This document shows, piece by piece, positions 1-64,000 of a DNA stretch of 64,000 bases (position 1 is the stretch's first letter; every line of letters begins with the position of its first letter). The position numbers and the translations under genes were made by a program. The notes below the pieces were generated by a model. It did no database searches, had not been told where the DNA came from, and saw nothing but the letters and a program-made list of their open reading frames with translations. The DNA is taken from the NCBI RefSeq assembly GCF_001039275.2, contig NZ_CP030117.1, forward strand, positions 2,232,001 to 2,296,000. The letters are read 5' to 3'. Source of the DNA: Brevibacillus brevis (GTDB taxonomy: Bacteria; Bacillota; Bacilli; Brevibacillales; Brevibacillaceae).

Positions 1-18
1 GGAGATTGTTTTGCAAAA

Positions 19-783
19 ATGAAAACGAAGCGAGCTTTTCGTTATGTAGGCACGCCCGATCCCATGTCTGATAAAGAGGCGTACCACTGCGAAAAATATA
101 TAAAGAAAAACAAGCATTCCTTGGTGAGAGCGGGACAATATTTGGTTGATGTTACAGCCCTCCAGGCCTTGTTTCACTTGGACTGTTGGAATTGCAGGAT
201 GGTTCATCGCGAGACCTGCTGTGAGGGTGGACAACCTTACGCGGTAGAAGAGTGGCAGATTCCCATCATGGAGGGGGAAATCCCCTCTATCTCTGCTGGA
301 CTCCAGGATGAGTCTGAACGCAATCATTGGCTTGCGCATGGGGTTTGGGATCGCAATGAGCCTCCAGGAACCATTCGCATGCGACATGGCAATTGTCTTT
401 TTTATCAAGAAAACAATGGGCGTTACGGCTGTGCGATCCATGCTTATGCCGAGCAGGCTGGTCGTGAAGTAGAGCCTCTCAAGCCATTTAGCTGTCAACT
501 GTATCCAATCGATTTGATTGAGACAGGGGAAGGGATTCTGCTAACGGCGGTTACCACCGAAACGTCCTCCTTTTCCAGATGGGGTACGGATTATTTGGAG
601 CAGTTTTACTGTGCCAGTCCGGCCCGCCGAAAGCTTGCCACGCATATAGATGACAAGCTGTTTGCTTTAGACGGCTATCGCCCAGCCTATGAGTGGAATC
701 TCCCTTTGTTACGTTACATTTTGCAAGAACATGCAGAGAGAATAGAAAGCATGCTTGCGAGCAGCTATCGATTGGAACGTTGA
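19..783 (+). CDS. DUF3109-like cysteine-cluster protein
   Basis: Protein of 254 aa, function unknown. The sequence shows clustered cysteines near residues 57-69 (pattern CWNC then CC followed by EGG.PY) and a later CPF-type block near residue 158 (FSCQLYPI), the layout of DUF3109/YkgJ-type metal or Fe-S cluster proteins. There is no signal peptide or membrane segment, so it is probably cytoplasmic. The ATG at 19 follows a GGAGA at the extreme left edge of the window with rather long spacing, so the start is likely but not certain. It stands alone on its strand ahead of the thioesterase gene, 56 bases away. Family assignment is from motif memory; no activity is claimed. Confidence 0.7.
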   Translation: MKTKRAFRYVGTPDPMSDKEAYHCEKYIKKNKHSLVRAGQYLVDVTALQALFHLDCWNCRMVHRETCCEGGQPYAVEEWQIPIMEGEIPSISAGLQDESERNHWLAHGVWDRNEPPGTIRMRHGNCLFYQENNGRYGCAIHAYAEQAGREVEPLKPFSCQLYPIDLIETGEGILLTAVTTETSSFSRWGTDYLEQFYCASPARRKLATHIDDKLFALDGYRPAYEWNLPLLRYILQEHAERIESMLASSYRLER

Positions 784-839
784 ATGCCTTGTGATATGAT
801 GATGTATGCATCAAGTAGATTGATAAAGGAGCAACAGCG

Positions 840-1349
840 ATGAACGTCAAGACAACTCAAGAATCTCGTACAATTCAGGCATCACTGGTTCAGCCATCTG
901 ATACAAATTACCATGGAACTATTTTTGGTGGTACGATGATGGCTTATATAGATGAGGTAGCTGCAATCGCTGCGATGCGACATTCGCGTCGCCCTGTTGT
1001 GACAGCATCGATTGACTCGATTGACTTTCTTGCTCCCGTCAAAATGGGACATTCCATCTGCCTGGAAGCATTTGTTTCCTCAACAGGCAGAACGTCTATG
1101 GAGGTTTTCGTAAAAGTCATCTCGGAAAATCTCCAAACTGGCAAGCGTATTTTGACCGCGACATCTTTTCTCACCTTTGTTGCCTTAGATGAGGAAGGGA
1201 ATCCGACTGATGTACCAGCTATTTCCCCAGAAACAGAGGAAGAAGAGCGATTGATGGCCACTGCGGATGAGCGCAAGAAAATGCGCAAGGAACGAAAAGG
1301 GAATCTGCAAGATTTTGTGAGCCAATTGAACATCGAGAAAAGCATATAA
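840..1349 (+). CDS. Acyl-CoA thioesterase, YkhA-like hotdog family
   Basis: Protein of 169 aa predicted to hydrolyse acyl-CoA thioesters in the cytoplasm. It shows the hotdog-fold signature of this family: N.HGTIFGG followed by a helix with DE (residues about 24-42), then a second conserved strand around VTASIDSIDFLAPVK. A charged Lys/Arg/Glu-rich tail (about 130-160) matches the YkhA/YciA-like bacterial acyl-CoA hydrolases, which are usually 150-180 aa. The ATG at 840 has AAAGGAGCAACAGCG upstream with good spacing. It is followed by a T-rich stretch and a hairpin before the aldo/keto reductase gene. Assignment to the family is firm; the preferred acyl chain cannot be read from sequence. Confidence 0.88.
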   Translation: MNVKTTQESRTIQASLVQPSDTNYHGTIFGGTMMAYIDEVAAIAAMRHSRRPVVTASIDSIDFLAPVKMGHSICLEAFVSSTGRTSMEVFVKVISENLQTGKRILTATSFLTFVALDEEGNPTDVPAISPETEEEERLMATADERKKMRKERKGNLQDFVSQLNIEKSI

Positions 1350-1366
1350 TTTTTTTTAGTCTACAC

Positions 1367-1390
1367 CCTGAGCGAACATTCGTTCAGGGG
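1367..1390 (+). promoter_or_regulatory. Palindrome with LexA/DinR-like core before aldo/keto reductase gene
   Basis: The arms CCCTGAGCGA and TCGTTCAGGG form a 10-pair inverted repeat with one G-T pair. Its centre CGAACATTCGTTCA (1373-1386) contains GAAC-N4-GTTC, the core of the Bacillus LexA (DinR) box, with about 12 of 14 consensus positions. It lies 36 bases before the aldo/keto reductase start. No U-tract follows, so it is a poor terminator; an operator or a weak ykhA terminator are the alternatives. Confidence 0.3.
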
Positions 1391-1425
1391 ATTCTCGTTT
1401 ATCCATGATGAGGAGGAATCGGGCA

Positions 1426-2346
1426 ATGAAGTACCGCAGATTAGGAAAAACAGACCTGAACGTATCCGTAATCGGTGTAGGAACCTGGCAATTTGGCGGG
1501 GAGTGGGGAATGGATTTCTCGCAAGAAGCGGTTGACCAGATTCTCGACAAAGCAAAGGATCTCGGCATCAACCTGATTGATACAGCGGAATGCTACGGAG
1601 ATCATCTGTCCGAACAGCTTATCGGAGGATATTTGAAAAAAAGCCACCGGGAAGACTGGATTGTGGCGACAAAATTCGGACATCATTTTCATGACAAATT
1701 TTCTCGAACCAATCATTACGGAGCAACTGAAGTTCAGCAGCAATTGGAAAAATCGCTGCAAGCCTTGCAGACCGACTATATTGACTTGTACCAATTCCAC
1801 TCGGGACCTGACGAGGCTTTTGACAATGATGACTTGTGGACCTACCTCGACAAGCAGGTGCAGGCAGGAACGATCCGTCATATCGGCCTCTCGATTGCGA
1901 AAAATGACAACATGCACCAAACATCCGCCGCTACTTCGGTAAATGCAAAAGCAATTCAAGTCGTGTACAATCGTTTGGATCAAAAGCCGGAAGAAGGTGT
2001 TTTTGCTTCTTGCCAGCAGCAGGACCTGGGTGTACTGGCTCGCGTTCCGTTGGCGAGTGGTTATTTGAGCGGAAAGTATAAGCCGGGTTCTGTATTCGGT
2101 GGAAACGATGTGCGACACCGACACGATCAGGAGCATGTCAACAAACTGTTGCTCCAAGTAGAAGAAATCAAGAAAAATGAAGTTCCAGAGGGTATGGATA
2201 TGGCGCAGTGGGCATTGGCGTGGTGCCTTAAGCATCCGGCTGTCACGACCGTGATCCCCGGCAGCAAGAGCCCTGCGCAGGTAGAGGCAAATGCCAAAGC
2301 GGCTGACTATGTGAGCGATGAGCATCCACAAGCGACGTCGAAATAA
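1426..2346 (+). CDS. Aldo/keto reductase
   Basis: Protein of 306 aa, an NADPH-dependent aldo/keto reductase-type TIM barrel. It begins MKYRRLGKTDL, has the catalytic Asp/Tyr block (NLIDTAECYGDHLSE), the catalytic Lys in WIVATKFGHH, a conserved QFH segment and the C-terminal cofactor-binding PGSKSPAQVEAN. I chose ATG 1426 because AGGAGG (1411-1416) sits ten bases ahead; an in-frame ATG at 1405 lies before that site and has no ribosome site of its own. The next gene starts 14 bases after the stop, so the two are probably co-transcribed. The substrate is unknown. Confidence 0.9.
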   Translation: MKYRRLGKTDLNVSVIGVGTWQFGGEWGMDFSQEAVDQILDKAKDLGINLIDTAECYGDHLSEQLIGGYLKKSHREDWIVATKFGHHFHDKFSRTNHYGATEVQQQLEKSLQALQTDYIDLYQFHSGPDEAFDNDDLWTYLDKQVQAGTIRHIGLSIAKNDNMHQTSAATSVNAKAIQVVYNRLDQKPEEGVFASCQQQDLGVLARVPLASGYLSGKYKPGSVFGGNDVRHRHDQEHVNKLLLQVEEIKKNEVPEGMDMAQWALAWCLKHPAVTTVIPGSKSPAQVEANAKAADYVSDEHPQATSK

Positions 2347-2360
2347 AAAGGATACGTGCC

Positions 2361-2657
2361 ATGACAACTTCCAAAAAAACGGTAAGAACTTGCGCGAATG
2401 GTCATTCATACGTGAAAAGCAGTGATTGTCCGACTTGTCCAATCTGTGAGCAAGAACGCAAACCGGACATAGGATTTCTTTCTCAGCTCTCTGCACCAGC
2501 AAGAAGGGCATTGGAACACAATGGAATCACAACTGTAGAACTGCTCGCTAGTTACAGCGAAAAAGAAATCCTGAAATATCATGGGATGGGGCCAGCATCT
2601 ATGCCGAAGCTTCGGACAGCATTGAAGGAAAAGGGATTGTCATTCAAGAGCGAATGA
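2361..2657 (+). CDS. Small zinc-ribbon protein with RNA polymerase alpha-CTD-like domain
   Basis: Protein of 98 aa. The N-terminal third carries CANGH...C..CPIC (residues about 11-32), a zinc-ribbon-like cysteine arrangement. The rest (about 40-95) aligns by eye with the alpha subunit C-terminal domain of RNA polymerase: LS.PARRALE.NGITTVE.L, then a helix-hairpin-helix G(M/L)G..S..KL...L...GL. It is therefore likely to contact DNA or a transcription partner rather than act as an enzyme. It sits directly after the aldo/keto reductase gene and before a bidirectional terminator. Role unknown; the alpha-CTD resemblance is fairly clear, the zinc site less so. Confidence 0.65.
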   Translation: MTTSKKTVRTCANGHSYVKSSDCPTCPICEQERKPDIGFLSQLSAPARRALEHNGITTVELLASYSEKEILKYHGMGPASMPKLRTALKEKGLSFKSE

Positions 2658-2674
2658 TTGGGCACATAGAATAA

Positions 2675-2713
2675 AAAAGGAGGAGCCGCGATAGGACAGC
2701 GACTTCTCCTTTT
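2675..2713. terminator. Bidirectional terminator
   Basis: Arms AAAAGGAG (2675-2682) and CTCCTTTT (2706-2713) with A-rich and T-rich flanks serve both the upstream plus-strand operon and the convergent DCC-family gene. Confidence 0.7.
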
Positions 2714-2717
2714 GCTT

Positions 2718-3143
2718 TTAATCCAAAAAGCGGGATCTGATCTGGGGGGTGGGAAGCATGCATTGTTCTGCTTTGCCCATCCACCGATAGCGATTTCTCG
2801 CGACCCAATCATAAATCGGATTGCGGACAGGTCTAGGGATGAGCCGAGCTACATTTGACAACAGAGGCCATCCACCTTGAAGCTTGCGGCCGACATGCAA
2901 GATCGCATCCGATTTTGTATATAGCTGTCCGTTGGCGATAAAGACCACGGATGACATGTCTTTTTCCTGATAGTTGTAATGAGACAAAATTTCCTGCGCT
3001 CTTTGTGACTGCAAGGAAGCAAAGTGAATGTGTCCATGCGGATCACGTTTCAAAATAAACTGCACGGCACCGTGGCATAGATGACAAACCCCATCAAACA
3101 GCAACAGGTACTCAGGATGGTCCAGTTCTCTGCCTGCTTTCAT
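2718..3143 (-). CDS. DCC-family thiol-disulfide oxidoreductase-like protein
   Basis: Protein of 141 aa of the DUF393/DCC (YuxK-like) family. The hallmark is LLFDGVCHLCHGAV near residues 13-26, with the D-x-x-C-x-x-C motif, followed by FILKRDPHGHIHFASLQS and a C-terminal W-P-L..R.IPR..R...Y motif, all typical. Usual family length is 120-150 aa. I selected ATG 3143 because GGAGGG lies seven bases upstream; the ATG at 3158 is itself part of that region and has no site. It lies downstream of hutH on the same strand with a 94-base gap and no hairpin between, so read-through is possible. Biological role in Bacilli is not established. Confidence 0.8.
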   Translation of the reverse strand: MKAGRELDHPEYLLLFDGVCHLCHGAVQFILKRDPHGHIHFASLQSQRAQEILSHYNYQEKDMSSVVFIANGQLYTKSDAILHVGRKLQGGWPLLSNVARLIPRPVRNPIYDWVARNRYRWMGKAEQCMLPTPQIRSRFLD

Positions 3144-3237
3144 GAGACAGCCCTCCATACTTCAAGTGGTTTGGTCTAATTGCTTATCCTTAGCTCCATC
3201 ATAACAAAGAAAGACAATGGTTCCCATACACAAACGA

Positions 3238-4752
3238 TTATTCCGTCACAAACGCGAGTGTCCCTTGCTGGATCAGCTCTTCTGCCTTTACGAGATCAGG
3301 ATACATTTCGCGGTCTTCATGCAGGCGGGGAATCACCCGGCGCAACTGCTCATAGGCTCTGGCTGTACCTGTCCCGAGATCTCCCGAGCCAAAATCGATA
3401 GCTTGTGCTGCTGCCAAATATTCAATAGCAAGCACCTTGCTGACATTCGATACAATCGTGCGAAGCTTGCGAGCAGAAGTCGTACCCATGCTGACATGGT
3501 CCTCCTGATTGGCAGATGACGGAATCGAATCGACCGATGCGGGATGGCAGAGCACTTTGTTTTCAGAAACAATGGAAGCGGCTACATATTGTGTAATCAT
3601 AAATCCAGAATGGAGTCCGCCATTTTCGGTTAAGAATCCGGGAAGACCACTTAGCTGTGGATTGACGAGACGTTCGGTGCGTCTTTCGGAAATATTTGCA
3701 AGCTCAGCGATGGCAATGGCAAGAAAATCAGCTGCGAATGCCATTGGTTGACCATGGAAGTTCCCACCGGAGATGACGTCGCCTGTTTCCGTAAAAAGAA
3801 TAGGGTTATCGGTGACGCTATTGCATTCGCGTGTAACCGTGGTCCATACATACTCGAGCGTATCACGAGTTGCACCATGTACTTGCGGGAGGCAACGAAG
3901 GCTGTAAGGATCTTGGACACGTAGCTCACCCTGCGCTGTGGTACGTTTGCTGCCGGATAAGTGCTGGAGCAAGCGCTTTGCTGATTCCTGCTGTCCTGGA
4001 TGCGGGCGGACGAGATGGAGCTGGGGATCAAACGCTTTTGGAATTCCACGAAGCGCTTCAATCGTCATCGCCGCAATCAATTCAGCGCTTTCAAGCAGTA
4101 CTCGCGAATCATACAAGGCGAGGCAAAGCTGTGCAGTCATTGCCTGTGTACCGTTAATAAGAGCGAGACCTTCTTTTGCCTCCAGTCGAATTGGGGAAAG
4201 ACCCACTTCACTCAGGGCTTCTTTTCCAGATAGCCGCTTACCATTGACAAGCGCTTCACCTTTGCCGAGCATGACCAAAACCATATGAGCGAGAGGGGCT
4301 AGATCGCCGCTGGCACCAAGGGAGCCTTGCTGAGGAATAATTGGATGAACTCCTCGATTGCATAGTTCCACTAGCTGAAGTAATGTTTCTTCCCGAATTC
4401 CCGAATAGCCCTTTGCCAACGCATTGATGCGCAAAGCCATCATCGCACGAACAACTTCAACGGCATAAGGGTCGCCCATTCCGCAAGCATGACTCATAAT
4501 CAAATTTTCTTGCAGCTTGCTTACGTCCTCATCCTGGATCATGACATCGGAGAATTTTCCGAAGCCAGTAGTGATTCCGTATACGACTTCCTGCTGGGAT
4601 ACCATTCTCTCCACCATAGCACGTGAAGCACGAACACGATGCAATGCTTCGTCGGTCAATTGAATGTGAGTGGCCTTTCTTGCAATGGAAACAACATCTT
4701 CGATACGCAATTGATCCCCATCTACTTTTACAACGTTTGCTTGCTGATTCAT
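3238..4752 (-). CDS. hutH: Histidine ammonia-lyase
   Basis: Protein of 504 aa that deaminates L-histidine to trans-urocanate and ammonia, the first step of histidine use. The MIO-forming Ala-Ser-Gly is at residues 147-149 within GSLGASGDLAPLAH, and the catalytic Tyr is in VYGITTGFG (about 58). Length matches B. subtilis HutH (about 508 aa). ATG 4752 is preceded by AAAGGAGGAAATTACAG. No hutU, hutI or hutG gene is present in this window, so the gene appears separated from the rest of the pathway. Its 182-base leader contains a promoter, a mini-ORF and a terminator hairpin described separately. Confidence 0.96.
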   Translation of the reverse strand: MNQQANVVKVDGDQLRIEDVVSIARKATHIQLTDEALHRVRASRAMVERMVSQQEVVYGITTGFGKFSDVMIQDEDVSKLQENLIMSHACGMGDPYAVEVVRAMMALRINALAKGYSGIREETLLQLVELCNRGVHPIIPQQGSLGASGDLAPLAHMVLVMLGKGEALVNGKRLSGKEALSEVGLSPIRLEAKEGLALINGTQAMTAQLCLALYDSRVLLESAELIAAMTIEALRGIPKAFDPQLHLVRPHPGQQESAKRLLQHLSGSKRTTAQGELRVQDPYSLRCLPQVHGATRDTLEYVWTTVTRECNSVTDNPILFTETGDVISGGNFHGQPMAFAADFLAIAIAELANISERRTERLVNPQLSGLPGFLTENGGLHSGFMITQYVAASIVSENKVLCHPASVDSIPSSANQEDHVSMGTTSARKLRTIVSNVSKVLAIEYLAAAQAIDFGSGDLGTGTARAYEQLRRVIPRLHEDREMYPDLVKAEELIQQGTLAFVTE

Positions 4753-4789
4753 CTGTAATTTCCTCCTTTAGCAGAGCAGAGAACGAAAA

Positions 4790-4828
4790 GAGCGAGGGGT
4801 TAGGATATCATCTCCTAACCCCTCGCTC
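4790..4828 (-). terminator. Leader terminator/attenuator hairpin of hutH
   Basis: A 16-bp perfect inverted repeat: arm 4790-4805 and arm 4813-4828, loop of 7 (4806-4812). Read on the minus strand it is followed by TTTTCGTTCTCT, an acceptable U-tract. It lies between the hutH promoter (4941-4968) and the hutH start at 4752, so it would stop transcription before the gene unless disrupted. The loop holds the stop codon of a short upstream reading frame. Confidence 0.75.
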
Positions 4829-4882
4829 GAGAGCATGTATGTGATTGGATAAAAACGTGTAAGCCTGCATTCGTCGCGGCAT
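4808..4882 (-). CDS. Candidate leader peptide of hutH (24 aa)
   Basis: Mini-ORF on the hutH leader: ATG at 4882, stop TGA at 4810-4808. A GAGGA ribosome site (in GTGAGGAAGAACGT) lies eight bases before the ATG. The peptide reads MPRRMQAYTFLSNHIHA followed by LERGVRR, with two His codons (4843-4841 and 4837-4835) just before the 5' arm of the terminator, and its stop codon falls in the hairpin loop. A ribosome finishing the peptide would cover the 5' arm. An in-frame ATG at 4906 has no ribosome site. The arrangement is seen directly; the regulatory function is inference. Confidence 0.45.
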   Translation of the reverse strand: MPRRMQAYTFLSNHIHALERGVRR

Positions 4883-4940
4883 ACGTTCTTCCTCACTTTC
4901 GTTCATGTGCAACTGTCTGATTATTTTAGCTATTGCTATC

Positions 4941-4968
4941 ATTGTATCAAATGCCTACGTGCAGTCAA
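4941..4968 (-). promoter_or_regulatory. Sigma-A promoter of hutH
   Basis: On the minus strand: -35 TTGACT (4968-4963), 16-base spacer, -10 TACAAT (4946-4941). Predicted transcript start is near 4934, giving a leader of about 180 bases before hutH. Confidence 0.7.
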
Positions 4969-5112
4969 GATGATCTTGTCACGGCTGCTTCCCTAGAGAG
5001 CAAAAAACGGGCTTAGTCCATTTTTTCAAACTGGGCGAGAGTCGTCTCTCGAGTTGGATAAATGTCATACCATGTACTGTGTTAGTTTATCCGAAAGGAC
5101 GTGTAGAATTCC

Positions 5113-6153
5113 GTGGAAAAGCGACGTAAGATGCCGCCTATGCCTACCGCACTCCCAAGGCGTCCTAAAGAAATGCCGAAACCGCCTTCTTCAGCGATGC
5201 CATTGCCGTCTCCATCGATGCCGTCACCTATGAAGCCTTCTCCTGAAAAGCCCAAGTCGGAAAGTCCAATCAATCCGAATCATTCTATTCCTGCGCGCCC
5301 AATGCCACAAAAACCGATCATGCCTGCTCCCAATCTGGCTAACCCGAATGTGCCGAACGTGATGCCGCCAAATCGGATGCCAGCGAATCCAATGCCACCA
5401 AATCCGATGCCACCAAACCTCAAGCCGTCGAATCCAATGCCCATGCCCATGCCACCGAATCGGATGCCAGCAAACCCTATGCCTAACGCTTCACCGAATG
5501 TAAGGCCAAATGAGAGCCCAAACATGAAGCCAAATGTAAGGCCCAATGTGAGACCAAACGTGCGACCAAACGTGCGACCGAATGAGAGTCCAAACATGAG
5601 ACCAAATGTCAGACCGAACGTAAGGCCAAACGAAAGTCCAAACATGAGGCCAAATGTTGGACCAAATGTAAGGCCAAATGTCAGACCAAATGTGCGGCCG
5701 AATGAAAGTCCAAACATGATGCCAAATTTAAGACCCAATATCAGACCAAATGTGCGGCCGAATGAAAGTCCAAACATGATGCCAAATCTTAGACCAAATA
5801 TGAGACCGAATGTCAGGCCGAATGCGCGACCGAATGAGAACATAGGAAGAGATCTGGAGCTGTTCCTGTTCAAATTCCAATTCCATATGGACCGGATGCA
5901 GTATTTCCGCCACAAATGCGATGAGCATCGTGAAAATCGCCGCAAATACATGGAATACCGCAAACATTACAAGCATCATGAACGGAGAATGCACCATTAT
6001 CATGACCGTTGCCAATTATGGAATGACGGTAGCAGTTCCTTTGGTCGAGGCTCATCATCTTCATCTTCGGGTGGCAGTAGCTCTTCCTCCGGATGCCATT
6101 GCGGACATAGACAGGGTCATAGACGAGGGCGTGGCTGCGGATGTTCATTTTGA
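5113..6153 (+). CDS. Pro-Asn tetrapeptide-repeat protein, possible spore-surface protein
   Basis: Protein of 346 aa with GTG start at 5113 (AAAGGACG upstream). I do not recognise a family. Residues 1-85 are Pro/Met-rich; about 85-240 consist of four-residue units of the form (R/S)PN(V/M/E), arranged in longer blocks; about 245-305 is a His/Arg/Tyr/Met-rich segment predicted to be helical; the last 40 residues are Ser/Gly-rich and end with Cys-His-Cys and CGCSF. No signal peptide or membrane segment. Low complexity, a Cys-rich tail and His/Tyr-rich stretch resemble spore coat or exosporium proteins, which is inference only. CATACCATGTA at 5066-5076 resembles a sigma-E/K -10 element. The strand assignment rests on the start signal, the terminator at 6165 and the ordered non-repeat C-terminus; the opposite frame is also open. 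Confidence 0.7.
   Translation: MEKRRKMPPMPTALPRRPKEMPKPPSSAMPLPSPSMPSPMKPSPEKPKSESPINPNHSIPARPMPQKPIMPAPNLANPNVPNVMPPNRMPANPMPPNPMPPNLKPSNPMPMPMPPNRMPANPMPNASPNVRPNESPNMKPNVRPNVRPNVRPNVRPNESPNMRPNVRPNVRPNESPNMRPNVGPNVRPNVRPNVRPNESPNMMPNLRPNIRPNVRPNESPNMMPNLRPNMRPNVRPNARPNENIGRDLELFLFKFQFHMDRMQYFRHKCDEHRENRRKYMEYRKHYKHHERRMHHYHDRCQLWNDGSSSFGRGSSSSSSGGSSSSSGCHCGHRQGHRRGRGCGCSF
5500..5840 (+). repeat. Tandem 12-bp coding repeats
   Basis: About 28 in-frame copies of a 12-base unit close to AGACCAAATGTG, encoding Arg-Pro-Asn-Val and variants, with a higher-order block where every third to fifth unit is GAGAGTCCAAAC (Glu-Ser-Pro-Asn). Third-codon positions differ between copies, so this is an old, selected repeat rather than a very recent expansion. 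Copy number is likely to vary between strains. Confidence 0.85.
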
Positions 6154-6164
6154 AGCGCATGAGG

Positions 6165-6194
6165 AAGGACGCCAGCTCATTAAGCGGCGTCCTT
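6165..6194. terminator. Bidirectional terminator
   Basis: Nine-pair stem AAGGACGCC (6165-6173) with GGCGTCCTT (6186-6194) followed by TT; serves the repeat-protein gene and the convergent uvsE gene. Confidence 0.65.
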
Positions 6195-6202
6195 TTCCAT
6201 AC

Positions 6203-7129
6203 TCAATTCGTAAATGCTTCAACCGCAACTCCTTTTTTCTTTAACTCGCGCCTCAATGTAAGAAGGGCATCATCTTTGTTTTTGCATTCCAATATGATGT
6301 CCACATTGTAATCCGCAAGCGCACTGACAAATGTAAGGAACGCCTCTGGATCAATATCGTCTGCATGGGCACGAAAATCATTCGCTGACTTAGGCGAGGA
6401 CATATGCATCTTCGGCGTGCGCTCTCCCCAGGTTTGAATAATCCGGGGAAGGTATTCGGTCCAATCTTCGCCATCAGAATGGCAGTTGTGATGGTGAATA
6501 TCGAGCACCATCGGCACACCGATCCGTTCGCACAGCTCCAATACCTCACGCATGGTAAAAGACATGTCATCGTTTTCCACGACTAAACGACGTTTGACGT
6601 TTTCAGGAAGCTGCTCGAAGTTGGATGCAAAACGCTCGAGAGAAGAGGCCTTGTCTTCGTATACGCCCCCCACGTGCGTCACCAAGACGGAATTATCGTC
6701 GAGCCCCAGTAAATCAAACACTTTTGCATGGTAGGAAAAATCGGCAATCGTCGATTCCAGCACAGAAGGCTTGTCGCTGTTCAATATGCTGTAATGTCCT
6801 GGATGAGCTGTCAAACGAATGCCATGATTGCGGATATAATTCCCTGCCTTTTGGAAGTCCCATGCGAATTCTTTTGCCCAATCCCATTGCGCTGCTACTG
6901 GATGAGTAGCCAGTGGCACAAATTCAGAAGGAAGTCGATACACAAAGATATGATTTTCTACATTATAAGCAAGCAAATCCATTAAATTGAAAAAGTTTGC
7001 CTGCATAACTTGCCGCAGCTTTTTTAACCGAGCTTGGGGATCTAATTTATTTACCTGGGCAACCGTCGTTTTTTTGTTTGGATTGTTTTTCGTCTTTACA
7101 CTGATGCAGGCATAGCCCATACGGATCAA
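6203..7129 (-). CDS. uvsE: UV damage endonuclease
   Basis: Protein of 308 aa of the UvsE/UVDE TIM-barrel family, which nicks DNA 5' to UV photoproducts and abasic sites in an alternative excision pathway. Conserved blocks include IRMGYACIS at the start, NFFNLMDLLAYN, RLTAHPGHYSILNSD, LVTHVGGVY, RLVVENDD, VLDIHHHNCH and KMHMSSPK, with the Mn-binding His, Glu and Asp residues evident. I chose TTG at 7129 because AAAGGAGG lies just upstream and the resulting MIRMGY start fits the family; the ATG at 7156 lies before this site. B. subtilis UvsE (YwjD) is about 320 aa. Spore-formers commonly carry it. Confidence 0.93.
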   Translation of the reverse strand: MIRMGYACISVKTKNNPNKKTTVAQVNKLDPQARLKKLRQVMQANFFNLMDLLAYNVENHIFVYRLPSEFVPLATHPVAAQWDWAKEFAWDFQKAGNYIRNHGIRLTAHPGHYSILNSDKPSVLESTIADFSYHAKVFDLLGLDDNSVLVTHVGGVYEDKASSLERFASNFEQLPENVKRRLVVENDDMSFTMREVLELCERIGVPMVLDIHHHNCHSDGEDWTEYLPRIIQTWGERTPKMHMSSPKSANDFRAHADDIDPEAFLTFVSALADYNVDIILECKNKDDALLTLRRELKKKGVAVEAFTN

Positions 7130-7319
7130 GGAAATCTCCCTCCTTTGCAGCAGCATTCCTTTGTAGTATCTCCAAAACGGGAACGTCGTCGGCTTCTTGC
7201 CAGAGAATTATAAAACGGATAAGATGGGAGAATGTCACAGGGACGTCGATGAACATTCCTTAAAAGCGCGGACGTTCTTCGTGAGTAGACTTCGGTAGAG
7301 GGTTTTGAAGGAGAATGTA

Positions 7320-9737
7320 ATGAATAGTCTTGACCAATCCTATAGTATGACTCTGGTTTTTCTCTCCTATTTTATTTCAGCAATGTCGTCATACACAGCA
7401 TTAGATCTAGGCGCACGTCTCCATTATGCAAAAGGCAGGGGACGTGTGTTTTGGTTATGTGCTGGAGCCGTTTCCATGGGGCTTGGTATTTGGGCTATGC
7501 ATTTTGTTGCCATACTTGCCTTGCATCTGCCGATTGCCGTCCAGTATGATAACCTGATTGTATTTTTCTCGATTGTTTTGGCCGTTTTATCTTCAGCGCT
7601 TACGTTATGGATCGTGAGCGAGCAGTCCATGTCCAAAACGAGGGTAATAACAGGATCGGTTGTCATTGGGTCTGGTATCGCCGGAATGCATTATACAGGG
7701 ATGGCAGCGATGATGATGAACGCCATTATTCTGTATGATTGGCTATGGTTTACCGTATCCATTTTTGTTGCCATCCTGGTTTCGATGGTTGCGTTGATTC
7801 TTACGTTTCAATTGCGTTCGGTAGACCCTGTAAAAGGTCTCTGGCGTAAAATTTTTGCAGGGCTGTTGATGGGGGCAGCCATTACCGGTATGCATTACAC
7901 GGGTATGTACGCCACCACGTTCGTCGCTCACGAGCACCTGACAATCGCAGTGATCGCGCATGATGATTCGGGGCTGATCGCTACCATGATTGGCATTGTC
8001 ATCGTGTTGATTCTGGTCGTGACCTTGGCTTCTGTATACGTGGACAAGCAATTCGCAGGGAAGACCATGCGTGTACTAGAAAGTGATCAGCGCTATAAAT
8101 CGCTATTTGAGCACAATTACGACGGGGTGATCTTTTACTCGATCGATGGTAGCCAAAGCGTCATGAACCCTGCGGCGATGCGATTGACAAAGGAGCAGAG
8201 TCTGCCTCTCGAAAAATTAATGACGATGTGTGCTTCTGCAGATGCCGAGCTCATATCGACACATTTTACAAATGCAGTGCATGGTGAGGCGCACAACTAC
8301 GAGATTACCTTGACCACAAGCGAGGGTCGCCAGCTTCATCTGAACATGACCCATACCCCCGTATTTGTCGATCAGCAGATTACGGGAGTCTTTATGATTG
8401 TGAGAGACATTACCAATAAGAAAGAATACGAGGCAAAAATCAATTATCTCGCTTTTCACGATTCGCTGACTGGTTTGCCAAATCGACGTTTTGTCGAACA
8501 GCAACTGGATCAGGTGATTATGGAGGCGCAAAAAACGGATCAGCACGTATACGTGTTGTTTCTGGATCTCGACCATTTTAAGCTGGTAAACGATTCCTTG
8601 GGGCATGATTTTGGTGACCTGTTACTTCAGGAAGCCTCCTTGCGTTTGCAGGATTGTGTGGGTAAAAAAGGAGCGGTGAGCAGGCTTGGCGGAGACGAAT
8701 TCATGGTGATTCTTACGGATGTCACGGAAAAAGAAGTATCTTCCATGGCGAATGAAATCAACCAAAGGATTGAACAGGCATTTTTTATCCATGGGCACGA
8801 GTTGTACATAACGACGAGTATCGGGATTTCTCGATATCCAGAGGATGGGCAAGACAGAAGTATCTTGATGCGTAACGCAGATGCGGCGATGTATGCAGCC
8901 AAAGACAAAGGGAAGAACAGCTTCCACCTGTACGTACCGAATCTGGAGCAAGCAGTGAATGACAAAATGAATATTCAAAATGAATTGAATCGCGCTTTGG
9001 CCAGACAAGAATTTTTATTGCACTACCAGCCACAGGTAAGTGCCAAATCTGGCGTAATCGTTGGCGTAGAAGCGTTGATTCGTTGGGATCATCCTGAACG
9101 AGGCTTGCTTTTGCCAGACCAGTTCATCTCTGTTGCAGAAGAAACCGGGTTGATCGTACCGATTGGAGAATGGGTGCTGCGGACGGCCTGCAAACAGAAC
9201 AAGCACTGGCAAGAACAGGGGCTCATGCCGCTTCGGGTAGCCGTTAATCTATCTGCACGTCAATTCCTCAAACAGGACTTTACCCAGATGGTAGCTGAGA
9301 TTCTGGACCAAACAGGGTTGGCACCGGAATATCTGGAGCTGGAAATCACTGAGAGCAGCATGATCGATGTCCAACGCGCCACACAGGCACTGAAGGAACT
9401 GAAGCAATTAGGTGTGCACGTTGCGATTGACGACTTTGGAACGGGCTACAGTTCTCTCTATTATCTAAAAGAATTTCCGTTGAATCGGTTGAAAATAGAT
9501 CGCTCGTTTGTGCGCGACATGATCGAACAGCCTTCCAATCAAGCTATCGTGTCCACGATTATTTCCATGGCCCATCATTTGCAACTGCATGTGATCGCCG
9601 AAGGGGTAGAGACAAAGGAGGAGCTTGCGTTTTTGCAGGAGCATCTGTGTGAAGAAGTGCAAGGCTATTTATTCAGCAGACCATTACCGAGTGAAGACGT
9701 AGCGTTTTATTTGCAAGCTCAAAAAGGTGCTAGTTAA
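7320..9737 (+). CDS. MHYT-PAS-GGDEF-EAL cyclic-di-GMP protein
   Basis: Membrane protein of 805 aa. Residues about 1-245 form an MHYT sensor of seven membrane helices with the motifs MAMHF-like AMHF, GMHYTG and GMHYTG, thought to bind a metal and sense oxygen, CO or NO. A PAS domain follows (about 255-370), then GGDEF (intact GGDEF at 457-461) and EAL (EALIRW at 584, DDFGTGYSS and KIDRSF later). Both catalytic signatures look intact, so it may both make and degrade c-di-GMP. ATG 7320 is chosen for GAAGGAG at 7307-7313; an in-frame TTG at 7305 overlaps that site. Monocistronic, ending in a terminator. Confidence 0.95.
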   Translation: MNSLDQSYSMTLVFLSYFISAMSSYTALDLGARLHYAKGRGRVFWLCAGAVSMGLGIWAMHFVAILALHLPIAVQYDNLIVFFSIVLAVLSSALTLWIVSEQSMSKTRVITGSVVIGSGIAGMHYTGMAAMMMNAIILYDWLWFTVSIFVAILVSMVALILTFQLRSVDPVKGLWRKIFAGLLMGAAITGMHYTGMYATTFVAHEHLTIAVIAHDDSGLIATMIGIVIVLILVVTLASVYVDKQFAGKTMRVLESDQRYKSLFEHNYDGVIFYSIDGSQSVMNPAAMRLTKEQSLPLEKLMTMCASADAELISTHFTNAVHGEAHNYEITLTTSEGRQLHLNMTHTPVFVDQQITGVFMIVRDITNKKEYEAKINYLAFHDSLTGLPNRRFVEQQLDQVIMEAQKTDQHVYVLFLDLDHFKLVNDSLGHDFGDLLLQEASLRLQDCVGKKGAVSRLGGDEFMVILTDVTEKEVSSMANEINQRIEQAFFIHGHELYITTSIGISRYPEDGQDRSILMRNADAAMYAAKDKGKNSFHLYVPNLEQAVNDKMNIQNELNRALARQEFLLHYQPQVSAKSGVIVGVEALIRWDHPERGLLLPDQFISVAEETGLIVPIGEWVLRTACKQNKHWQEQGLMPLRVAVNLSARQFLKQDFTQMVAEILDQTGLAPEYLELEITESSMIDVQRATQALKELKQLGVHVAIDDFGTGYSSLYYLKEFPLNRLKIDRSFVRDMIEQPSNQAIVSTIISMAHHLQLHVIAEGVETKEELAFLQEHLCEEVQGYLFSRPLPSEDVAFYLQAQKGAS

Positions 9738-9744
9738 ACAAGCG

Positions 9745-9775
9745 GAGCAGCTCTCATGAGTTGCTCTTTTGTTTT
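9745..9775 (+). terminator. Intrinsic terminator
   Basis: Stem GAGCAGCTC (9745-9753) with GAGTTGCTC (9758-9766), one G-T pair, four-base loop, then TTTTGTTTT. Confidence 0.8.
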
Positions 9776-9812
9776 GCATCGGCCAGCCAAATGAGGTGGT
9801 ATAGCTGTCAAA

Positions 9813-9829
9813 TTGGCACGTAAAATGTA
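9813..9829 (+). promoter_or_regulatory. Possible sigma-54 (SigL) promoter
   Basis: TTGGCACG (9813-9820) is a perfect -24 element; after four bases comes ATGTA (9825-9829), an imperfect -12 element in which the key GC is GT. Spacing is right. In Bacillus, SigL often drives amino-acid catabolic and uptake genes, which fits the downstream permease. The imperfect -12 keeps this tentative. Confidence 0.3.
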
Positions 9830-9882
9830 CTATTCCTGCGAACTTGTCAAGGAATTGCATCTAGGACGAAAGGAGGGAGAGA

Positions 9883-10026
9883 ATGCTGGCTCTGGGTGTC
9901 ATCTTATTGTTGTTTACCATTGGAGTTGCGATTGCCATTGGGTATCGGGCAAACGAAAGCGTCCGGCAATTTGACGAAAGCGCGCATGAGAGTTTTATCG
10001 GTTCCCAAGCAGAGAGGGAGGGATAA
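9883..10026 (+). CDS. Small single-pass membrane protein (47 aa)
   Basis: Short gene with a strong AAAGGAGGGAGAGA ribosome site ahead of ATG 9883. Residues 1-20 form one hydrophobic helix (MLALGVILLLFTIGVAIAIG) followed by a polar, acidic tail of about 27 residues with YRANESVRQFDES. It ends four bases before the permease start, so the two are almost certainly translated from one message. A small accessory subunit or stabiliser for the permease is a reasonable inference; there is no recognised family. Confidence 0.65.
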   Translation: MLALGVILLLFTIGVAIAIGYRANESVRQFDESAHESFIGSQAEREG

Positions 10027-10030
10027 CGAA

Positions 10031-11563
10031 ATGCAGCAGGAAAAAGAACAGCAATTACTCGAGGACAAGAAAGACCTGAACAAGTTTGGTTATGCGCAAG
10101 AATTACTGAGGGATATGGGTGGCTTTTCGAACTTTGCGATCTCATTTTCGATTATCTCTATTTTGACAGGGGCAGTCTCTTTATACGGGCACGGTTTACT
10201 GTATGGCGGTTCTGGCATGATGGGCTTCGGATGGACGCTGGTAGCGTTATTCGTCATCCTGATTGCAGCATCGATGTCTGAACTCGCATCGGCGATCCCT
10301 ACAGCCGGAGCGTTGTATCACTGGGCAGCAATTTTAGGTAGCAAACGGTGGGGCTGGTACACAGCCTGGATCAATCTCATCGGCCAAATCGGGATTGTCG
10401 CAGGCATCGACTATTCGTTCTCTTTGTTTGCAGACCCGCTGCTCGCGAGTGCGTTTGGTTATACCTCAACAGAAACGACCACGTTAATCCTGTTCGGGAT
10501 CACACTCCTTTTGCACGGTACGTTTAACCACATTGGAATTCGACTCGTTGCCCGGTTAAATGACTTTTCCGCATGGTACCATATTGGCGTCGTCGTCATA
10601 CTCGTCGGAAGCCTCGTCTTTTTCTCCCGTCATGATTTGCAACCGCTTGATTACCTCTTTCAGGTCGGTCAAACCTTTTCAGACAAACCGTACGCGATTG
10701 CTTTTTTAATTGGATTGTTACAAGCGCAGTGGACGTTTACTGGCTATGATGCATCGGCACATACAATTGAAGAAACGATTAACCCGCGGGTTCGTGCTGC
10801 TTGGGGAATTTATACGTCTGTGGCCTTTTCCTTTATTTTTGGATTTATCATGCTTGCTTTTGTCACCTTATCCATCAAAAATGCAGCCGCTGCGAGTGAA
10901 GCGGAAAATGCATTTATTTATGTGATTAGCGAAGCATTAGGCGGTACATTTGGTTCAGTTGTGCTGTGGCTCGTCACCTTTGCAATGTGGTTCTGTGGCT
11001 TGGCGTCGATTACTTCCTTTTCGCGAATGTTGTATGCGTTTTCACGAGACAAAGGAATGCCGTGGAGCCACCAGTGGGCAGAAATATCGACCAAGTACAG
11101 AACGCCGGCAAAAGCAATTTGGCTGGTTATCATTCTTTCCTTTGCGCTTGCCCTGTTCGATTACATCGTGAAAAGCATCAATCCGAACACGTCGTATACG
11201 ACCTTGGCATTTTTAACGGCGGTAAGTGTCGTTGGGCTTTATGTCGCCTACGGGATTCCGTTGTACCTCAAGCTCCGGGCGGAATCACGAGGACTTTTTC
11301 AGCGGAAGCATTACGGTCCCTGGCATCTGGGGAATTGGAGTAAACCCATTAATGTGTTGAGCTTGATTTGGATTATTTTCATCTCGATTATGATGGTGAT
11401 TCCACCCAATCAGACAGCGGGGTATGCCTTGATAGCCATGTTTTTGGTGCTGCTGATCATGGATTTGGCTTATTACCGGAAGCATTTCAAGGGCCCGCAA
11501 GCTGCGCTGGGCAATTCGGAGGAAGACATTAAACGTCAGGAAGCGAAATTTCGCGACTCTTAA
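10031..11563 (+). CDS. APC-family amino acid/GABA-type permease
   Basis: Integral membrane transporter of 510 aa with about 12 hydrophobic segments. The start shows FGYAQELLRDMGGFSNFAISFSII, followed by MSELASAIPTAGALYHWAA, the conserved APC motif of the GABA/amino-acid permease branch (related to yeast Uga4 and bacterial GabP-like proteins). It probably imports an amino acid or amine by proton or cation symport. ATG 10031 sits four bases after the small membrane gene with GGGAGGGATAACGA upstream. A possible SigL promoter lies before the pair, suggesting nitrogen- or amino-acid-linked control. Substrate not identifiable. Confidence 0.88.
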   Translation: MQQEKEQQLLEDKKDLNKFGYAQELLRDMGGFSNFAISFSIISILTGAVSLYGHGLLYGGSGMMGFGWTLVALFVILIAASMSELASAIPTAGALYHWAAILGSKRWGWYTAWINLIGQIGIVAGIDYSFSLFADPLLASAFGYTSTETTTLILFGITLLLHGTFNHIGIRLVARLNDFSAWYHIGVVVILVGSLVFFSRHDLQPLDYLFQVGQTFSDKPYAIAFLIGLLQAQWTFTGYDASAHTIEETINPRVRAAWGIYTSVAFSFIFGFIMLAFVTLSIKNAAAASEAENAFIYVISEALGGTFGSVVLWLVTFAMWFCGLASITSFSRMLYAFSRDKGMPWSHQWAEISTKYRTPAKAIWLVIILSFALALFDYIVKSINPNTSYTTLAFLTAVSVVGLYVAYGIPLYLKLRAESRGLFQRKHYGPWHLGNWSKPINVLSLIWIIFISIMMVIPPNQTAGYALIAMFLVLLIMDLAYYRKHFKGPQAALGNSEEDIKRQEAKFRDS

Positions 11564-11596
11564 TGGAAAAGAAGTCCCATTTGATGAAATATGAAG

Positions 11597-11638
11597 AGCC
11601 TCCCTTATGTCAGTATTATTGGCATAGGGGCTTTTTTT
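11597..11638 (+). terminator. Intrinsic terminator
   Basis: Imperfect stem from AGCC.CC..TATG (11597-11609) to CATA.GGGGCT (11623-11632), followed by a run of eight T. Confidence 0.65.
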
Positions 11639-11721
11639 TGTAGAAGGTGGTTTTGCATAACGAATAGCAGAGGACGAAAAGCTATCAGTAGGAAGGAAAT
11701 AGAAAGACATATGGGAGGAAC

Positions 11722-12186
11722 ATGATGAAAAGAATGAGATGGGTGTTGCTTGCGATGGGAATCGCGCTGATGGCTCAAACAACGATGAGTTTGGTTCCAC
11801 AGGTGAGTGGGTATGACGGCTATACGCGTGAAGGAAATTCCTCGAATCGGTATGAAGTCGCGGGTATTACAAATGCAGGCGCATTCGAAGCCTTTTTTGG
11901 AAAACTTCAAGAAGCGGTCAAAGTAAATGACAAGACAGAAGTAGCCAAGCATATAAGGTATCCACTACGTGTGAACAAAGACGGGAAAAGTCATTTTATC
12001 CCAGATGAACAGCGGTTTTTGGAAGAGTATGATCGAATCATCACGGAGAAGGTAAAGGAAGCGTTTTTACAGCAAAAGGTAACCGATACGTTCGTCAATG
12101 ATCAAGGCGTGATGGTAGGGAATGGAGAAATGTGGCTGGGGCAATTTTCGAATCGATTTTTCGTTTTTGCAGTAAATGTAGAATAG
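11722..12186 (+). CDS. Hypothetical secreted protein
   Basis: Protein of 154 aa, not recognised with certainty. Residues 1-22 are a basic start plus hydrophobic run (KRMRWVLLAMGIALMAQ), a probable signal peptide or anchor. The mature part has FEAFFGKLQEAVKVNDKTEVAKHIRYPLRV followed by a C-terminal region ending G.MWLGQF..RFFVFAVNVE, which is reminiscent of NTF2/SnoaL-like small folds in exported Bacillus proteins. GGGAGGAACATG supports the start (ATG 11722 or 11725). It is flanked by terminators and thus transcribed alone. Confidence 0.6.
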   Translation: MMKRMRWVLLAMGIALMAQTTMSLVPQVSGYDGYTREGNSSNRYEVAGITNAGAFEAFFGKLQEAVKVNDKTEVAKHIRYPLRVNKDGKSHFIPDEQRFLEEYDRIITEKVKEAFLQQKVTDTFVNDQGVMVGNGEMWLGQFSNRFFVFAVNVE

Positions 12187-12191
12187 GACAA

Positions 12192-12213
12192 GGGCTTTTC
12201 AGTAGAAAAGCCC
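12192..12213 (+). terminator. Hairpin after secreted hypothetical gene
   Basis: Perfect 9-bp stem GGGCTTTTC / GAAAAGCCC with a four-base loop directly after the stop codon. The U-tract is missing, so termination strength is doubtful. Confidence 0.45.
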
Positions 12214-12461
12214 CAATCTAGCAGTGTAGATGTTTTTATTGTTCCAAATAGTATATTTTACATGGACATTATCGATAGAAAATTCTAAAATAACAAATAA
12301 ATAGACAGCTACAGATGTAGATTCGACAGCTTTGTCCTTGTGGAATGGACGTTTGTTATTTTCATCGTTCCGTGATAGAATTCACAAAACGATATTTTTT
12401 TTAGCTAAACTTAACTGATTCGGAAAACGTTGAGGGGAAAAGCAAAAAAAGGAGTGATTGT

Positions 12462-13637
12462 GTGAGTTTGGAAACGAAGAAATGGGCGGATGAAGTAGCT
12501 GAACAGGTAGTCTCATGGCGACGATACCTCCATCAGCATCCAGAATTGTCGTTTGAAGAAGAGAAGACGTCTCAATTTATTTACGAAACGTTGGAATCTT
12601 TCGGGAATTTAGAGCTTTCGCGTCCAACCAAAACGAGTGTAGTCGCTCGACTGATCGGATCACAGCCAGGAAAAGTTCTTGGTATTCGCGCTGACATTGA
12701 TGCTCTCCCCATCCATGAAGAAAATGATGTGCCATATGCATCAGGAAAAGCTGGCGTGATGCACGCGTGCGGACATGATGGTCATACAGCGATGCTGTTG
12801 GGAGCCGCAAAAATTTTGTCCCAGTACAAGGATCAAATCAAAGGTGAGGTTCGATTCTTTTTCCAGCACGCCGAGGAGCTGCCGCCGGGTGGCGCTGCTG
12901 AAATCGTAAGAGCTGGTGCAGCGGACGGACTGGATTCGATTATCGGCATTCATTTGGCATCGTACATGCCTGTCGGGAAATTCGGTGTACTGTACGGGGC
13001 ACTTACTTCATCGACAGATCGATTCGATATCAAGATTCAAGGAAAAGGCGGGCACTCCTCGCAACCGGAAGCATCCGTGGACCCGATCGTCATTGGGGCA
13101 CAGGTTATTACTGGCCTACAACAAATTGTATCCCGCAATGTGAGTGCGTTAGATAAAGTCGTTATTTCGGTGACCATGCTGAATGCAGGGACAGCTTATA
13201 ACATCATTCCGGATTCGATGACACTGACGGGCTCCACACGCTGCTTCGATGCGGAGATTCGCAAAAATATTCCGATGTGGATTGAACGGATTGTCAAAGG
13301 AATTACGGAAGCGCATGGCGCAAGTTATGAATTCACGTTCTCACATGGCTACACATCGGTTGTCAACGACAAGCAGGTGACCAAGCTGATGGAGGATACG
13401 ATCATCGAGCGTTGGGGAGAAGAAGAGATTATTTACATTGATCCTTTGATGCCAGGTGAAGATTTCTCTGAGTATTTGAAAAAAGCTCCAGGCTGTTTTA
13501 TTCAATTGGGTGCTGGCAATCCGGACAAAGGCTTTACGTATCCGCATCATCATCCACGCTTTGATTTTGATGAGGATGCAATGGTACGCGGCGTGGAATT
13601 GTTTGTGCGTGCAGCTCAAAAAGTAGTCATGGAGTAG
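12462..13637 (+). CDS. M20-family amidohydrolase (N-acyl-amino acid hydrolase type)
   Basis: Cytoplasmic metallohydrolase of 391 aa of the peptidase M20D family (AmaA/IAA-Leu hydrolase/YtnL type). Visible metal and catalytic residues: RADIDALP, HACGHDGHTAM, FFQHAEE and C-terminal PGEDFSEY with a His in YPHHHPRFD. The dimerisation domain lies around 185-300. GTG 12462 follows AAAGGAGTGATT. The next two genes encode membrane proteins 27 bases downstream, making a three-gene operon; hydrolysis of an imported N-acylated amino acid or small peptide is the natural reading. Substrate unknown. Confidence 0.92.
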   Translation: MSLETKKWADEVAEQVVSWRRYLHQHPELSFEEEKTSQFIYETLESFGNLELSRPTKTSVVARLIGSQPGKVLGIRADIDALPIHEENDVPYASGKAGVMHACGHDGHTAMLLGAAKILSQYKDQIKGEVRFFFQHAEELPPGGAAEIVRAGAADGLDSIIGIHLASYMPVGKFGVLYGALTSSTDRFDIKIQGKGGHSSQPEASVDPIVIGAQVITGLQQIVSRNVSALDKVVISVTMLNAGTAYNIIPDSMTLTGSTRCFDAEIRKNIPMWIERIVKGITEAHGASYEFTFSHGYTSVVNDKQVTKLMEDTIIERWGEEEIIYIDPLMPGEDFSEYLKKAPGCFIQLGAGNPDKGFTYPHHHPRFDFDEDAMVRGVELFVRAAQKVVME

Positions 13638-13664
13638 AGCGAGATAGAATGAGGGGGATGTTGT

Positions 13665-14495
13665 ATGGCAGAGGCACGCGTCAATGAGTACAAGCTGCAT
13701 TTTCTCGTACTTGTTCTCGTCGCATTGACAGAATTTATCGGGACAAAGAAAATCAGTATTGGCATCGGGGTTATCGCTCTGTTTCCGATGCTCTACGCGC
13801 TCGTTTTAGGCGGGGCAATCAGTTGGCCTAAGTTTAAATTTTTGAGCGAAAAAGAAATGAACGTCGCAGCCAATATTTTGGGTGTCTCGTTTTTGATCTT
13901 TATTGCGAAGCTGGGAGCCAATATCGGTCCTGAGCTGCCTAAGCTTCTCGGTTCTGGTGTATCGTTGATCGTCCAAGAGATGGGACATATTGTAGGGACA
14001 ATCGCATTTGGTCTGCCAATCGCATTGTGGCTAGGTCTGAAGCGTGAAGCAATTGGGGCGACTTATTCTCTCGACCGTGAGCCAAACTTGGCAATCATTG
14101 TTGATAAATTTGGAGCAAACTCTGCCGAAGCTCGTGGCGCACTGGGTGTATATATTTGCGGAACCTTGTTTGGTGCCATTTATATGTCGATTCTTGCAAG
14201 TATTTTAGGAAGCAGCGGGTTGTTTCACCCGATTTCTCTGGCGATGGGAGCCGCAGTTGGTTCCGGTAGCATGATGGCAGCAGCAACAGGCTCATTGGCT
14301 GTTATTTTCCCGGAAGCGCAAAAAGACATTGCCTTTTATTCCGGAGCGGCAAACTTGATGATGAGTATCGTCGGAACGTACGTATGTATCTTCTTTTCCT
14401 TGCCGGTCACACAAAAGCTGTACGCATGGCTTGAGCCTATCATTGGACGCAAAGGCGCTTCTTCTGCAGCAGAAGGGGGGAGAAAAAGCGCATGA
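13665..14495 (+). CDS. DUF3100 integral membrane protein
   Basis: Protein of 276 aa with eight or so hydrophobic helices, matching DUF3100. Characteristic stretches are LTEFIGTKKISIGIG near the start, GANIGPELPKLL, and the glycine-rich AMGAAVGSGSMMAAATGSLA. It is presumed to be a transporter subunit in the cytoplasmic membrane, but no member has, to my knowledge, a proven substrate. GAGGGGGATGTTGT precedes ATG 13665. The stop overlaps the start of the next membrane gene (ATGA), and the gene follows an M20 amidohydrolase, so the three probably act together on one compound. Confidence 0.82.
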   Translation: MAEARVNEYKLHFLVLVLVALTEFIGTKKISIGIGVIALFPMLYALVLGGAISWPKFKFLSEKEMNVAANILGVSFLIFIAKLGANIGPELPKLLGSGVSLIVQEMGHIVGTIAFGLPIALWLGLKREAIGATYSLDREPNLAIIVDKFGANSAEARGALGVYICGTLFGAIYMSILASILGSSGLFHPISLAMGAAVGSGSMMAAATGSLAVIFPEAQKDIAFYSGAANLMMSIVGTYVCIFFSLPVTQKLYAWLEPIIGRKGASSAAEGGRKSA

Positions 14496-14929
14496 ATCAA
14501 ATCTTGACGATTTTTATCATTGGCTTCATTGCTCTTATCGGTAACTGGATCGGTTATAAAGTACCATTCATGGAATCATTGCCAGGTATTTTGCTTCTGG
14601 CGGTCATTACATTGATCGGAATGGGCTTCACTCGCATTCTTCCGTTCAAATCTCCCGTCATTGTATGGATCTCTTTGTTTGCGATGCTTGCTACATCCCC
14701 GTTTTTTCCAGGGAACGAATATACGGCTGCAGCGATTGCCAAGATCAATCTGCTCGCATTGGCCACGCCGATTCTCGCGTATGCAGGTCTGTCACTCGGA
14801 AAAGACGTTCATCTATTCAAACAGCTTAGCTGGCGTATCGTTGTCGTGTCTCTCGTCGTCTTTACCGGCACGTTTCTGTTCGCTACGTTGTTTGCAGAGA
14901 TTGTATTCAAGATTCAAGGCAAATTTTAA
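14492..14929 (+). CDS. Small membrane protein, partner of DUF3100 protein
   Basis: Protein of 145 aa with four to five hydrophobic helices, overlapping the DUF3100 gene by four bases (translational coupling). Motifs such as LIGNWIGYKVPFMESLPG and a conserved KINLLALATPILAYAGLSLGKD segment recall half-transporters in which two small membrane proteins form one carrier (LrgAB-like or DUF340-like arrangements). It probably forms a complex with the DUF3100 protein. No family name is certain. A terminator follows at 14952. Confidence 0.7.
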   Translation: MNQILTIFIIGFIALIGNWIGYKVPFMESLPGILLLAVITLIGMGFTRILPFKSPVIVWISLFAMLATSPFFPGNEYTAAAIAKINLLALATPILAYAGLSLGKDVHLFKQLSWRIVVVSLVVFTGTFLFATLFAEIVFKIQGKF

Positions 14930-14951
14930 CGAAACTGTTTTTGTGTTAGGG

Positions 14952-14987
14952 CCTCCGTGTGCTTCCATATGCCATGGAGGTTCTTTT
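14952..14987 (+). terminator. Intrinsic terminator
   Basis: Stem CCTCCGTG (14952-14959) with CATGGAGG (14973-14980), one G-T pair, followed by TTCTTTT; ends the amidohydrolase/membrane protein operon. Confidence 0.65.
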
Positions 14988-15023
14988 CACATACAACTGT
15001 GAGAGTCAGGAGTGGAGAGAAGC

Positions 15024-15812
15024 ATGATCATTGATGTGAGAAAAGTTACCTGGCAAAGAGATGAAACAACCATTCTGCGAGACATTGCCTGGCAAGTGAA
15101 AGACAAGGAGCATTGGTGTTTAGTCGGTTTAAATGGCTCCGGTAAAACCAGTCTGTTGAATATCATTTGTGGCTATGTGTGGCCGACAAAGGGGGAGGTT
15201 AGTGTATTAGGCAATCTTTACGGAACTGTCGACTTACGTGAGGTGCGTAAATCAATCGGTTGGGTAAGCACGGCGCTAATGGCACAGCTTCACGAGCATG
15301 AAACTGCACTCCGTGTCGTCTTGAGTGGGAGAGAGGCAACCATCGGCTTGTATTCCGTTCCAGAGGAGGCGGACATAGAGAGGGCGTCGGATTTACTCGA
15401 TACATTTGGATGCCGTGCATTGAAAAACAGACGTTTTGCCGCTTTATCACAAGGGGAGAGACAAAAAATACTGATTGCTCGTGCATTGATGGCTTCCCCT
15501 CGATTACTTATCCTAGACGAGCCTTGTACAGGATTGGACTTGCTTTCAAGAGAACAGCTGTTGGCTATGATTGAACAAATCGCCAAGCAGCCAAACGGGC
15601 CTACTCTTATTTATGTCACCCATCACATTGAAGAAATTTTGCCTTGTTTCACGCATACCTTGCTGCTAAAAGCGGGGGAAGTAGACCAGGCTGGAAAAAC
15701 AGATGAAGTCCTAACGGCAGAACGTCTGACAAGCTTTTTCGGTGTACCTGTTCACATTCAACGCTCGCAAGGAAGATCTTGGGTAAGCTTAGGGGAAGAG
15801 GCAACTGTTTGA
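15024..15812 (+). CDS. ABC transporter ATP-binding protein, YlmA-like
   Basis: Single nucleotide-binding domain of 262 aa: Walker A GLNGSGKTSL, Q-loop region around residues 80-90, signature LSQGERQKILIARAL, Walker B LLILDEPCTGLD and H-loop in VTHHIEE. The layout matches the YlmA/ModF-like group of stand-alone ATPases. No permease gene is adjacent, so its partner is elsewhere or it works in another role. ATG 15024 is preferred to GTG 15012 because GGAGAGAAGC precedes it and the protein then starts MIIDVRKVTWQ. Confidence 0.88.
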   Translation: MIIDVRKVTWQRDETTILRDIAWQVKDKEHWCLVGLNGSGKTSLLNIICGYVWPTKGEVSVLGNLYGTVDLREVRKSIGWVSTALMAQLHEHETALRVVLSGREATIGLYSVPEEADIERASDLLDTFGCRALKNRRFAALSQGERQKILIARALMASPRLLILDEPCTGLDLLSREQLLAMIEQIAKQPNGPTLIYVTHHIEEILPCFTHTLLLKAGEVDQAGKTDEVLTAERLTSFFGVPVHIQRSQGRSWVSLGEEATV

Positions 15813-15912
15813 TCGTGTAGGATAAGTTTTGGGCACGAGTCAGCACGGTTGTGCATGATTGTGTATAATAACTATAAGAAATTGTATCTGGGAGGAGAGG
15901 AGAGATGGAGGC

Positions 15913-16602
15913 ATGAACAATGTGATTGCACCAATCACAGACTCCACCTGGGCGATCATCACCTATGAGGAAGCGTGGAATAGCTACGTGAACAGCTATG
16001 TGATCAAACAAGGGAATGCCTTTGTATTGATTGATTCTCACCAGCGCAAGCAACGTTCATTTTTTCAACAGGCGTTGGAAGAGATCGGGGTCAAGCCGGA
16101 GCGAACGGAATATGTCTACTTCACTCATCGACATGCTGATCATATTGGAAATGCCGATATGTTCCCTTCTCGAAACAATTGGATTCACCTCGACGATTAT
16201 TACGAACTGGACGATTTTTCACAGACGCTATTCGGCCATACGTTTACAGGTAGTGGGGGAGATCTGCCTTCCCTGCGTTTCCGACAGCTTTCTTTTCATA
16301 CAGAAGGCTCCGTTGCCTTCTTTGATCCCCAGTCGAAAATATGCTTTGTTGGTGATCATTTGTGCTTTGAAAACACAGAACTCGGCCAAATCGTTGGCGG
16401 AGAAGTGGATTGTCGGAAAGCTTATCAAGAACACTTGCAGCAATGGGTAGCCCGTGAACCAGAGCGTGCGGTGGAGTTTACGGAGGGCTTGGAGATTTTG
16501 CAGGATTGGCCCATTGAGTATTTAGCCACTGGTCATGGTCCCATTCTTCAAGGCGATATCAAGGTGTTCCTGCAAGAGTTGATTGCGATTGCTCGTCCGT
16601 AA
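15913..16602 (+). CDS. Metallo-beta-lactamase-fold hydrolase
   Basis: Protein of 229 aa with the zinc-binding signature THRHADHIGN (HxHxDH), a downstream D in ICFVGDHLCFE and a C-terminal His in ATGHGP, all as in MBL-fold hydrolases. Cytoplasmic; no signal peptide. The reaction could be lactone, thioester or phosphodiester hydrolysis and cannot be told from motifs. ATG 15913 follows GGAGAGATGGAGGC; longer in-frame starts lack a ribosome site. A strong terminator shared with the convergent lipoprotein gene follows. Confidence 0.85.
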   Translation: MNNVIAPITDSTWAIITYEEAWNSYVNSYVIKQGNAFVLIDSHQRKQRSFFQQALEEIGVKPERTEYVYFTHRHADHIGNADMFPSRNNWIHLDDYYELDDFSQTLFGHTFTGSGGDLPSLRFRQLSFHTEGSVAFFDPQSKICFVGDHLCFENTELGQIVGGEVDCRKAYQEHLQQWVAREPERAVEFTEGLEILQDWPIEYLATGHGPILQGDIKVFLQELIAIARP

Positions 16603-16603
16603 C

Positions 16604-16647
16604 AAAAAAGACTTGTGCGCCACAACAGGCTGACACAAGTCTTTTTT
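16604..16647. terminator. Strong bidirectional terminator
   Basis: A 14-bp perfect stem: AAAAAAGACTTGTG (16604-16617) with CACAAGTCTTTTTT (16634-16647). Works in both directions between convergent genes. Confidence 0.9.
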
Positions 16648-16654
16648 GTACGAT

Positions 16655-17308
16655 TTATTTTGAAGCAGGAAGTTCTGCTTTGTTCGCTTCTTTCTCTTGA
16701 TCCTCTACTTTTTCAAATGCTTTGTCCAAAATTTGAACATTATGCTTTTGCTTAATTTCCTTGATCCACTTACTCATGTTGGAACGTTTGTTTTTATCTT
16801 TTACTTTCTCCGTTACCTTTGGACGTACTTGTTCCAGTGTGCCGTCAAGCTTTTCTTTGTTTTTCTCATAGTATTCCTTGATTTGCTCTTCCGTGATCGG
16901 GTAAGCTTTCTCGAACATCTTGTCTCTTAACATGATTAAACGTGATCTCTCACGCAATTCATCCTCGGTAATTTCTTCTTCAGTCAAATACTCCTGGAAT
17001 TTCTCTGGACCCATTTTTTCTTTGATGGGGTTAATTTTTGCGTCCAGTTCCTGATCACTTACTGTGATCCCCTGTGCAATCGCTTCTTGTTTATACACTT
17101 CCTTCGTGATGAGATCAGACATCACGCTTTTCCCATCTTCTTTTTTCATAGCCTCATATACTTGATCTTTGGTAATAGAGACAGTTCCCACTTTAGCCAG
17201 TTCTTCTGTAGAGGGAGAAGCAGTTTCTTTTCCAGGTGTACAGCCCGCTATAGCGAGACCGAGTACAAGTGCTGAGGCAGCGAGTATAGATACATTGAAT
17301 TTTTTCAT
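16655..17308 (-). CDS. SurA/PrsA-type lipoprotein without a parvulin domain
   Basis: Lipoprotein of 217 aa: basic start, hydrophobic segment and lipobox LAIAGC with Cys near residue 23. The mature part contains the SurA N-terminal-like chaperone region (ISKDQ-like VSITKDQVYEAMKKEDGKSVMSDLI...E.Y..EA...GITVSDQELD, then EELRERSRLIMLRDK, then ITEEQIKEYYEKNKEK) and passes directly to the C-terminal helix block. PrsA proteins are about 290 aa with a central parvulin isomerase domain; that domain is missing here. It is probably an extracytoplasmic foldase helper or chaperone. Start at 17308 gives the classical lipoprotein leader; an upstream extension to 17398 has none. Confidence 0.8.
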   Translation of the reverse strand: MKKFNVSILAASALVLGLAIAGCTPGKETASPSTEELAKVGTVSITKDQVYEAMKKEDGKSVMSDLITKEVYKQEAIAQGITVSDQELDAKINPIKEKMGPEKFQEYLTEEEITEDELRERSRLIMLRDKMFEKAYPITEEQIKEYYEKNKEKLDGTLEQVRPKVTEKVKDKNKRSNMSKWIKEIKQKHNVQILDKAFEKVEDQEKEANKAELPASK

Positions 17309-17416
17309 GAAAAATACCTCACTTTCTTGATAGTAATACGACTGTGCATAGAGCAGCGTTACGGGGACCGGAAAATAAAAACCGCACACATAAAGCAATG
17401 TGCGGTCGTAAATCGA

Positions 17417-18103
17417 TTAGCTGGCTTGTGTAGAGGCTTTTTTCCACTCTTCCAAGCGTTTTTCCAGTACGGTGTGATTCAGATGCAAAAGACTGGCTGA
17501 TTTGTCCATCAACTGCTTGAGATGGGAAAGGGCCCGCTCGTAATTTCCTTTGGCAGCTTCAATCTCTGCCAAGCAGAAGAGCTTCCAGTCTTTTGCCGAT
17601 CGTTTGCTTGCAATTAGCTGGTAAGCTTCTATTGCACTCTCGACTTCACCCAGGCGGGCGTGTGAGCAGGCAATAAGAGCTAAGGAATCAGTCATTCCCT
17701 GATCGCGCTGGTAAATACGAAACGCCACTTCCAATGATTCGTTGTATCGTTCGGATGAATAGTAAACGATCGCCAAGTTGTAAAACAAGTAGTGAATCAT
17801 CGCTTGATTGAATAACGTGGGTCGTTCTTTGCAGACGTTGATTCCTTGAACGATATATTTTTCGGCCATTTCATAATTGCCAAGCATGATCTCATGGGTT
17901 GATTTATCCAGCATAGCGACAGCACGGGAACGGTTCTTCCGATAGGAAGCCTCCAGCCAGCGCAATCGAATATTCAAACGGCGTTTGAAAAGATTGGCCA
18001 TGTACTGAAAGCGGAAGGGCCAGTGCAGGCGAATAAACATAACCAACAGCACAGCCGCAATCCCTGCCAGCGTTGATGTCAAATTAAAACTCAAATACTC
18101 CAC
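17417..18103 (-). CDS. Membrane-anchored TPR protein
   Basis: Protein of 228 aa with one N-terminal membrane helix (about residues 10-28, TLAGIAAVLLVMFIRLHWPF) and several tetratricopeptide-like helical pairs from about 60 to 200 (for example EIMLGNYEMAEKYIVQGI, YNLAIVYYSSERYNESLEVA, ARLGEVESAIEAYQLI and AKGNYERALSHLKQLM). Such proteins act as scaffolds at the inner face of the membrane. GTG 18103 with AGAGAGGGTGTCACTAC upstream. Its partner is not evident; the lipoprotein gene lies 108 bases downstream on the same strand and may be co-transcribed. Confidence 0.75.
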   Translation of the reverse strand: MEYLSFNLTSTLAGIAAVLLVMFIRLHWPFRFQYMANLFKRRLNIRLRWLEASYRKNRSRAVAMLDKSTHEIMLGNYEMAEKYIVQGINVCKERPTLFNQAMIHYLFYNLAIVYYSSERYNESLEVAFRIYQRDQGMTDSLALIACSHARLGEVESAIEAYQLIASKRSAKDWKLFCLAEIEAAKGNYERALSHLKQLMDKSASLLHLNHTVLEKRLEEWKKASTQAS

Positions 18104-18183
18104 GTAGTGACACCCTCTCTATTTACGCTGCATCTATTACCCCATCTTAGCACAGAACCTGTCCCCATGACAGAGCATTACCG

Positions 18184-20145
18184 CTATTTCGTCAATGGCA
18201 AGATATTCTCTTTTTTGGGGGCAGAGAGCTGCTGCGTTTTGACGTAATCATCGGAAACGGTATAGAGCGTGTTGCCAATCGTGAGTATCCGTTTAATGTT
18301 GCTGGTGCTGTCGTACCAGCCTTCGCCTGCTTTGGCGACATCTTCCTTGGTCAGATGGGTGATCTGATCGGTCAGTTGAAAACCTTTTTGCAAATCGAGC
18401 TGATAAACATAGGCACCCTGGAAAGTAAAGTGGCCGTACTCGCGCATATCGTTTTTGGCTTTTTGTTCAGCCGTTCGTTCATGGACGGATACAGGGAAGG
18501 CTAGCAGATTTTTTTCTTTGGAGAACAGCAGAGCCTTGTGATTATGCAACAGCTCGGAGTCTGTTCCTCTGTCCCCGATAACAGTCTTGAACTTTTCCTT
18601 CGGTTTCGTTACATCACTGACGTCAAAGAGAGCGATTTTCATCCCTTGGTAGTACGCCCAGTCTTTATCTGATTCTGCTTCTTTACCAAAACCGATGATA
18701 TGGTTTTCATCATACGGGTGTAAATAGTCGCTGTAACCTGGAATTTTGAGGGCACCCAGTACGCTTGGCGCAGAAGGCTTCTTCAGATCGAGAACGAACA
18801 GCGGGTCGACTTTTTTGAAGGTGACCATGTAGGCACGATCACCCATGAAACGGACAGAGTAAATGCGTTCTCCTGGAGCGATGCCTTCTAGCTTGCCGAA
18901 TACCTCGAGTTTGTTGTCCAGTACATACAAGTTGTTTTTCGACGTATGCTCATCGTCTCGCCACATGTTTCCGCTCGTGGTGGCAATGCGGAAATAACCG
19001 TCGTTTTCATCCATGGAAAACTGGTTCAGAATGAGACCAGGCACCGACCCTTTCCCCGTGTAGTGAATGTCTCCCTTGTTCATAGCAAAACGATAAATGG
19101 TTGTATCTAACTCAACGGGAGGGGCAATCAGAGGAGTTGTCACTCCTTTTTGTTTAACGGCTACTGGCTGGGCATTGTTCTGGGTGACGGCTACATACAG
19201 ATTTTTGGTGGATGCATAGATGTTCTCGCCAGCACCAAGATACGTATGCAGTGACATCTTTTGTTTCGAATCTTCCAGATTCACACCAGCAACGATCAAA
19301 TACTCTGGACGAAAGTGATCCGGGAAGTAACGAATCTCGTTGTAGGGAATGGTTTGGTATTGGTTATGATGGGCGCTGTCTTTATACGCTGGGCCTGGCA
19401 CTTCTGCTTTCTCTTGCATAATTCGATACGTGTCCATGTAATGGTTGGCTGTCACGTACAAGCTCCCACCGATTTTGCGGGACGACATGTACTGACCTTC
19501 CAGCTCCAGTTGACGAATGAGCCGAGGCTGTTTTTTGTCCGTAATGTCGTAGATCATGGTTTTCACGGACTGCATGCCTTGGTAACGGGGAATGCCTCTT
19601 TTGGAAGCAGGACCAGGAGGATAGGAGATGGTCTCATCCGCTTGACCGATTACGATGAGTCTATGATCGTCTACGTACATTTCTTGCGGTACGAATTTTC
19701 CATTGTCGTAGCTGATACGGCTTGCGACCTTCATCTCGGTGGCAGGATTCGCTTTGATGATGCGCACTTCATTTTGCGTGGATTGATAAAGATAAGTTCC
19801 GTCTGATTTGACGATATCTGCTTCATCGACGCCCTGCACTTGGGTATTCGTTGTGGAAAAATCACCGCGCACAGCGCCGCCGGAAGTGTCCGCTGCTTTG
19901 TTGGCCGTGCTAGGTGCGGCTGCTGGTAAAGCGTTACTGGTTTCCATGGTGCCGTAATGGTAGCTGTCCACGTTTGATGATTGGATGAGCTTTTTCAGCT
20001 CCGCATAGGAACCGACTACTGGCAACTCTTCTGTAGATGCTGCGGCTTGAACGGTTGGTGCCACTACTGTACCCGTCGTGAACAGGAAGGGTATAGCGGT
20101 CACCACCAGCACGGAGGCGAGAAGCCCGGCAAAAGTTCGTTTCAT
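18184..20145 (-). CDS. Secreted beta-propeller-domain protein
   Basis: Protein of 653 aa with a Sec signal peptide (residues about 1-34, ending VQAAA) and the large Beta_propel (pfam09826-type) domain: TNTQVQGVDEADIVKSDGTYLY near residue 95 is the family hallmark, then repeats such as LIVIGQA, GSLYVTANHY, and YSVRFMGDRAYMVTFKKVDPLFVLDL. It is predicted to be extracellular or wall-associated with a distant WD40-like propeller. The function of this family is unknown. ATG 20145 follows GAGGGGGATTAAA. Divergent from the fumarase gene, sharing a 182-base intergenic region. Confidence 0.88.
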   Translation of the reverse strand: MKRTFAGLLASVLVVTAIPFLFTTGTVVAPTVQAAASTEELPVVGSYAELKKLIQSSNVDSYHYGTMETSNALPAAAPSTANKAADTSGGAVRGDFSTTNTQVQGVDEADIVKSDGTYLYQSTQNEVRIIKANPATEMKVASRISYDNGKFVPQEMYVDDHRLIVIGQADETISYPPGPASKRGIPRYQGMQSVKTMIYDITDKKQPRLIRQLELEGQYMSSRKIGGSLYVTANHYMDTYRIMQEKAEVPGPAYKDSAHHNQYQTIPYNEIRYFPDHFRPEYLIVAGVNLEDSKQKMSLHTYLGAGENIYASTKNLYVAVTQNNAQPVAVKQKGVTTPLIAPPVELDTTIYRFAMNKGDIHYTGKGSVPGLILNQFSMDENDGYFRIATTSGNMWRDDEHTSKNNLYVLDNKLEVFGKLEGIAPGERIYSVRFMGDRAYMVTFKKVDPLFVLDLKKPSAPSVLGALKIPGYSDYLHPYDENHIIGFGKEAESDKDWAYYQGMKIALFDVSDVTKPKEKFKTVIGDRGTDSELLHNHKALLFSKEKNLLAFPVSVHERTAEQKAKNDMREYGHFTFQGAYVYQLDLQKGFQLTDQITHLTKEDVAKAGEGWYDSTSNIKRILTIGNTLYTVSDDYVKTQQLSAPKKENILPLTK

Positions 20146-20245
20146 TTTAATCCCCCTCGTATCTGCTTCTTACCAAAATTTTCTGTCGGTAATAAGACGA
20201 TGCGTGTTTACGGAATGTTTCACACACTCTTTGGGCATCAATCTA

Positions 20246-20274
20246 CGGACAGGTGGGGGAGCGTGTGCTATAAT
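20246..20274 (+). promoter_or_regulatory. Sigma-A promoter of fumarase gene
   Basis: CGGACA (20246-20251), 17-base spacer, TATAAT (20269-20274). The -10 element is perfect, the -35 has four of six bases. Confidence 0.6.
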
Positions 20275-20327
20275 AATAGGCGGTTTATGCTACCATTTAC
20301 ACCACTACGTCAAAAGGGGCGTCATAG

Positions 20328-21863
20328 ATGGAAAACTTGAAGCAAAGCATTCTGGAACTCATCACGGATACTTCTACGAATCTACCACCAGACGTGCGTC
20401 GTGCCGTCAATGCAGCTAAAGTGAAAGAGGATCTTGGCACACGTGCAGCGCTGTCGTTGTCTACGATTGCGCAAAACGTTGTCATGGCAGAAGAAAATGT
20501 TTCTCCGATCTGTCAAGATACGGGGATGCCTACATTCGAAGTGAAAACTCCGGTTGGAGTCAACCAGCTGATCATTAAACAAGCAATCAAAGAAATGATT
20601 GCAGAAGCAACCAAAACAGGTAAGCTGCGTTCCAACTCCGTAGACTCCTTGACGGGTGCAAACACAGGAGACAACCTCGGACCAGGTACTCCTGTCATTC
20701 ACTTCGAGCAATGGGAAGAGGATGAAATCGAGATCAAGCTAATTCTCAAAGGCGGCGGCTGTGAGAACAAGAACATCCAATACTCCCTGCCCTGTGAGCT
20801 CGAAGGCCTGGGCAAAGTGGGCCGCAACCTGGATGGCATTCGCAAGTGCATTTTGCACGCCGTCTACCAAGCACAAGGACAAGGCTGTAGTGCCGGCTTC
20901 ATCGGCGTAGGAATCGGTGGCGATCGCACCTCCGGTTATGCACTGGCGAAGCATCAATTGTTCCGCAAAGTAGACGATGTCAATCCAATTGCTGATTTGG
21001 CTGCATTGGAAGACTACATCATGGAAACAGCAAACCAACTCGGAATCGGAACCATGGGCTTTGGTGGTAACTCGACTCTTTTGGGCTGTAAAATCGGCGT
21101 GGAAAATCGCCTGCCAGCAAGCTTTTTCGTATCCGTTGCGTACAACTGCTGGGCATTCCGCCGTCAAGGTGTTCGCCTGAATCCGGAGACTGGCGAAATC
21201 CTCCGTTACCTCTATAAAGACGAAGAAGTAGCGATGGACTTGTCCCCGGTAGCAGCTACGGACGATGCGGGCGAAAAGCGCAGAGAGGTTGTTCTCGAAG
21301 CGCCAATCTCTGAAGAACAAATCCGCAGCCTGCGAGTGGGCGATGTGGTTATTATCAACGGTGAAATGCACACAGGACGCGACGCCCTGCACAGCTACCT
21401 GATGGATCATGACTGTCCAGTGGACCTGAACGGTGGCATCATCTACCATTGCGGTCCAGTCATGCTGAAGGACGAAGCAGGCGACTGGCATGTAAAAGCG
21501 GCTGGTCCGACTACCTCCATTCGCGAGGAGCCGTACCAAGGCGAAATCATCAAGAAATTCGGAATCCGTGCCGTTATCGGAAAAGGCGGAATGGGTGCGA
21601 AAACCCTGAAAGCATTGAACGAGCATGGCGCTGTTTACTTAAATGCAATTGGTGGAGCGGCCCAGTATTATGCAGAATGCTTGGAAAAAGTAGAAGGTGT
21701 CGACTTCATGGAATTCGGTATTCCAGAAGCGATGTGGCACCTGCGCGTAAAAGGCTTCGCAGCAATCGTCACCATGGATTCTCATGGCAACAGCTTGCAT
21801 GCGGATGTGGAAAAGTCATCTGCAGAGAAATTGGCTCAGTTTGCAGCACCTGTATTTAAATAA
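20328..21863 (+). CDS. Class I (Fe-S) fumarate hydratase, single chain
   Basis: Protein of 511 aa combining the alpha domain (about 1-290) and beta domain (about 310-511) of iron-sulfur fumarases. Cluster cysteines appear in PICQDTGMP, GCSAGFIGVGIGGD and NSTLLGCKIG. The beta domain has GEMHTGRDALHSYL and GGIIYHCGPVM. It interconverts fumarate and (S)-malate in the TCA cycle; tartrate dehydratases share the fold, so a related dicarboxylate substrate is possible. ATG 20328 lies in AAAAGGGGCGTCATAG context. Many Bacilli use class II FumC, so this oxygen-sensitive form is worth noting. Confidence 0.92.
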   Translation: MENLKQSILELITDTSTNLPPDVRRAVNAAKVKEDLGTRAALSLSTIAQNVVMAEENVSPICQDTGMPTFEVKTPVGVNQLIIKQAIKEMIAEATKTGKLRSNSVDSLTGANTGDNLGPGTPVIHFEQWEEDEIEIKLILKGGGCENKNIQYSLPCELEGLGKVGRNLDGIRKCILHAVYQAQGQGCSAGFIGVGIGGDRTSGYALAKHQLFRKVDDVNPIADLAALEDYIMETANQLGIGTMGFGGNSTLLGCKIGVENRLPASFFVSVAYNCWAFRRQGVRLNPETGEILRYLYKDEEVAMDLSPVAATDDAGEKRREVVLEAPISEEQIRSLRVGDVVIINGEMHTGRDALHSYLMDHDCPVDLNGGIIYHCGPVMLKDEAGDWHVKAAGPTTSIREEPYQGEIIKKFGIRAVIGKGGMGAKTLKALNEHGAVYLNAIGGAAQYYAECLEKVEGVDFMEFGIPEAMWHLRVKGFAAIVTMDSHGNSLHADVEKSSAEKLAQFAAPVFK

Positions 21864-21876
21864 GGAATGTAATACG

Positions 21877-21920
21877 AAAGCCTCTGGCGCACTTCACGTG
21901 CTGCCGGAGGCTTTTTTTTT
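21877..21920 (+). terminator. Intrinsic terminator
   Basis: A 12-pair stem (21877-21888 with 21903-21914) ending in a run of nine T; closes the fumarase gene. Confidence 0.88.
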
Positions 21921-22029
21921 CAAACTAGGCGGGAGAGGAGAAGGAAATAGTTGGATAGATGATGAACTTTCGAGGAACTAACCACGATTGCGGACAGATG
22001 GATTTTCATTTTTGACAGGGGGGACAGGA

Positions 22030-23250
22030 ATGAAATGGTTGATTGCTGATCGCGTCATTATCGGAGATGGAGAGCATGTAATCGAACAAGGCGCTGTCGG
22101 GATTGATGAGCGAGGAAAGATTGTAACAGTAGGGAAAGAATCGGAGCTTACAGATTCGATTTCGGAAGGAGAGGTAAAGCGGTACAGCGGATGCTCCATT
22201 TTGCCAGGTTTGATCGATTTACATGTTCACATCGGGTATTGGTGGAGCAAACCAGACTCGGCTGAGTATCGCAACAACGATGGACTCGTGGCTTTACTTG
22301 CGACAGCGAACTTGAAAGAGGCACTTTCTTTGGGGGTCACGACGATCCGTGATGTTGCAGCACCGGATGGATTGTGCAGTACACTGAAGCTGGCAGCCAA
22401 GAACAAGTTCATTGTTTCCCCTCGTCTTTTTCAGGTAAACCAGGGGATTATTATGACCGGGGGGCACGGCTGGCAATTAGAGGGTGCCCTGCGAGAAGCA
22501 AATGGTCCGTGGGAAGTACGCACAGCCGTGCGTGAACAAGTGAGGGCAGGGGCAGACTGGATCAAGCTCATGACGAGCCATCGGACACCAACGCCGGAGT
22601 TTACACAAGAGGAGCTGGATGCGGCGGTTGATGAATCGCATCGCTTGGGACGGAAATGCTGTGTGCATGCCTCGCTCCAACCCGCGATACAGATGGCGAT
22701 TGATGCGGGATTTGATACGATCGAGCACGCGACGTTTATGACCGTTGAACAGGCAGAGCAGATGAAAGAAAAAGGATTGGTATGGGTACCGACCATGGTC
22801 ACCTTCTTCCAGATTGCTGATTATTACAAGCATATTTGGAATGAACAGCAACAGGCGAATCAAGGCATATTGAGCGAAGGGCTTATGGAGCAGGGAGCCT
22901 TTTTCATCGAATCGGAAAAGGCGTACCGGGAGAACTTTGCACGATTGATAAATACAGGTGTAAAGATCGCTACGGGTACGGATATCGTATTGGAAGGCTA
23001 TCCGATTACGCCTGTGGCAGAGGAGATCAAGCTGATGGTGGAGCTGGGGATGGAGCCAATTCGGGCGATCCAGGCTGCTACTCAAAACGCTGCTGAGGTG
23101 CTGGACCAAGGGAGTAAGATCGGTACGCTAGCGCCGGGTTATTTTGCAGATCTGCTTGTGGTAAAAGGGGACCCTTTACAAGAGATAGAGGCATTGAAGC
23201 AAGTAGAGGAAGTGTTTCTTGAGGGTGTGACTGTCTATTCAAAGTGCTGA
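22030..23250 (+). CDS. Amidohydrolase-family protein (imidazolonepropionase-like)
   Basis: Metal-dependent hydrolase of 406 aa in the amidohydrolase superfamily. Visible ligands: LIDLHVHIG near residues 63-71 (HxH), a Lys in DWIKLMTSH that can be carboxylated, a His in CCVHAS, a His in IEHATFM and the Asp in ATGTDIVLEG. This fits the imidazolonepropionase-like/Xaa-Pro dipeptidase (Sgx9260) branch. Despite the presence of hutH in the window, this is not typical HutI and is 17 kb away. ATG 22030 follows GGGGGGACAGGA. Transcribed alone. Confidence 0.88.
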   Translation: MKWLIADRVIIGDGEHVIEQGAVGIDERGKIVTVGKESELTDSISEGEVKRYSGCSILPGLIDLHVHIGYWWSKPDSAEYRNNDGLVALLATANLKEALSLGVTTIRDVAAPDGLCSTLKLAAKNKFIVSPRLFQVNQGIIMTGGHGWQLEGALREANGPWEVRTAVREQVRAGADWIKLMTSHRTPTPEFTQEELDAAVDESHRLGRKCCVHASLQPAIQMAIDAGFDTIEHATFMTVEQAEQMKEKGLVWVPTMVTFFQIADYYKHIWNEQQQANQGILSEGLMEQGAFFIESEKAYRENFARLINTGVKIATGTDIVLEGYPITPVAEEIKLMVELGMEPIRAIQAATQNAAEVLDQGSKIGTLAPGYFADLLVVKGDPLQEIEALKQVEEVFLEGVTVYSKC

Positions 23251-23400
23251 TGGGGCTGAGCCTTGCTCTTTCAGGTTTGTAACGGCGTTTGTACTGGGTG
23301 TTTGACTATTCTTTGCCAAAATGGGTATTGGTTTATTGCGCGTGTACCAGGGCGGGCATAGGTTAATAACGAATGATCACAGAAAAAAGGAGTGAGATTC

Positions 23401-23742
23401 GTGAACTATGTAGTCCGTTCGGGAGATACGCTGAACAGCATTGCGGCTCGTTTTGGTGTATCCGTTCAGGAATTGATCCGCGTGAATAATATTGCCTATC
23501 CCTATTACATTTACGTTGGTCAAAATTTGTACATCCCGATTACTCCGACACCAGCTCCTGGTGGAGATGTCGAGCGTCGCTTGAATCGACTGGAGAATCG
23601 AGTAGATGCGCTTCGCGAAGACTATCGCAGGCTGGATAATCGGGTAGATCGGTTGGAGAACCGTGTCACTCGTCTGGAGCGGGCCATTACGCCGACACAA
23701 CCTCCACGCCCACGGCCAACTGGCACGCCTCGTCCACGCTAA
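23401..23742 (+). CDS. LysM protein with coiled coil
   Basis: Small protein of 113 aa. Residues 2-46 are one LysM domain (YVVRSGDTLNSIAARFGVSV...VGQNLYIP) that binds peptidoglycan or chitin-like glycans. Residues about 55-95 form heptads (RLNRLENRVDALREDYRRLDNRVDRLENRV), a predicted coiled coil, and the end is Pro/Thr/Arg-rich. No signal peptide, so it may act in the mother cell on the forespore, as known for spore LysM proteins (SafA, YkzQ-like); this is inference. GTG 23401 is eight bases after AGGAG; GTG 23392 overlaps that site. Confidence 0.82.
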   Translation: MNYVVRSGDTLNSIAARFGVSVQELIRVNNIAYPYYIYVGQNLYIPITPTPAPGGDVERRLNRLENRVDALREDYRRLDNRVDRLENRVTRLERAITPTQPPRPRPTGTPRPR

Positions 23743-23841
23743 GCTGCTGGATAGAGGGCCGAATAATTTTCCACACTTCGCCATTTCCTCTTCGCCTGAT
23801 CCTGCATAAAGTGATACGAGAGGATTAAGAGGAGGTGCGCC

Positions 23842-24030
23842 ATGCTAGGGTTAAATGGAAAAAACGTCCGACACCATTTCATGGGCGTCTATGGAAAAGT
23901 GGTACAGATTCGGGAACTGGTGGATGTGATTGACCAAGTTTTTGACTCTGTAAACAAAGTGGGCGACATAGGAAAGGCGATGCTTGGACCTCGTAAGGCA
24001 AGTGCCAAAAAGCTCGATAAGTTGAGATGA
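23842..24030 (+). CDS. Small hypothetical protein (62 aa)
   Basis: Not recognised. A strong AAGAGGAGGTGCGCC precedes ATG 23842. The sequence MLGLNGKNVRHHFMGVYGKV continues into an amphipathic helix (VVQIRELVDVIDQVFDSVNKVGD) and a basic tail (RKASAKKLDKLR). A terminator follows within 15 bases, which supports it as a real transcription unit. Confidence 0.55.
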   Translation: MLGLNGKNVRHHFMGVYGKVVQIRELVDVIDQVFDSVNKVGDIGKAMLGPRKASAKKLDKLR

Positions 24031-24043
24031 ATGGCAAAACAAA

Positions 24044-24072
24044 AAAACCGCGTCCGTAAAGGAGGCGGTTTT
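24044..24072 (+). terminator. Intrinsic terminator
   Basis: Stem AAAACCGCGTCC (24044-24055) with GGAGGCGGTTTT (24061-24072), one mismatch, in T-rich context. Confidence 0.75.
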
Positions 24073-24212
24073 TATTTATAGTTTATTCATGGTTCTTAGG
24101 GGCAGACTCTATCATCAGAATAACTCATCAGAAAGAAAAAGTCTACTCTTTTTCCGGAAATTCCCTTATATTTTTGGAGCTGTTATCAACTGACTTCAAA
24201 AAGGGGAGTGCG

Positions 24213-25622
24213 ATGGAGATGGAAAAGGAAAAGCGCCGCGTGGGGTTAATTACGGGTGGAGTGCTGATGGGGTTAGTCTTGTCAGCGTTGGATCAGACGA
24301 TTGTCTCAACAGCCATGCCGACAATCACGAAAGAACTGGGAGGTCTATCTCTTTATAGCTGGGTGTTCGCTATTTATATGCTCACATCGACCACGAGCAT
24401 GCCCATTTATGGGAAAATGGCGGACTTGTTTGGACCGAGAAAAATGTATTTGATCGGGTTGTTTCTGTTTCTCTTAGGATCTCTCCTGTGCGGCATGGCG
24501 AATTCCATGACGAGTCTGATTACAGCGAGAGGAGTTCAAGGTTTGGGCGCTGGGGCATTAATGCCGGTTGCATTCATCATTGTAGGTGAACTGTATCCAC
24601 CCGAAAAGAGAGGCAAACTTCAAGGCCTTTTCGGAGCTGTCTTTGCCATGACGAGTATACTCGGTCCCTCGTTGGGAGGAATTCTTGTGGAGCTTTTGCC
24701 ATGGGGATGGATTTTCTTTATCAACCTTCCCATCGGTATCGCTGCCTTTTTGATCATTGCTCTAGCCTTTCGTGATCTGCGGCACTACGAAAAGAAGCCA
24801 GTGATTGATTGGTATGGGGCGATTAGTTTGAGTGCAGCCATCATTCTCATCCTACTGTCCCTTGTCATGGAGGAGACGGAATACAAGATTGGGTTAGGGG
24901 GAGCGGGTATTCTACTTATCGGCTTGTTCATCTGGATTGAAACCAAAGCAAAGGAGCCCCTGCTTCCGCTGTCCCTATTTCGCATTCCGGCCATTGGATA
25001 TGGCAATCTCGTAGGATTCTTTGTGAGTGCTGCTTTGTTCGGTGCAATCGCATATATCCCTCTGTTCGTCCAAGGAGTATATGGTGCGAGCCCCTCAGAA
25101 GCTGGATTCCTTTTAGTGCCACTCATGCTGTCCGCAGCGATTTCTTCGACGGTTGGGGGAAGATGGATGGCAAAAGCTTCATTTCGGGCGATTCTGATTC
25201 CCAGCTTACTCATCATGGCGACAGGCTTTTTCCTTCTAAGCACGATTGATGTAGAGACAACCAACACACAGCTCGCAAGCTACATGATTGTCACAGGTCT
25301 AGGCATGGGGGCAATCTATCCAGCACTCGGTACAGCAGCACACTGCGCCGTTAAACCGCAAGATCGGGGCGTTGCCATGTCGACATCGCAATTATTTCGT
25401 TCCCTTGGGGGGACGATTGGAATTAGTGTGTTTGGGACCATCGTAGAATGGCAGATGCGGGTAGGAATGGTGTTTAGTGACGCTTTGCACGGCGTCTTTA
25501 TTACTGGATTGATTCTAATTGGAATCAGCCTGATGGCCAGTGTCCTACTCGGCAATATTCGATTGCTCGACAAAGACCCCCGCTATTCGCATCCATCGAA
25601 TAACGGGGGTCCCAAACAATAG
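24213..25622 (+). CDS. MFS drug exporter, DHA2 (EmrB/QacA) family
   Basis: Membrane protein of 469 aa with about 14 helices, as usual for DHA2 proton-driven multidrug exporters. Motif D1 SALDQTIVSTAMPTITKELGG is at residues about 25-45, motif A GKMADLFGPRKM follows, and motif C-like glycines occur in LGPSLGGILVE. ATG 24213 is chosen for AAGGGGAG at 24201-24208; the more upstream TTG has none. No regulator gene is adjacent. The last 15 codons contain a 15-bp inverted repeat described separately. Confidence 0.9.
   Translation: MEMEKEKRRVGLITGGVLMGLVLSALDQTIVSTAMPTITKELGGLSLYSWVFAIYMLTSTTSMPIYGKMADLFGPRKMYLIGLFLFLLGSLLCGMANSMTSLITARGVQGLGAGALMPVAFIIVGELYPPEKRGKLQGLFGAVFAMTSILGPSLGGILVELLPWGWIFFINLPIGIAAFLIIALAFRDLRHYEKKPVIDWYGAISLSAAIILILLSLVMEETEYKIGLGGAGILLIGLFIWIETKAKEPLLPLSLFRIPAIGYGNLVGFFVSAALFGAIAYIPLFVQGVYGASPSEAGFLLVPLMLSAAISSTVGGRWMAKASFRAILIPSLLIMATGFFLLSTIDVETTNTQLASYMIVTGLGMGAIYPALGTAAHCAVKPQDRGVAMSTSQLFRSLGGTIGISVFGTIVEWQMRVGMVFSDALHGVFITGLILIGISLMASVLLGNIRLLDKDPRYSHPSNNGGPKQ
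25575..25611. terminator. Hairpin within the end of the MFS gene
   Basis: Arms GACCCCCGCTATTCG (25575-25589) and CGAATAACGGGGGTC (25597-25611) pair with one mismatch, loop of 7. It overlaps the last codons of the exporter and stands between convergent genes. It lacks a clear U-tract on either strand. Confidence 0.5.
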
Positions 25623-25624
25623 GA

Positions 25625-25879
25625 TTACGGTTTTTTATTCATGCCTTCCATGGCCATCCGTACCATCTCTCTGACCATACTGCCGCCCAAGCGTCCTCCG
25701 ATTCGACCAGCATCGTGAGAGGTTAACTGTCCATTGTAGCCGTGCTGCAACGGAACATGAATTTCTTCTGCGACCTCGAATTTGGCCTGAGCGGGATCAG
25801 CAACGTGTGCAACCTGTGCTTTGAGCGCGTCCAGTCCTTTTCTCGCCTCGGGGACGAGAGGGCGTTTGCGTCTGCTCAT
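25625..25879 (-). CDS. Alpha/beta-type small acid-soluble spore protein
   Basis: Protein of 84 aa. The central and C-terminal parts match alpha/beta SASPs: EARKGLDALKAQVA, then KFEVAEEIHVPL (the place of the germination-protease site), then LTSHDAGRIGGRLGG and a final amphipathic helix (VREMVRMAMEGM). SASPs coat and protect DNA in the dormant spore. The family average is 60-75 aa; here there is a short insertion between the first helix and the protease site. AGGTGATCTACC precedes ATG 25879. It lies 32 bases downstream of the YfkAB-type gene on the same strand. Confidence 0.85.
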   Translation of the reverse strand: MSRRKRPLVPEARKGLDALKAQVAHVADPAQAKFEVAEEIHVPLQHGYNGQLTSHDAGRIGGRLGGSMVREMVRMAMEGMNKKP

Positions 25880-25911
25880 GGTAGATCACCTCACGCCCTA
25901 GTGTGCCCCGA

Positions 25912-27027
25912 TTAGACGAGTGCTTTGCGCAGAGTAAAATCAGTTTCCTGATAGTAAGTATTAGCAACGAGCAGATTAGGTCCTGCACATCCAGCAGCAG
26001 GGCAGAAGCAATTGATCTTCTGATTCAGCGTGTGTTCTTGCCATTTTTCAAACATCGCCTGGAGCTGATCAGTTTGAATATTGCCCAATGGCTCTACATC
26101 TCCGAAATCGGTCACGATGACATCGCCGGTGAAAATGTTGATGTTAAGACGATTGCGACCATCTGGATCATTGCGAGTCGTCACATTTTTCGCAGAGCGC
26201 AGTCTGCTGATCAATTCCCTGTCTGCTGCTTCAGGACTGCAAGCGAAAAACGGAAGCGTCCCGAAAAGCATCCACAAATCTTCATTGCGTACATCGAGCA
26301 TCCGATGAATGGCTTGACGGAGCTCATCGAGTGAAAGGACATCCAGATCACGGGCAAAATCACTCGCATACATCGGGTGTACCTCATGGCGCTTGCTGCC
26401 CATCTCCTGAATCTGACGGTGGAGCGTATCGAGCTTTGTCCATGTGCGATGATTCAGCATTGTCTCGGCTGAGACAAATACACCTGCTTCTGAAAGCTTT
26501 CGCGCATTTTCCATCATCTCTTGAAATTGTGCTTCCGCTCTTTTGATTGAAACCGGCTGCCGTGCTTTTGCGTAAACAATATCATGGAATTCTTCAGGAG
26601 TAGACCAGTTCCACGAAATATGCATGACGTCGATGTAAGGCAGGATCAACTCATACCGAGAAAACGGCATGGACATGTTGGAGTTGATTTGCGTCCGCAG
26701 CCCACGATCTGCTGCATATTGTAGAATAGGCGCGATCACAGTTTTCACGGTGCGCTCGCTGTACATCGGTTCTCCGCCTGTTATACTGATAGTAAGTAGA
26801 TCTTTTGCTTCATCGAGACGACGAAGTATGAGATCGACAGGGAGAGCGGGATCGTCTTTGTATCGCAATGTATCACCAACCGCGCAATGCTCACAGCGGA
26901 GATTGCACAGATTCGTTACAGTAAACTCGACGCTGGTAAGTTTATAGGCGGGGGGTGTCGCATTGAACAACGGCTCCCATGGATCGTGTAAAGGTGTTAA
27001 TGGTGTAGTTGGAACCATGCGGATCAA
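25912..27027 (-). CDS. Radical SAM protein, YfkAB type
   Basis: Protein of 371 aa. The radical-SAM cluster motif is NLCNLRCEHC (CxxxCxxC, residues about 37-44), followed by the GGEP motif (ITGGEPMYSE). The C-terminus has CFCPAAGC, i.e. CxCxxxxC, which defines the YfkAB family of B. subtilis, and an upstream DFGDVEPLGNI segment as in SPASM-type proteins. The reaction is unknown. Start at ATG 27027 with CCTCC-complementary GGAGGTTTCCACA upstream. The spore gene downstream suggests shared transcription. Confidence 0.88.
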   Translation of the reverse strand: MIRMVPTTPLTPLHDPWEPLFNATPPAYKLTSVEFTVTNLCNLRCEHCAVGDTLRYKDDPALPVDLILRRLDEAKDLLTISITGGEPMYSERTVKTVIAPILQYAADRGLRTQINSNMSMPFSRYELILPYIDVMHISWNWSTPEEFHDIVYAKARQPVSIKRAEAQFQEMMENARKLSEAGVFVSAETMLNHRTWTKLDTLHRQIQEMGSKRHEVHPMYASDFARDLDVLSLDELRQAIHRMLDVRNEDLWMLFGTLPFFACSPEAADRELISRLRSAKNVTTRNDPDGRNRLNINIFTGDVIVTDFGDVEPLGNIQTDQLQAMFEKWQEHTLNQKINCFCPAAGCAGPNLLVANTYYQETDFTLRKALV

Positions 27028-27103
27028 TTGTGGAAACCTCCTTCATTCTGCGTACAACAACCTATTATAACGACATTAGGGCGGAAGGAGAATAGCTAAC
27101 GAG

Positions 27104-27787
27104 ATGATTATGGGGATGTCATTTGGACGCGGTGTGCTTTTTCATGATCGAAATGTGCTGGCATGCGCGGAAGTAAAAGACGGCGTGATTCATATGTGGG
27201 CGGAAAAAATCACATTGAAAACGATAGGGAAGCTCTGGTATCGAATATTTTTCTCCTTTCCGTGGTACTATCAATTGTTTCATCTCCTGCTCGCTAGTTA
27301 TGTACTGGCAGCGATCGTGAAGCCTGATTGGGCCATCCTCGATCCAATGTGGGTAGCTGTATACATCGCGGGCTTTCACTTCGTTTTTCCGAAAATGATG
27401 AAAAAATTTCACGGCGCGGAACATAAAGTGTTTAGCTATGGGGGTAAGAAGTCGCTAGCAGCATTGAAAGAGATTCAACGGGCAAATATCGTGAATGACG
27501 GCTGCTCGACGAATCTGGTCGTGTGGTTTTTTACGGGGTTCATTTTATCTGTATTCTTTTTACCCTTGGAATGGAGCGTCGCATGCGGGGTAGCTGGATT
27601 GCTTGTTGGCATGCTCGGGGATCGCTACGTGCGCAAATATTTCGGCTTTCTTTACAAGCTGTCGGCTTTCTTTCAAAAATACAGCACGACCAAAGAACCG
27701 GATCGGCTCCACTTAGAGACAGCGATCCGCTCGTATATGCTGTTTGAACACATTCGCGAGGTAGATCGATTGCAGAATGCTTCGTAA
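27104..27787 (+). CDS. DUF1385 membrane protein (YqhQ-like)
   Basis: Protein of 227 aa of DUF1385. Diagnostic motifs are FHGAEHKVFSY near residues 105-115 and NDGCSTNLVVWF near 130-142; family members begin with GGQAVIEGVMMR, which here is only loosely reflected in MGMSFGRGVLFHDR. Three to four hydrophobic segments suggest a membrane protein. Function unknown. Ribosome site AAGGAG at 27085-27091 is somewhat far from ATG 27104; ATG 27110 or 27116 are equally possible. The N-terminus is shorter than in YqhQ (about 300 aa), so this may be a short paralogue. Confidence 0.78.
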   Translation: MIMGMSFGRGVLFHDRNVLACAEVKDGVIHMWAEKITLKTIGKLWYRIFFSFPWYYQLFHLLLASYVLAAIVKPDWAILDPMWVAVYIAGFHFVFPKMMKKFHGAEHKVFSYGGKKSLAALKEIQRANIVNDGCSTNLVVWFFTGFILSVFFLPLEWSVACGVAGLLVGMLGDRYVRKYFGFLYKLSAFFQKYSTTKEPDRLHLETAIRSYMLFEHIREVDRLQNAS

Positions 27788-27790
27788 GGT

Positions 27791-27827
27791 AAAGCGGTGT
27801 TTCCATTATGGATACGCCGCTTTTTTT
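27791..27827 (+). terminator. Intrinsic terminator
   Basis: Stem AAAGCGGTGT with ACGCCGCTTT (one G-T pair), an inner TCCAT/ATGGA extension and seven T. Confidence 0.8.
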
Positions 27828-27949
27828 GTTCCATGCACAGGTTAGTTGCGTCATTGAATCCTGAAAAGTATTTTGGTAATATTTGCTCAATTCTTTCCTT
27901 TTCCTTTGAAAAGGATCGAGGAATATGAGATGAGGAGAGCTGAGACGAG

Positions 27950-28669
27950 ATGAGAAAAGAACAGGATGCAGGGGTGTACGAGCAAGTGGGAGTGGCTATG
28001 ACATGCCGTTCCTATCAAGAGTATGTGGATATGTTTTCGCTCACGGAGGAAATCTTGACGAAGGGACCGATCTTGGATGTCGGGGCAGGAGCGTCCTCCT
28101 TTACAGCAGAGGCATGTCAACAAGGACGAGAGGCAATCGCAGTCGATCCGCTTTACGAAATGAAGCCTGAAGAGATTGATACGAAGGGGAAGCGAGAGAT
28201 CGAGGAATCGACACAAAAGCTGGCTGGAATTGCACATACACTTCTTTGGGAATATTACGGCTCGCTTGGTCAGCATCAGCAAAATAGAGAAAGGTCACTG
28301 AAGAAATTCATTGCCGCGTATCGTGCCGATGAAGGCATCGGTAAAAGATACGTCTCAGGCTTGCTGCCGGAATTGCCTTTTGCAAACGATCAATTTTCAC
28401 TGGTGCTTGGCAGTCATTTTTTGTTTTTGTACCACCAACAGTTCGATGAGCAATTTCACCTGGACGCGATCAATGAATTACTTCGTGTTTGTCAGCCTGG
28501 TGGTCAAATCAGACTCTATCCGTTAATCGGATTGGATCGTAAGCCATATAGCAAGCTGCCACAGCTCATGGAAGAAATACAACGGTTCGGCCACACTTCC
28601 AGTCTGCAACCGACGAGCTTCCGGTTTTTAGTGGGCGCAACGCATTATTTAGAAATTCGCAAATCATAA
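27950..28669 (+). CDS. SAM-dependent methyltransferase, class I
   Basis: Protein of 239 aa with a Rossmann-type methyltransferase core: motif I PILDVGAGASSFTAEA (about 40-55), acidic end of strand 2 in AIAVDP, motif near LPFANDQFSLVLGSHFLF (motif IV-like) and LLRVCQPGGQIRLYPL (post-motif). Substrate cannot be told. AGGAGAGC precedes ATG 27950. Monocistronic, ending in a bidirectional terminator shared with the gamma carbonic anhydrase gene. Confidence 0.85.
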   Translation: MRKEQDAGVYEQVGVAMTCRSYQEYVDMFSLTEEILTKGPILDVGAGASSFTAEACQQGREAIAVDPLYEMKPEEIDTKGKREIEESTQKLAGIAHTLLWEYYGSLGQHQQNRERSLKKFIAAYRADEGIGKRYVSGLLPELPFANDQFSLVLGSHFLFLYHQQFDEQFHLDAINELLRVCQPGGQIRLYPLIGLDRKPYSKLPQLMEEIQRFGHTSSLQPTSFRFLVGATHYLEIRKS

Positions 28670-28671
28670 AA

Positions 28672-28721
28672 AACAGGGAGGATAGAAGGGGCATAGGCGC
28701 CCTCTACCTCCCTGTTCTTTT
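28672..28721. terminator. Bidirectional terminator
   Basis: Stem AACAGGGAGG (28672-28681) with CCTCCCTGTT (28707-28716), an inner TAGA.GGGGC / GCGCCCTCTA pairing, and T-run on the plus side. Confidence 0.85.
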
Positions 28722-28723
28722 TC

Positions 28724-29257
28724 CTACTCCCGTTCTAGCGGGGTTTCTTCCAGTTGGCGATACATCTTTCCTTTATCTACATACGATTGGCGAATGCGTA
28801 CGAATTCCTTCAAGTCTGCCTCATTAAGTTCGCGTTTTACTTTGGCTGGATTGCCGACAACAAGCGAGCGAGGTGGTACCTTCATGCCTGGAGGAACAAG
28901 TGCACCCGCCGCAACCATCGCTTCTTCCCCGATTTCCGCACGATCCAACACAATCGCGCCCATTCCGATCAATGCACCGCGTCGTACCACGCAGCTATGT
29001 AAAACGGCATTATGTCCAACGGTCACCTCGTCTTCGAGGATCAACGGGTTGTTGGGGCTTTGATGCAGGGTGCTATTGTCTTGCACGCTGACACGTTTGC
29101 CAATGATGGTCGGAGCGATGTCCCCGCGGATCACGGTGTTGTACCAAATAGAAGAATCCTCGCCGATTTCGACATCGCCAGAAACGACGGAGCCTTTTGC
29201 CAGGAAAACAGTAGGGTGAATCTTTGGTTTGATGTTTTCAAATGATAAGAGCAGCAT
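28724..29257 (-). CDS. Gamma carbonic anhydrase-family protein (YtoA/PaaY-like)
   Basis: Protein of 177 aa forming a left-handed beta helix with hexapeptide repeats. The three zinc-ligand His are present: H65 (TLHQS), H82 and H87 (VGHNAVLHSC), and the conserved Arg/Asp in NTVIRGD. It may hydrate CO2 or serve as a related trimeric acyltransferase-like protein. TTAGGAGGTTACT precedes ATG 29257. It lies 13 bases downstream of the HesB-like gene and is probably co-transcribed with it. Confidence 0.9.
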   Translation of the reverse strand: MLLLSFENIKPKIHPTVFLAKGSVVSGDVEIGEDSSIWYNTVIRGDIAPTIIGKRVSVQDNSTLHQSPNNPLILEDEVTVGHNAVLHSCVVRRGALIGMGAIVLDRAEIGEEAMVAAGALVPPGMKVPPRSLVVGNPAKVKRELNEADLKEFVRIRQSYVDKGKMYRQLEETPLERE

Positions 29258-29270
29258 AGTAACCTCCTAA

Positions 29271-29579
29271 TCAATGTGTAAGCGAGCAATCTGTTTGCAT
29301 CGGGCGCGGATGGAAAATAGAGAAGCGGCCAGTTGCAGGGTCGCAGTCGATGACGGTTCCGGAAAGCTTGTCTATCTCATGCGTTTGATAAAAGAAATGA
29401 ATCCCACCTATATTTTGGGCAATATCGTGTTTGTCCGCTTCCGTAATGGCGATGCTATATGAATAGCTGCCACAACCCGTCGTAGTCGGGACGAGTCTGA
29501 TTCCGAGCTGTTCAGCATCCGATTCTTCCGCGATCATTTGTGCAAGACGTACTGCCGCAGTTGGAGTAATGGTTATCAT
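29271..29579 (-). CDS. HesB/IscA-like (YneR-like) protein
   Basis: Protein of 102 aa with the HesB/IscA core: IT.TAA.RL..MIAEES....GIRLVPTTTGCGSYSYSIAI. One conserved Cys is present in TGCG (about 36), with others in IDCDP and TDC near the end, but the C-terminal CGC of the A-type iron-sulfur carriers is not kept. It therefore belongs to the divergent HesB/YadR/YfhF or YneR group, whose role is uncertain. Strong AGGAGGTATAACG before ATG 29579. Divergent from rnpB. Confidence 0.78.
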   Translation of the reverse strand: MITITPTAAVRLAQMIAEESDAEQLGIRLVPTTTGCGSYSYSIAITEADKHDIAQNIGGIHFFYQTHEIDKLSGTVIDCDPATGRFSIFHPRPMQTDCSLTH

Positions 29580-29640
29580 CGTTATACCTCCTCGTAGCCA
29601 TTTCTATTGTACTACAAATGGACCTTCCAAATCCTGCTTG

Positions 29641-29669
29641 TTGACCATGCAGGAGGCATGTGATAGAGT
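29641..29669 (+). promoter_or_regulatory. Sigma-A promoter of rnpB
   Basis: TTGACC (29641-29646), 17-base spacer, TAGAGT (29664-29669). Predicted start near 29676, about 15 bases before the RNase P RNA core. Confidence 0.65.
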
Positions 29670-29690
29670 AAATGTTACTGATTCTGATGT

Positions 29691-30093
29691 GCAGGAAATG
29701 TGGGTAGTCGCTGCCGCAATCGTTTTAACGATTGGTGGTAGAGGAAAGTCCAGGCTCGCCCAGGCTGAGATGCCTGGAGTGTTCGTACCTGGTGCAAGCC
29801 AGGGCAGTGAGGTGCTGAGCCTTGCTGACGGCGTGGAAAGGGCTCTCTCTGAGGCCCGAGTACGCTGAAAGTGCCACAGAAACGTAGCTTTTCTGGCGAC
29901 AGAAAAGATGGAACGCGGTAAACCCTGCGAGCGAGAAACCCAAATTAGGTAGGGGAACCGTCCTGAAGGAATCAAACGGAAAGGACGGATGGTATCTTCG
30001 GATGCCATAGATAGATGGCTACCGCTCTTGGTGCGAGGGATTGCCCCGCTTGAAGCACGGGAGAGACAGAACCTGGCTTATAGCATTTCCTGC
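29691..30093 (+). ncRNA. rnpB: RNase P RNA, Bacillus (B) type
   Basis: Catalytic RNA that removes the 5' leader of tRNA precursors. P1 is formed by GCAGGAAATG (29691-29700) and CATTTCCTGC (30084-30093). Conserved blocks are visible: GAGGAAAGTCC (P4 5' strand, from 29741), GAAAGTGCCACAGAAAC, GGAACGCGGTAAACC, GCGAGAAACCCAAATT, GGTAGGGGAACC and GATAGATGGCTACC. Overall layout matches the B-type of low-GC Gram-positives. The ends are set from P1 pairing and may be off by a few bases. Confidence 0.95.
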
Positions 30094-30107
30094 TGGAATG
30101 AAACGTA

Positions 30108-30136
30108 AAACCACCTGAGGTTCAGGTGGTTTTTTT
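30108..30136 (+). terminator. Terminator of rnpB
   Basis: Stem AAACCACCTGA (30108-30118) with TCAGGTGGTTT (30122-30132), three-base loop, run of T. Confidence 0.9.
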
Positions 30137-30294
30137 ACGTTCTGCGACATATCTGTCTAGTGATAATAAAAATGAAATAGCGGCGGCCTGGGCTTGAAAT
30201 AAAAAGTCCTAAACTGCCTTTGTCTTCCTGTGTGAAGCGGGAGCTGATACTTGATTCCCGAACGTTTTCGTGAGTTGAATGTCGGTGCCATAAC

Positions 30295-30327
30295 GCAAAA
30301 ACACCGGGTAAACTCCGGTGTTTTTGC
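30295..30327. terminator. Bidirectional terminator after Old Yellow Enzyme gene
   Basis: Perfect 13-bp stem GCAAAAACACCGG (30295-30307) with CCGGTGTTTTTGC (30315-30327). Bases 30138-30294 contain no gene I can support. Confidence 0.88.
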
Positions 30328-30332
30328 GGAAC

Positions 30333-31373
30333 TTAATACAAAGTTTTCACTGCTTCGGCCGTAAAGGGGAGCAACTCGTCGAGTCGGCCGTCGCGAATCT
30401 TGCTTGCCCATGCGGGATCGGCCAATAATGCCCTACCTATAGCCACTAGATCGAATTCTCCACGCTCCAGCCTTTCGATCAGCCCGTCGATATTGGTGAT
30501 ATTTGAGCCCTTACCTTCTGTAAAGAAACTCATAAATTCAGTTTCCAGGCCGACCGATCCGACCGTAATCGTCGGTTTTCCCGTCAACTTTTTGACCCAT
30601 CCGGCCAGATTCAAATCGGAGCCTTCGAACTCGTGCTCCCAGAAACGGCGGGTGGAGCAGTGGAACACATCGACGCCAGCCCCGGTTAACGGCTCCAAGA
30701 GCTGCTCCAGTTCAGCTGGCGTTGCCGCCAATTTCGCCGTATAGTCGCCCGACTTCCATTGTGAGATACGAAGGACGATCGGGAAGTCCGGACCGACAGC
30801 ACGGCGGCAAGCTTCGATGACTTCTACTGCAAAGCGGGTGCGCTTCACAATGTCGCCGCCATAACGATCGGTGCGCTGGTTCGTTTTCTCCCAGAAAAAT
30901 TGGTCGATCAAATATCCGTGGGCTCCGTGAAGCTCGATGCCGTCGAAGCCAAGCCGTTTGGCATTAGCTGCCGCTTGAGCGAATGCCTGAACGATGGCGG
31001 CGATCTCCGTTTCCGTATAATTGTCAACTTGGCCACGGGCTCCCATATGCCAAATCTGCGGGATGATCCGTCCGCCCGCCACGTGAACCTCAGACAACAC
31101 GTTCGCCCAACCGTTTAATGCGGCTTCGCCATAGAAATGCGGTATATTTGGTTGATTGGACGAATCCGGATGATCGATAATTGTGCCTTCTGTCACGATG
31201 AGGCCGATGCCGTTCTCCGCCCTGCGGCGGTAATAGGCCGCCACATCAGGGCCGGGCACGCCTTCCGGAGAGAATTGACGAGTCATCGGCGCCATCACGA
31301 TGCGATTGGATAGCTGAAGATTTCCGATTGAGAACGATTGGAATAAGGATTGAACGGATTGCGAATATGTCAT
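30333..31373 (-). CDS. Old Yellow Enzyme-family NADH:flavin oxidoreductase
   Basis: FMN-dependent TIM-barrel oxidoreductase of 346 aa. Characteristic segments: LSNRIVMAPMTRQFSPEGVPG, GLIVTEGTIID, PQIWHMGARG, the active-site FDGIELHGAHGYLIDQF with FW.K.NQRTDRYGG, and C-terminal VAIGRALLADPAWA. It probably reduces alkenes conjugated to carbonyl or nitro groups. AAAGGAGGTTCTT precedes ATG 31373. The palindrome at 31394-31415 and a matching site before the TetR gene at 31853 indicate direct control by that regulator. By eye the block from 30333 to 32446 is richer in GC at third positions than its neighbours, suggesting acquisition. Confidence 0.92.
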   Translation of the reverse strand: MTYSQSVQSLFQSFSIGNLQLSNRIVMAPMTRQFSPEGVPGPDVAAYYRRRAENGIGLIVTEGTIIDHPDSSNQPNIPHFYGEAALNGWANVLSEVHVAGGRIIPQIWHMGARGQVDNYTETEIAAIVQAFAQAAANAKRLGFDGIELHGAHGYLIDQFFWEKTNQRTDRYGGDIVKRTRFAVEVIEACRRAVGPDFPIVLRISQWKSGDYTAKLAATPAELEQLLEPLTGAGVDVFHCSTRRFWEHEFEGSDLNLAGWVKKLTGKPTITVGSVGLETEFMSFFTEGKGSNITNIDGLIERLERGEFDLVAIGRALLADPAWASKIRDGRLDELLPFTAEAVKTLY

Positions 31374-31393
31374 AAGAACCTCCTTTAGTTTTT

Positions 31394-31415
31394 TTCTTGA
31401 CTATCGAGTCAAGAA
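31394..31415. promoter_or_regulatory. TetR operator 1, before Old Yellow Enzyme gene
   Basis: Palindrome TTCTTGACT-ATCG-AGTCAAGAA. Shares the TTGAC-N6-GTCAA core with sites at 31518-31533 and 32466-32481, so it is a likely binding site of the neighbouring TetR protein. Confidence 0.75.
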
Positions 31416-31517
31416 TATAACAAAAAAATGAGCCTTCATGGCGTAAAAAAGCTACATCTTTGATTTTCCCCAGTTGCTCCTTTATAATTCCTAAGCCCCA
31501 CCTCCTTTATCGCATTG

Positions 31518-31533
31518 TTGACTATGTAGTCAA
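31518..31533. promoter_or_regulatory. TetR operator 2 (orphan)
   Basis: TTGACTATGTAGTCAA, a perfect 6+6 palindrome with the same TTGAC-N6-GTCAA core, but not adjacent to any intact gene start. Confidence 0.65.
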
Positions 31534-31852
31534 TAACATCGCAAAAAAAAGCATCCCACTCTGAATCAAACGTCTCGCCCGCCTGGACGGGAGATGTTCG
31601 AGCAATCTCGGCTCTGCGGATCATAGCCGAAATCGACCGAGACATGCTCCCGCCTCCCACTCCACTTTTGAGCATTCTAACGGACGCACCAAGCAGCATT
31701 TATCACGAAAAAAGGGCAACTGAGTCCATTAGAAGTGAGAAGGGGCGAAATTGCCGCCGAAAACGGATACGGTATCCGTTAGTCACGGCGCTCCAGTAAT
31801 GCAATCGCTTTTTAACCCGCACCCCGCAGCTTTCGGCTCGGATGGCCTGACT

Positions 31853-32446
31853 CTAGCGAGCGTTCTCCGAAATCATCAGCGCAAATGACGTACGCAAAAC
31901 CGTTGCGATCTGCTCCCGGGAAGCGCCCGACTTCTCCATGACCTTCGCCCCGCTAAGCACGTTGTTCAAGTAAACCGCCAGCTCCTTGCTGGACTGTCGT
32001 GCAGAAATGAGCCCTTGCTTCTGGCCGTCGCGAATGATCTTTTCGAGAATACGTTCGACCTGATCAAACATCAGCATTACTTCGCGGTTGACTTCCGGGT
32101 CGTCATCTCCGAATTCCAATGCGGAATTGACCATGAGACATCCCCGGCGCAATGTTTCATCGTTCTGATACAGCGTAGAGTCGCAGATAGCCTCCAGCTT
32201 CTTCAATGGCGACACCTCCTGAGAGGCTAGCTCTTCCAGCATGGCTATGCTCCGTTCGCGATACAGTGCCAACGCCTTTAGGAACAAATCCCGCTTGTCC
32301 TTGAACACACAATACAAGCTTTGCTTTTTCACTTGCGTCGTGCGAGTCAAATCGTCATAGGAAGTCGACTTGAAGCCTTTCGCCCAGAACACTTCCATGG
32401 ACTGTTGAAGCGCACGATCAACATCAAATTCTCTTGGTCTACTCAT
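31853..32446 (-). CDS. TetR-family regulator of the Old Yellow Enzyme gene
   Basis: Protein of 197 aa. The N-terminal DNA-binding domain begins MSRPREFDVDRALQQSMEVFW and has the helix-turn-helix T.YDDLTRTTQVKKQSLYCVFKDKRDLF (about 28-53). The rest is a ligand-binding domain of the TetR_C type. The start fits the family exactly, yet no ribosome site precedes it and the predicted transcript start coincides with the ATG, so it may be leaderless. The promoter -35 lies in operator 3, implying autoregulation. Confidence 0.88.
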   Translation of the reverse strand: MSRPREFDVDRALQQSMEVFWAKGFKSTSYDDLTRTTQVKKQSLYCVFKDKRDLFLKALALYRERSIAMLEELASQEVSPLKKLEAICDSTLYQNDETLRRGCLMVNSALEFGDDDPEVNREVMLMFDQVERILEKIIRDGQKQGLISARQSSKELAVYLNNVLSGAKVMEKSGASREQIATVLRTSFALMISENAR

Positions 32447-32452
32447 AAGCGC

Positions 32453-32486
32453 ATCTTATCAATTGTTGACCGTGAAGTCAACAATT
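32453..32486 (-). promoter_or_regulatory. tetR promoter overlapping operator 3
   Basis: Operator: AATTGTTGAC (32461-32470), six bases, GTCAACAATT (32477-32486). Minus-strand promoter: -35 TTGACT (32481-32476), 17-base spacer, -10 TAAGAT (32458-32453). Start predicted at about 32446, the A of the tetR ATG. Confidence 0.75.
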
Positions 32487-32887
32487 TGACTCGGTTACGA
32501 CGTTTGCCGTTTGCCGTTTGGCGTAACGCCAACGTGCCCTCATGTCTGCTGCTGCAAACGGGATTGAAATTGGGCGTTTCGGACACTGAACGGATTTGTT
32601 CTGGTCGTCGTGAGCAAGATTTTATTGCAGTTGACGGTCGACCCTTCCAGTTGCGGTTCTGTTCAGAAGCAATTGGGTATCGACTTAAGGTTGTTCAATC
32701 AAGACTCGGGTGGTTTGAAGAACAGTGGAATGATTTACCGCGAACAAGCTTTGAAACTTTTTCGGAAGTCTTGTCGTCTAAAAAGAGCATTCGGCCGAAG
32801 AAAACAGTTCTACTGTGGACTATTCCATCATTTCTTCAAATGGGAGAGTTTGCTGGAGAGAATGAACTGATAACACTGTTACATTGA
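32487..32887. other. Interval of about 400 bases without a supported gene
   Basis: Between tetR and the SLH gene. A plus-strand frame is open to 32887 and its translation (for example RPFQLRFCSEAIGYRL and FLQMGEFAGENELITLLH) does not look random, but there is no start codon with a ribosome site. It may be the 3' remnant of a gene or part of the SLH gene's 5' region. Confidence 0.3.
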
Positions 32888-32901
32888 TGGAGGGGTTTAT
32901 T

Positions 32902-35238
32902 TTGCAAAAAGCAAAGAATCGAGCAAGCAGGGATTTCAAAAAATTAGTAGCGACAGCGGTTCTGGCAGGATCGCTTGCATTGCCGGGTACCGGATGGGCC
33001 GCTACGGCACTGCCATTCTCCGACATTGGAGGAAACGTAAATAAAGACGCGATTCTGAAATTGAATTATGCCGGTGTATTAAAAGGATATACCGATGGCA
33101 CTTTCAAACCGTATAAAGAAGTGACGAGAGCAGAGTTCGCCAAAGTAGCTGTGCTGGCACTCGGGTACACAGATGCGCAAGCAAAGTTACTGCAAGGAAA
33201 GACCGTATTTAAAGATCTGCCAACAGATCACTGGGCAACAGGATACATTAATCTTGCGGTATCCCAGGGCATCATCAAGGGATATCCAGATGGAACCTTC
33301 AAACCGAACAACAATGTGAAAATTGCGGAAGCGTTGACTGTTTACGTTCAGGGCTTGAAGATTGACGTTCGTCCATCAGCCTCAAGCGAGTGGTACATAC
33401 CGTACTTGCTAGAAGCCGACAGAGCAGGTATCTACGATGCAAAAGAAACACCGACAGCAGCAGCTCCGCGTGATATCGTCGCGAAGTATACCGATCGCTT
33501 TATGGAAACGCCTGTATACGCAAATGGCGCATACTACGACAAAAATGGCAATGCAAAAGGAACCAATCAGAAGCTGCCAGTAGTGAAGGGCACAGTTGCT
33601 TCGTATGACAAGTCTGGCAAAAAGCTGAAACTAGTCGGACAAAACAAAGAAATCGAACTGGCTGATTCCGCGCAAGTATACGGCAATCTGGTCGTAGGTG
33701 CGCAAGTAGAATACATGACGAAAAACGACCGTGTGTCTTTCCTCACCGTTGTTACTTCTGACTCCGAAATTGTCGAAGGAATCGTGAAGACTGGTCTTAA
33801 TTTTACAACGGCTGTAGGCGACGAAAAGAAATTCAAGGCAATCGTCAATGGAAGAGAAGTCGTTTTGGAAGTAGAAGATGGCGTAAATGTAAGCCGTTCT
33901 CATATCGGCCAAAAGTTTGTGGCAGTCGTTGGCGATAATGGCAAGATCAAGTCCATCACGATTAGCGACAACACGACAAAAGGAATTGTGGAAAAAGTAT
34001 CTTCCGTGAGCGGTTCTAACTCGAAGAAAGAGCTGAGAGTAGACGGCACGACCTATACTCTGGATTCCAAAGCAACGGTCAAAGGCAAGGCGCATCCAGA
34101 GGCGAAAGCAACAAGTGCTTCGTTCTCTGACATCGAAAAAGATGACTTGGTCGAGCTGACACTCAACGTGGACGGCAAAGTATCTGAGCTTGTTTACACG
34201 AAGCTGAGCTTCACAGATACGATCACCGTGGATACAGACAAAAACTTGATTCGCGTTGGCGGCGTCAGTTACGAGGTGCATGAAGATACAGAGTTGTTCG
34301 TAGACGAAGACGAAGTAGATGAGCTGGATGAGTTGGCGAGCGGCCAAATTGCAGTGCTTACGTTTGACAAAAATGGAAATCTGATCAAAGTAGAGCAGGG
34401 TGTAGGTGCAGCTACGAACAAGCTGGTCTCGGACACAACCGCGTATGCAGCAGGAAAACTGGCAACTGTGAAAATCGACGGGAAAACCTACGATATCTTG
34501 ACCAACGCGAAGCTGACTGTCGATGGCAGCTCCGTATCACCAACGACGGTTAAAACTGATCAGTTTAATGACCACCGCATCCTTACGTGGAAATACAACG
34601 TCGGCACGAATGACATTGTGGAGCTGACTTTGGAAAAGCAAACCGTAAAAGGATACGTGACGAAAAAATCCGGTTCCAAAATTACTGTGAACGGGAAAGT
34701 GTATGAGCTCTTGTCAGGCGTCACGATTGACAGCGATGCAGCATCCAACGACAAAGAGTACACGCTGACACTCAACAACGCTGGTAAAGTAAAGGCCGTT
34801 ACAGGTGCGCCTAAGAAAGTAAGCGGCGTGGTTGACGCTGTTGAGGTTCGTAACGATGACGGCAAGGTGACTTCCGCGAAAGTAGAGGTTAACGGCAAGA
34901 CATACGATGTAACGGATGAGGATGCGATTGAAGACGTCGATCAATTTGAGTACGTGACATTGACCCTTGATCGTGATGGTGATGTCATTGCTGCTTCCAT
35001 CAGTGGAAAGCTGGCGAAGGAAAACGTGAGTTTCGTCGGAATTGAATCCCGCGTGAACAAAGATAAATACGTATTCTTCAATGACGTATCGACGAGCTTG
35101 AAGATGACAGAAGACGCGAAGATCAAATACTACAACGGTAATGACTTGAAAGAAAGCGATCTTTCCTCTAAGGACAAAGTGGATTTGTGGACAAATGATC
35201 AAGGTCATGTTTATGTTATTGTCGTAGCCAAACGATAA
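32902..35238 (+). CDS. S-layer homology (SLH) domain surface protein
   Basis: Exported protein of 778 aa. TTG 32902 follows TGGAGGGG and gives a basic start plus hydrophobic segment ending GTGWAAT (cleavage near residue 30). Two clear SLH domains follow: ILKLNYAGVLKGYTDGTFKP..VTRAEFAK (about 35-90) and DHWATGYINLAV..GIIKGYPDGTFKPNN (about 95-150), with a degenerate third (EWYIPYLLEADRAGIYDA). SLH domains bind pyruvylated wall polymer. Residues about 200-778 are beta-rich, acidic, with recurring units such as VEVNGKTYDV, VRVDG.TYTL and VKIDGKTYDI, indicating a repeated small domain. Likely an accessory surface protein rather than the main S-layer subunit. Confidence 0.93.
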   Translation: MQKAKNRASRDFKKLVATAVLAGSLALPGTGWAATALPFSDIGGNVNKDAILKLNYAGVLKGYTDGTFKPYKEVTRAEFAKVAVLALGYTDAQAKLLQGKTVFKDLPTDHWATGYINLAVSQGIIKGYPDGTFKPNNNVKIAEALTVYVQGLKIDVRPSASSEWYIPYLLEADRAGIYDAKETPTAAAPRDIVAKYTDRFMETPVYANGAYYDKNGNAKGTNQKLPVVKGTVASYDKSGKKLKLVGQNKEIELADSAQVYGNLVVGAQVEYMTKNDRVSFLTVVTSDSEIVEGIVKTGLNFTTAVGDEKKFKAIVNGREVVLEVEDGVNVSRSHIGQKFVAVVGDNGKIKSITISDNTTKGIVEKVSSVSGSNSKKELRVDGTTYTLDSKATVKGKAHPEAKATSASFSDIEKDDLVELTLNVDGKVSELVYTKLSFTDTITVDTDKNLIRVGGVSYEVHEDTELFVDEDEVDELDELASGQIAVLTFDKNGNLIKVEQGVGAATNKLVSDTTAYAAGKLATVKIDGKTYDILTNAKLTVDGSSVSPTTVKTDQFNDHRILTWKYNVGTNDIVELTLEKQTVKGYVTKKSGSKITVNGKVYELLSGVTIDSDAASNDKEYTLTLNNAGKVKAVTGAPKKVSGVVDAVEVRNDDGKVTSAKVEVNGKTYDVTDEDAIEDVDQFEYVTLTLDRDGDVIAASISGKLAKENVSFVGIESRVNKDKYVFFNDVSTSLKMTEDAKIKYYNGNDLKESDLSSKDKVDLWTNDQGHVYVIVVAKR

Positions 35239-35246
35239 GAATATAG

Positions 35247-35290
35247 AAAAAGGCGATCTCTTGCTCGATTCGAGAAGGGGTCGCCTTTTT
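35247..35290 (+). terminator. Intrinsic terminator
   Basis: Stem AAAAAGGCGA (35247-35256) with TCGCCTTTTT (35281-35290), with a small inner hairpin. Confidence 0.85.
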
Positions 35291-35320
35291 TCATTTGTTG
35301 GCATAGTCTTTAAAAAGTGT

Positions 35321-35345
35321 TTCATTGAAAATCGTTTTCAATGAA
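35321..35345. promoter_or_regulatory. 25-bp perfect palindrome on the monooxygenase promoter
   Basis: Arms TTCATTGAAAA and TTTTCAATGAA around TCG. The promoter TTTTCA (35335-35340), 17 bases, TATATT (35358-35363) has its -35 inside the right arm, so binding would repress. The inner TGAAAAT-C-GTTTTCA resembles a 7-1-7 Fur box with one mismatch; the adjacent MarR protein is the other candidate binder. Confidence 0.65.
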
Positions 35346-35403
35346 AAGAAGAAGTGATATATTAATATTGTTTCGCGCAAAACAAAAAGAGGGAGTGGTT
35401 TCG

Positions 35404-36918
35404 ATGCAGGTTGATTATGAAGTGATTATTGTTGGGGGTGGACCAGTTGGCATGATGGTGGCTGGAGAGCTGGCGTTGGCTAAAGTGAAGGTGTGCCTGC
35501 TTGAGCGCTTAAAGGAAACAACCCCGTTTTCACGGGCGCTCACTGTACATCCGCGCACACTGGAAATCCTGGATTTGCGCGGGCTAAAAGCCAAATTACT
35601 TGATAGAGGTAAGCCGATTAAGACAGGGCATTTTGCTGCGCTTGATACACGCTTGGATTTTTCTGTCTTAGATTCTTCGTCCAACTACACACTGATTATT
35701 CCCCAACATGAAACAGAGAAGATACTAGAGGAGTGGGCAAAAAGTCTGGGGGTGGAAATACGCAGGGAAGTGGAAGTAATGGCCGTACACCAAGATCAGC
35801 ACGGGGTTGAGGTTGAGGCTGTCGGGCCGAATGGAAAGGCTGTGCTGACGGCACGCTATGTGGTCGGTGCAGATGGCGCTGCCAGTATTGTCCGCAAGCA
35901 GGCAGGCATTCCGTTTGTCGGTAAGAATGCGACTTTTACGGCTATGCAAGGGGATGTTGTTTTAAAAAATCCGCCCGAATCGGGAGCTCCTTCCTACTTT
36001 AATGAACAAGGTTTGGTCATGATTGTGCCCTTGCCAAAAGGGATGCATCGGGTGGTGCTGATCGATCCGGAGCGAATGGCCATACCAAAAGAAGAACCAG
36101 TTTCACTGGAGGAACTGCGGGCTAGCTTGCTGCGCATTCTTGGAGACGATTTTGGAATTTCCGATCCGTTTTGGATGACTCGTTTTGGTAATTCGACCTT
36201 GCAAGCTCAGCGTTATCGGGAAGGACGGATTTTCCTGGCGGGAGATGCGGCGCATATTCATTTTCCAGCCGGAGGACAGGGGATGAACGTTGGCTTGCAA
36301 GAGGCAATCAACCTGGGTTGGAAGCTGGCGGCCCATTTAAAAGGCTGGGCACCGGATTGGCTGTTGGACAGCTATCATACGGAGCGTTCCCCCATCACTA
36401 CCGCATTGCTAACGAATACACAGGTGCAATCGCTTCTGTTCGGTAGTTCGGAATTCTCCCCATCCGTCATAGCTTTGAGGAATATGGTGTCCGACCTGCT
36501 GCAAATACCCGAGGCAAATTATCTGCTGGCTACCCAAATCTCTGCGTTCAATGTCGAGTATGAACCGGATGGGGAGACGCAGCCGCATGTATTGAACGGT
36601 CGACGTTTTACAGAGTTGAATCTGCGTCTGGAGAACGGTGAGTGTCAGAATGCATATGAGCTTTTTCATTCTGGTTCATTCCTCTTGCTACATTTCGACT
36701 CGGATGAACGATTAGGCGATGCTCTCGATTGGTCGAAATACAAGCATGTCCATGTAGTTCGCGCTTCGCTTGCTAAGGGAGCTACTGATTGGCATGACGT
36801 GCATACAGCGTTGATTCGACCGGATGGATATGTCGCATGGGCGGTTTCTCAGGCGGAGTCTAATCCGATGGAAGCGATTCGGAAAGGAATCTCCCACTGG
36901 TGCGGACATATTGATTGA
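35404..36918 (+). CDS. FAD-dependent aromatic-type monooxygenase
   Basis: Protein of 504 aa of the PHBH/PheA flavoprotein hydroxylase family. N-terminal dinucleotide-binding motif VIIVGGGPVGMMVAGELA, the DG motif YVVGADGAASIVRKQAGI, and the GD motif GRIFLAGDAAHIHFPAGGQGMN are all intact; the C-terminal thioredoxin-like domain is shortened. It would hydroxylate an aromatic or polyketide-like compound with NAD(P)H and O2. ATG 35404 follows AGAGGGAGTGGTTTCG; an in-frame ATG at 35341 lies within the operator. The MarR gene immediately downstream suggests inducer-controlled detoxification. Confidence 0.92.
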   Translation: MQVDYEVIIVGGGPVGMMVAGELALAKVKVCLLERLKETTPFSRALTVHPRTLEILDLRGLKAKLLDRGKPIKTGHFAALDTRLDFSVLDSSSNYTLIIPQHETEKILEEWAKSLGVEIRREVEVMAVHQDQHGVEVEAVGPNGKAVLTARYVVGADGAASIVRKQAGIPFVGKNATFTAMQGDVVLKNPPESGAPSYFNEQGLVMIVPLPKGMHRVVLIDPERMAIPKEEPVSLEELRASLLRILGDDFGISDPFWMTRFGNSTLQAQRYREGRIFLAGDAAHIHFPAGGQGMNVGLQEAINLGWKLAAHLKGWAPDWLLDSYHTERSPITTALLTNTQVQSLLFGSSEFSPSVIALRNMVSDLLQIPEANYLLATQISAFNVEYEPDGETQPHVLNGRRFTELNLRLENGECQNAYELFHSGSFLLLHFDSDERLGDALDWSKYKHVHVVRASLAKGATDWHDVHTALIRPDGYVAWAVSQAESNPMEAIRKGISHWCGHID

Positions 36919-36925
36919 AACAAGA

Positions 36926-36980
36926 TTGTTTTGTGAAAAACAAAATGAAATTGTTTTCCTCGAAACAATCAGTATATAAT
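36926..36980 (+). promoter_or_regulatory. marR promoter with two palindromic sites
   Basis: Promoter: TTGTTT (36951-36956), 18-base spacer, TATAAT (36975-36980). Palindromes: TTGTTTT-GTGA-AAAACAA (36926-36943) and ATTGTTT-TCCTCG-AAACAAT (36950-36969), the second covering the -35. Likely autoregulatory MarR sites. Confidence 0.6.
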
Positions 36981-37011
36981 GGAGAGGAGATGGTTATCTA
37001 GGAGACATGAT

Positions 37012-37497
37012 ATGCAAAGCACAGAACTTTCCAAGCAGAGGATCATGCAGCTTTACATACAGCTAGTCACGCAGCAAGAGCGGCGAGAAAGCAAATTGAC
37101 TGCGCGAATGGCAGAAGAGATGCAGAAGCTGGAATCCGAGATGGGGATGAAGCTAAACCTTACCCTATCCGAAATTCATTTCATTGCCTGTATCGGGGAT
37201 TATGGTCCGATCAATGTCACCACGATTTCGGAAAAAGTCAACTTAACGAAAGGGTCCATTACCCGGATCAGCAAAAAGTTATGGAAGCTTGATTTAATTA
37301 AAAGGCAACAACTGATTGATAATAAGAAAGAAGTGTACTATCGGCTAACTGCAAAGGGACAAAAGCTGCATAAGATTCATCACCAGATGCATCAGGATAT
37401 TGAACAGCGATTTAAGAGCTTTCTGGATAAATACACACCGGAGCAATTAGCATTTTCACGCGAACTGATGGAGGACTTACTGGATTGGGATTTCTAA
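37012..37497 (+). CDS. MarR-family regulator
   Basis: Winged-helix regulator of 161 aa. The core shows LTLSEIHFIACIGDYGPINVTTISEKVNLTKGSITRISKKLWKLDLIKR (helix-turn-helix around 55-85) and the wing NKKEVYYRLTAKG. ATG 37012 with GGAGACATGAT upstream is chosen because the upstream in-frame ATG at 36979 lies inside the -10 box. It sits right after the monooxygenase gene and probably controls it and itself in response to a phenolic or similar ligand. Confidence 0.87.
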   Translation: MQSTELSKQRIMQLYIQLVTQQERRESKLTARMAEEMQKLESEMGMKLNLTLSEIHFIACIGDYGPINVTTISEKVNLTKGSITRISKKLWKLDLIKRQQLIDNKKEVYYRLTAKGQKLHKIHHQMHQDIEQRFKSFLDKYTPEQLAFSRELMEDLLDWDF

Positions 37498-37508
37498 AAT
37501 CGTAGACA

Positions 37509-37543
37509 AAGGGGGCGCCATCACAGTGATGGGGCCCTTTTCA
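37509..37543 (+). terminator. Intrinsic terminator
   Basis: Long stem AAAGGGGGCGCCATCAC with GTGATGGGGCCCTTTT (minor bulge), two-base loop, T-rich end. Confidence 0.75.
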
Positions 37544-37583
37544 TTGTCTCGGGATGTTCTTGACAAATGAAATCATACTACAT

Positions 37584-37627
37584 ACAATTTGACTGACCGA
37601 TCAAATTTTTGGTTAATTGATCAAAAA
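37584..37627. promoter_or_regulatory. Candidate operators before the TetR/DUF418 pair
   Basis: Two imperfect palindromes, TTTGACTGACCGATCAAA and TTTTGGTTAATTGATCAAAA, share GATCAAA half-sites. Possible binding sites for the TetR protein encoded just downstream. Confidence 0.4.
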
Positions 37628-37650
37628 TGACCCACAGGAGTGTAGTAGCA

Positions 37651-38244
37651 ATGACTGATTCTTTTATTGCAGAGGCTAGAAGAGAGCAGATTGTACTTGC
37701 TTGTATTGATACATTGGAAGAGGTTGGCTATCACAACTTAAGCTTAACGAAGGTAGCAAAGAGAGCCAGGATTAGCACAGGGCTTATCTCTTATCACTTT
37801 CATGACAAGCTTGATCTCATGAATCATACCTTACTGTTTCTGGTAGCGAAGCAACTTGATTTTATTCGTGGGAACGTTGGGTTATCGCAGTCCGCAACGA
37901 AAAAACTGGAAGCTTTTATAGAGGCACATCTGGCTTATCAAGAAACCCATTATAAACATACGATTGCCTTGATTGAGATTGTGTTTACGGCTCGTAATGA
38001 AAATGGGGTGCCTTATTACAGAATGGAAGACGAACAGGAAGAGGACGGACTTAGAAAGATGTTAGTGGATATTCTCGAGGAAGGCCAACAGAATGGGGAA
38101 TTTACTTCATCTTTTCAAACGGATATAGTCGCATCCATTATTATCGGGGCGATCGAAGAAAGAATGCTTAAAGTGAATTCATCTATACCCATGGAGCAAT
38201 ACGCCGTTGAGCTCGTAAAAATGGTGAAGAAGCTCATTGTTTAA
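37651..38244 (+). CDS. TetR-family regulator (BetI-like)
   Basis: Protein of 197 aa. The N-terminal domain RREQIVLACIDTLEEVGYHNLSLTKVAKRARISTGLISYHFHDKLDLMNHTL is a typical TetR helix-turn-helix (about 10-55), closest in style to the BetI/TetR_C_6 group. ATG 37651 follows CAGGAGTGTAGTAGCA; an upstream in-frame start at 37627 has none. The DUF418 gene begins 43 bases later, and the two are presumably co-transcribed, with the regulator controlling the membrane protein. Confidence 0.88.
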   Translation: MTDSFIAEARREQIVLACIDTLEEVGYHNLSLTKVAKRARISTGLISYHFHDKLDLMNHTLLFLVAKQLDFIRGNVGLSQSATKKLEAFIEAHLAYQETHYKHTIALIEIVFTARNENGVPYYRMEDEQEEDGLRKMLVDILEEGQQNGEFTSSFQTDIVASIIIGAIEERMLKVNSSIPMEQYAVELVKMVKKLIV

Positions 38245-38287
38245 CGATACCGTTGAACTTTTGTCAACAAACACAGGAGAGGATCGT

Positions 38288-39463
38288 ATGTCTGTTTTAC
38301 CTCATATGAAAACGGCGGAGACAAAAAAACGTGCCGTTTCATTAGATCTTGCCAGGGGCGCTATGTTACTACTTATTGCTCTCGCGCATGCCCCGCTGTA
38401 TCTGTACGCTTTGGAACCCGGGATCGTTCACAGGATGGAAAGTCAGAATTTCTTTGATCAGGTTGTGAATCTTTTTGGCATGTTCATCATTGATAACAGA
38501 GCGAGAGCGATGTTTGCTGTTTTATTCGGTTATGGTTTGGTACTGGCTTTTGATAGTCAAATGGCGAAAGGAAAAAGAGAAAAAGAAGCCTTACAGGTGG
38601 TCCGGAGGCGTTCCTGGTATTTGATAGTATTTGGAGCCGTTTTAGTGGTGATCATTGGCGGTCAAGATATTTTAATGGCCTACGGGGTAGCTGGACTTCT
38701 CGTCAGTTGGCTGTTAACACATGAAATCAAGACGCTGATCCGAACCTTTATTGGTATCACGTTATTGTATATCATCGCAAATCCGATAATGTGGGGCTTC
38801 ACGATGGAATCCATCGGAGATTATGGGTTTCCTCCAGAGGTGTTAGCTACAGACACCTATCTTAGCACGCTGATACTTAGTTTGACTTATTTTCCGTTTA
38901 TCCCTATTTTTATTCATGGTATGTTCCCGATTCTTCCTTCTGTTTTGCTGGGTATGTGGATTGCCAACTATCAATTATTAACCAAGCCAGAGCAACAGTT
39001 ACGAACACTTACTTTCCTAACAACGATGGGCTTAGCTGTTTCTATACTAGGAGCATTGCCTTTAAGCTTTATTGGGAACATATGGAGCCCGAGCTTTTTT
39101 CTCGCTGGTTTCGTTTATGGATTCCACATTTTAACCGGAATTGCTGGAGGATTAGCTTATGCGGCTTTCTTTGGAATCATTGGGGCAAAGGTAAAAAAAG
39201 CGGGGCCTGTCCTTCAGTCGATTATGGCTTTAGGAAAACGTTCTTTAACCTTCTTTGTATGGAATGAGGCGATGCTTGTTCTTTTCTTGTCACCAGTAGC
39301 ACTTGATTTAGGGGGACGCGTTAGTAACGGAATGGCTGCTTTGATTGCCGTGGGTATATGGAGTCTTTCACTGCTATTGGCTACGATTTTAGAAAAATAT
39401 AAGCTGAACGGACCATTGGAATTCGTAATGAGACGAATGGTACATAAAAATAAAAATACGTAA
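38288..39463 (+). CDS. DUF418-family membrane protein
   Basis: Protein of 391 aa with about ten hydrophobic helices. The N-terminal RAVSLDLARGAMLLLIALAHAP and RARAMFAVLFGYGLVLAFD, and the C-terminal GKRSLTFFVWNEAMLVLFLSP...GPLEFVMRRMV, are hallmarks of DUF418 (YeiB-like) proteins, which are related to heparan-alpha-glucosaminide acetyltransferase-type membrane acyltransferases. Function is unproven; drug resistance or envelope modification is often suggested. ATG 38288 follows CAGGAGAGGATCGT. No clear terminator after it. Confidence 0.85.
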   Translation: MSVLPHMKTAETKKRAVSLDLARGAMLLLIALAHAPLYLYALEPGIVHRMESQNFFDQVVNLFGMFIIDNRARAMFAVLFGYGLVLAFDSQMAKGKREKEALQVVRRRSWYLIVFGAVLVVIIGGQDILMAYGVAGLLVSWLLTHEIKTLIRTFIGITLLYIIANPIMWGFTMESIGDYGFPPEVLATDTYLSTLILSLTYFPFIPIFIHGMFPILPSVLLGMWIANYQLLTKPEQQLRTLTFLTTMGLAVSILGALPLSFIGNIWSPSFFLAGFVYGFHILTGIAGGLAYAAFFGIIGAKVKKAGPVLQSIMALGKRSLTFFVWNEAMLVLFLSPVALDLGGRVSNGMAALIAVGIWSLSLLLATILEKYKLNGPLEFVMRRMVHKNKNT

Positions 39464-39556
39464 CTTCTCGTTGCAGCAGGGGTAGTGCCTTCTTTTTTCA
39501 ATCGATTATAATAGCGTATAAAAGCTAGTTACTGTTATGAGAAAGAGGGAACCTCC

Positions 39557-41599
39557 ATGACTTATACAACCCAGGAAAACGGTGTTTTTCCAGCAGTCTG
39601 TTCACTTGATTGCCCGGACCAATGTGGATTGCTCCTTCATAAACAGGCGGGGAAAATCGTCAAAATTGAAGGGGACCCGAACCATCCGGTGACGAAGGGG
39701 AATATTTGCAACAAAGTCCGGAACATGACAGAGCGCATTTACGATCCCAAGCGACTCACGCATCCGTTGAAGCGTATTGGCAAAAAAGGGAGCGGGGAGT
39801 TCGTTCAAATCAGTTGGGAGGAAGCCATCACTACCATAACCGAACGCTGGCGTGCCTTGATCGACTCAGATGGTCCCGAGAGCATTTTGCCTTACAGCTT
39901 TTACGGAAACATGGGGCGGATTAGTGTGGAAGGAATGGATCGCCGTTTTTTCTATCGTATGGGGGCCAGTCAGCTTGACCGAACGATATGCAACAGTGCA
40001 GGGGCTGTAGGGTACAGCTACACGATGGGCGGAGCCTTTGGAACAGATCCGGAAGACACCGTTCATTCCAAGCTGTTTATCATGTGGGGGATCAATACGG
40101 TTAGCACGAACATGCATCAAGTGGTGTTTGCGGAACAGGCTCGAAAAAATGGGGCGAAGATCGTCGTGATTGATGTCCATAAAAATCAGACGGGTCGATG
40201 GGCTGATTGGTTTATCCCGATTTTACCTGGAACAGACACGGCTTTGGCATTGGGCATCATGCATGTGCTTTTTGCTGAAAACTTGGTAGATTCAGCCTTT
40301 ATGGAAAAGTATACAGTAGGACATGAAGAGCTCAAGGAGCATGTACGCACCTACGATCCTGCTACTGTATCTGCCATAACGGGTGTCCCTGTCGATGATA
40401 TTTACAAATTGGCGAGAATGTATGGCAACACATCTCCTTCCTTTATTCGCATTGGAAATGGCATTCAGCATCACGACAATGGCGGAATGTGTGTAAGGAC
40501 GATTGCTTGTCTTCCGGCCCTGACAGGGCAGTGGCTCGTTAAAGGCGGTGGGGCCAATAAAGGGAATAAAGGTTTCTTGGAGCACAATAAGCTTGCTGTG
40601 CAGCGACCAGATTTGCTGGACAATAAACAGACGAGAGTCATCAATATGAATGAACTTGGAAAAGCGTTGCTCGATACAGAACCGCCGGTCAAATCGCTCT
40701 TCGTCTATACGAGCAATCCAGCCATTGTTGCACCGGATGGAAACAAAGTTCGGGAAGGCTTGGCGAGAGAGGACTTGTTCACGGTCGTACACGACTTATT
40801 TTTGACGGAGACGGCTCTCTATGCCGATATCGTTTTGCCAGCGACGTCTTCTTATGAAAATACGGATTTTTACACGTCCTATTGGCATCATTACATTCAA
40901 CTCCAGCAACCAGTGATCGCCCCATTTGGAGAGAGCAAGTCCAACACGGAAGTTTTCCGTTTGCTGGCTGCTGCCATGGGATATGACGAACCTGTTTTTC
41001 AAGACAGTGATGCAGAGATGGTCAGACAGGCGTTGGAGGGGCACGGCAATCCTCATCTGGAAGGAATCACGTATGAAACTTTGGTCGAAAAACAATATGC
41101 CAAAGCCAATCTGGAACCTTTCTTTTTGGAACACCTGCCCACCCCAAGTGGTAAAATTGAGCTTTTCTCGCAAGCAATGGCAAAACGAGGGCTGCCCCCA
41201 TTACCAACGTACACGCCATTGGTGAATGATGGGGATTTCCCGTATTTATTTGTCCCGGGGCCCAATCACAATTATTTGAACTCCACGTTCTCGAATAATG
41301 AAAAACATCAGAAGATGGAAAAAATACCACGTTTGCATATGAATGTGGCAGATGCGTCTGTATCAGGCATAAGTGACGGAGATACGGTCCGCATATGGAA
41401 TGAGCGGGGAGAATGCGAGCTGGTTGTATCGATAGGAGAAAATGTTTTACCGGGAGTGGTGGTCAGTCAAGGCTTGTGGGCTGATGCTCCTCACTCAAAG
41501 CATCATGTAAATGCGCTGACCCCGGATCGCATCGCGGACATGGGGGGAGGAGCTACCTTTTTTTCCGGACGTGTCGATGTAGAAAAGGTCATACTATAA
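39557..41599 (+). CDS. Molybdopterin-dependent oxidoreductase (YoaE-like)
   Basis: Protein of 680 aa, DMSO-reductase superfamily. The N-terminal 4Fe-4S site is CSLDCPDQCG near residues 16-24 with the last Cys in KGNICNKV; the Mo-bis-MGD domains follow (SFYGNMGRISVEGMD, GINTVSTNMHQ, IRIGNGIQHHDNGGM) and the C-terminal molybdopterin-binding beta-barrel ends with LWADAPHSKHHVN. No Tat signal, so it is cytoplasmic. B. subtilis YoaE is the nearest named relative I recall. Physiological substrate unknown. AGAGGGAACCTCC precedes ATG 39557. Confidence 0.9.
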   Translation: MTYTTQENGVFPAVCSLDCPDQCGLLLHKQAGKIVKIEGDPNHPVTKGNICNKVRNMTERIYDPKRLTHPLKRIGKKGSGEFVQISWEEAITTITERWRALIDSDGPESILPYSFYGNMGRISVEGMDRRFFYRMGASQLDRTICNSAGAVGYSYTMGGAFGTDPEDTVHSKLFIMWGINTVSTNMHQVVFAEQARKNGAKIVVIDVHKNQTGRWADWFIPILPGTDTALALGIMHVLFAENLVDSAFMEKYTVGHEELKEHVRTYDPATVSAITGVPVDDIYKLARMYGNTSPSFIRIGNGIQHHDNGGMCVRTIACLPALTGQWLVKGGGANKGNKGFLEHNKLAVQRPDLLDNKQTRVINMNELGKALLDTEPPVKSLFVYTSNPAIVAPDGNKVREGLAREDLFTVVHDLFLTETALYADIVLPATSSYENTDFYTSYWHHYIQLQQPVIAPFGESKSNTEVFRLLAAAMGYDEPVFQDSDAEMVRQALEGHGNPHLEGITYETLVEKQYAKANLEPFFLEHLPTPSGKIELFSQAMAKRGLPPLPTYTPLVNDGDFPYLFVPGPNHNYLNSTFSNNEKHQKMEKIPRLHMNVADASVSGISDGDTVRIWNERGECELVVSIGENVLPGVVVSQGLWADAPHSKHHVNALTPDRIADMGGGATFFSGRVDVEKVIL

Positions 41600-41603
41600 A
41601 AAT

Positions 41604-41638
41604 CAGCGAGTGTCTCGATTGTAGCCGGACACTCGCTG
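41604..41638 (+). terminator. Intrinsic terminator
   Basis: Perfect 11-bp stem CAGCGAGTGTC (41604-41614) with GACACTCGCTG (41628-41638) in a T-rich 3' context. Confidence 0.75.
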
Positions 41639-41726
41639 GTTACTTTTATTACCCGAAAGGATAGCAAGGGTTATAGTGAGGGAGTTGTCCAATGATCATA
41701 GTTGCTGTAAAACTAATTCATCTTAA

Positions 41727-42482
41727 TTATTTTTGAGCTTTACACAAAAGGAGCATGTCTTTAATGATATCTACGACAACATTTGGCTGATCAATATGAA
41801 TGGCATGTCCAGCATTTTCAACGATGATATGCTTGCTGCGGGTTGATAATTTCGTAAGCTCTTTATGTAAGTGGACCCAAGCAGCCATAGATTCGGGATT
41901 ATGATGAGGTTGTAATGTACCCGATACGACAATGAGTGGCTTGTTGCCAAGTGATTTAGAATTTCGAGCTTGTTCAAAGCTTTCTTCCATCTCTTGAATA
42001 GAACCTTCAAGAACAAACTGACTATAGTACGCTGCTTGAACTTCTTCAGAGAACAAAGGAACCATGACTTTATTTTGATCTTCATGACATGGATCTAATA
42101 AAATCACTCCGGCAACCTCTTCTGGGAATGTACTTGCATATAGTCGAACATTCAATCCTCCAAAAGAGTGCCCGACCAAAACGTAAGGGGGAGACACGTT
42201 TGCTTTCTGAAGCAAGCTTCTAAGATTCTCAATGATTTGCTGACTATGACGAGGTCTTTTATCACTTTCACTTTCCCCTATACCTGCTCGGTCATAAATG
42301 AACATCCTAGTATGCTTTGAAATGTCACCACCAATCGAACTCCAGTAGTTCAATGTACACCCATAACCAGAATCAAAAACCACCGTCGGAAAATCACGTA
42401 TTTCACCAAAATATTTGAAACATAGTCTAACTCCACCGATGTCGAGCTTTTGACTCGGTTCATTTATTCCAATGTCACTCAT
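41727..42482 (-). CDS. Alpha/beta hydrolase
   Basis: Protein of 251 aa with the alpha/beta hydrolase fold: TVVFDSGYG, FIYDRAGIGESESDKR, the nucleophile elbow VLVGHSFGGLNVR (Ser near residue 107), the acid region VVSGT and the catalytic His in VENAGHAIHIDQP. Probably an esterase or lactonase-like enzyme. ATG 42482 follows TTTGGAGGAGATAAA; the longer open frame to 42602 lacks a site and crosses the upstream terminator. More AT-rich than neighbours. Confidence 0.87.
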   Translation of the reverse strand: MSDIGINEPSQKLDIGGVRLCFKYFGEIRDFPTVVFDSGYGCTLNYWSSIGGDISKHTRMFIYDRAGIGESESDKRPRHSQQIIENLRSLLQKANVSPPYVLVGHSFGGLNVRLYASTFPEEVAGVILLDPCHEDQNKVMVPLFSEEVQAAYYSQFVLEGSIQEMEESFEQARNSKSLGNKPLIVVSGTLQPHHNPESMAAWVHLHKELTKLSTRSKHIIVENAGHAIHIDQPNVVVDIIKDMLLLCKAQK

Positions 42483-42582
42483 TTTATCTCCTCCAAATAT
42501 TTTTTTATTTGGTTCATTTCCACAAACCATGCAATCATCCTTTTTTTGTAATAGAACTTTAGCTATACCCTTTGCATACAAA

Positions 42583-42618
42583 AAAGTGTCCCTACTGCAC
42601 ATAGCAGAGGGACACTTT
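42583..42618 (-). terminator. Terminator of nupC
   Basis: Stem AAAGTGTCCCT (42583-42593) with AGGGACACTTT (42608-42618); on the minus strand it is followed by TTT. Confidence 0.85.
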
Positions 42619-42628
42619 CTTATGTCAC

Positions 42629-43810
42629 TTACAGGACGAAGCTGACGACGACACCAGACAAAAGACTAACCAGTGTGGCACCGAACAACAGCTTCAACCC
42701 AAAGCGAGCGACTACATTGGATTGTTTCTCATTCAGCCCTTTCACCGCACCAGCGATAATGCCGATGGAGGAGAAGTTCGCGAACGAAACGAGGAAGACA
42801 GAGAGAATTCCTACTGTACGTGGGCTCAGTTCAGATACGACTTTGCCCAGCTCGATCATGGCCACAAACTCGTTCGTTACGAGCTTCGTCGCCATGATAC
42901 TACCAGCCGTCATCGCTTCCGCAAAAGGAATGCCCATCAGGATGGCAAAAGGAGCGAAGACGAAGCCAAGCATTTCTTGGAATGTCCAGCCGAAAATCAT
43001 GCCGAACAAGCTATTCACAGCCGCGATCAAGGCAACAAAACCGAGCAGCATTGCGCCAACGACTACGGCTACCTTGAAGCCGTCCATGATGTACTCGACG
43101 AGCATTTCGAAAAAGGACTGCTTTTCATTGTTTTGAATCTCCAGTAAATCTTCTTCTTCGTTCACTGTATAAGGGTTGACGATCGATGCGATAATAAAGC
43201 CGCCAAACAAGTTCAAGAATAGGGCCGTGACAACGTATTTTGGCTCAATCATCGTCATGTACGCACCGACAATCGACATCGAAACAGTGGACATGGCTGA
43301 CGCGCAAAGCGTATACAGACGGTGCTCCGGCAAGGAGCCGAGCTGCTTTTTCACAGTGATGAAGACTTCATTTTGGCCGACAATAGCAGAAGCGACAGCG
43401 TTGTAAGACTCCAGCTTACCCATGCCGTTAATTTTGCTCAGAACAAAGCCAATTGCCTTCATGATAATCGGTAAAATCTTGAAGTGCCGCAAAATACCGA
43501 TGAGGACTGAAATGAAGACGATTGGGAGCAATACACCAAGGAAAAAGGACATTTGTCCGTCGTTTGCCAGATTGCCAAATACGAAATTGATCCCTTCCGC
43601 AGCAAAAGCAAGAAGCTTTTCAAACGATTTGGAAATGGCTGAAACGAATATAAACCCAAACTTGGTATGCAGAAGAAGAAAGGCAAGCAAAAATTGCAGA
43701 GCAATCATGACGATGATCGGTTTGTATTTGACCTGTTTACGTCCATTGCTCCCTAACAATGCTAACCCGATCACGATGAGTAAGCCAGCGATGGGAATGA
43801 TGAAATTCAT
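42629..43810 (-). CDS. nupC: Concentrative nucleoside transporter, NupC
   Basis: Integral membrane nucleoside/cation symporter of 393 aa, the same length as B. subtilis NupC. CNT motifs visible: [48 protein letters not shown] and the C-terminal [12 protein letters not shown] and [18 protein letters not shown]. It imports pyrimidine and some purine nucleosides. GGAGGTTGTA precedes ATG 43810. The promoter at 43894-43922 and a terminator-like hairpin at the very start of the transcript indicate leader-level control. No deoxynucleoside catabolic genes are adjacent. Confidence 0.93.
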
Positions 43811-43851
43811 TACAACCTCCGAGAAATTAAATAGTACTAAACTTAAAGGGC

Positions 43852-43881
43852 AAAAAAACGCACTTCCCGACAGGAGAAGTG
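43852..43881 (-). terminator. 5'-proximal attenuator-like hairpin of nupC
   Basis: Minus-strand stem CACTTCTC (43881-43874) with GGGAAGTG (43868-43861), one G-U pair, five-base loop, followed by CGTTTTTTTG. It starts only about six bases into the predicted nupC transcript, so it would terminate transcription before the gene. Confidence 0.55.
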
Positions 43882-43893
43882 AAAGCGGTTTAT

Positions 43894-43922
43894 ATTCTAT
43901 CATCTCGATAATATGATTGCAA
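43894..43922 (-). promoter_or_regulatory. Sigma-A promoter of nupC
   Basis: Minus strand: TTGCAA (43922-43917), 17-base spacer, TAGAAT (43899-43894). Start expected near 43887. Confidence 0.65.
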
Positions 43923-44026
43923 TTTATATGTATGTTCAGAATTGTTGTCCGTTACGTTTGAAACGCTGAAATCGGGCGTACTAGCATAAGCCCACCACCA
44001 TACGGTTTATGGAGGAGGTGAAATCC

Positions 44027-44554
44027 TTGGATGAGTTGCAGAGGCTCAAGCAGTTTATCACATCAGCAGAGCATGTCTGGACTCAGATCGCGAATTCGCC
44101 GAGAGGAAAGCCTGTGTATACCGTAAACGGTGTGGATTACACGCCATTGCCCGAAAAATACAACACAAAACGAAAAATCTCCCGTATTTTCCGCCGGTAT
44201 TGGGGGAAGCAATTGACGGAAGTGATGATTCGGAATCTCCATTTGCGGATGCTGAAAGGAAAGCTCTGTGTTCCTTATCGTGACATCCCACCTTTTCCTG
44301 CAACCGTGTTGTCGTTGCAGATAAAAGTGAATCAGCCGGATCATCGGACCGTGGCTGCGATACTGAGCGGGGGAGGGAAAAAAACAAGAGTCGACTACCG
44401 TTTGATCCGAGTCGGCGCAACCAAAACGTTCACGATCATGAAACGCTCAGGCGAGCAGTTTGATCTGAGATATCAATCTATTGCTACCATACCCCTCAAC
44501 CCGAAGGCACAACCCGTACGTAGAACCAAGCAACGGGGAAGAACCAAAAAGTAA
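44027..44554 (+). CDS. Hypothetical basic protein (175 aa)
   Basis: I do not recognise a family. TTG 44027 is preferred because GGAGGAGGTG (44011-44020) precedes it; ATG 44009 lies before that site. The protein has a polar N-terminal helix, YTVNGVDYTPLPEKY, a segment KRKISRIFRRYWGKQLTEVMIRNLHLRM, then beta-rich stretches ending in a strongly basic tail (QPVRRTKQRGRTKK). No signal or membrane segment. The centre loosely recalls NTF2-like or IseA-like folds, which is not strong enough to name. A terminator follows directly. Confidence 0.65.
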   Translation: MDELQRLKQFITSAEHVWTQIANSPRGKPVYTVNGVDYTPLPEKYNTKRKISRIFRRYWGKQLTEVMIRNLHLRMLKGKLCVPYRDIPPFPATVLSLQIKVNQPDHRTVAAILSGGGKKTRVDYRLIRVGATKTFTIMKRSGEQFDLRYQSIATIPLNPKAQPVRRTKQRGRTKK

Positions 44555-44556
44555 CG

Positions 44557-44601
44557 AAAAGCTCCTCAATTCCCCCGAATCATAAGGGGCGAGGAGCTTT
44601 T
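44557..44601. terminator. Bidirectional terminator
   Basis: Stem AAAAGCTCCTC (44557-44567) with GAGGAGCTTTT (44591-44601), with inner CCCCC/GGGG pairing; shared with the convergent asparagine synthetase gene. Confidence 0.85.
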
Positions 44602-44610
44602 GTAATGTCG

Positions 44611-46458
44611 TTAGGCACGAATGGAAACACGGTATTCCCGCAGCCAATAATCCAATTGGCCGAGATAGGCGAACAATTGGGGTGTACTCATGAGCTGACC
44701 GAAAAACGGAATGCTCGAAGCCTGTGCATCTGACTCGGCAATTTTTCGAATCGTTGGAACATCTACCAGTTGAAGCAGTGGAGAGGAAGAGTCGTTTAAT
44801 ATGTCCAGCAGCCAAGAGCGAACAGCTTCCGTATAGGCGGGATTATGTGTTTTCGGGTACGGGCTTTTCTTGCGATACAAAACCTCATCAGGCAAGATTC
44901 CTTCCATGGCTTTTCGCAAAATTCCTTTTTCCCGATTCCCATGCGTCTTCATATCCCATGGGATGTTCCAGACGTATTCCACGATGCGGTGGTCACAGAA
45001 CGGGACGCGCGCTTCCAGACTGGCCGCCATACTCATTCGGTCTTTGCGATCCAACAGCGTGTTCATGAACCACGTTATATTCAAATAAAACATTTCCCGT
45101 CGGCGAGCTTCCATTGGATCTTCGCCTGGAAGATGTGGAACTTCATCGAGAGATTCCTCATATCGCATGGCAACGTATTCCTCGGGTTTGACCCAATCGC
45201 GAAGATCAGGGGATAGCCAGGAGGCACGTTGTTTCGTTGCTCTCGACCAGGGGAACGTCCCGGCATTCAGCAGTTCCTCGCGATGAAACCACGGGTACCC
45301 ACCAAATACTTCATCGGCGCATTCTCCAGAGAGGACGACGGTCGTCTCTTTTTTAATTTCTCGGCAAAACAGGTAAAGGGACGCATCCACATCAGCCATC
45401 CCCGGCAAGTCGCGGGCGAGTGTCGCTGTTTTCAGGGATTCAATTAAATCGTCTGTGTCGAACTCAATCGTATGGTGCTGGGTTCCGAGAAACTTTGTAA
45501 CGAGCTGCACATATGGTTCATCCTCATTCGGTTGAAAAGTACTTGCCTTGAAATGTTTTCGGTTGTCTACGTAATCAATGGAGTAGCTGTGCAGGGTTCC
45601 GCGGCCTGTTTTTTGAAAATGATCTGCCGCAATCGCTGTTATAATGCTCGAGTCTAACCCGCCTGATAAGAGGGTCGAAACGGGAACATCCGCAACCAAT
45701 TGGCGTTCAATCGAATCTGTGACTAACTCCCTGACACGTTCTGCTGTCGTCTCCAGGTCATCTGTATGTGGGTGGCTTTCGAGCTGCCAGTAGCGTTTTT
45801 GCATGACACCATCACGCGTCACCAACAGATAAGCGCCGGGCCGAACCTCATGTACGTTGTGAAAAACACCATGGCCAGGCGTACGAGCGGGACTGATTCC
45901 GAAAACCTCCGCCAAGCCTTCACGAGAGAGCTCTGGTTTGACATCGGGGTGAGCGAGCAAGGCTTTGAGCTCGGAGGCAAACAGAAAGGAACTGCCTCTT
46001 TGTGCATAAAACAACGGCTTAACCCCCATACGGTCACGGCCGACAAACAATCTTTGTTCGCGTTCGTCCCAGATCGCAAAAGCAAAGATGCCGTTTAGCT
46101 TTGACAGACAATCTGGCCCCCACTCCAAATACGTGTGCAAAAGTACCTCCGTATCCGAGTGAGATTGAAAGGTATGTCCGCAAGCAAGCAGTTCTGCTCG
46201 CAAATCCTCGGTATTATACAATTCACCATTGTAAATCATGGTGCAGGCATGTTCGTTTTTGAGAGCCGACATAGGCTGCTGTCCGCCAGCAGGGTCTACG
46301 ACCACAAGGCGACGATGACCGAGGGCCGCACGAGGAGTCAGCCAAAAGCCTTCTGCATCAGGGCCTCGATCCTTGAGGCATTGGGTCATTTTTTGCAGCA
46401 CATCACGTTCACCAGATAAGTCCTTTTCCCAATCAATCCATCCTACAATTCCACACAT
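44611..46458 (-). CDS. Glutamine-hydrolysing asparagine synthetase
   Basis: Protein of 615 aa, close in length to B. subtilis AsnO/YisO (614 aa). Begins MCGIVGWIDWE with the catalytic Cys at position 2; glutaminase residues RRLVVVDP and YNGELYN..ELR follow. The synthetase domain has the ATP pyrophosphatase loop VSTLLSGGLDSSIITA (about 255-270) and VVLSGECADEVFGGYPWF. It makes asparagine from aspartate, glutamine and ATP. CAGGAGAAGGGTGATCAT precedes ATG 46458. AsnO in B. subtilis is sporulation-linked; whether this applies here is unknown. Confidence 0.95.
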   Translation of the reverse strand: MCGIVGWIDWEKDLSGERDVLQKMTQCLKDRGPDAEGFWLTPRAALGHRRLVVVDPAGGQQPMSALKNEHACTMIYNGELYNTEDLRAELLACGHTFQSHSDTEVLLHTYLEWGPDCLSKLNGIFAFAIWDEREQRLFVGRDRMGVKPLFYAQRGSSFLFASELKALLAHPDVKPELSREGLAEVFGISPARTPGHGVFHNVHEVRPGAYLLVTRDGVMQKRYWQLESHPHTDDLETTAERVRELVTDSIERQLVADVPVSTLLSGGLDSSIITAIAADHFQKTGRGTLHSYSIDYVDNRKHFKASTFQPNEDEPYVQLVTKFLGTQHHTIEFDTDDLIESLKTATLARDLPGMADVDASLYLFCREIKKETTVVLSGECADEVFGGYPWFHREELLNAGTFPWSRATKQRASWLSPDLRDWVKPEEYVAMRYEESLDEVPHLPGEDPMEARRREMFYLNITWFMNTLLDRKDRMSMAASLEARVPFCDHRIVEYVWNIPWDMKTHGNREKGILRKAMEGILPDEVLYRKKSPYPKTHNPAYTEAVRSWLLDILNDSSSPLLQLVDVPTIRKIAESDAQASSIPFFGQLMSTPQLFAYLGQLDYWLREYRVSIRA

Positions 46459-46589
46459 GATATGATCACCCTTCTCCTGAAGCATTGCACACACAGCGTA
46501 TGCAATCAGCCTAGCGAGGTTGTCTGTCCAGCAGGGAATTGCGGGTAATATGCGGAATTTATAGAAGATTTAAACTAAGGGAGGCTGCG

Positions 46590-48341
46590 GTGGACAATCT
46601 CACGTTATTGCTCATTGAAAGAATGGGTATTCTTTTGACGCTAGCATTTATTTTGACAAGGACACCGTTGTTTCGCCAGCTTTTAGACCGTGAATTGCAC
46701 GTAGGGACGTCAATCGCATTTTCGGTCATGTTCGGGTTGTTTGGGATTGCGGGTACATATGCAGGAGTGGTCGTGCAAGGGGAGAGCTATCTTCCTGCAT
46801 TTTGGATATTTCGTTTGTCACATGACGAAATTATCGCCAACTCTACTTTGGTAGGGGTCGTCATTGGTGGTTTGCTCGGCGGGCCTTTCGTTGGTCTGGG
46901 GGCAGGTGTCATTGCTGGGCTTCATGTCTTTCAATTGGGAGGATTCGCCGCAGCATCAATGGGCTTGTCGATCCCGATCACGGGGTTGCTGGCAGGATAT
47001 GTAGCACGTTTTTTCTCGCAGGAGCGGGTTATTTCTCCGTCCAAAGCCATGTTCATCGGCATGTTCGCACCTATTATTCAGATGTCGCTTTTATTGATCA
47101 TGGCGGATGTGCCTGAGTTGGCGCGAACGATGGTCAATGTGATTGGGATTCCGATGGTGCTGACGAACAGTGTTTCGATTGCGATTTTTACGACGATGAT
47201 CCGGGTGGCCTTGCAAGAGGCAGAACGTTCGGCTGCCATTGAGGCGGAGCGTTCTTTTACGATAGCGGAAAGAATTTTGCCACACCTGAAAAGGGGGCTC
47301 ACACCGCAAACGGCTCAGTCAGCAGCCCTTGTCTTACAAAAAGAAACGAAAGCAGCAGCCGTTGCGGTAACGGATCGAGAACGGCTTCTAGCACACGTTG
47401 GAGTGGGGGCAGATCATCATCATCCGGGAGAAGCGCTCCATAGTGAGCTCGATAAGCGGGCTCTGTATAGCGGTGGAATTGACAAGGGATTGACGCGCGA
47501 GAGCGTCGGGTGCAAGCGCAAAAATTGCAACCTGCATGCAGCGATTCTCGTGCCGATTAAAGAGGGGGACAGCGTCGTTGGTCTGATCAAACTCTATTAT
47601 CGGAGGCCACAACAAATCGGAAAAGTCCAGGAAGCACTAGCAAAAGGGCTGGGCAACCTAATCTCCAATCAATTGACCCTATCTCTCACGGAGCAAATGA
47701 AAGGATTAATGAAGGATGCAGAGTTGCGAATGCTTCAGGCACAGATTCATCCTCACTTTTTGTTCAACACATTGAATTCCATTGTGACCTTGATACGAAT
47801 TGATCCGCAGCTAGCTCGGCATATGACCATTCAGCTTGGCGTGTTCATGCGATTCAACCTGAAGCTCACAGCGAGTCCCCTTGTCACCGTGAGACAGGAG
47901 CTGGATCACCTGCATGCTTATTTGGAAATTATCAAAATCAGATTTTCCGAGCAATTCGCCGTTCGCACCATCATTGATGCGGGGGTAGAGGAAGCCCTTA
48001 TTCCTCCTGGCACGTTGCAGCCGTTATTTGAGAATTGCATTCAGCATGGGGTTCGCGACATCACGAACGGCGGTGAGATCATCCTTCATGTGAAACGGCA
48101 GGATGTGCACGTTGTTTTTCAAATCGAAGATAATGGCGAAGGCTTTCCCGACAACTTGTTGCCAGTTCTGGGAAAGGTGCCAATGGAGAGTAAGGAGGGC
48201 AACGGAATTGGCATCCATAATGTCAACCGGCGTCTGATCAGCTTGTGCGGACAAGATGCCCAACTTCATTTTGCCAATAAACAAGAAGGTGGCAGTACGA
48301 TTACCTTTACCATTCCGATTACAAAAGAGGTGAGTGCCTGA
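46590..48341 (+). CDS. LytS-type sensor histidine kinase
   Basis: Membrane kinase of 583 aa. Six or so helices form a 5TMR-LYT sensor (about 1-190, with SVMFGLFGIAGTYAGV and GLSIPITGLLAGYVARFFS), followed by a GAF-like domain (about 215-355) and the His-kinase domain (HPHFLFNTLNSI near 387) and an HATPase domain (NCIQHGV, DNGEGF, GNGIGIHNV). GTG 46590 follows AAGGGAGG. Stop overlaps the start of the response regulator. In related loci such kinases sense pyruvate or other monocarboxylates and switch on a transporter; the downstream symporters fit. Confidence 0.93.
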   Translation: MDNLTLLLIERMGILLTLAFILTRTPLFRQLLDRELHVGTSIAFSVMFGLFGIAGTYAGVVVQGESYLPAFWIFRLSHDEIIANSTLVGVVIGGLLGGPFVGLGAGVIAGLHVFQLGGFAAASMGLSIPITGLLAGYVARFFSQERVISPSKAMFIGMFAPIIQMSLLLIMADVPELARTMVNVIGIPMVLTNSVSIAIFTTMIRVALQEAERSAAIEAERSFTIAERILPHLKRGLTPQTAQSAALVLQKETKAAAVAVTDRERLLAHVGVGADHHHPGEALHSELDKRALYSGGIDKGLTRESVGCKRKNCNLHAAILVPIKEGDSVVGLIKLYYRRPQQIGKVQEALAKGLGNLISNQLTLSLTEQMKGLMKDAELRMLQAQIHPHFLFNTLNSIVTLIRIDPQLARHMTIQLGVFMRFNLKLTASPLVTVRQELDHLHAYLEIIKIRFSEQFAVRTIIDAGVEEALIPPGTLQPLFENCIQHGVRDITNGGEIILHVKRQDVHVVFQIEDNGEGFPDNLLPVLGKVPMESKEGNGIGIHNVNRRLISLCGQDAQLHFANKQEGGSTITFTIPITKEVSA

Positions 48342-49069
48342 TGCCAATACGCGTCATGATTGCAGAAGACGAGCGACTAGCACGCGAAGAACTGAGTTAT
48401 TTATTACTACAAGAAGGAGACGTAGAACTGTTGCCCTATGCCACCAACGGGCGAGAGCTGTTGGAAATGGTCGATGTGCACGAACCGGATGTCGTCTTCC
48501 TCGATATGAAAATGCCTGAGCTGGAAGGGGCACAGGCAGCAAGAATGCTCGCATCACGCAAGCAGCATCCCCTGATCGTTTTTTGTACCGCGTACGAGGA
48601 ATTTGCTATCGATGCGTTTAAGCTGTACGCCGTCGATTATTTGTTGAAGCCTACAGAGCCGAAGCGGCTGGTCGAAACGATGCAACGGATACGCGAGCGT
48701 CTGGTCAAGCCGAAAGCAGACCCTGTCCAGCCAAAACGAACCAAGCTGTTGGTAGAAGACAATAGTAGATTAGTCGTCATTGATCCAGCGACGATTGTAT
48801 ATGCAGTACGGGAGGAGCGATATGTGCAAATCGTCACCCAAACAGCAACCTACGCGACGCGGATGACTCTGACACAACTGGCGGATAAGCTTTTCGCATA
48901 CGACTTTTTTCGTACCCACAAAAGCTATCTGGTCAATCTTCACTTCGTAAGCGAGCTCGAACCATGGTTCAACGGAGCCTACAATCTGATTTTGAAGGGA
49001 GAAGGAAGACCACGTATTCCCGTATCCCGGACCTCCGCCAAGGATTTGCTCAAACGTCTCGAGGAGTAA
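48341..49069 (+). CDS. LytTR-family response regulator
   Basis: Protein of 242 aa: receiver domain with phospho-acceptor D55 (VVFLDMKMPE), acidic pocket in IAEDE and K103 in DYLLKP; then a linker and a LytTR DNA-binding domain (about 140-240) with YVQIVTQTATYATRMTLTQL and FRTHKSYLVNL. It overlaps the kinase gene by one base, so the pair is co-translated. Its target is probably the DUF485/SSS operon starting 148 bases downstream. Confidence 0.93.
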   Translation: MPIRVMIAEDERLAREELSYLLLQEGDVELLPYATNGRELLEMVDVHEPDVVFLDMKMPELEGAQAARMLASRKQHPLIVFCTAYEEFAIDAFKLYAVDYLLKPTEPKRLVETMQRIRERLVKPKADPVQPKRTKLLVEDNSRLVVIDPATIVYAVREERYVQIVTQTATYATRMTLTQLADKLFAYDFFRTHKSYLVNLHFVSELEPWFNGAYNLILKGEGRPRIPVSRTSAKDLLKRLEE

Positions 49070-49177
49070 ACCTGTTACTCAAGATTTGCAGATCGTGGTT
49101 AAAAATCTGCCACTGACACACTCTCCCCGACATCTTACGCAGAAAAATACACGGGTAGAAAAGGATTCTCTACAATG

Positions 49178-49194
49178 TAGGAAGCGCTTACATT
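49178..49194 (+). promoter_or_regulatory. CcpA-type cre site
   Basis: TAGGAAGCGCTTACATT matches the cre consensus WTGNAARCGNWWWCAWW at 16 of 17 positions. It lies just after a TACAAT -10 candidate (49171-49176) and before the DUF485 gene, a position expected to give carbon catabolite repression. No good -35 is seen at the right distance, suggesting activator dependence. Confidence 0.7.
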
Positions 49195-49217
49195 TTGTAG
49201 ATGAGGGGGAGGTTCCC

Positions 49218-49565
49218 ATGGGCAAATCCGCTTCGGCAAAAAAAGCCGAGGATAAGAAGAAGGACGCTGTTGATTATGCCGCAGTGATTCAGTCAGCCAC
49301 TTTTAGAGAGCTCTTGAGAAGAAAAAAAGCGTTTATTTTGCCATCTTCTATTTTTTTCTTCGTATTTTACTTTACCCTTCCGATTTTAACCTCCTACTTC
49401 ACCGTATTGAATCAACCAGCGTTTGGAGCTATTTCGTGGGCGTGGGTATTTGCCTTTGCTCAGTTCGTCATGACATGGGGTCTCTGTATCCTGTACACCA
49501 GGCGGGCAGAGCAGTTTGATCAACTCGTAGAGAAAATCAAACAAGAGGCAGGTGGAAGGGGCTAA
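49218..49565 (+). CDS. DUF485 small membrane protein
   Basis: Protein of 115 aa with a Lys-rich N-terminus, the segment SATFRELLRRKKAFILPSSIFFFVFYFTLPIL, and two membrane helices; this is the DUF485 (YjcH-like) pattern found directly before acetate-type symporters. It is thought to assist the symporter, though its exact role is not known. ATG 49218 with GGGGGAGGTTCCC upstream; longer in-frame starts upstream cross the promoter. Its stop and the symporter's start share one base. Confidence 0.9.
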   Translation: MGKSASAKKAEDKKKDAVDYAAVIQSATFRELLRRKKAFILPSSIFFFVFYFTLPILTSYFTVLNQPAFGAISWAWVFAFAQFVMTWGLCILYTRRAEQFDQLVEKIKQEAGGRG

Positions 49566-51091
49566 TGAACGTTACTGCATTTTTACTCTTTCTTGTCATT
49601 GTTCTTTTGACACTTGTCATCACCTTTTACGCTTCAAAAAAGACGAACACGACTAGTGAGTTTTATACCGCCGGAGGAGGCTTGACGGGTTGGCAAAACG
49701 GCCTTGCGATTGCGGGAGATTACATGTCGGCTGCTTCCTTCCTTGGGATCGCAGGGATGATTGCGTTGAGCGGGTTTGATGGCTTCTTCTACAGTATCGG
49801 TTTTCTTGTCGCGTATCTCGTTGTGCTCTACTTGGTAGCAGAGCCTTTGCGTAATTTAGGAAAATACACGATGGCTGATATGATAGCCGCCCGTTTTGAC
49901 AATAAAAAGGTTCGTGGTGTCGCCGCTCTCAATTCGATTGCCATCTCGATTTTTTACATGATCGCGCAATTGGTCGGAGCAGGTGCCTTGATCAAGCTAC
50001 TCTTGGGGCTGGATTACACGACCTCCGTATTAATCGTAGGGGCATTGATGACGATCTACGTCGTGTTCGGTGGGATGACGGCAACCTCGTGGGTGCAAAT
50101 CGTCAAAGCGGTTTTGTTGATGGTCGGGACATTCATCATCTCCATGATGGTTTTCGCCAAATTCGATTTTAATCTCTTGAAAATGTTCGAGCAAATGAAG
50201 ACGGCGACACCATTGGGAGACCAATTCCTCAATCCTGGCAACAAGTTTAAAGTGGGGCTCGATACTATTTCACTGAATCTCGCGCTTGTGCTAGGAACAG
50301 CGGGATTGCCGCATATTTTGATTCGTTTCTTCACCGTTAAGGATGCCACAACAGCTCGCAAATCGGTCGTGTACGCGACATGGATCATTGGCGCCTTCTA
50401 TGTCATGACGATCTTCCTCGGCTTCGGTGCAGCAGCGTTTGTCGGTGCGGGGAATATGGACCCTGCGGGCAACATGGGAGCACCACTTTTAGCGCAAGCA
50501 TTAGGCGGGAACTTCTTATTCGCCTTCGTATCTGCGGTTGCCTTCGCTACCATTCTCGCAGTAGTGGCCGGGCTGGTGCTTACTGCTGCTTCTGCCTTCG
50601 CACACGACTTTTACGGACATGTATTACGCCAAGGAAAAGCAACAGAAAAGGAGCAAATGAAGATGGCCAAATGGGCATCTGTCGGAGTCTCGATTGTCTC
50701 TATCTTGCTCGCCTTGTTTGCGCAAAATCTGAACGTGGCTTTCCTTGTTGCCCTGGCTTTCGCAGTAGCGGCGAGTGCAAATCTACCAGTGATCTTGTTC
50801 ACGATCTTCTGGAAAAGGTTCAATACGGCAGGAGCAATCAGCGGGATGCTTGTCGGTCTGTTCAGCTCTCTCATTCTGGTTGCGCTGAGTCCGAACGTTT
50901 GGAATCCTGTAGCTGGAAAAGCCATTTTGATCGGCGAAGCACTGTTCCCGTTGCCGAATCCGGGCATTGTCTCGATCCCGTTAGGATTTTTGGCAGCATG
51001 GATCGGGACCTTGTTGTCCAGCTCCCGTGATGATAAGAAGTACGATGAAATTTTGGTGAAAGCGAATACAGGAATGAAAGATTCAGCGTAG
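49565..51091 (+). CDS. Sodium:solute symporter, acetate/monocarboxylate type (first copy)
   Basis: Membrane protein of 508 aa of the SSS family with about 13 helices. Motifs: TSEFYTAGGGLTGWQNGLAIAGDYMSAASFLGIAGMI near the start and GTAGLPHILIRFFTVKDA in the middle, as in ActP/MctC-like transporters. It likely imports acetate, pyruvate or another short monocarboxylate with sodium or protons. ATG 49565 is coupled to DUF485 by TAATG. Control by the upstream two-component system and CcpA is inferred from layout. A second copy follows. Confidence 0.92.
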   Translation: MNVTAFLLFLVIVLLTLVITFYASKKTNTTSEFYTAGGGLTGWQNGLAIAGDYMSAASFLGIAGMIALSGFDGFFYSIGFLVAYLVVLYLVAEPLRNLGKYTMADMIAARFDNKKVRGVAALNSIAISIFYMIAQLVGAGALIKLLLGLDYTTSVLIVGALMTIYVVFGGMTATSWVQIVKAVLLMVGTFIISMMVFAKFDFNLLKMFEQMKTATPLGDQFLNPGNKFKVGLDTISLNLALVLGTAGLPHILIRFFTVKDATTARKSVVYATWIIGAFYVMTIFLGFGAAAFVGAGNMDPAGNMGAPLLAQALGGNFLFAFVSAVAFATILAVVAGLVLTAASAFAHDFYGHVLRQGKATEKEQMKMAKWASVGVSIVSILLALFAQNLNVAFLVALAFAVAASANLPVILFTIFWKRFNTAGAISGMLVGLFSSLILVALSPNVWNPVAGKAILIGEALFPLPNPGIVSIPLGFLAAWIGTLLSSSRDDKKYDEILVKANTGMKDSA

Positions 51092-51128
51092 AAACAGTAA
51101 ACGTAGGAAGCTCATGCCACGAAGAGAA

Positions 51129-51160
51129 GGCTGGGGTTAACCCCTGGTCTTTTTTTCATT
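51129..51160 (+). terminator. Hairpin between the two symporter genes
   Basis: GGGGTTAACCCC core palindrome with flanking pairs, followed by TCTTTTTTT. Likely a partial or full terminator separating the copies. Confidence 0.65.
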
Positions 51161-51180
51161 TTTGCAAGAAGGGAGAGGTA

Positions 51181-52743
51181 TTGTCCGTGACGACGATCAT
51201 CTTTTTCCTTGCCGTCATTATCGGAACGATGGCCATCACTTATTCGGCTGCCAAACAGACGGGGACGACGAAAGACTTCTATGCAGCAGGAAATCGCTTG
51301 AACGGATTACAAAATGGCATTGCCATTGCAGGCGATTACATGAGTGCTGCCTCGTTTTTGGGGATTGCGGGAACGATTGCGATGTACGGCTTTGATGGGT
51401 TCGTGTATGCGATTGGCTTTTTTGTCTCTTATCTGATTATTTTGTTTTTAGTTGCCGAGCCGTTGCATAATTTGGGACGCTATACGTTGGCAGACGCGAT
51501 TGCCGTCAGGTTTGACAGTCTTTGGCTGCGTGGCGTTGTTGCTTGTACGACTCTATTAATTACGATTTTTTACATGCTGGCGCAATTAGTTGGGGCAGGT
51601 GCCCTCATTCATTATTTATTGGGAGTTCGTTACGATACGGCTGTCCTGATTGTCGGGAGCCTAATGACATTTTACGTGGTGTTCGGCGGGATGGTAGCGA
51701 CCTCCTGGGTTCAGATTATTAAAGCAATTTTGCTCCTGACAGGGACATTGATCCTAAGTCTGATTGTGCTTGCCCGTTTTGATTGGAGCTTCTCCGAAAT
51801 GTTTTCACATGTGAGTACGATTACCCCTCTTCAGGAACAGTTTTTACAGCCGGGTAATCAACTTCATGATCCGCTGGAAACGATCTCTTTGCATTTGGCT
51901 TTGATTCTCGGTACCGCTGGGCTCCCTCATATTATCTCCCGGTTGTTCACTGTCAAGGATGCAAAGACGACTCGTAATTCGATTTACACCGCAACTTGGG
52001 TCATCGGCGCTTTTTATTTGATGACGATCTTTCTCGGATTCGGAGCGAGTACGTTTGTAGGCTACGAGGCATTGAAAAATGTAGGCTTCGGGGGGAATCT
52101 GACGGTCACGCTCTTGGCGGATGCTCTTGGTGGAGAGTTTTTGATGGCGTATATTGCTGCCGTTGCCTTCGCGACGATATTGGCAGTCGTGACAGGACTC
52201 GTGCTCTCCGCCTCTTCTGCGTTCGCGCATGACGTCTACAGTCATCTGATCAGGCGAGGGGTGGCATCGGAAAAAGAACAGGTCACCATGGCAAAGCTAT
52301 CGTCAGTTGCAGTGGGCGTAATCTCCATTTGGCTGGCTATCGGTGCAGAAAAAATGAACGTGGCGATTCTCGTTGCGCTTACGTTTGCCGTAGCAGCATC
52401 CTCCAATTTGCCACTGCTGTTGTTTACGTTGTATTGGAAGCGGTTTACCGTGCGGGGAGCGATTTGTGGTGTCCTGACAGGGTTAACGGCATCGGTAGTC
52501 CTTGTCATTTTAGGACCGACTGTTATGCATCCCTTAACTGGACTTATTCGTGTGGAGCCTCTATTTCCACTGACGAATCCTGGGTTGGTCTCCATACCAC
52601 TCGGCTTTTTAGGGGCGGTGGTCGGAACACTACTGGATCGGCCTGATCCTGATGCCGAGAAGAAGTACCAACGCGTACTGTTTCAGGCGCTGACGGGAAT
52701 CCGAGTCCCCCCTGCAAAGAAAACGGAACAAGAATCTGCATAA
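51181..52743 (+). CDS. Sodium:solute symporter, acetate/monocarboxylate type (second copy)
   Basis: Protein of 520 aa, clearly paralogous to the first copy along its full length: TKDFYAAGNRLNGLQNGIAIAGDYMSAASFLGIAG at the start, GTAGLPHIISRLFTVKDA in the middle and the same end. It lacks a DUF485 partner of its own. TTG 51181 makes the N-terminus align with the first copy (MSVTT versus MNVTA); GTG 51187 has better spacing to GGGAGAGG and is an alternative. Divergence between copies suggests different substrates or affinities. Confidence 0.9.
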   Translation: MSVTTIIFFLAVIIGTMAITYSAAKQTGTTKDFYAAGNRLNGLQNGIAIAGDYMSAASFLGIAGTIAMYGFDGFVYAIGFFVSYLIILFLVAEPLHNLGRYTLADAIAVRFDSLWLRGVVACTTLLITIFYMLAQLVGAGALIHYLLGVRYDTAVLIVGSLMTFYVVFGGMVATSWVQIIKAILLLTGTLILSLIVLARFDWSFSEMFSHVSTITPLQEQFLQPGNQLHDPLETISLHLALILGTAGLPHIISRLFTVKDAKTTRNSIYTATWVIGAFYLMTIFLGFGASTFVGYEALKNVGFGGNLTVTLLADALGGEFLMAYIAAVAFATILAVVTGLVLSASSAFAHDVYSHLIRRGVASEKEQVTMAKLSSVAVGVISIWLAIGAEKMNVAILVALTFAVAASSNLPLLLFTLYWKRFTVRGAICGVLTGLTASVVLVILGPTVMHPLTGLIRVEPLFPLTNPGLVSIPLGFLGAVVGTLLDRPDPDAEKKYQRVLFQALTGIRVPPAKKTEQESA

Positions 52744-52789
52744 AGCCTCTTCACGTGCCCCACTCTAGGAGTAGAAGGAGGAGGGGTAA

Positions 52790-53101
52790 GTGGGTACGAC
52801 CAAAGAGTCAGACGCTTTATCACATGACCAGCCAGATGTCTATGAACGCGCAAGGCTGGCACTGGATGATCTGATTGAAGAGCTATGCGAAGCACTGGAA
52901 GCGGAAGATACCGAATCCTTTAAGCGAAAAGGCTATGAGATGATCGGGAGTTACTTTCGAGAGCCTGTCAATACCGGGGAATTAACCTTGATCTATGCGG
53001 TGGTGCTTGCCGATATCCTCTATAAGCTGGAGTTGACACAGCAAGGGGAAAACGTAGCAATGGTCCGTGATGAGTACAGTATGATGAAAAAAGACGATTG
53101 A
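52790..53101 (+). CDS. Hypothetical acidic protein (103 aa)
   Basis: No recognised family. GTG 52790 follows GAAGGAGGAGGGGTAA. The sequence is mostly helical: ERARLALDDLIEELCEALEAED, then GYEMIGSYFREPVNTGELTLIYAVVLADILYKLEL. Acidic and soluble. A terminator follows. It lies 46 bases after the second symporter gene and may be part of that operon. Confidence 0.6.
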   Translation: MGTTKESDALSHDQPDVYERARLALDDLIEELCEALEAEDTESFKRKGYEMIGSYFREPVNTGELTLIYAVVLADILYKLELTQQGENVAMVRDEYSMMKKDD

Positions 53102-53105
53102 GTGG

Positions 53106-53130
53106 CGACCCCGTTTGAGGGTCGTTTTTT
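53106..53130 (+). terminator. Intrinsic terminator
   Basis: Stem CGACCC (53106-53111) with GGGTCG (53119-53124), then six T. Confidence 0.8.
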
Positions 53131-53210
53131 GATTGGCACGATTCCGCCCTGCATGTTTCGTTGGGCAACCATTCATACTACGGGTAAATGACATCAAATG
53201 GGTGATTGGT

Positions 53211-54068
53211 ATGGAAAAGGTTGGACTCGTTTTGCAGGGAGGGGGAAGCCGTGGGATTTATACCGCTGGCGTTCTGGATTACTTCATGGAGCAGGAGCTT
53301 TACATCCCGTATGTGATTGCCGTGTCAGCAGGTGCGTGCAATGGAGCGGCATACTTGGCGAGGCAGTGCGGATTGGGCAAGATTTATCATACGAAATACA
53401 TTCACGATCCCCGTTACTTTCACTATAAAAACTTAATTACGAAGCGCTCGCTGTTTGGCATGGATTTTATTTTCAATGAAATGCCTTACAAGCTGGAGCC
53501 GTTCGCCTTTGATCGGTTTCGTGAAGCAAAGGAACAGTTTGTCGTCGTCACAACGGATTGCGCGACAGGGGAAGCCGTTTACTTTACGAAAGACGACTGT
53601 GAGGATATTTTCCATGTGATTCGAGCTTCGTGCAGTCTTCCGTTTCTATCACCAAAGGTTACGGTCAATGGACGTAAGCTATGGGATGGGGGCATTGTGC
53701 ATCCGGTACCTTTCATGAAGTCCATTCTTGATGGCAATCAAAAGCATATTATTGTGCTGACTTCTTCTTGTCCGCCAGGTGAATGGATGCGCAAGCTTTC
53801 GCGTGTCGAGCGTCTTTTTTCCAGAAGTACGAGCTTGTGCCAGGCGTTCATTCGCCATTTTCGCATCTATTGCGAGGCTATAGAGCAGGTCAAAGAGATG
53901 CAGAAGGAAGGCAGAGCGTTTGTCATCGCACCACCAGCGGGTACCTTTTTACGAGGTTTTGAACGTCAAGAGGAGAAGCTCGAGCATTATTACCGGCAAG
54001 GCTACCAGGATGCACGCGCCCAATTTTCTGGGCTTTGTACATGGCTTGATCTTGGCAGGAACAAGTGA
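53211..54068 (+). CDS. Patatin-like phospholipase family protein
   Basis: Protein of 285 aa. The oxyanion loop GGGSRG is at residues 10-15, the nucleophile Ser39 is in AVSAGACNG and the catalytic Asp is in LWDGGIVHP. The usual GXSXG has Ala in place of the first Gly. This fits the bacterial YjjU-like patatin group of acyl hydrolases. ATG 53211 has only a weak upstream GGTGAT; in-frame starts further upstream have no better site. Cytoplasmic; substrate unknown. Confidence 0.85.
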   Translation: MEKVGLVLQGGGSRGIYTAGVLDYFMEQELYIPYVIAVSAGACNGAAYLARQCGLGKIYHTKYIHDPRYFHYKNLITKRSLFGMDFIFNEMPYKLEPFAFDRFREAKEQFVVVTTDCATGEAVYFTKDDCEDIFHVIRASCSLPFLSPKVTVNGRKLWDGGIVHPVPFMKSILDGNQKHIIVLTSSCPPGEWMRKLSRVERLFSRSTSLCQAFIRHFRIYCEAIEQVKEMQKEGRAFVIAPPAGTFLRGFERQEEKLEHYYRQGYQDARAQFSGLCTWLDLGRNK

Positions 54069-54089
54069 AAAATGAGGAGGCATTGTCCC

Positions 54090-54191
54090 GTGGATGTTTT
54101 TTCGGCAAAATCATGCGAAAAAGGTTTTTCCAAAGCGAAGATAGGGAAGAAGCATCAGGGGAGGATGGAATCAGGAGGAAAGACCCCATGA
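54090..54191 (+). CDS. Possible 33-codon leader ORF coupled to HD-GYP gene
   Basis: GTG 54090 is nine bases after AGGAGG (54075-54080). The frame ends in a TGA that overlaps the HD-GYP ATG (ATGA). The peptide is basic and polar (MDVFSAKSCEKGFSKAKIG...). Its good ribosome site and exact overlap hint at translational coupling, but no homologue is known to me and it may be chance. Confidence 0.3.
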   Translation: MDVFSAKSCEKGFSKAKIGKKHQGRMESGGKTP

Positions 54192-55249
54192 AATATGTGA
54201 ATGTAGACCTAGTAGAGCCAGGGGACGTTTTGGCTCGAAGCATTTATACAAGCGAGGGCTTGACGCTCTTGCATGCAGGTGTCCAACTGACTGTCGGAAT
54301 GATTAATAAATTGCGTCGGTTTGGCGTCACGATGCTAAGCATCAAAGACCCGCTGCTCGATGAAGTGAAAGAGCAGGAGGTCGTCACGGAGACTACTCGG
54401 AAGGACGCCATCCGCAATCTGTCGCAAGCGATTTCGTGTGTACAGACTGGAAAAAATTTTGATGTCCGCGGTATTCAAAAATCAGTGGGAAGTATTATCG
54501 ACGAAACCTTGAGAAATCGCCGCGTGCTCTTGAATCTGGGAGAAATTCGCACGAATGACAACGCTATGTACATTCATTCCTTGAATGTGTGCATGATGGC
54601 AACCGTAATGGGCGTAGGTTTAGGCTATAATTCGGCTCAATTAAAAGAGCTCGCCATCGGAGCCCTCTTGCATGACATTGGAAAGCTGTCAGTCGACAAG
54701 GAAGCCCCAGCCTACAAAAAGAACAGCAAAACCAATCATCATACGTGGCTGGGCTTTAATCTGTTGCGAAAAAAACATGAAATGAGCATTGTCTCCGCAC
54801 ACGTTCCTTTGCAGCATCATGAATGGGTGGATGGTAGTGGGCAGCCACGAGGATTGACTGGCGATGAGATTCATGATTTCGCCAAGATTGTTGCGATTTG
54901 CAACTACTATGATAATCTCATCTCGCCTTTCTCAGAGGAAGAGGAGACGTTGCCAGCGTATGAGGCTTGCGAAAAAGTCATGGGGCTCGCGGAGAAACGC
55001 TTTGATCATAAAATGGTCATTCACTTTTTGCGCTCGATTGCCATGTACCCGACAGGAACCTCGCTGAAGCTGTCGACAGGAGAGATCGGTGTGATCATTG
55101 ACCAAAATAGAGGCTTGCCTTCGCGCCCAGTCGTTCGGGTCATTCGAAGAGACCAGCAGGCGAATCGGCGGATGGTGGATGATCATGAGATTACGGATAT
55201 TGATTTGAGTGAAAAGCCTACTATTTTTATCACAGCTATCATGGACTAG
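54188..55249 (+). CDS. HD-GYP domain phosphodiesterase-like protein
   Basis: Protein of 353 aa. Residues about 1-60 form a small N-terminal domain often found in Firmicute HD-GYP proteins (VEPGDVLARSIYTSEGLTLLHAGVQLT). The HD domain has HSLNVCMM, LLHDIGKL and H...WLGF, then QHHEWVDGSGQPRGLTGDEI. The canonical motif is HHE..DG.GYP; here GQP replaces GYP. Metal-binding His/Asp are retained, so c-di-GMP hydrolysis is possible but not assured. ATG 54188 follows CAGGAGGAAAGACCCC. A MHYT-GGDEF-EAL protein elsewhere in the window could share the signal. Confidence 0.88.
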   Translation: MKYVNVDLVEPGDVLARSIYTSEGLTLLHAGVQLTVGMINKLRRFGVTMLSIKDPLLDEVKEQEVVTETTRKDAIRNLSQAISCVQTGKNFDVRGIQKSVGSIIDETLRNRRVLLNLGEIRTNDNAMYIHSLNVCMMATVMGVGLGYNSAQLKELAIGALLHDIGKLSVDKEAPAYKKNSKTNHHTWLGFNLLRKKHEMSIVSAHVPLQHHEWVDGSGQPRGLTGDEIHDFAKIVAICNYYDNLISPFSEEEETLPAYEACEKVMGLAEKRFDHKMVIHFLRSIAMYPTGTSLKLSTGEIGVIIDQNRGLPSRPVVRVIRRDQQANRRMVDDHEITDIDLSEKPTIFITAIMD

Positions 55250-55265
55250 AACCTGGAAAGAATAG

Positions 55266-55325
55266 GACTCCCTATCAGGGAATATCCCTACCAAGATCAG
55301 GGAATACCCCTACATACACGTAGGG
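55266..55325. promoter_or_regulatory. Repeated CCCTA/TAGGG operator array before universal stress gene
   Basis: Two copies of ATCAGGGAATAYCCCTAC (55274-55291 and 55296-55313), 22 bp apart, each containing the inverted repeat AGGG-N5-CCCT; a third CCCTATCAGGG overlaps the first, and CCTAC-N6-GTAGG follows (55309-55324). TACCCCT fits the NarL/NreC-type heptamer. No gene for such a regulator is in the window. Confidence 0.6.
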
Positions 55326-55412
55326 CTCACAGGGCTACAATGAACTCAAGGCAGATGGATACATAGAGTAACACCACATTTGCCAGATGAAAAAGAGGAA
55401 GGACGTGTCATT

Positions 55413-56279
55413 ATGTCCCGTATTCTAGTCCCTGTCGATTTCTCAGCGCAGTCCATTCAGGCGGTCCGCTTCGCGCTGGCCTACGCCAAAAATAAGCATG
55501 ATATCACATTGCTTCATGCCATCCCGCCGTTCCCTTCACGCAATGTTGTCAGAAGGTTGGGACGAGAGGTCGTTGAAGATTATCAATTGGATGAAGCAAG
55601 AGATGATCTGAAAAAATTCCTGTCGATCGTAGAAGAAGCCGGTATCACCTATGAACTGGAGATTGAGTTCGGAGAGCCGCATGAAGTCATTGCGAAGCAC
55701 GCAGCGAATGACTATGCTGCCATCGTAATGGGTACACATGGCTACGGTCGCATTACAGGCTTCCTGTTGCAAAGCGTCAGCTATCCGACACTCCACGATG
55801 TCAAAGTTCCGGTCTTCCTCATTGCGGAGGAGACAGATGAGAGTCGTTTCCCTTGGAATCAAGTACTCATTGCAGTAGATGGCTCCGATCATTCGATGGA
55901 AGCTGCGAAAAAAGCCATCGAGATGGGGCAGCATCTCCCGGATGTATCGTATACGCTCCTGTCCGTAGTCATCCCACCAGTCACATACGCAGGTGTGTAC
56001 GGCGTAGGCTGGGATAACATGAATACACTCGAAGGTTGGGGACGTGAAACGCTAAAACCTTGCGAGGAGTTGCTTGAAGCTGCATCGCTTCCTTTTGAAA
56101 GCAAGGTTGTAGTTGGAGATCCAGCTACTGTGATCCGCCAGACGGCAGAAGAAATCAACGCTGGACTGGTTGTGCTCGGTCATCATGGCCAAGGTGCAGT
56201 TGCAGGGACGCTGCTTGGTAGTGTTACATTTAAAACGATTCATCGTACGAAAACACCACTCCTCATTGTAAAAACATAG
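55413..56279 (+). CDS. Tandem-domain universal stress protein
   Basis: Protein of 288 aa with two UspA domains (about 1-140 and 150-288). Each starts with a hydrophobic strand and Asp (RILVPVDFSAQS; VLIAVDGSDHS) and ends with an ATP-binding-type motif (GTHGYGRITGFLLQSVS; GHHGQGAVAGTLLGSVT, G-2x-G-9x-G(S/T)-like). Such proteins respond to energy or oxygen stress. ATG 55413 follows GAGGAAGGACGTGTCATT. The repeated operator upstream suggests regulated expression, possibly by an oxygen- or nitrate-responsive NarL-type regulator. Confidence 0.92.
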   Translation: MSRILVPVDFSAQSIQAVRFALAYAKNKHDITLLHAIPPFPSRNVVRRLGREVVEDYQLDEARDDLKKFLSIVEEAGITYELEIEFGEPHEVIAKHAANDYAAIVMGTHGYGRITGFLLQSVSYPTLHDVKVPVFLIAEETDESRFPWNQVLIAVDGSDHSMEAAKKAIEMGQHLPDVSYTLLSVVIPPVTYAGVYGVGWDNMNTLEGWGRETLKPCEELLEAASLPFESKVVVGDPATVIRQTAEEINAGLVVLGHHGQGAVAGTLLGSVTFKTIHRTKTPLLIVKT

Positions 56280-56289
56280 CATTTAGTAG

Positions 56290-56320
56290 AAAAAGCTGTC
56301 CGTATGGTGGACAGCTTTTT
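56290..56320. terminator. Bidirectional terminator
   Basis: Perfect 12-bp stem AAAAAGCTGTCC (56290-56301) with GGACAGCTTTTT (56309-56320), shared by convergent genes. Confidence 0.9.
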
Positions 56321-56336
56321 GCTTGGGCGCATTCTC

Positions 56337-57584
56337 TTACGATAGAGTTTGCGCTTGTTTGTGTTCGAGCAGATGGCTAGCCCCATCTGGTGTAACCTCT
56401 GGCGAATCCCACTTGATTCGTGCACATCCCCATGCAGCGAGTAAAATGATTACGGATGCTATCAGAAAAACCGTGATCAACGAAGTTATCTGCATGAGTG
56501 GGCCTGCCAAAAAAGAACCGACCATCATGAGTCCGATCATGAGCGGTGAAATCGTTCCATTCACTCGTCCAATAAACGCTTCATCAACGAGCTTGATCAT
56601 GAACGTACTGATCACGATCTGTAAAAATGCCATTCCAATTCCGGTGAAAAAGCGCATCGCTGCGGTTACGTATACCCAAATAGAGAGAACTTCTACGGCG
56701 ACAGAGAGCGCGAAGAAGATTAATCCACCTGTAATAATCCAGCGACCATTCAGGCGATCGAGGTAAATGGAAGCAATAATGCCGCCCAACAGCATCCCCA
56801 ATCCGTCTAAAGCAGTAAACCATTGAATGGCTTCTTTGGAGAGTAAAAGACGATCCGTGACGACGAATACCTCTAGCGAATTAATAAACCCCGAGGATAA
56901 CCCCAGACATGCAAAGGTAATCGCGATCCCGCGCAAGGCTGGTCGCTTTTTTACATAGGCAAAACCTGCTTTAATCTCAGAAAGGAGGGTTCCGCCTTCT
57001 TCTGTTGCAGTGGCAGTTGAGGTAGGGAGCGTCAAGAGAATCAGTGCCGAGACGAAGAAGAGGCCAGCCATCGTTAACAGGGAAGGGTAGATGCCCCACT
57101 TTTCAAAGAAGAAAGTACCGACAATCGGGCCAAGCAGTAGAAAAATAGAACCCGTACTTTGTGAAATGGACACAGCTGCGGCAACTTGCTCATCAGGAAT
57201 ATAACGCTTCATCATCTTGGCAGAAGAAGGCTGGGAGAACTGCGACGCCACAGCAGAGATAAATGTCGCAAAGAATACAGCAATCCACATTCCTTGCCAG
57301 AGCAAATACACGATGACCAAAACAGAGAGGGCGCTTAACAGGTTCCCGGCTATCATCGTTCGCTTCGGATTCCAGCGATCAGCCAATGCCCCGCCAATAA
57401 TCGAAAAAACCAGGATCGGTGCAAGTTCGATAGCGGTCAAGAGCGATACGGCAGTCGGATTGTTGCCACTCGTCTCCATCACATAGTAGAGCAAGGCCAT
57501 GTTCCGAATCCATATACCGATATTTTCTAATGTATCCGTGATAAAAACGGTGAGAAAAACTTTGTTTCCCCAAAGACCTTTCAT
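56337..57584 (-). CDS. MFS transporter, macrolide-efflux-like
   Basis: Membrane protein of 415 aa with 12 helices. Motif A appears as GGALADRWNPKRTM near residues 64-77; the start NKVFLTVFITDTLENIGIWIRNMALLYYV resembles the MFS_3/MefA-like exporters. ATG 57584 follows GGGAGTGATATGACCT. The operator at 57611-57624 lies directly before it and matches one before the TetR gene at 57647, so this is a regulated efflux pump. Substrate not known. Confidence 0.88.
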   Translation of the reverse strand: MKGLWGNKVFLTVFITDTLENIGIWIRNMALLYYVMETSGNNPTAVSLLTAIELAPILVFSIIGGALADRWNPKRTMIAGNLLSALSVLVIVYLLWQGMWIAVFFATFISAVASQFSQPSSAKMMKRYIPDEQVAAAVSISQSTGSIFLLLGPIVGTFFFEKWGIYPSLLTMAGLFFVSALILLTLPTSTATATEEGGTLLSEIKAGFAYVKKRPALRGIAITFACLGLSSGFINSLEVFVVTDRLLLSKEAIQWFTALDGLGMLLGGIIASIYLDRLNGRWIITGGLIFFALSVAVEVLSIWVYVTAAMRFFTGIGMAFLQIVISTFMIKLVDEAFIGRVNGTISPLMIGLMMVGSFLAGPLMQITSLITVFLIASVIILLAAWGCARIKWDSPEVTPDGASHLLEHKQAQTLS

Positions 57585-57610
57585 AGGTCATATCACTCCC
57601 AAAAAGTTAT

Positions 57611-57624
57611 ACCGAACGTCCGGT
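57611..57624. promoter_or_regulatory. TetR operator before MFS gene
   Basis: ACCGAACGTCCGGT, nearly palindromic around ACGT; matches 12 of 14 bases of the site at 58264-58277. Confidence 0.65.
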
Positions 57625-57646
57625 CTAATTAAAGGTGAAAAAAATG

Positions 57647-58240
57647 CTACTTGGCAATAATGCCATGCAGCAAAACGTCAATGCTCCTCTTCAACAGTGC
57701 ATGAAGACGCTCGTCATCCATTTGATAACCTACGTTAATGATTCCGTTCATGAGCCCCTCCAGTATCATCGCCATTTCTTCGGGATCGCATGGAGCGAAC
57801 TCGCCTCGGTCGATTCCTTCTTGGAAGAGGGAAGTATAGAGGGTATACGTGGAGCCGAGCATTTCCAGCACTTGTTCCAAAATGACTGGATCAGCGAGCT
57901 GGCTACCGGAGAACTCTTCGCCTGCTTTTTTTAGAGGGTGGGACAAAAAATCCTCCAGGAAAAAAGCAGCTAAGCCGTACAGTTTATCGATGGATGTCTC
58001 GAATTCTTTTTCTTTTTCCTGCCACAGATCTACCCATTCGTTGTATTGCTTTTCAAGCAGATGAAGGAACAACTGCTCCTTGTTTTTGAAGTGGTAATAG
58101 AGGCTGCCCTTACTCGCTCCAGTTGCTTGGCAAATGTCCTCAATGGAAGTGGCTGAATAGCCTTTCTGAGAAAATAACTCGGTGGCTTTCTCTACGATAT
58201 GTTGTTTGGTTTTCTCCCCATCGAGACGACGCTTTGACAT
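57647..58240 (-). CDS. TetR-family regulator of the MFS pump
   Basis: Protein of 197 aa. The helix-turn-helix is in ATSIEDICQATGASKGSLYYHFKNKEQLFLHLL (about 30-62), with a C-terminal ligand-binding domain of the TetR_C_6/QacR style. AGGAGCTTTTCTAAA precedes ATG 58240. Together with matching palindromes before itself and the MFS gene it forms a self-contained efflux module; it lies upstream of the pump on the same strand with its own operator. Confidence 0.9.
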   Translation of the reverse strand: MSKRRLDGEKTKQHIVEKATELFSQKGYSATSIEDICQATGASKGSLYYHFKNKEQLFLHLLEKQYNEWVDLWQEKEKEFETSIDKLYGLAAFFLEDFLSHPLKKAGEEFSGSQLADPVILEQVLEMLGSTYTLYTSLFQEGIDRGEFAPCDPEEMAMILEGLMNGIINVGYQMDDERLHALLKRSIDVLLHGIIAK

Positions 58241-58263
58241 TTTAGAAAAGCTCCTTATTCTAG

Positions 58264-58277
58264 ACTGAACGTTCGGT
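58264..58277. promoter_or_regulatory. TetR operator before tetR
   Basis: ACTGAACGTTCGGT, palindromic except one pair; matches the site at 57611-57624. Confidence 0.65.
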
Positions 58278-58381
58278 TTAGTTTTAGTTTATTCGATCTG
58301 ACAGGGATACGCAAGTGCTCGATTGAGAAAAAGGGACAGAGGGAAAAATGATAAGAAGCTAGCGAGAGAGGAGGGATTGCC

Positions 58382-59224
58382 TTGCAAATCGGTTGTCATG
58401 TCAGTATTCGTCATGGGTACGAGGAGGCGGCAAGAACTGCATACAAAGAAGGAGCGTTAGCATTTCAATTTTTCCCGAAAAACCCGAGAAGCTTAGGTAT
58501 CAAGCAATTCGATGCCCGGGACGCAGAGCGGTGTCGCTCGTTTTGTCAGCAAAACGGTATGCTATCGATCGCTCATACGCCATACCCGGTGAATCTTTGC
58601 GTCGAGGAGCAGGAGCTATTCGCCGTCACAGTGGGCTCCGTACGAAATGACCTTGAAATTGCCGAAGCTTGTGGAGCGTTGGGCGTGGTTGTTCATTTTG
58701 GCCAATATAAAGGCGTTGATGTACTAACCGGTTACAAAATCATGATCCAGATGGTCAATCAAATACTGGATGGCTGGAATGGAAAAGCCCAGCTGTTAAT
58801 CGAAAACAATGCCGGGCAAGGCAACCGGATGGGCACGACACTCGAAGAGCTTACACAGGTTCGACAATTGTTTGCTGAGCCACAGAAGGTAGGCTTTTGC
58901 TTAGATACGTGTCATGCATTTGCCAGCGGATTGTGGAAAGGGAATGATTGGGGGGAGGTAGCCGATCACATGCGTGAGCTCGATTATTTCACGAGCTTGC
59001 GTGCCGTTCATCTGAACGATTCCGTTTATCCGAGTGGTTCCTTTCGTGACCGGCATGCCTCCATCGGAAAAGGGATGATCGGTGATGCAGCCATCGCCAC
59101 CTTTTTGCAAACACCCGAATTGCAAGGACTTCCCATCGTCCTGGAAACGGCGAGAGGCTCAGAAGGGGGACATCGCGAAGAAATCAAACATGTTCGTCTG
59201 CTTAGAGACAATTGGCAGGGCTGA
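58382..59224 (+). CDS. Endonuclease IV family AP endonuclease
   Basis: TIM-barrel DNA repair enzyme of 280 aa. All nine metal ligands of E. coli Nfo have counterparts: H65, H105, E141 (LIENNAG), D175 and H178 (CLDTCHAFASG), H210 (VHLNDS), D223 and H225 (RDRHASIG) and E255 (VLETARG). It cleaves DNA at abasic sites and blocked 3' ends. TTG 58382 follows AGAGGAGGGATTGCC. The sequence differs from classical Nfo in places, so it may be a second paralogue. Monocistronic or with the next gene 51 bases on. Confidence 0.88.
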   Translation: MQIGCHVSIRHGYEEAARTAYKEGALAFQFFPKNPRSLGIKQFDARDAERCRSFCQQNGMLSIAHTPYPVNLCVEEQELFAVTVGSVRNDLEIAEACGALGVVVHFGQYKGVDVLTGYKIMIQMVNQILDGWNGKAQLLIENNAGQGNRMGTTLEELTQVRQLFAEPQKVGFCLDTCHAFASGLWKGNDWGEVADHMRELDYFTSLRAVHLNDSVYPSGSFRDRHASIGKGMIGDAAIATFLQTPELQGLPIVLETARGSEGGHREEIKHVRLLRDNWQG

Positions 59225-59275
59225 CCATGTTGTGGTAGAGTGTGAAATGATGTGTTCAACACGGGAGGGGTACCT

Positions 59276-59677
59276 ATGAAAAAGCGTATTAAGGTGACGA
59301 TTGCGGATTTTACTCATCTTACAGAAAACTTGAATAACCCGGAGGAGCTCGCACTGTACGAAGCGGCGAACGGAAATACATACGATGCTGAAATCGAGCA
59401 TGATGGCTATGCGATTGTGGATGTGACAGACGAGGATTACATCGAGCTGGCTCCGGGAGAGTATCAGCTGATGATCGAAGAGTGGACAAGCGCCGGACAA
59501 ATCGGTGAGTGGACACTGCAAACCATGTCAGACCCAGCAGATGACAAAGCTTTGCTGTACCGCACAGTGGACAAGGCCGGAACGGAAATACAAGCACCAC
59601 AATCATTGCCGAAGCAAGTAGTCGAGCTGGTTGCGAACACGTGGTTTGGCAAAAAAGCAAAGAAGATTGAGGAGTAA
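59276..59677 (+). CDS. Hypothetical protein (133 aa)
   Basis: Not recognised. ATG 59276 follows GGGAGGGGTACCT. The protein is acidic and mostly beta (for example KRIKVTIADFTHLTENL, YDAEIEHDGYAIVDVTDEDYIELAPGEY), ending with a helix and a basic tail (WFGKKAKKIEE). It follows the endonuclease IV gene by 51 bases and ends in a terminator; it may be co-transcribed. Confidence 0.62.
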   Translation: MKKRIKVTIADFTHLTENLNNPEELALYEAANGNTYDAEIEHDGYAIVDVTDEDYIELAPGEYQLMIEEWTSAGQIGEWTLQTMSDPADDKALLYRTVDKAGTEIQAPQSLPKQVVELVANTWFGKKAKKIEE

Positions 59678-59691
59678 TTCATGAAAGAAGA

Positions 59692-59722
59692 GGAGCGCTG
59701 CGAGATAGCGCTCCTTTTTTTT
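59692..59722 (+). terminator. Intrinsic terminator
   Basis: Perfect 8-bp stem GGAGCGCT (59692-59699) with AGCGCTCC (59707-59714), then eight T. Confidence 0.88.
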
Positions 59723-60032
59723 ATACAGATAAGAATTTATAAGTTTTAGGGAACCTCTTTTGCTGTTTTCGACTATCGCTAAATAAATCATTTTAAATTC
59801 CCGATGTGACTAAACTCTCTTTATTATCCGGTTCAATACTCTATTATTCAGTCTAAAACTTTATTGTCGCTGCGCATTCGCTCCGGGTTTTCTTATGTTT
59901 GCATCCTCCATTTACATGAAATTAATCTTTTAAACAAGATAAATTCATATGTGTTTAATATTGCGATTTTATATTATACATGTAGCAAATCACAACCAAA
60001 CGCACACGAACCGCAAATTGGAGGGGAACGAA
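59723..60032 (+). other. AT-rich 310-base regulatory interval
   Basis: No gene I can support. AT-rich with many T-runs; TATATTATAC around 59971-59980 is a plausible -10 region for the downstream transport operon. I looked for TTAACA-type Pho-box direct repeats and did not find convincing ones. Confidence 0.4.
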
Positions 60033-61154
60033 GTGATAAGAATATCGGCTCTGAAAACAGTACTGGCAATGGGTTTAATGACAATTACCATTACGGGATG
60101 TGGAGGTCAACAAAATACTGCCACTCCAAATACGGCATCAGATGCAACAGCGGAGCACACAAGAAAAGAACTGTCGCTCGAAGAGATCACCAATCTGGCG
60201 AAAAAAGAAGGAAAAGTTGTGAGTTTGGGAATGCCAGACGGGTGGGCCAACTGGAAGGATACTTGGACTGATCTTGACAAGAAATATGGGTTGCAGCACA
60301 TCGATACAGATATGTCTAGTGCAGAAGAAATCGCAAAATTTGAAGCTGAGAAGGATAATCCAACAGCGGATATTGGGGATGTCGGCATCTCATTTGGCCC
60401 TGTCGCAGTCGAAAAAGGGGTAACAATTCCATACAAAACATCCTATTGGAACGACATTCCTGATTGGGCAAAAGACGATCAGGGACACTGGACAGTTGCT
60501 TATCAGGGAACGATCGCGGTTCTCACAGACAAGAAGCTTGTCAATAACCCACCTACATCATGGGATGATCTGCTAAAAGGCGACTATAAAGTAGTTATGG
60601 ACGATGTTGCAGTATCGAATCAGGCACAAATGACCGTTTTGGCAGCCGCCATGGCACGCGGCGGAAATGAAGGAAATATCCAACCTGGTTTGGACTTTTT
60701 TGCGGAGTTGGCGAAGCAAGGCCGGTTAGCATCGATGGATGTAAAACCAACTAACCTGGAGAAGGGGGAAGTGCCAGTTGCGCTTTTGTGGGATTTTTCG
60801 GCTTTGGGGTACCGGGACAAAATCGATCCAAACCGTTACGAAGTATCGATTCTAAAAGAGGGCAGCGTTGTCAGCGGTTATACGACTATTATCAATAAAT
60901 ATGCGCCGCATCCACACGCAGCGATGCTTGCCCGTGAGTACATTTTGAGTGATGAAGGTCAAATCAATTTGGCCAAAGGCTACGCTCGACCAATACGAGC
61001 AAATGTAAAGTTGCCGGAAGATGTAATGAAAAAAATGATTCCATTCGAGCAGTATCAAAATGCGAAGCCGATCAATGATTACAAAGTCTGGGCAGAAACA
61101 GCAAAACGGCTTCCTCAAATGTGGCAAGAACAAGTATTAGTTAACGTACAATAG
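60033..61154 (+). CDS. ABC transporter substrate-binding lipoprotein
   Basis: Protein of 373 aa. GTG 60033 after TTGGAGGGGAACGAA gives a signal peptide with lipobox TITGC (Cys near residue 20). The mature protein is a family-1/iron-type or 2-aminoethylphosphonate-type binding protein: LAKKEGKVVSLGMPDGWANW, a hinge in ADIGDVGISFGP, TVAYQGTIAVLTDKK, NNPPTSWDDLLKGDYKV and C-terminal REYILSDEGQINLAKGYARP. It begins an operon with a phosphatase-fold enzyme and two permeases, so the ligand is probably an anionic, perhaps phosphorus-containing compound. Confidence 0.9.
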   Translation: MIRISALKTVLAMGLMTITITGCGGQQNTATPNTASDATAEHTRKELSLEEITNLAKKEGKVVSLGMPDGWANWKDTWTDLDKKYGLQHIDTDMSSAEEIAKFEAEKDNPTADIGDVGISFGPVAVEKGVTIPYKTSYWNDIPDWAKDDQGHWTVAYQGTIAVLTDKKLVNNPPTSWDDLLKGDYKVVMDDVAVSNQAQMTVLAAAMARGGNEGNIQPGLDFFAELAKQGRLASMDVKPTNLEKGEVPVALLWDFSALGYRDKIDPNRYEVSILKEGSVVSGYTTIINKYAPHPHAAMLAREYILSDEGQINLAKGYARPIRANVKLPEDVMKKMIPFEQYQNAKPINDYKVWAETAKRLPQMWQEQVLVNVQ

Positions 61155-61165
61155 GAGGATTTGAC

Positions 61166-61984
61166 ATGAACAAAGTGATTATGGTCGTGATTGACGGCTT
61201 GCAGTATAAAGTTGCCACTTCCCAAATGGGCTATTTAAACCATCTGGTTGAACTGAATAAAGCCGCATCGTACAAAGTAAAGTCCGAACTGCCAAGTATG
61301 TCGAGACCTCTTTATGAGGTGCTGTTGACTGGTACCCCATCATCTGTTAATGGGATCACAAGTAATGACACGGTTCGACTGTCTACCCAAAAGAGCCTGT
61401 TTCATTTGACAAAAGAATTTGGGATGCGCAATGCAGCAACCGCTTTTTATTGGGTAAGCGAGCTTTACAACCAGGCTCCATTTGACAAATTTGTTGATCG
61501 CCACCAGGCGGATGAGTCTAAGGCCATTCAATACGGTTCGTTTTATTACGACGATTTCTATCCGGATTCTCATCTTCTGTTGGACGCTGAAGCACTGCGC
61601 AGAAAACATGACCCTCACTTTCTCTATATCCATACCATGGGGGTTGACAATGCAGGACACCTGTACGGATCAGATTCGAAACAGTATCGAAAATCTGCTA
61701 TTAAAATGGACAGCTATTTAGCCGAGTTGATCCCTCTATGGTCGCAGGAAGGATATCACATCGTCATTACGGCAGACCACGGGATGAATACGGATGGGGA
61801 TCACGGTGGTACCGGTAGTGATGAGAGGGATGTTCCTTTGTTTATCATTGGTGAACGAGTGAAGCCGGGCTATCATGAGCAGGTGATCCCGCAGCTTGCA
61901 ATGGCGCCATTTATTTGCCAGTTGCTTGGAATCTCTAAGTCCGAAGTGATGATCGATTATGATTTTTCAGGAATGATCGTTTAA
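61166..61984 (+). CDS. Alkaline phosphatase-superfamily phosphodiesterase/phosphonate hydrolase-like enzyme
   Basis: Protein of 272 aa of the type I phosphodiesterase/nucleotide pyrophosphatase branch. Metal ligands and nucleophile: D10 in VVIDG, S46 in LPSMSRPLYEVLLTG, Asp/His in GVDNAGHLYG, Asp-His in ITADHGMN and the last His in DHGGTG. No signal peptide, so it is cytoplasmic and would act after import. Size is small compared with phosphonoacetate hydrolase (about 400 aa). AGGAGGATTTGAC precedes ATG 61166, 11 bases after the binding-protein gene. Confidence 0.88.
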   Translation: MNKVIMVVIDGLQYKVATSQMGYLNHLVELNKAASYKVKSELPSMSRPLYEVLLTGTPSSVNGITSNDTVRLSTQKSLFHLTKEFGMRNAATAFYWVSELYNQAPFDKFVDRHQADESKAIQYGSFYYDDFYPDSHLLLDAEALRRKHDPHFLYIHTMGVDNAGHLYGSDSKQYRKSAIKMDSYLAELIPLWSQEGYHIVITADHGMNTDGDHGGTGSDERDVPLFIIGERVKPGYHEQVIPQLAMAPFICQLLGISKSEVMIDYDFSGMIV

Positions 61985-62057
61985 ATCTGAACCAATCACA
62001 GGAAGACCATTGCTAGAAGGGAATGGTCTTCCTCAATTAAAGCTAGGAGTTGTCCAA

Positions 62058-62900
62058 ATGAAACAGAAGATAACCTGGTTCTCCGTGCTTGCATTGCTGC
62101 CTTTTGCCGTGCTGGTCATTGCGTTTGAAATCGTGCCTCTCATTGGAATGATCCTCGACAGCTTTCAGTCTGATAATGCATACAGCTGGGTTCATTATGT
62201 AACAGCTTTGACAAATCCCTATTATTTTAAAGGAATACTCAATAGTTTGCAGATATCCTTGTATTCCAGTCTGATTGGGATTGTAATTGCCCTGGTCGCC
62301 TCTTATTCCATTACGCAAATGCCAAAAAAGATTCAAACGATCATGATTACATTCTCTAATATGACTTCTAATTTTTCAGGAATTCCACTTGCCTTTGCTT
62401 ACATCATTTTACTTGGAAGCAGCGGGGTGTTTACCTTGTTATCCAAGGAACTAGGTTGGAATATACTCTCTTCCTTTGATTTATATAGCTGGAGTGGACT
62501 CGTAGCGGTGTACGTCTATTTCCAAATACCATTAGCGATACTGATGCTCTACCCGACATATTCCGGCATCCAAAAATCCTGGCGTGAATCCGCGGCTCTC
62601 TTGGGAGCCTCTCCATTGCAATTTTGGTGGCATATCGGACTTCCAGTGATTTTTCCAGGACTTGTTGGTACGTTTAGTATCCTCTTTGCTAATGCCATGG
62701 GGGCGTATGCAACCGCATTTGCGTTAGTAGGGGGCAGTTATAATATCGTGCCGATACGCATCGGTGCTTTGGTAAGCGGAGATGCTATCAGCCAGCCCCA
62801 TTTGGGAAGCGCGTTGGCTGTCATCTTGGGCTTGATGATGATTGGAGCGATGTGGTTTAACGAACGAATGATGCGTCGGGTTAGGAGAGATTTGCAATGA
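62058..62900 (+). CDS. ABC transporter permease (first)
   Basis: Membrane protein of 280 aa with six helices, typical of the Fe3+/polyamine/phosphonate type. The coupling loop is EAA-like: SWRESAALLGASPLQFWWHIGLPVIFPG (about 188-215). ATG 62058 follows TAGGAGTTGTCCAA; an upstream in-frame start lacks a ribosome site. It overlaps the next permease gene by four bases and together they form the membrane channel of the importer. Confidence 0.92.
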   Translation: MKQKITWFSVLALLPFAVLVIAFEIVPLIGMILDSFQSDNAYSWVHYVTALTNPYYFKGILNSLQISLYSSLIGIVIALVASYSITQMPKKIQTIMITFSNMTSNFSGIPLAFAYIILLGSSGVFTLLSKELGWNILSSFDLYSWSGLVAVYVYFQIPLAILMLYPTYSGIQKSWRESAALLGASPLQFWWHIGLPVIFPGLVGTFSILFANAMGAYATAFALVGGSYNIVPIRIGALVSGDAISQPHLGSALAVILGLMMIGAMWFNERMMRRVRRDLQ

Positions 62901-63703
62901 GAAAAGGATCAATCCACTATCTTGTCATCTTCGTGGTAGGGATGTATCTTTTCCTGCCTTTGGCCGCAACATTTTTGTACTCGATATCCAATACGTGGGC
63001 GAATACGATCTTGCCTTCAGATTTTACGCTCTCATGGTACCAAGAGCTGTTTTCCGATCAGCGCTTTATCCTGGCGATGGGAAGAACCTTGCTGATCTGT
63101 ATCCTGGCTCTCTTCGTCAGCATGATTACCATGGTGATGGCTGTTTTTACGATCACCGTCTATTTTCCAAAATGGGAACGTTTTATCCAGGCGCTAGTGA
63201 TGCTTCCGTATGCTATTCCAGGTGTGGTAGCTGCTGTGGGACTGATCAAAATGTATTCCAGCAAGCCGATTGTCCTGACGGGAACCGTATGGATCATCGT
63301 TGGAGCTTATTATGTGTTGATTCTTCCATACATGTATCAGGGGATTCGAAACAGCTTGAGAACGATTGATGTCAAGAGGCTGATCGAAGCCGCAGAGATA
63401 TTGGGAGCAAGTAAATGGATAGCTTTCCTTAAAGTGATAGTGCCTAACATTATTCCAGGAATTCTTGTTTCGTCTCTGTTATCTCTTTCGATTTTGTTCG
63501 GAGAATTTGTCTTGGCTAACATTCTCGTAGGCGGGCACTTTGAAACGATTCAAATCTATCTAATGAAACGCCTTAAAGAAAATGGGCATTTGTCCAGTGC
63601 GGTTGTGATAACGTATTTTGTGATCGTTCTGATCAGTTCGCTGGTGATGTTGAAGCTGGGCTCAAGACTTCAAAATGGAAAGACAAAGGAGAAGGTGTCA
63701 TGA
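62897..63703 (+). CDS. ABC transporter permease (second)
   Basis: Membrane protein of 268 aa with six helices and the EAA-like loop RLIEAAEILGASKWIAFLKVIVPNIIPG (about 155-182). ATG 62897 overlaps the stop of the first permease (ATGA), and its own stop overlaps the start of the ATPase gene. It is the second half of the heterodimeric channel. Confidence 0.92.
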   Translation: MRKGSIHYLVIFVVGMYLFLPLAATFLYSISNTWANTILPSDFTLSWYQELFSDQRFILAMGRTLLICILALFVSMITMVMAVFTITVYFPKWERFIQALVMLPYAIPGVVAAVGLIKMYSSKPIVLTGTVWIIVGAYYVLILPYMYQGIRNSLRTIDVKRLIEAAEILGASKWIAFLKVIVPNIIPGILVSSLLSLSILFGEFVLANILVGGHFETIQIYLMKRLKENGHLSSAVVITYFVIVLISSLVMLKLGSRLQNGKTKEKVS

Positions 63704-64000
63704 GTTATGTACAGATTGAAAGGGTTGAAAAAAATTATGCTGGCACCAGCGTGCTTCAGCAGGTCTCCCTTCAGATTGAAAAGGGTGAATTTATCACATT
63801 GCTTGGTCCGAGCGGATGCGGAAAGAGTACATTGCTCCGTTGCATTGCCGGATTGGAAACAGCAGACAGCGGAACGATCACAGTCAATGGTACGAACATT
63901 ACCAACCTATCTCCCCAAAAGCGGAATGTCGGGATGGTATTTCAATCGTATGCATTGTTTCCTAATATGACGATATTTGATAATATCGCCTTTGGATTGA
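63700..64000 (+). CDS. ABC transporter ATP-binding protein (truncated by window edge)
   Basis: Reading frame open from ATG 63700 to the right edge, about 100 codons. It starts MSYVQIERVEKNYAGTSVLQQ, with Walker A LGPSGCGKSTLLRCIAGLE, the Q-loop GMVFQSYALFPNMT and DNIAFGL, as in iron/spermidine/phosphonate importer ATPases. Signature and Walker B lie beyond the window. AAGGAGAAGGTGTC precedes the start. It completes the importer of the preceding four genes. Confidence 0.93.
   Translation, partial: MSYVQIERVEKNYAGTSVLQQVSLQIEKGEFITLLGPSGCGKSTLLRCIAGLETADSGTITVNGTNITNLSPQKRNVGMVFQSYALFPNMTIFDNIAFGL

Follow-up and report, generated by a model that had tools for sequence, protein, structure and literature searches.

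To our knowledge, the known amino-acid attenuators turn biosynthesis on when the ribosome stalls. In the pyrBI attenuator of Escherichia coli, translation into the terminator acts without an antiterminator RNA and the signal is pausing of the polymerase at low UTP; in TnaC, a conserved arrest peptide senses free tryptophan and blocks Rho. The terminator of pyrBI lies inside its leader peptide, and termination in E. coli drops from ~90% to <10% when a ribosome occupies a stop codon near the terminator, both according to the part of the source available to us (PMC4824070). For the tlrB leader of Bacillus subtilis, the accessible portion of one study describes polymerase pausing that synchronises ribosome and polymerase (PMC6851288). 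Attenuators with histidine leader peptides have been reported before his operons in three groups of Firmicutes, and the sections of that report on hut, leaders, catabolism and Brevibacillus describe none before hutH and connect hutH, in another genus, with a regulator that binds DNA (PMC9413887). Histidine leader peptides have likewise been reported before hisS/hisZ in bacilli, in an article whose main text contains no word beginning with “hut” (PMC2965389). In B. subtilis, availability of histidine opens a terminator that precedes hutH (PMC7430163, in the part at hand). Among the matches listed for a leader peptide before hutH, mostly from outside subscription journals, no title or opening of an abstract contained such a description. 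A histidine-codon attenuator with reversed sign before hutH, for which we propose a mechanism below, would be a new form of leader-peptide attenuation.

Architecture of the hutH leader

The window analysed here, a stretch of 64,000 nucleotides of the Brevibacillus brevis chromosome, carries a gene that we take, from similarity, to be hutH, preceded by a compact leader (Table 1). A sequence-only reading had placed on the minus strand a promoter, a mini-ORF with its ribosome site, two histidine codons and a 16-bp hairpin with the stop codon in its loop, and all of these were found in place.

Table 1. Features of the hutH leader and gene in the window
Feature	Positions	Strand	Details
Promoter, sigma-A type, TTGACT-16-TACAAT, extended TG	4941–4968	−	10/12 consensus matches
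Helix P0	4781–4904	−	4904–4897 with 4788–4781
Hairpin P1	4841–4896	−	4896–4883 with 4858–4841; covers mini-ORF ribosome site and start
Mini-ORF ribosome site GAGGA	4890–4894	−	7 nt 5′ of ATG
Mini-ORF MPRRMQAYTFLSNHIHALERGVRR, 24 codons + TGA	4808–4882	−	ATG 4882–4880, TGA 4810–4808
His codons 14 (CAC 4843–4841) and 16 (CAT 4837–4835) of the mini-ORF	4835–4843	−	
Intrinsic terminator P2	4790–4828	−	Stem 4828–4813/4805–4790, 16 pairs; 7-nt loop 4812–4806
hutH ribosome site AAAGGAGG	4762–4769	−	Preceded by conserved CTCTGCTNTGCT
hutH, histidine ammonia-lyase, 504 aa	3238–4752	−	Start ATG 4752

The mini-ORF ribosome site pairs with the 16S end at −12.0 kcal/mol, and the two His codons start 15 nt (CAC) and 9 nt (CAT) before the 5′ arm of the terminator. 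The stop codon sits inside the P2 loop, and the frame thus crosses the 5′ arm. P2 is followed by TTTTCGTT, with a U-rich tail from 4789; its pairs show two-sided changes among relatives, and the second promoter hexamer shows few changes across the aligned Brevibacillus leaders. Two further helices surround the mini-ORF. The 3′ strand of P1 ends at the first His codon, and P0 links the stretch 5′ of the mini-ORF ribosome site to bases after the terminator, closing a three-way junction with P1 and P2.

Pattern scans of the window returned 5 promoter-like sites versus 3.5 in shuffles and 4 terminator-like sites versus 2.5, and by themselves do not decide whether this promoter and terminator set beats chance. 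The fold energy of the leader RNA is −64.1 kcal/mol versus −40.4 in shuffles (sd 3.6, z −6.6). Because of this fold energy, the presence of the parts in 22 aligned leaders and the covariance model matches in 38 of 39 genomes (see below), the set stands above chance. At the gathering score, Rfam reported RNase P alone in the whole window (a bacterial class B RNA at 29696–30085, plus strand, 262.7 bits) and no T-box, riboswitch or His leader RF00514; at E values up to 5, the region 4700–5000 gave six sub-threshold matches, five of them to microRNA families and none convincing. A known riboswitch, T-box or other Rfam leader is ruled out on the first of these searches.

Several observations concern the surroundings of the leader. 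The segment CTCTGCTNTGCTAAAGGAGG before hutH (4762–4782, minus strand) is strongly conserved, and in some sister genera (e.g. locus L150) it is able to pair with the mini-ORF ribosome site AGCGGGG. The histidine degradation genes of this genome are split between two loci: a single urocanase gene, hutU, lies ~2.26 Mb from hutH (locus L284), with neighbours that we presume from their sequence, unscanned, to be hutI and an AraC-type regulator. Given that distance, the other genes of the pathway lie outside the control of the hutH leader. A divergent gene at 5113–6153 (plus strand, 346 aa), which we would guess to encode perhaps a spore-coat protein, has many MPN/PNV-type repeats and a His- and Cys-rich end; its upstream region (~5000–5085) is also conserved between species.

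Conservation and folding of the leader in Brevibacillus

A hutH match was found in 26/26 Brevibacillus genomes, and in 25 of them it is a close ortholog (79–100% identity); the 26th, G024, has only a relative at 54% identity. Of the 39 genomes of the order, all but G024 gave a full-length match to a covariance model of the leader (38/39). Antisense terminator matches occur in the model alignments A3 and A4, and neither alignment entered the counts. Aligning leaders of related Brevibacillus, the check that the sequence-only reading had suggested, gave a divided picture. By reading of the alignment, a ribosome site of the GAGG/GGGG type, the ATG and the terminator are kept in all 22 aligned leaders. 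The frame of the mini-ORF relative to the terminator, on the other hand, varies between species, and in 7 of 25 Brevibacillus leaders the frame reaches the terminator arm without a His codon.

The P0/P1/P2 three-way junction appears in most single folds of Brevibacillus leaders; it was derived from such folds together with mean pair probabilities and then counted on the same sequences. Over 18 Brevibacillus leaders, 88.1% of cells pair in the three-helix fold versus 41.5–53.6% when it is slid by 1–3 columns, a figure that is favoured because the fold was chosen from the very sequences counted. Cells with two-sided changes number 26 versus 10.3 in shuffles (0/500), and pairs with two-sided changes 11 versus 7.1; pair types are no more varied than in shuffles (37 versus 34.4, 70/500). 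In P0, 92.4% of cells are paired and one pair is changed on both sides. On the first MAFFT alignment, RNAalifold recovered the terminator and, besides it, no more than a weak hairpin around the ribosome site of hutH.

Much of the conservation of the Brevibacillus leader sits at the RNA level, in P1, P0 and P2. The conserved RNA (P0, P1 and the terminator) might be the target of a protein or ligand, with the mini-ORF secondary. The proportion of paired cells and the two-sided changes above shuffles would fit such a target, as would a P1-like hairpin that lies over the mini-ORF start codon in Paenibacillus too. We nevertheless consider it quite improbable, since the pair-type variety stays at shuffle level in a fold taken from the same sequences, P0 requires bases that are made only after the terminator, i.e. 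after read-through, unrelated lineages (by reading) have the mini-ORF plan without this fold, and the leader contains no Rfam family at the gathering score.

Distribution of HutP and of mini-ORFs entering the terminator

Searches with PF09021, for which a control search was positive in B. subtilis, found HutP in 0/26 Brevibacillus genomes, the whole genome of the window included. The earlier remark that no hutP is present, made from the window, is true of the whole genome and of the 26 Brevibacillus genomes, and these searches rule out that HutP had been overlooked. HutP is also absent in 12/13 further genomes of the family and in the genome of Ornithinibacillus caprae; the one family genome with a match, G032, is flagged for 7% contamination. 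Counted over the order, 37 of the 38 genomes with the leader are without HutP. The leader of O. caprae is a weak match to the covariance model and shows the same plan in unrelated sequence (MFIIHHQRKPIKNIKGGLV), with the stop codon in the terminator loop.

The survey was extended to samples from two further orders, which makes three orders in all. On the Ornithinibacillus side, 199 genomes of the order comprised 118 with hutH, 82 with HutP and 38 with hutH and no HutP; on the Paenibacillus sacheonensis side, the corresponding numbers were 50, 28 (27 over the cut-off) and 24 in 198 genomes. The regions upstream of hutH were inspected in all 62 newly surveyed genomes without HutP and, as controls, in 39 of the 106 genomes with both hutH and HutP. 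Under the single fixed rule applied, a mini-ORF had to start at an ATG with a ribosome site and extend in frame into the terminator; frames ending 5′ of the arm did not qualify. By this rule, the 102 loci of the non-HutP group fall into 75 with a mini-ORF running into the terminator, 21 with a terminator alone, 5 with a weak terminator and 1 with none. Among the 102 are 39 loci of Brevibacillus and its sister genera, each with a mini-ORF, as well as the locus of one genome with HutP, G032 (L147); the newly surveyed genomes without HutP contribute a mini-ORF in 36 of 62 cases.

None of the 39 HutP-bearing terminators has such a mini-ORF, a control biased by the abundance of UAG stops in HutP sites. 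We relied instead on dinucleotide shuffles, by which about a quarter of such frames are expected by chance: the 39 leader clusters yielded 32 representatives with a mini-ORF versus 10.3 expected, the clusters having been delimited by eye with the frames already known. Loci L205 and L208, where the hairpin lies in an apparent upstream gene, were left out; counted as misses, they bring the figure to 32/41 clusters. Also outside the clusters are L194, L195, L203, L209 and L213 (weak hairpin) and L245 (no terminator). L142 and L153 repeat L038 and L039, and the regions of L187 and L192 end at contig ends. The mini-ORF plan is, on the genomes compared here, associated with the absence of HutP in many lineages of Bacillus relatives.

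Some loci show individual arrangements. At L191 (G080) the mini-ORF has no stop in the terminator and continues in frame into hutH. HutP lies ~39 kb from hutH at L221 and L222, and beyond the 3′ end of hutH at L267–L269 (G333, G395 and G446, of the Paenibacillus order), where the hairpin is unlike other HutP-type terminators. Conversely, L244, L253, L261 and L263 have HutP-type terminators (GAAGCCGGTACC or similar) in genomes that gave no PF09021 match to HutP (G263, G358, G424 and G428). UAG motifs immediately precede three of these four terminators, and the HutP gene of these genomes is lost, diverged or missing from the assembly.

Histidine codons in the mini-ORFs

Mini-ORFs were picked by ribosome-site energy, blind to histidine. 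In the 32 representatives, His accounts for 38 of 434 codons before the terminator, against a null of 13.4 (sd 4.0; 0/5000 draws) from shuffled leaders that also contain such a frame. The resulting z score of 6.1 compares with 2.4 for Arg, −2.2 for Thr and 1.9 for Gln, no residue other than His lying beyond an absolute z of 2.4. Compared with the two remaining frames of these leaders (33 clusters, 9 of which have no His codon before the arm), His is 2.8-fold up, and the excess persists without Brevibacillus and Paenibacillus. A His codon precedes the arm in 21 of the 32 representatives, in 19 of them with a start at least 12 nt before it; as a rule of thumb, a ribosome stalled that far upstream should leave the arm free.

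The composition differs between lineages. Mini-ORFs of the sister genera are often His-rich (MRKRRRHPRQLHRHDRATGLGTDS, MRRIGRHRHRNHSIKRTKGLGNIS, MHLTCRVIHVHHSIELLKGLGNHS, MVHIHRHCHDNQIYIWPRG), and others there have one His or none (e.g. MRVTCQYKCDMSTIYQGNKGLGIRS). In Paenibacillus, a DTGQSH motif recurs in 15/15 mini-ORFs of one group, with nine other non-HutP genomes of the order outside it. Because the motif keeps its silent sites too and lies within the P1-like hairpin, the case for codon reading is less strong in this clade than it seems at first sight.

Measured by the refuting condition of the sequence-only reading, a lack of conserved His codons among relatives, Brevibacillus taken alone gives a mixed answer and leaves the histidine reading undecided, and the wider survey tips towards it. 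The contending view is a translation-coupled antitermination without amino-acid specificity, in which any ribosome would open the terminator, the His codons would be incidental, and hutH would follow general translation or mini-ORF initiation, perhaps gated by P1. It would explain why the 7 Brevibacillus leaders and the 11 representatives with no His codon before the arm keep their mini-ORF, and why some of the His-less leaders (e.g. L190, L193, L215 and L220) have the stop at the loop. Weighed against a His excess that no random draw reached and that other residues do not share, this view seems to us unlikely.

Position of the stop codon and search for an antiterminator

In the 32 representatives used for the codon counts, the mini-ORF ends within the 5′ arm in 6 cases, in the loop in 7, in the 3′ arm in 12 and past the hairpin in 7. 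The gathering of stops at the loop and possible antiterminators were analysed on a second list of 32 representatives, which differs from the first in having several Brevibacillus and Paenibacillus members and another member for D09, and in omitting D07, D21, E3 and E4. Within a narrow window at the terminator loop, an in-frame stop was found in 25 of 32 representatives of this second list versus 18 of 64 other frames (P 3.5e-6).

In the same representatives, no stretch of the leader pairs with the 5′ arm beyond shuffles (mean z +0.58), and with pairing at chance level an antiterminator of the classical his/trp type is ruled out. Classical attenuation, where stalling at His codons frees an antiterminator and hutH would be made when histidine is short, shares with these leaders the His codons ahead of a terminator. 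It is nonetheless hardly credible here, given this result and a sign that would be wasteful for a degradative gene.

At high histidine, a ribosome might also be held at the loop stop by a TnaC-like nascent peptide that senses free histidine, and so block the terminator. Such an arrest would account for the stop codon at the loop, and its logic fits a degradative gene and would give induction as well. By reading of the listed peptides, no C-terminal residues are common to different lineages, and the Brevibacillus ends are read in different frames; a conserved arrest peptide is ruled out on these grounds, and we regard sensing of this kind as very improbable.

Discussion

The excess of mini-ORFs, their enrichment in histidine, the stops at the loop and the lack of an antiterminator strand make the ribosome itself the probable antiterminator, and with no antiterminator RNA the logic would be the reverse of that in his-operon attenuation. 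In the mechanism that we propose, the polymerase would transcribe the mini-ORF followed by a strong intrinsic terminator overlapping its end, which we expect to work in vivo. When tRNA-His is charged, a ribosome translating the mini-ORF would run into the terminator and cover the 5′ arm, and the polymerase would continue into hutH. With uncharged tRNA-His, the ribosome would stall at the His codons just 5′ of the arm, the terminator would form and no hutH would be made: without an antiterminator, stalling at the His codons could not open the terminator, and only a ribosome past them could. We give a probability of roughly 60% to this reading, with the hutH leader acting as an antiterminator that depends on translation and responds to histidine codons, and with stalling turning hutH off.

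The device would be a brake that halts histidine degradation when histidine is scarce. Its signal would be the charging of tRNA-His and not histidine as an inducer; induction, if any, would come from elsewhere. The term “histidine-sensing” used in the sequence-only reading is for this reason better replaced by sensing of charged tRNA-His, and the sign given there, with translation of the mini-ORF turning hutH on and a stalled ribosome turning it off, agrees with the absence of an antiterminator strand in the 32 representatives. The broader claim of that reading, a His-codon attenuator in place of HutP, draws support from the His z score, the stops at the loop, the missing antiterminator and the absence of HutP; it is strained by the Brevibacillus leaders with no His codon, by the shifts of frame, and by P1 and P0, which have no place in the model. 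As a guess, P1 may pause the polymerase or gate initiation, keeping ribosome and polymerase together.

The polymerase of B. subtilis has been reported to outrun ribosomes, which counts against the model. On the B. subtilis tlrB leader, moreover, a ribosome no longer keeps the terminator from forming once it has completed the peptide and departed, as far as the portion of the study at hand goes, so timing would have to be tight in the hutH model, and this is a real objection otherwise (PMC6851288).

On a wider scale, we think the chances slightly better than even that the loss of HutP in many lineages of Bacillus relatives goes with a His-codon attenuator of reversed logic, in which finishing and not stalling prevents termination, and that this ribosome-only, protein-free control arose more than once. 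If true, the same ribosome sensor would have had its sign reversed simply by running the frame into the terminator, so that stalling turns degradation off. It would account for the control of hutH in many genomes without HutP, provide a repeated natural case of one regulator replacing another, and offer a test of the closeness of ribosome and polymerase on short leaders in Gram-positive bacteria.

Comparison with known systems

The his leader attenuators of E. coli, with candidates in the Bacillus cereus group and others, resemble the hutH leader in having His codons in a short frame followed by a terminator (PMC9413887, PMC2965389, in the parts available). They differ in that stalling frees an antiterminator and turns biosynthesis on, whereas the hutH leader has no antiterminator, its frame enters the terminator, and stalling should turn degradation off. 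In those leaders, as far as these parts describe them, three to five His codons stand in a row or stretch; hutH leaders often have one to three, scattered.

TnaC is likewise a leader peptide controlling an amino-acid-degrading operon, but the hutH leader peptides are not conserved and their terminator is intrinsic. In the tlrB (yxjB) leader, a leader-peptide ribosome prevents a terminator in a Gram-positive host, as the hutH model would have it; unlike in that model, the signal is an antibiotic together with an arrest motif, and stalling means ON (PMC6851288, in the part seen). The B. subtilis hut terminator has the same place before hutH and would share the opening when histidine is available. 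Its opener is HutP, an RNA-binding protein with NAG sites, whereas in Brevibacillus HutP is lacking and a mini-ORF overlaps the terminator.

With the pyrBI attenuator of E. coli the hutH leader has in common that translation into the terminator would prevent its formation, with no antiterminator RNA; unlike in pyrBI, the signal would be a ribosome stalled at His codons, the gene is degradative and the hosts are Gram-positive. The hutH leader thus falls outside the classical his/trp type, the HutP-controlled terminators, the Rfam leaders and the TnaC-like peptides. It has the short frame overlapping the terminator and the His enrichment of leader-peptide attenuators in general, and its frame runs through the 5′ arm as in the pyrBI type.
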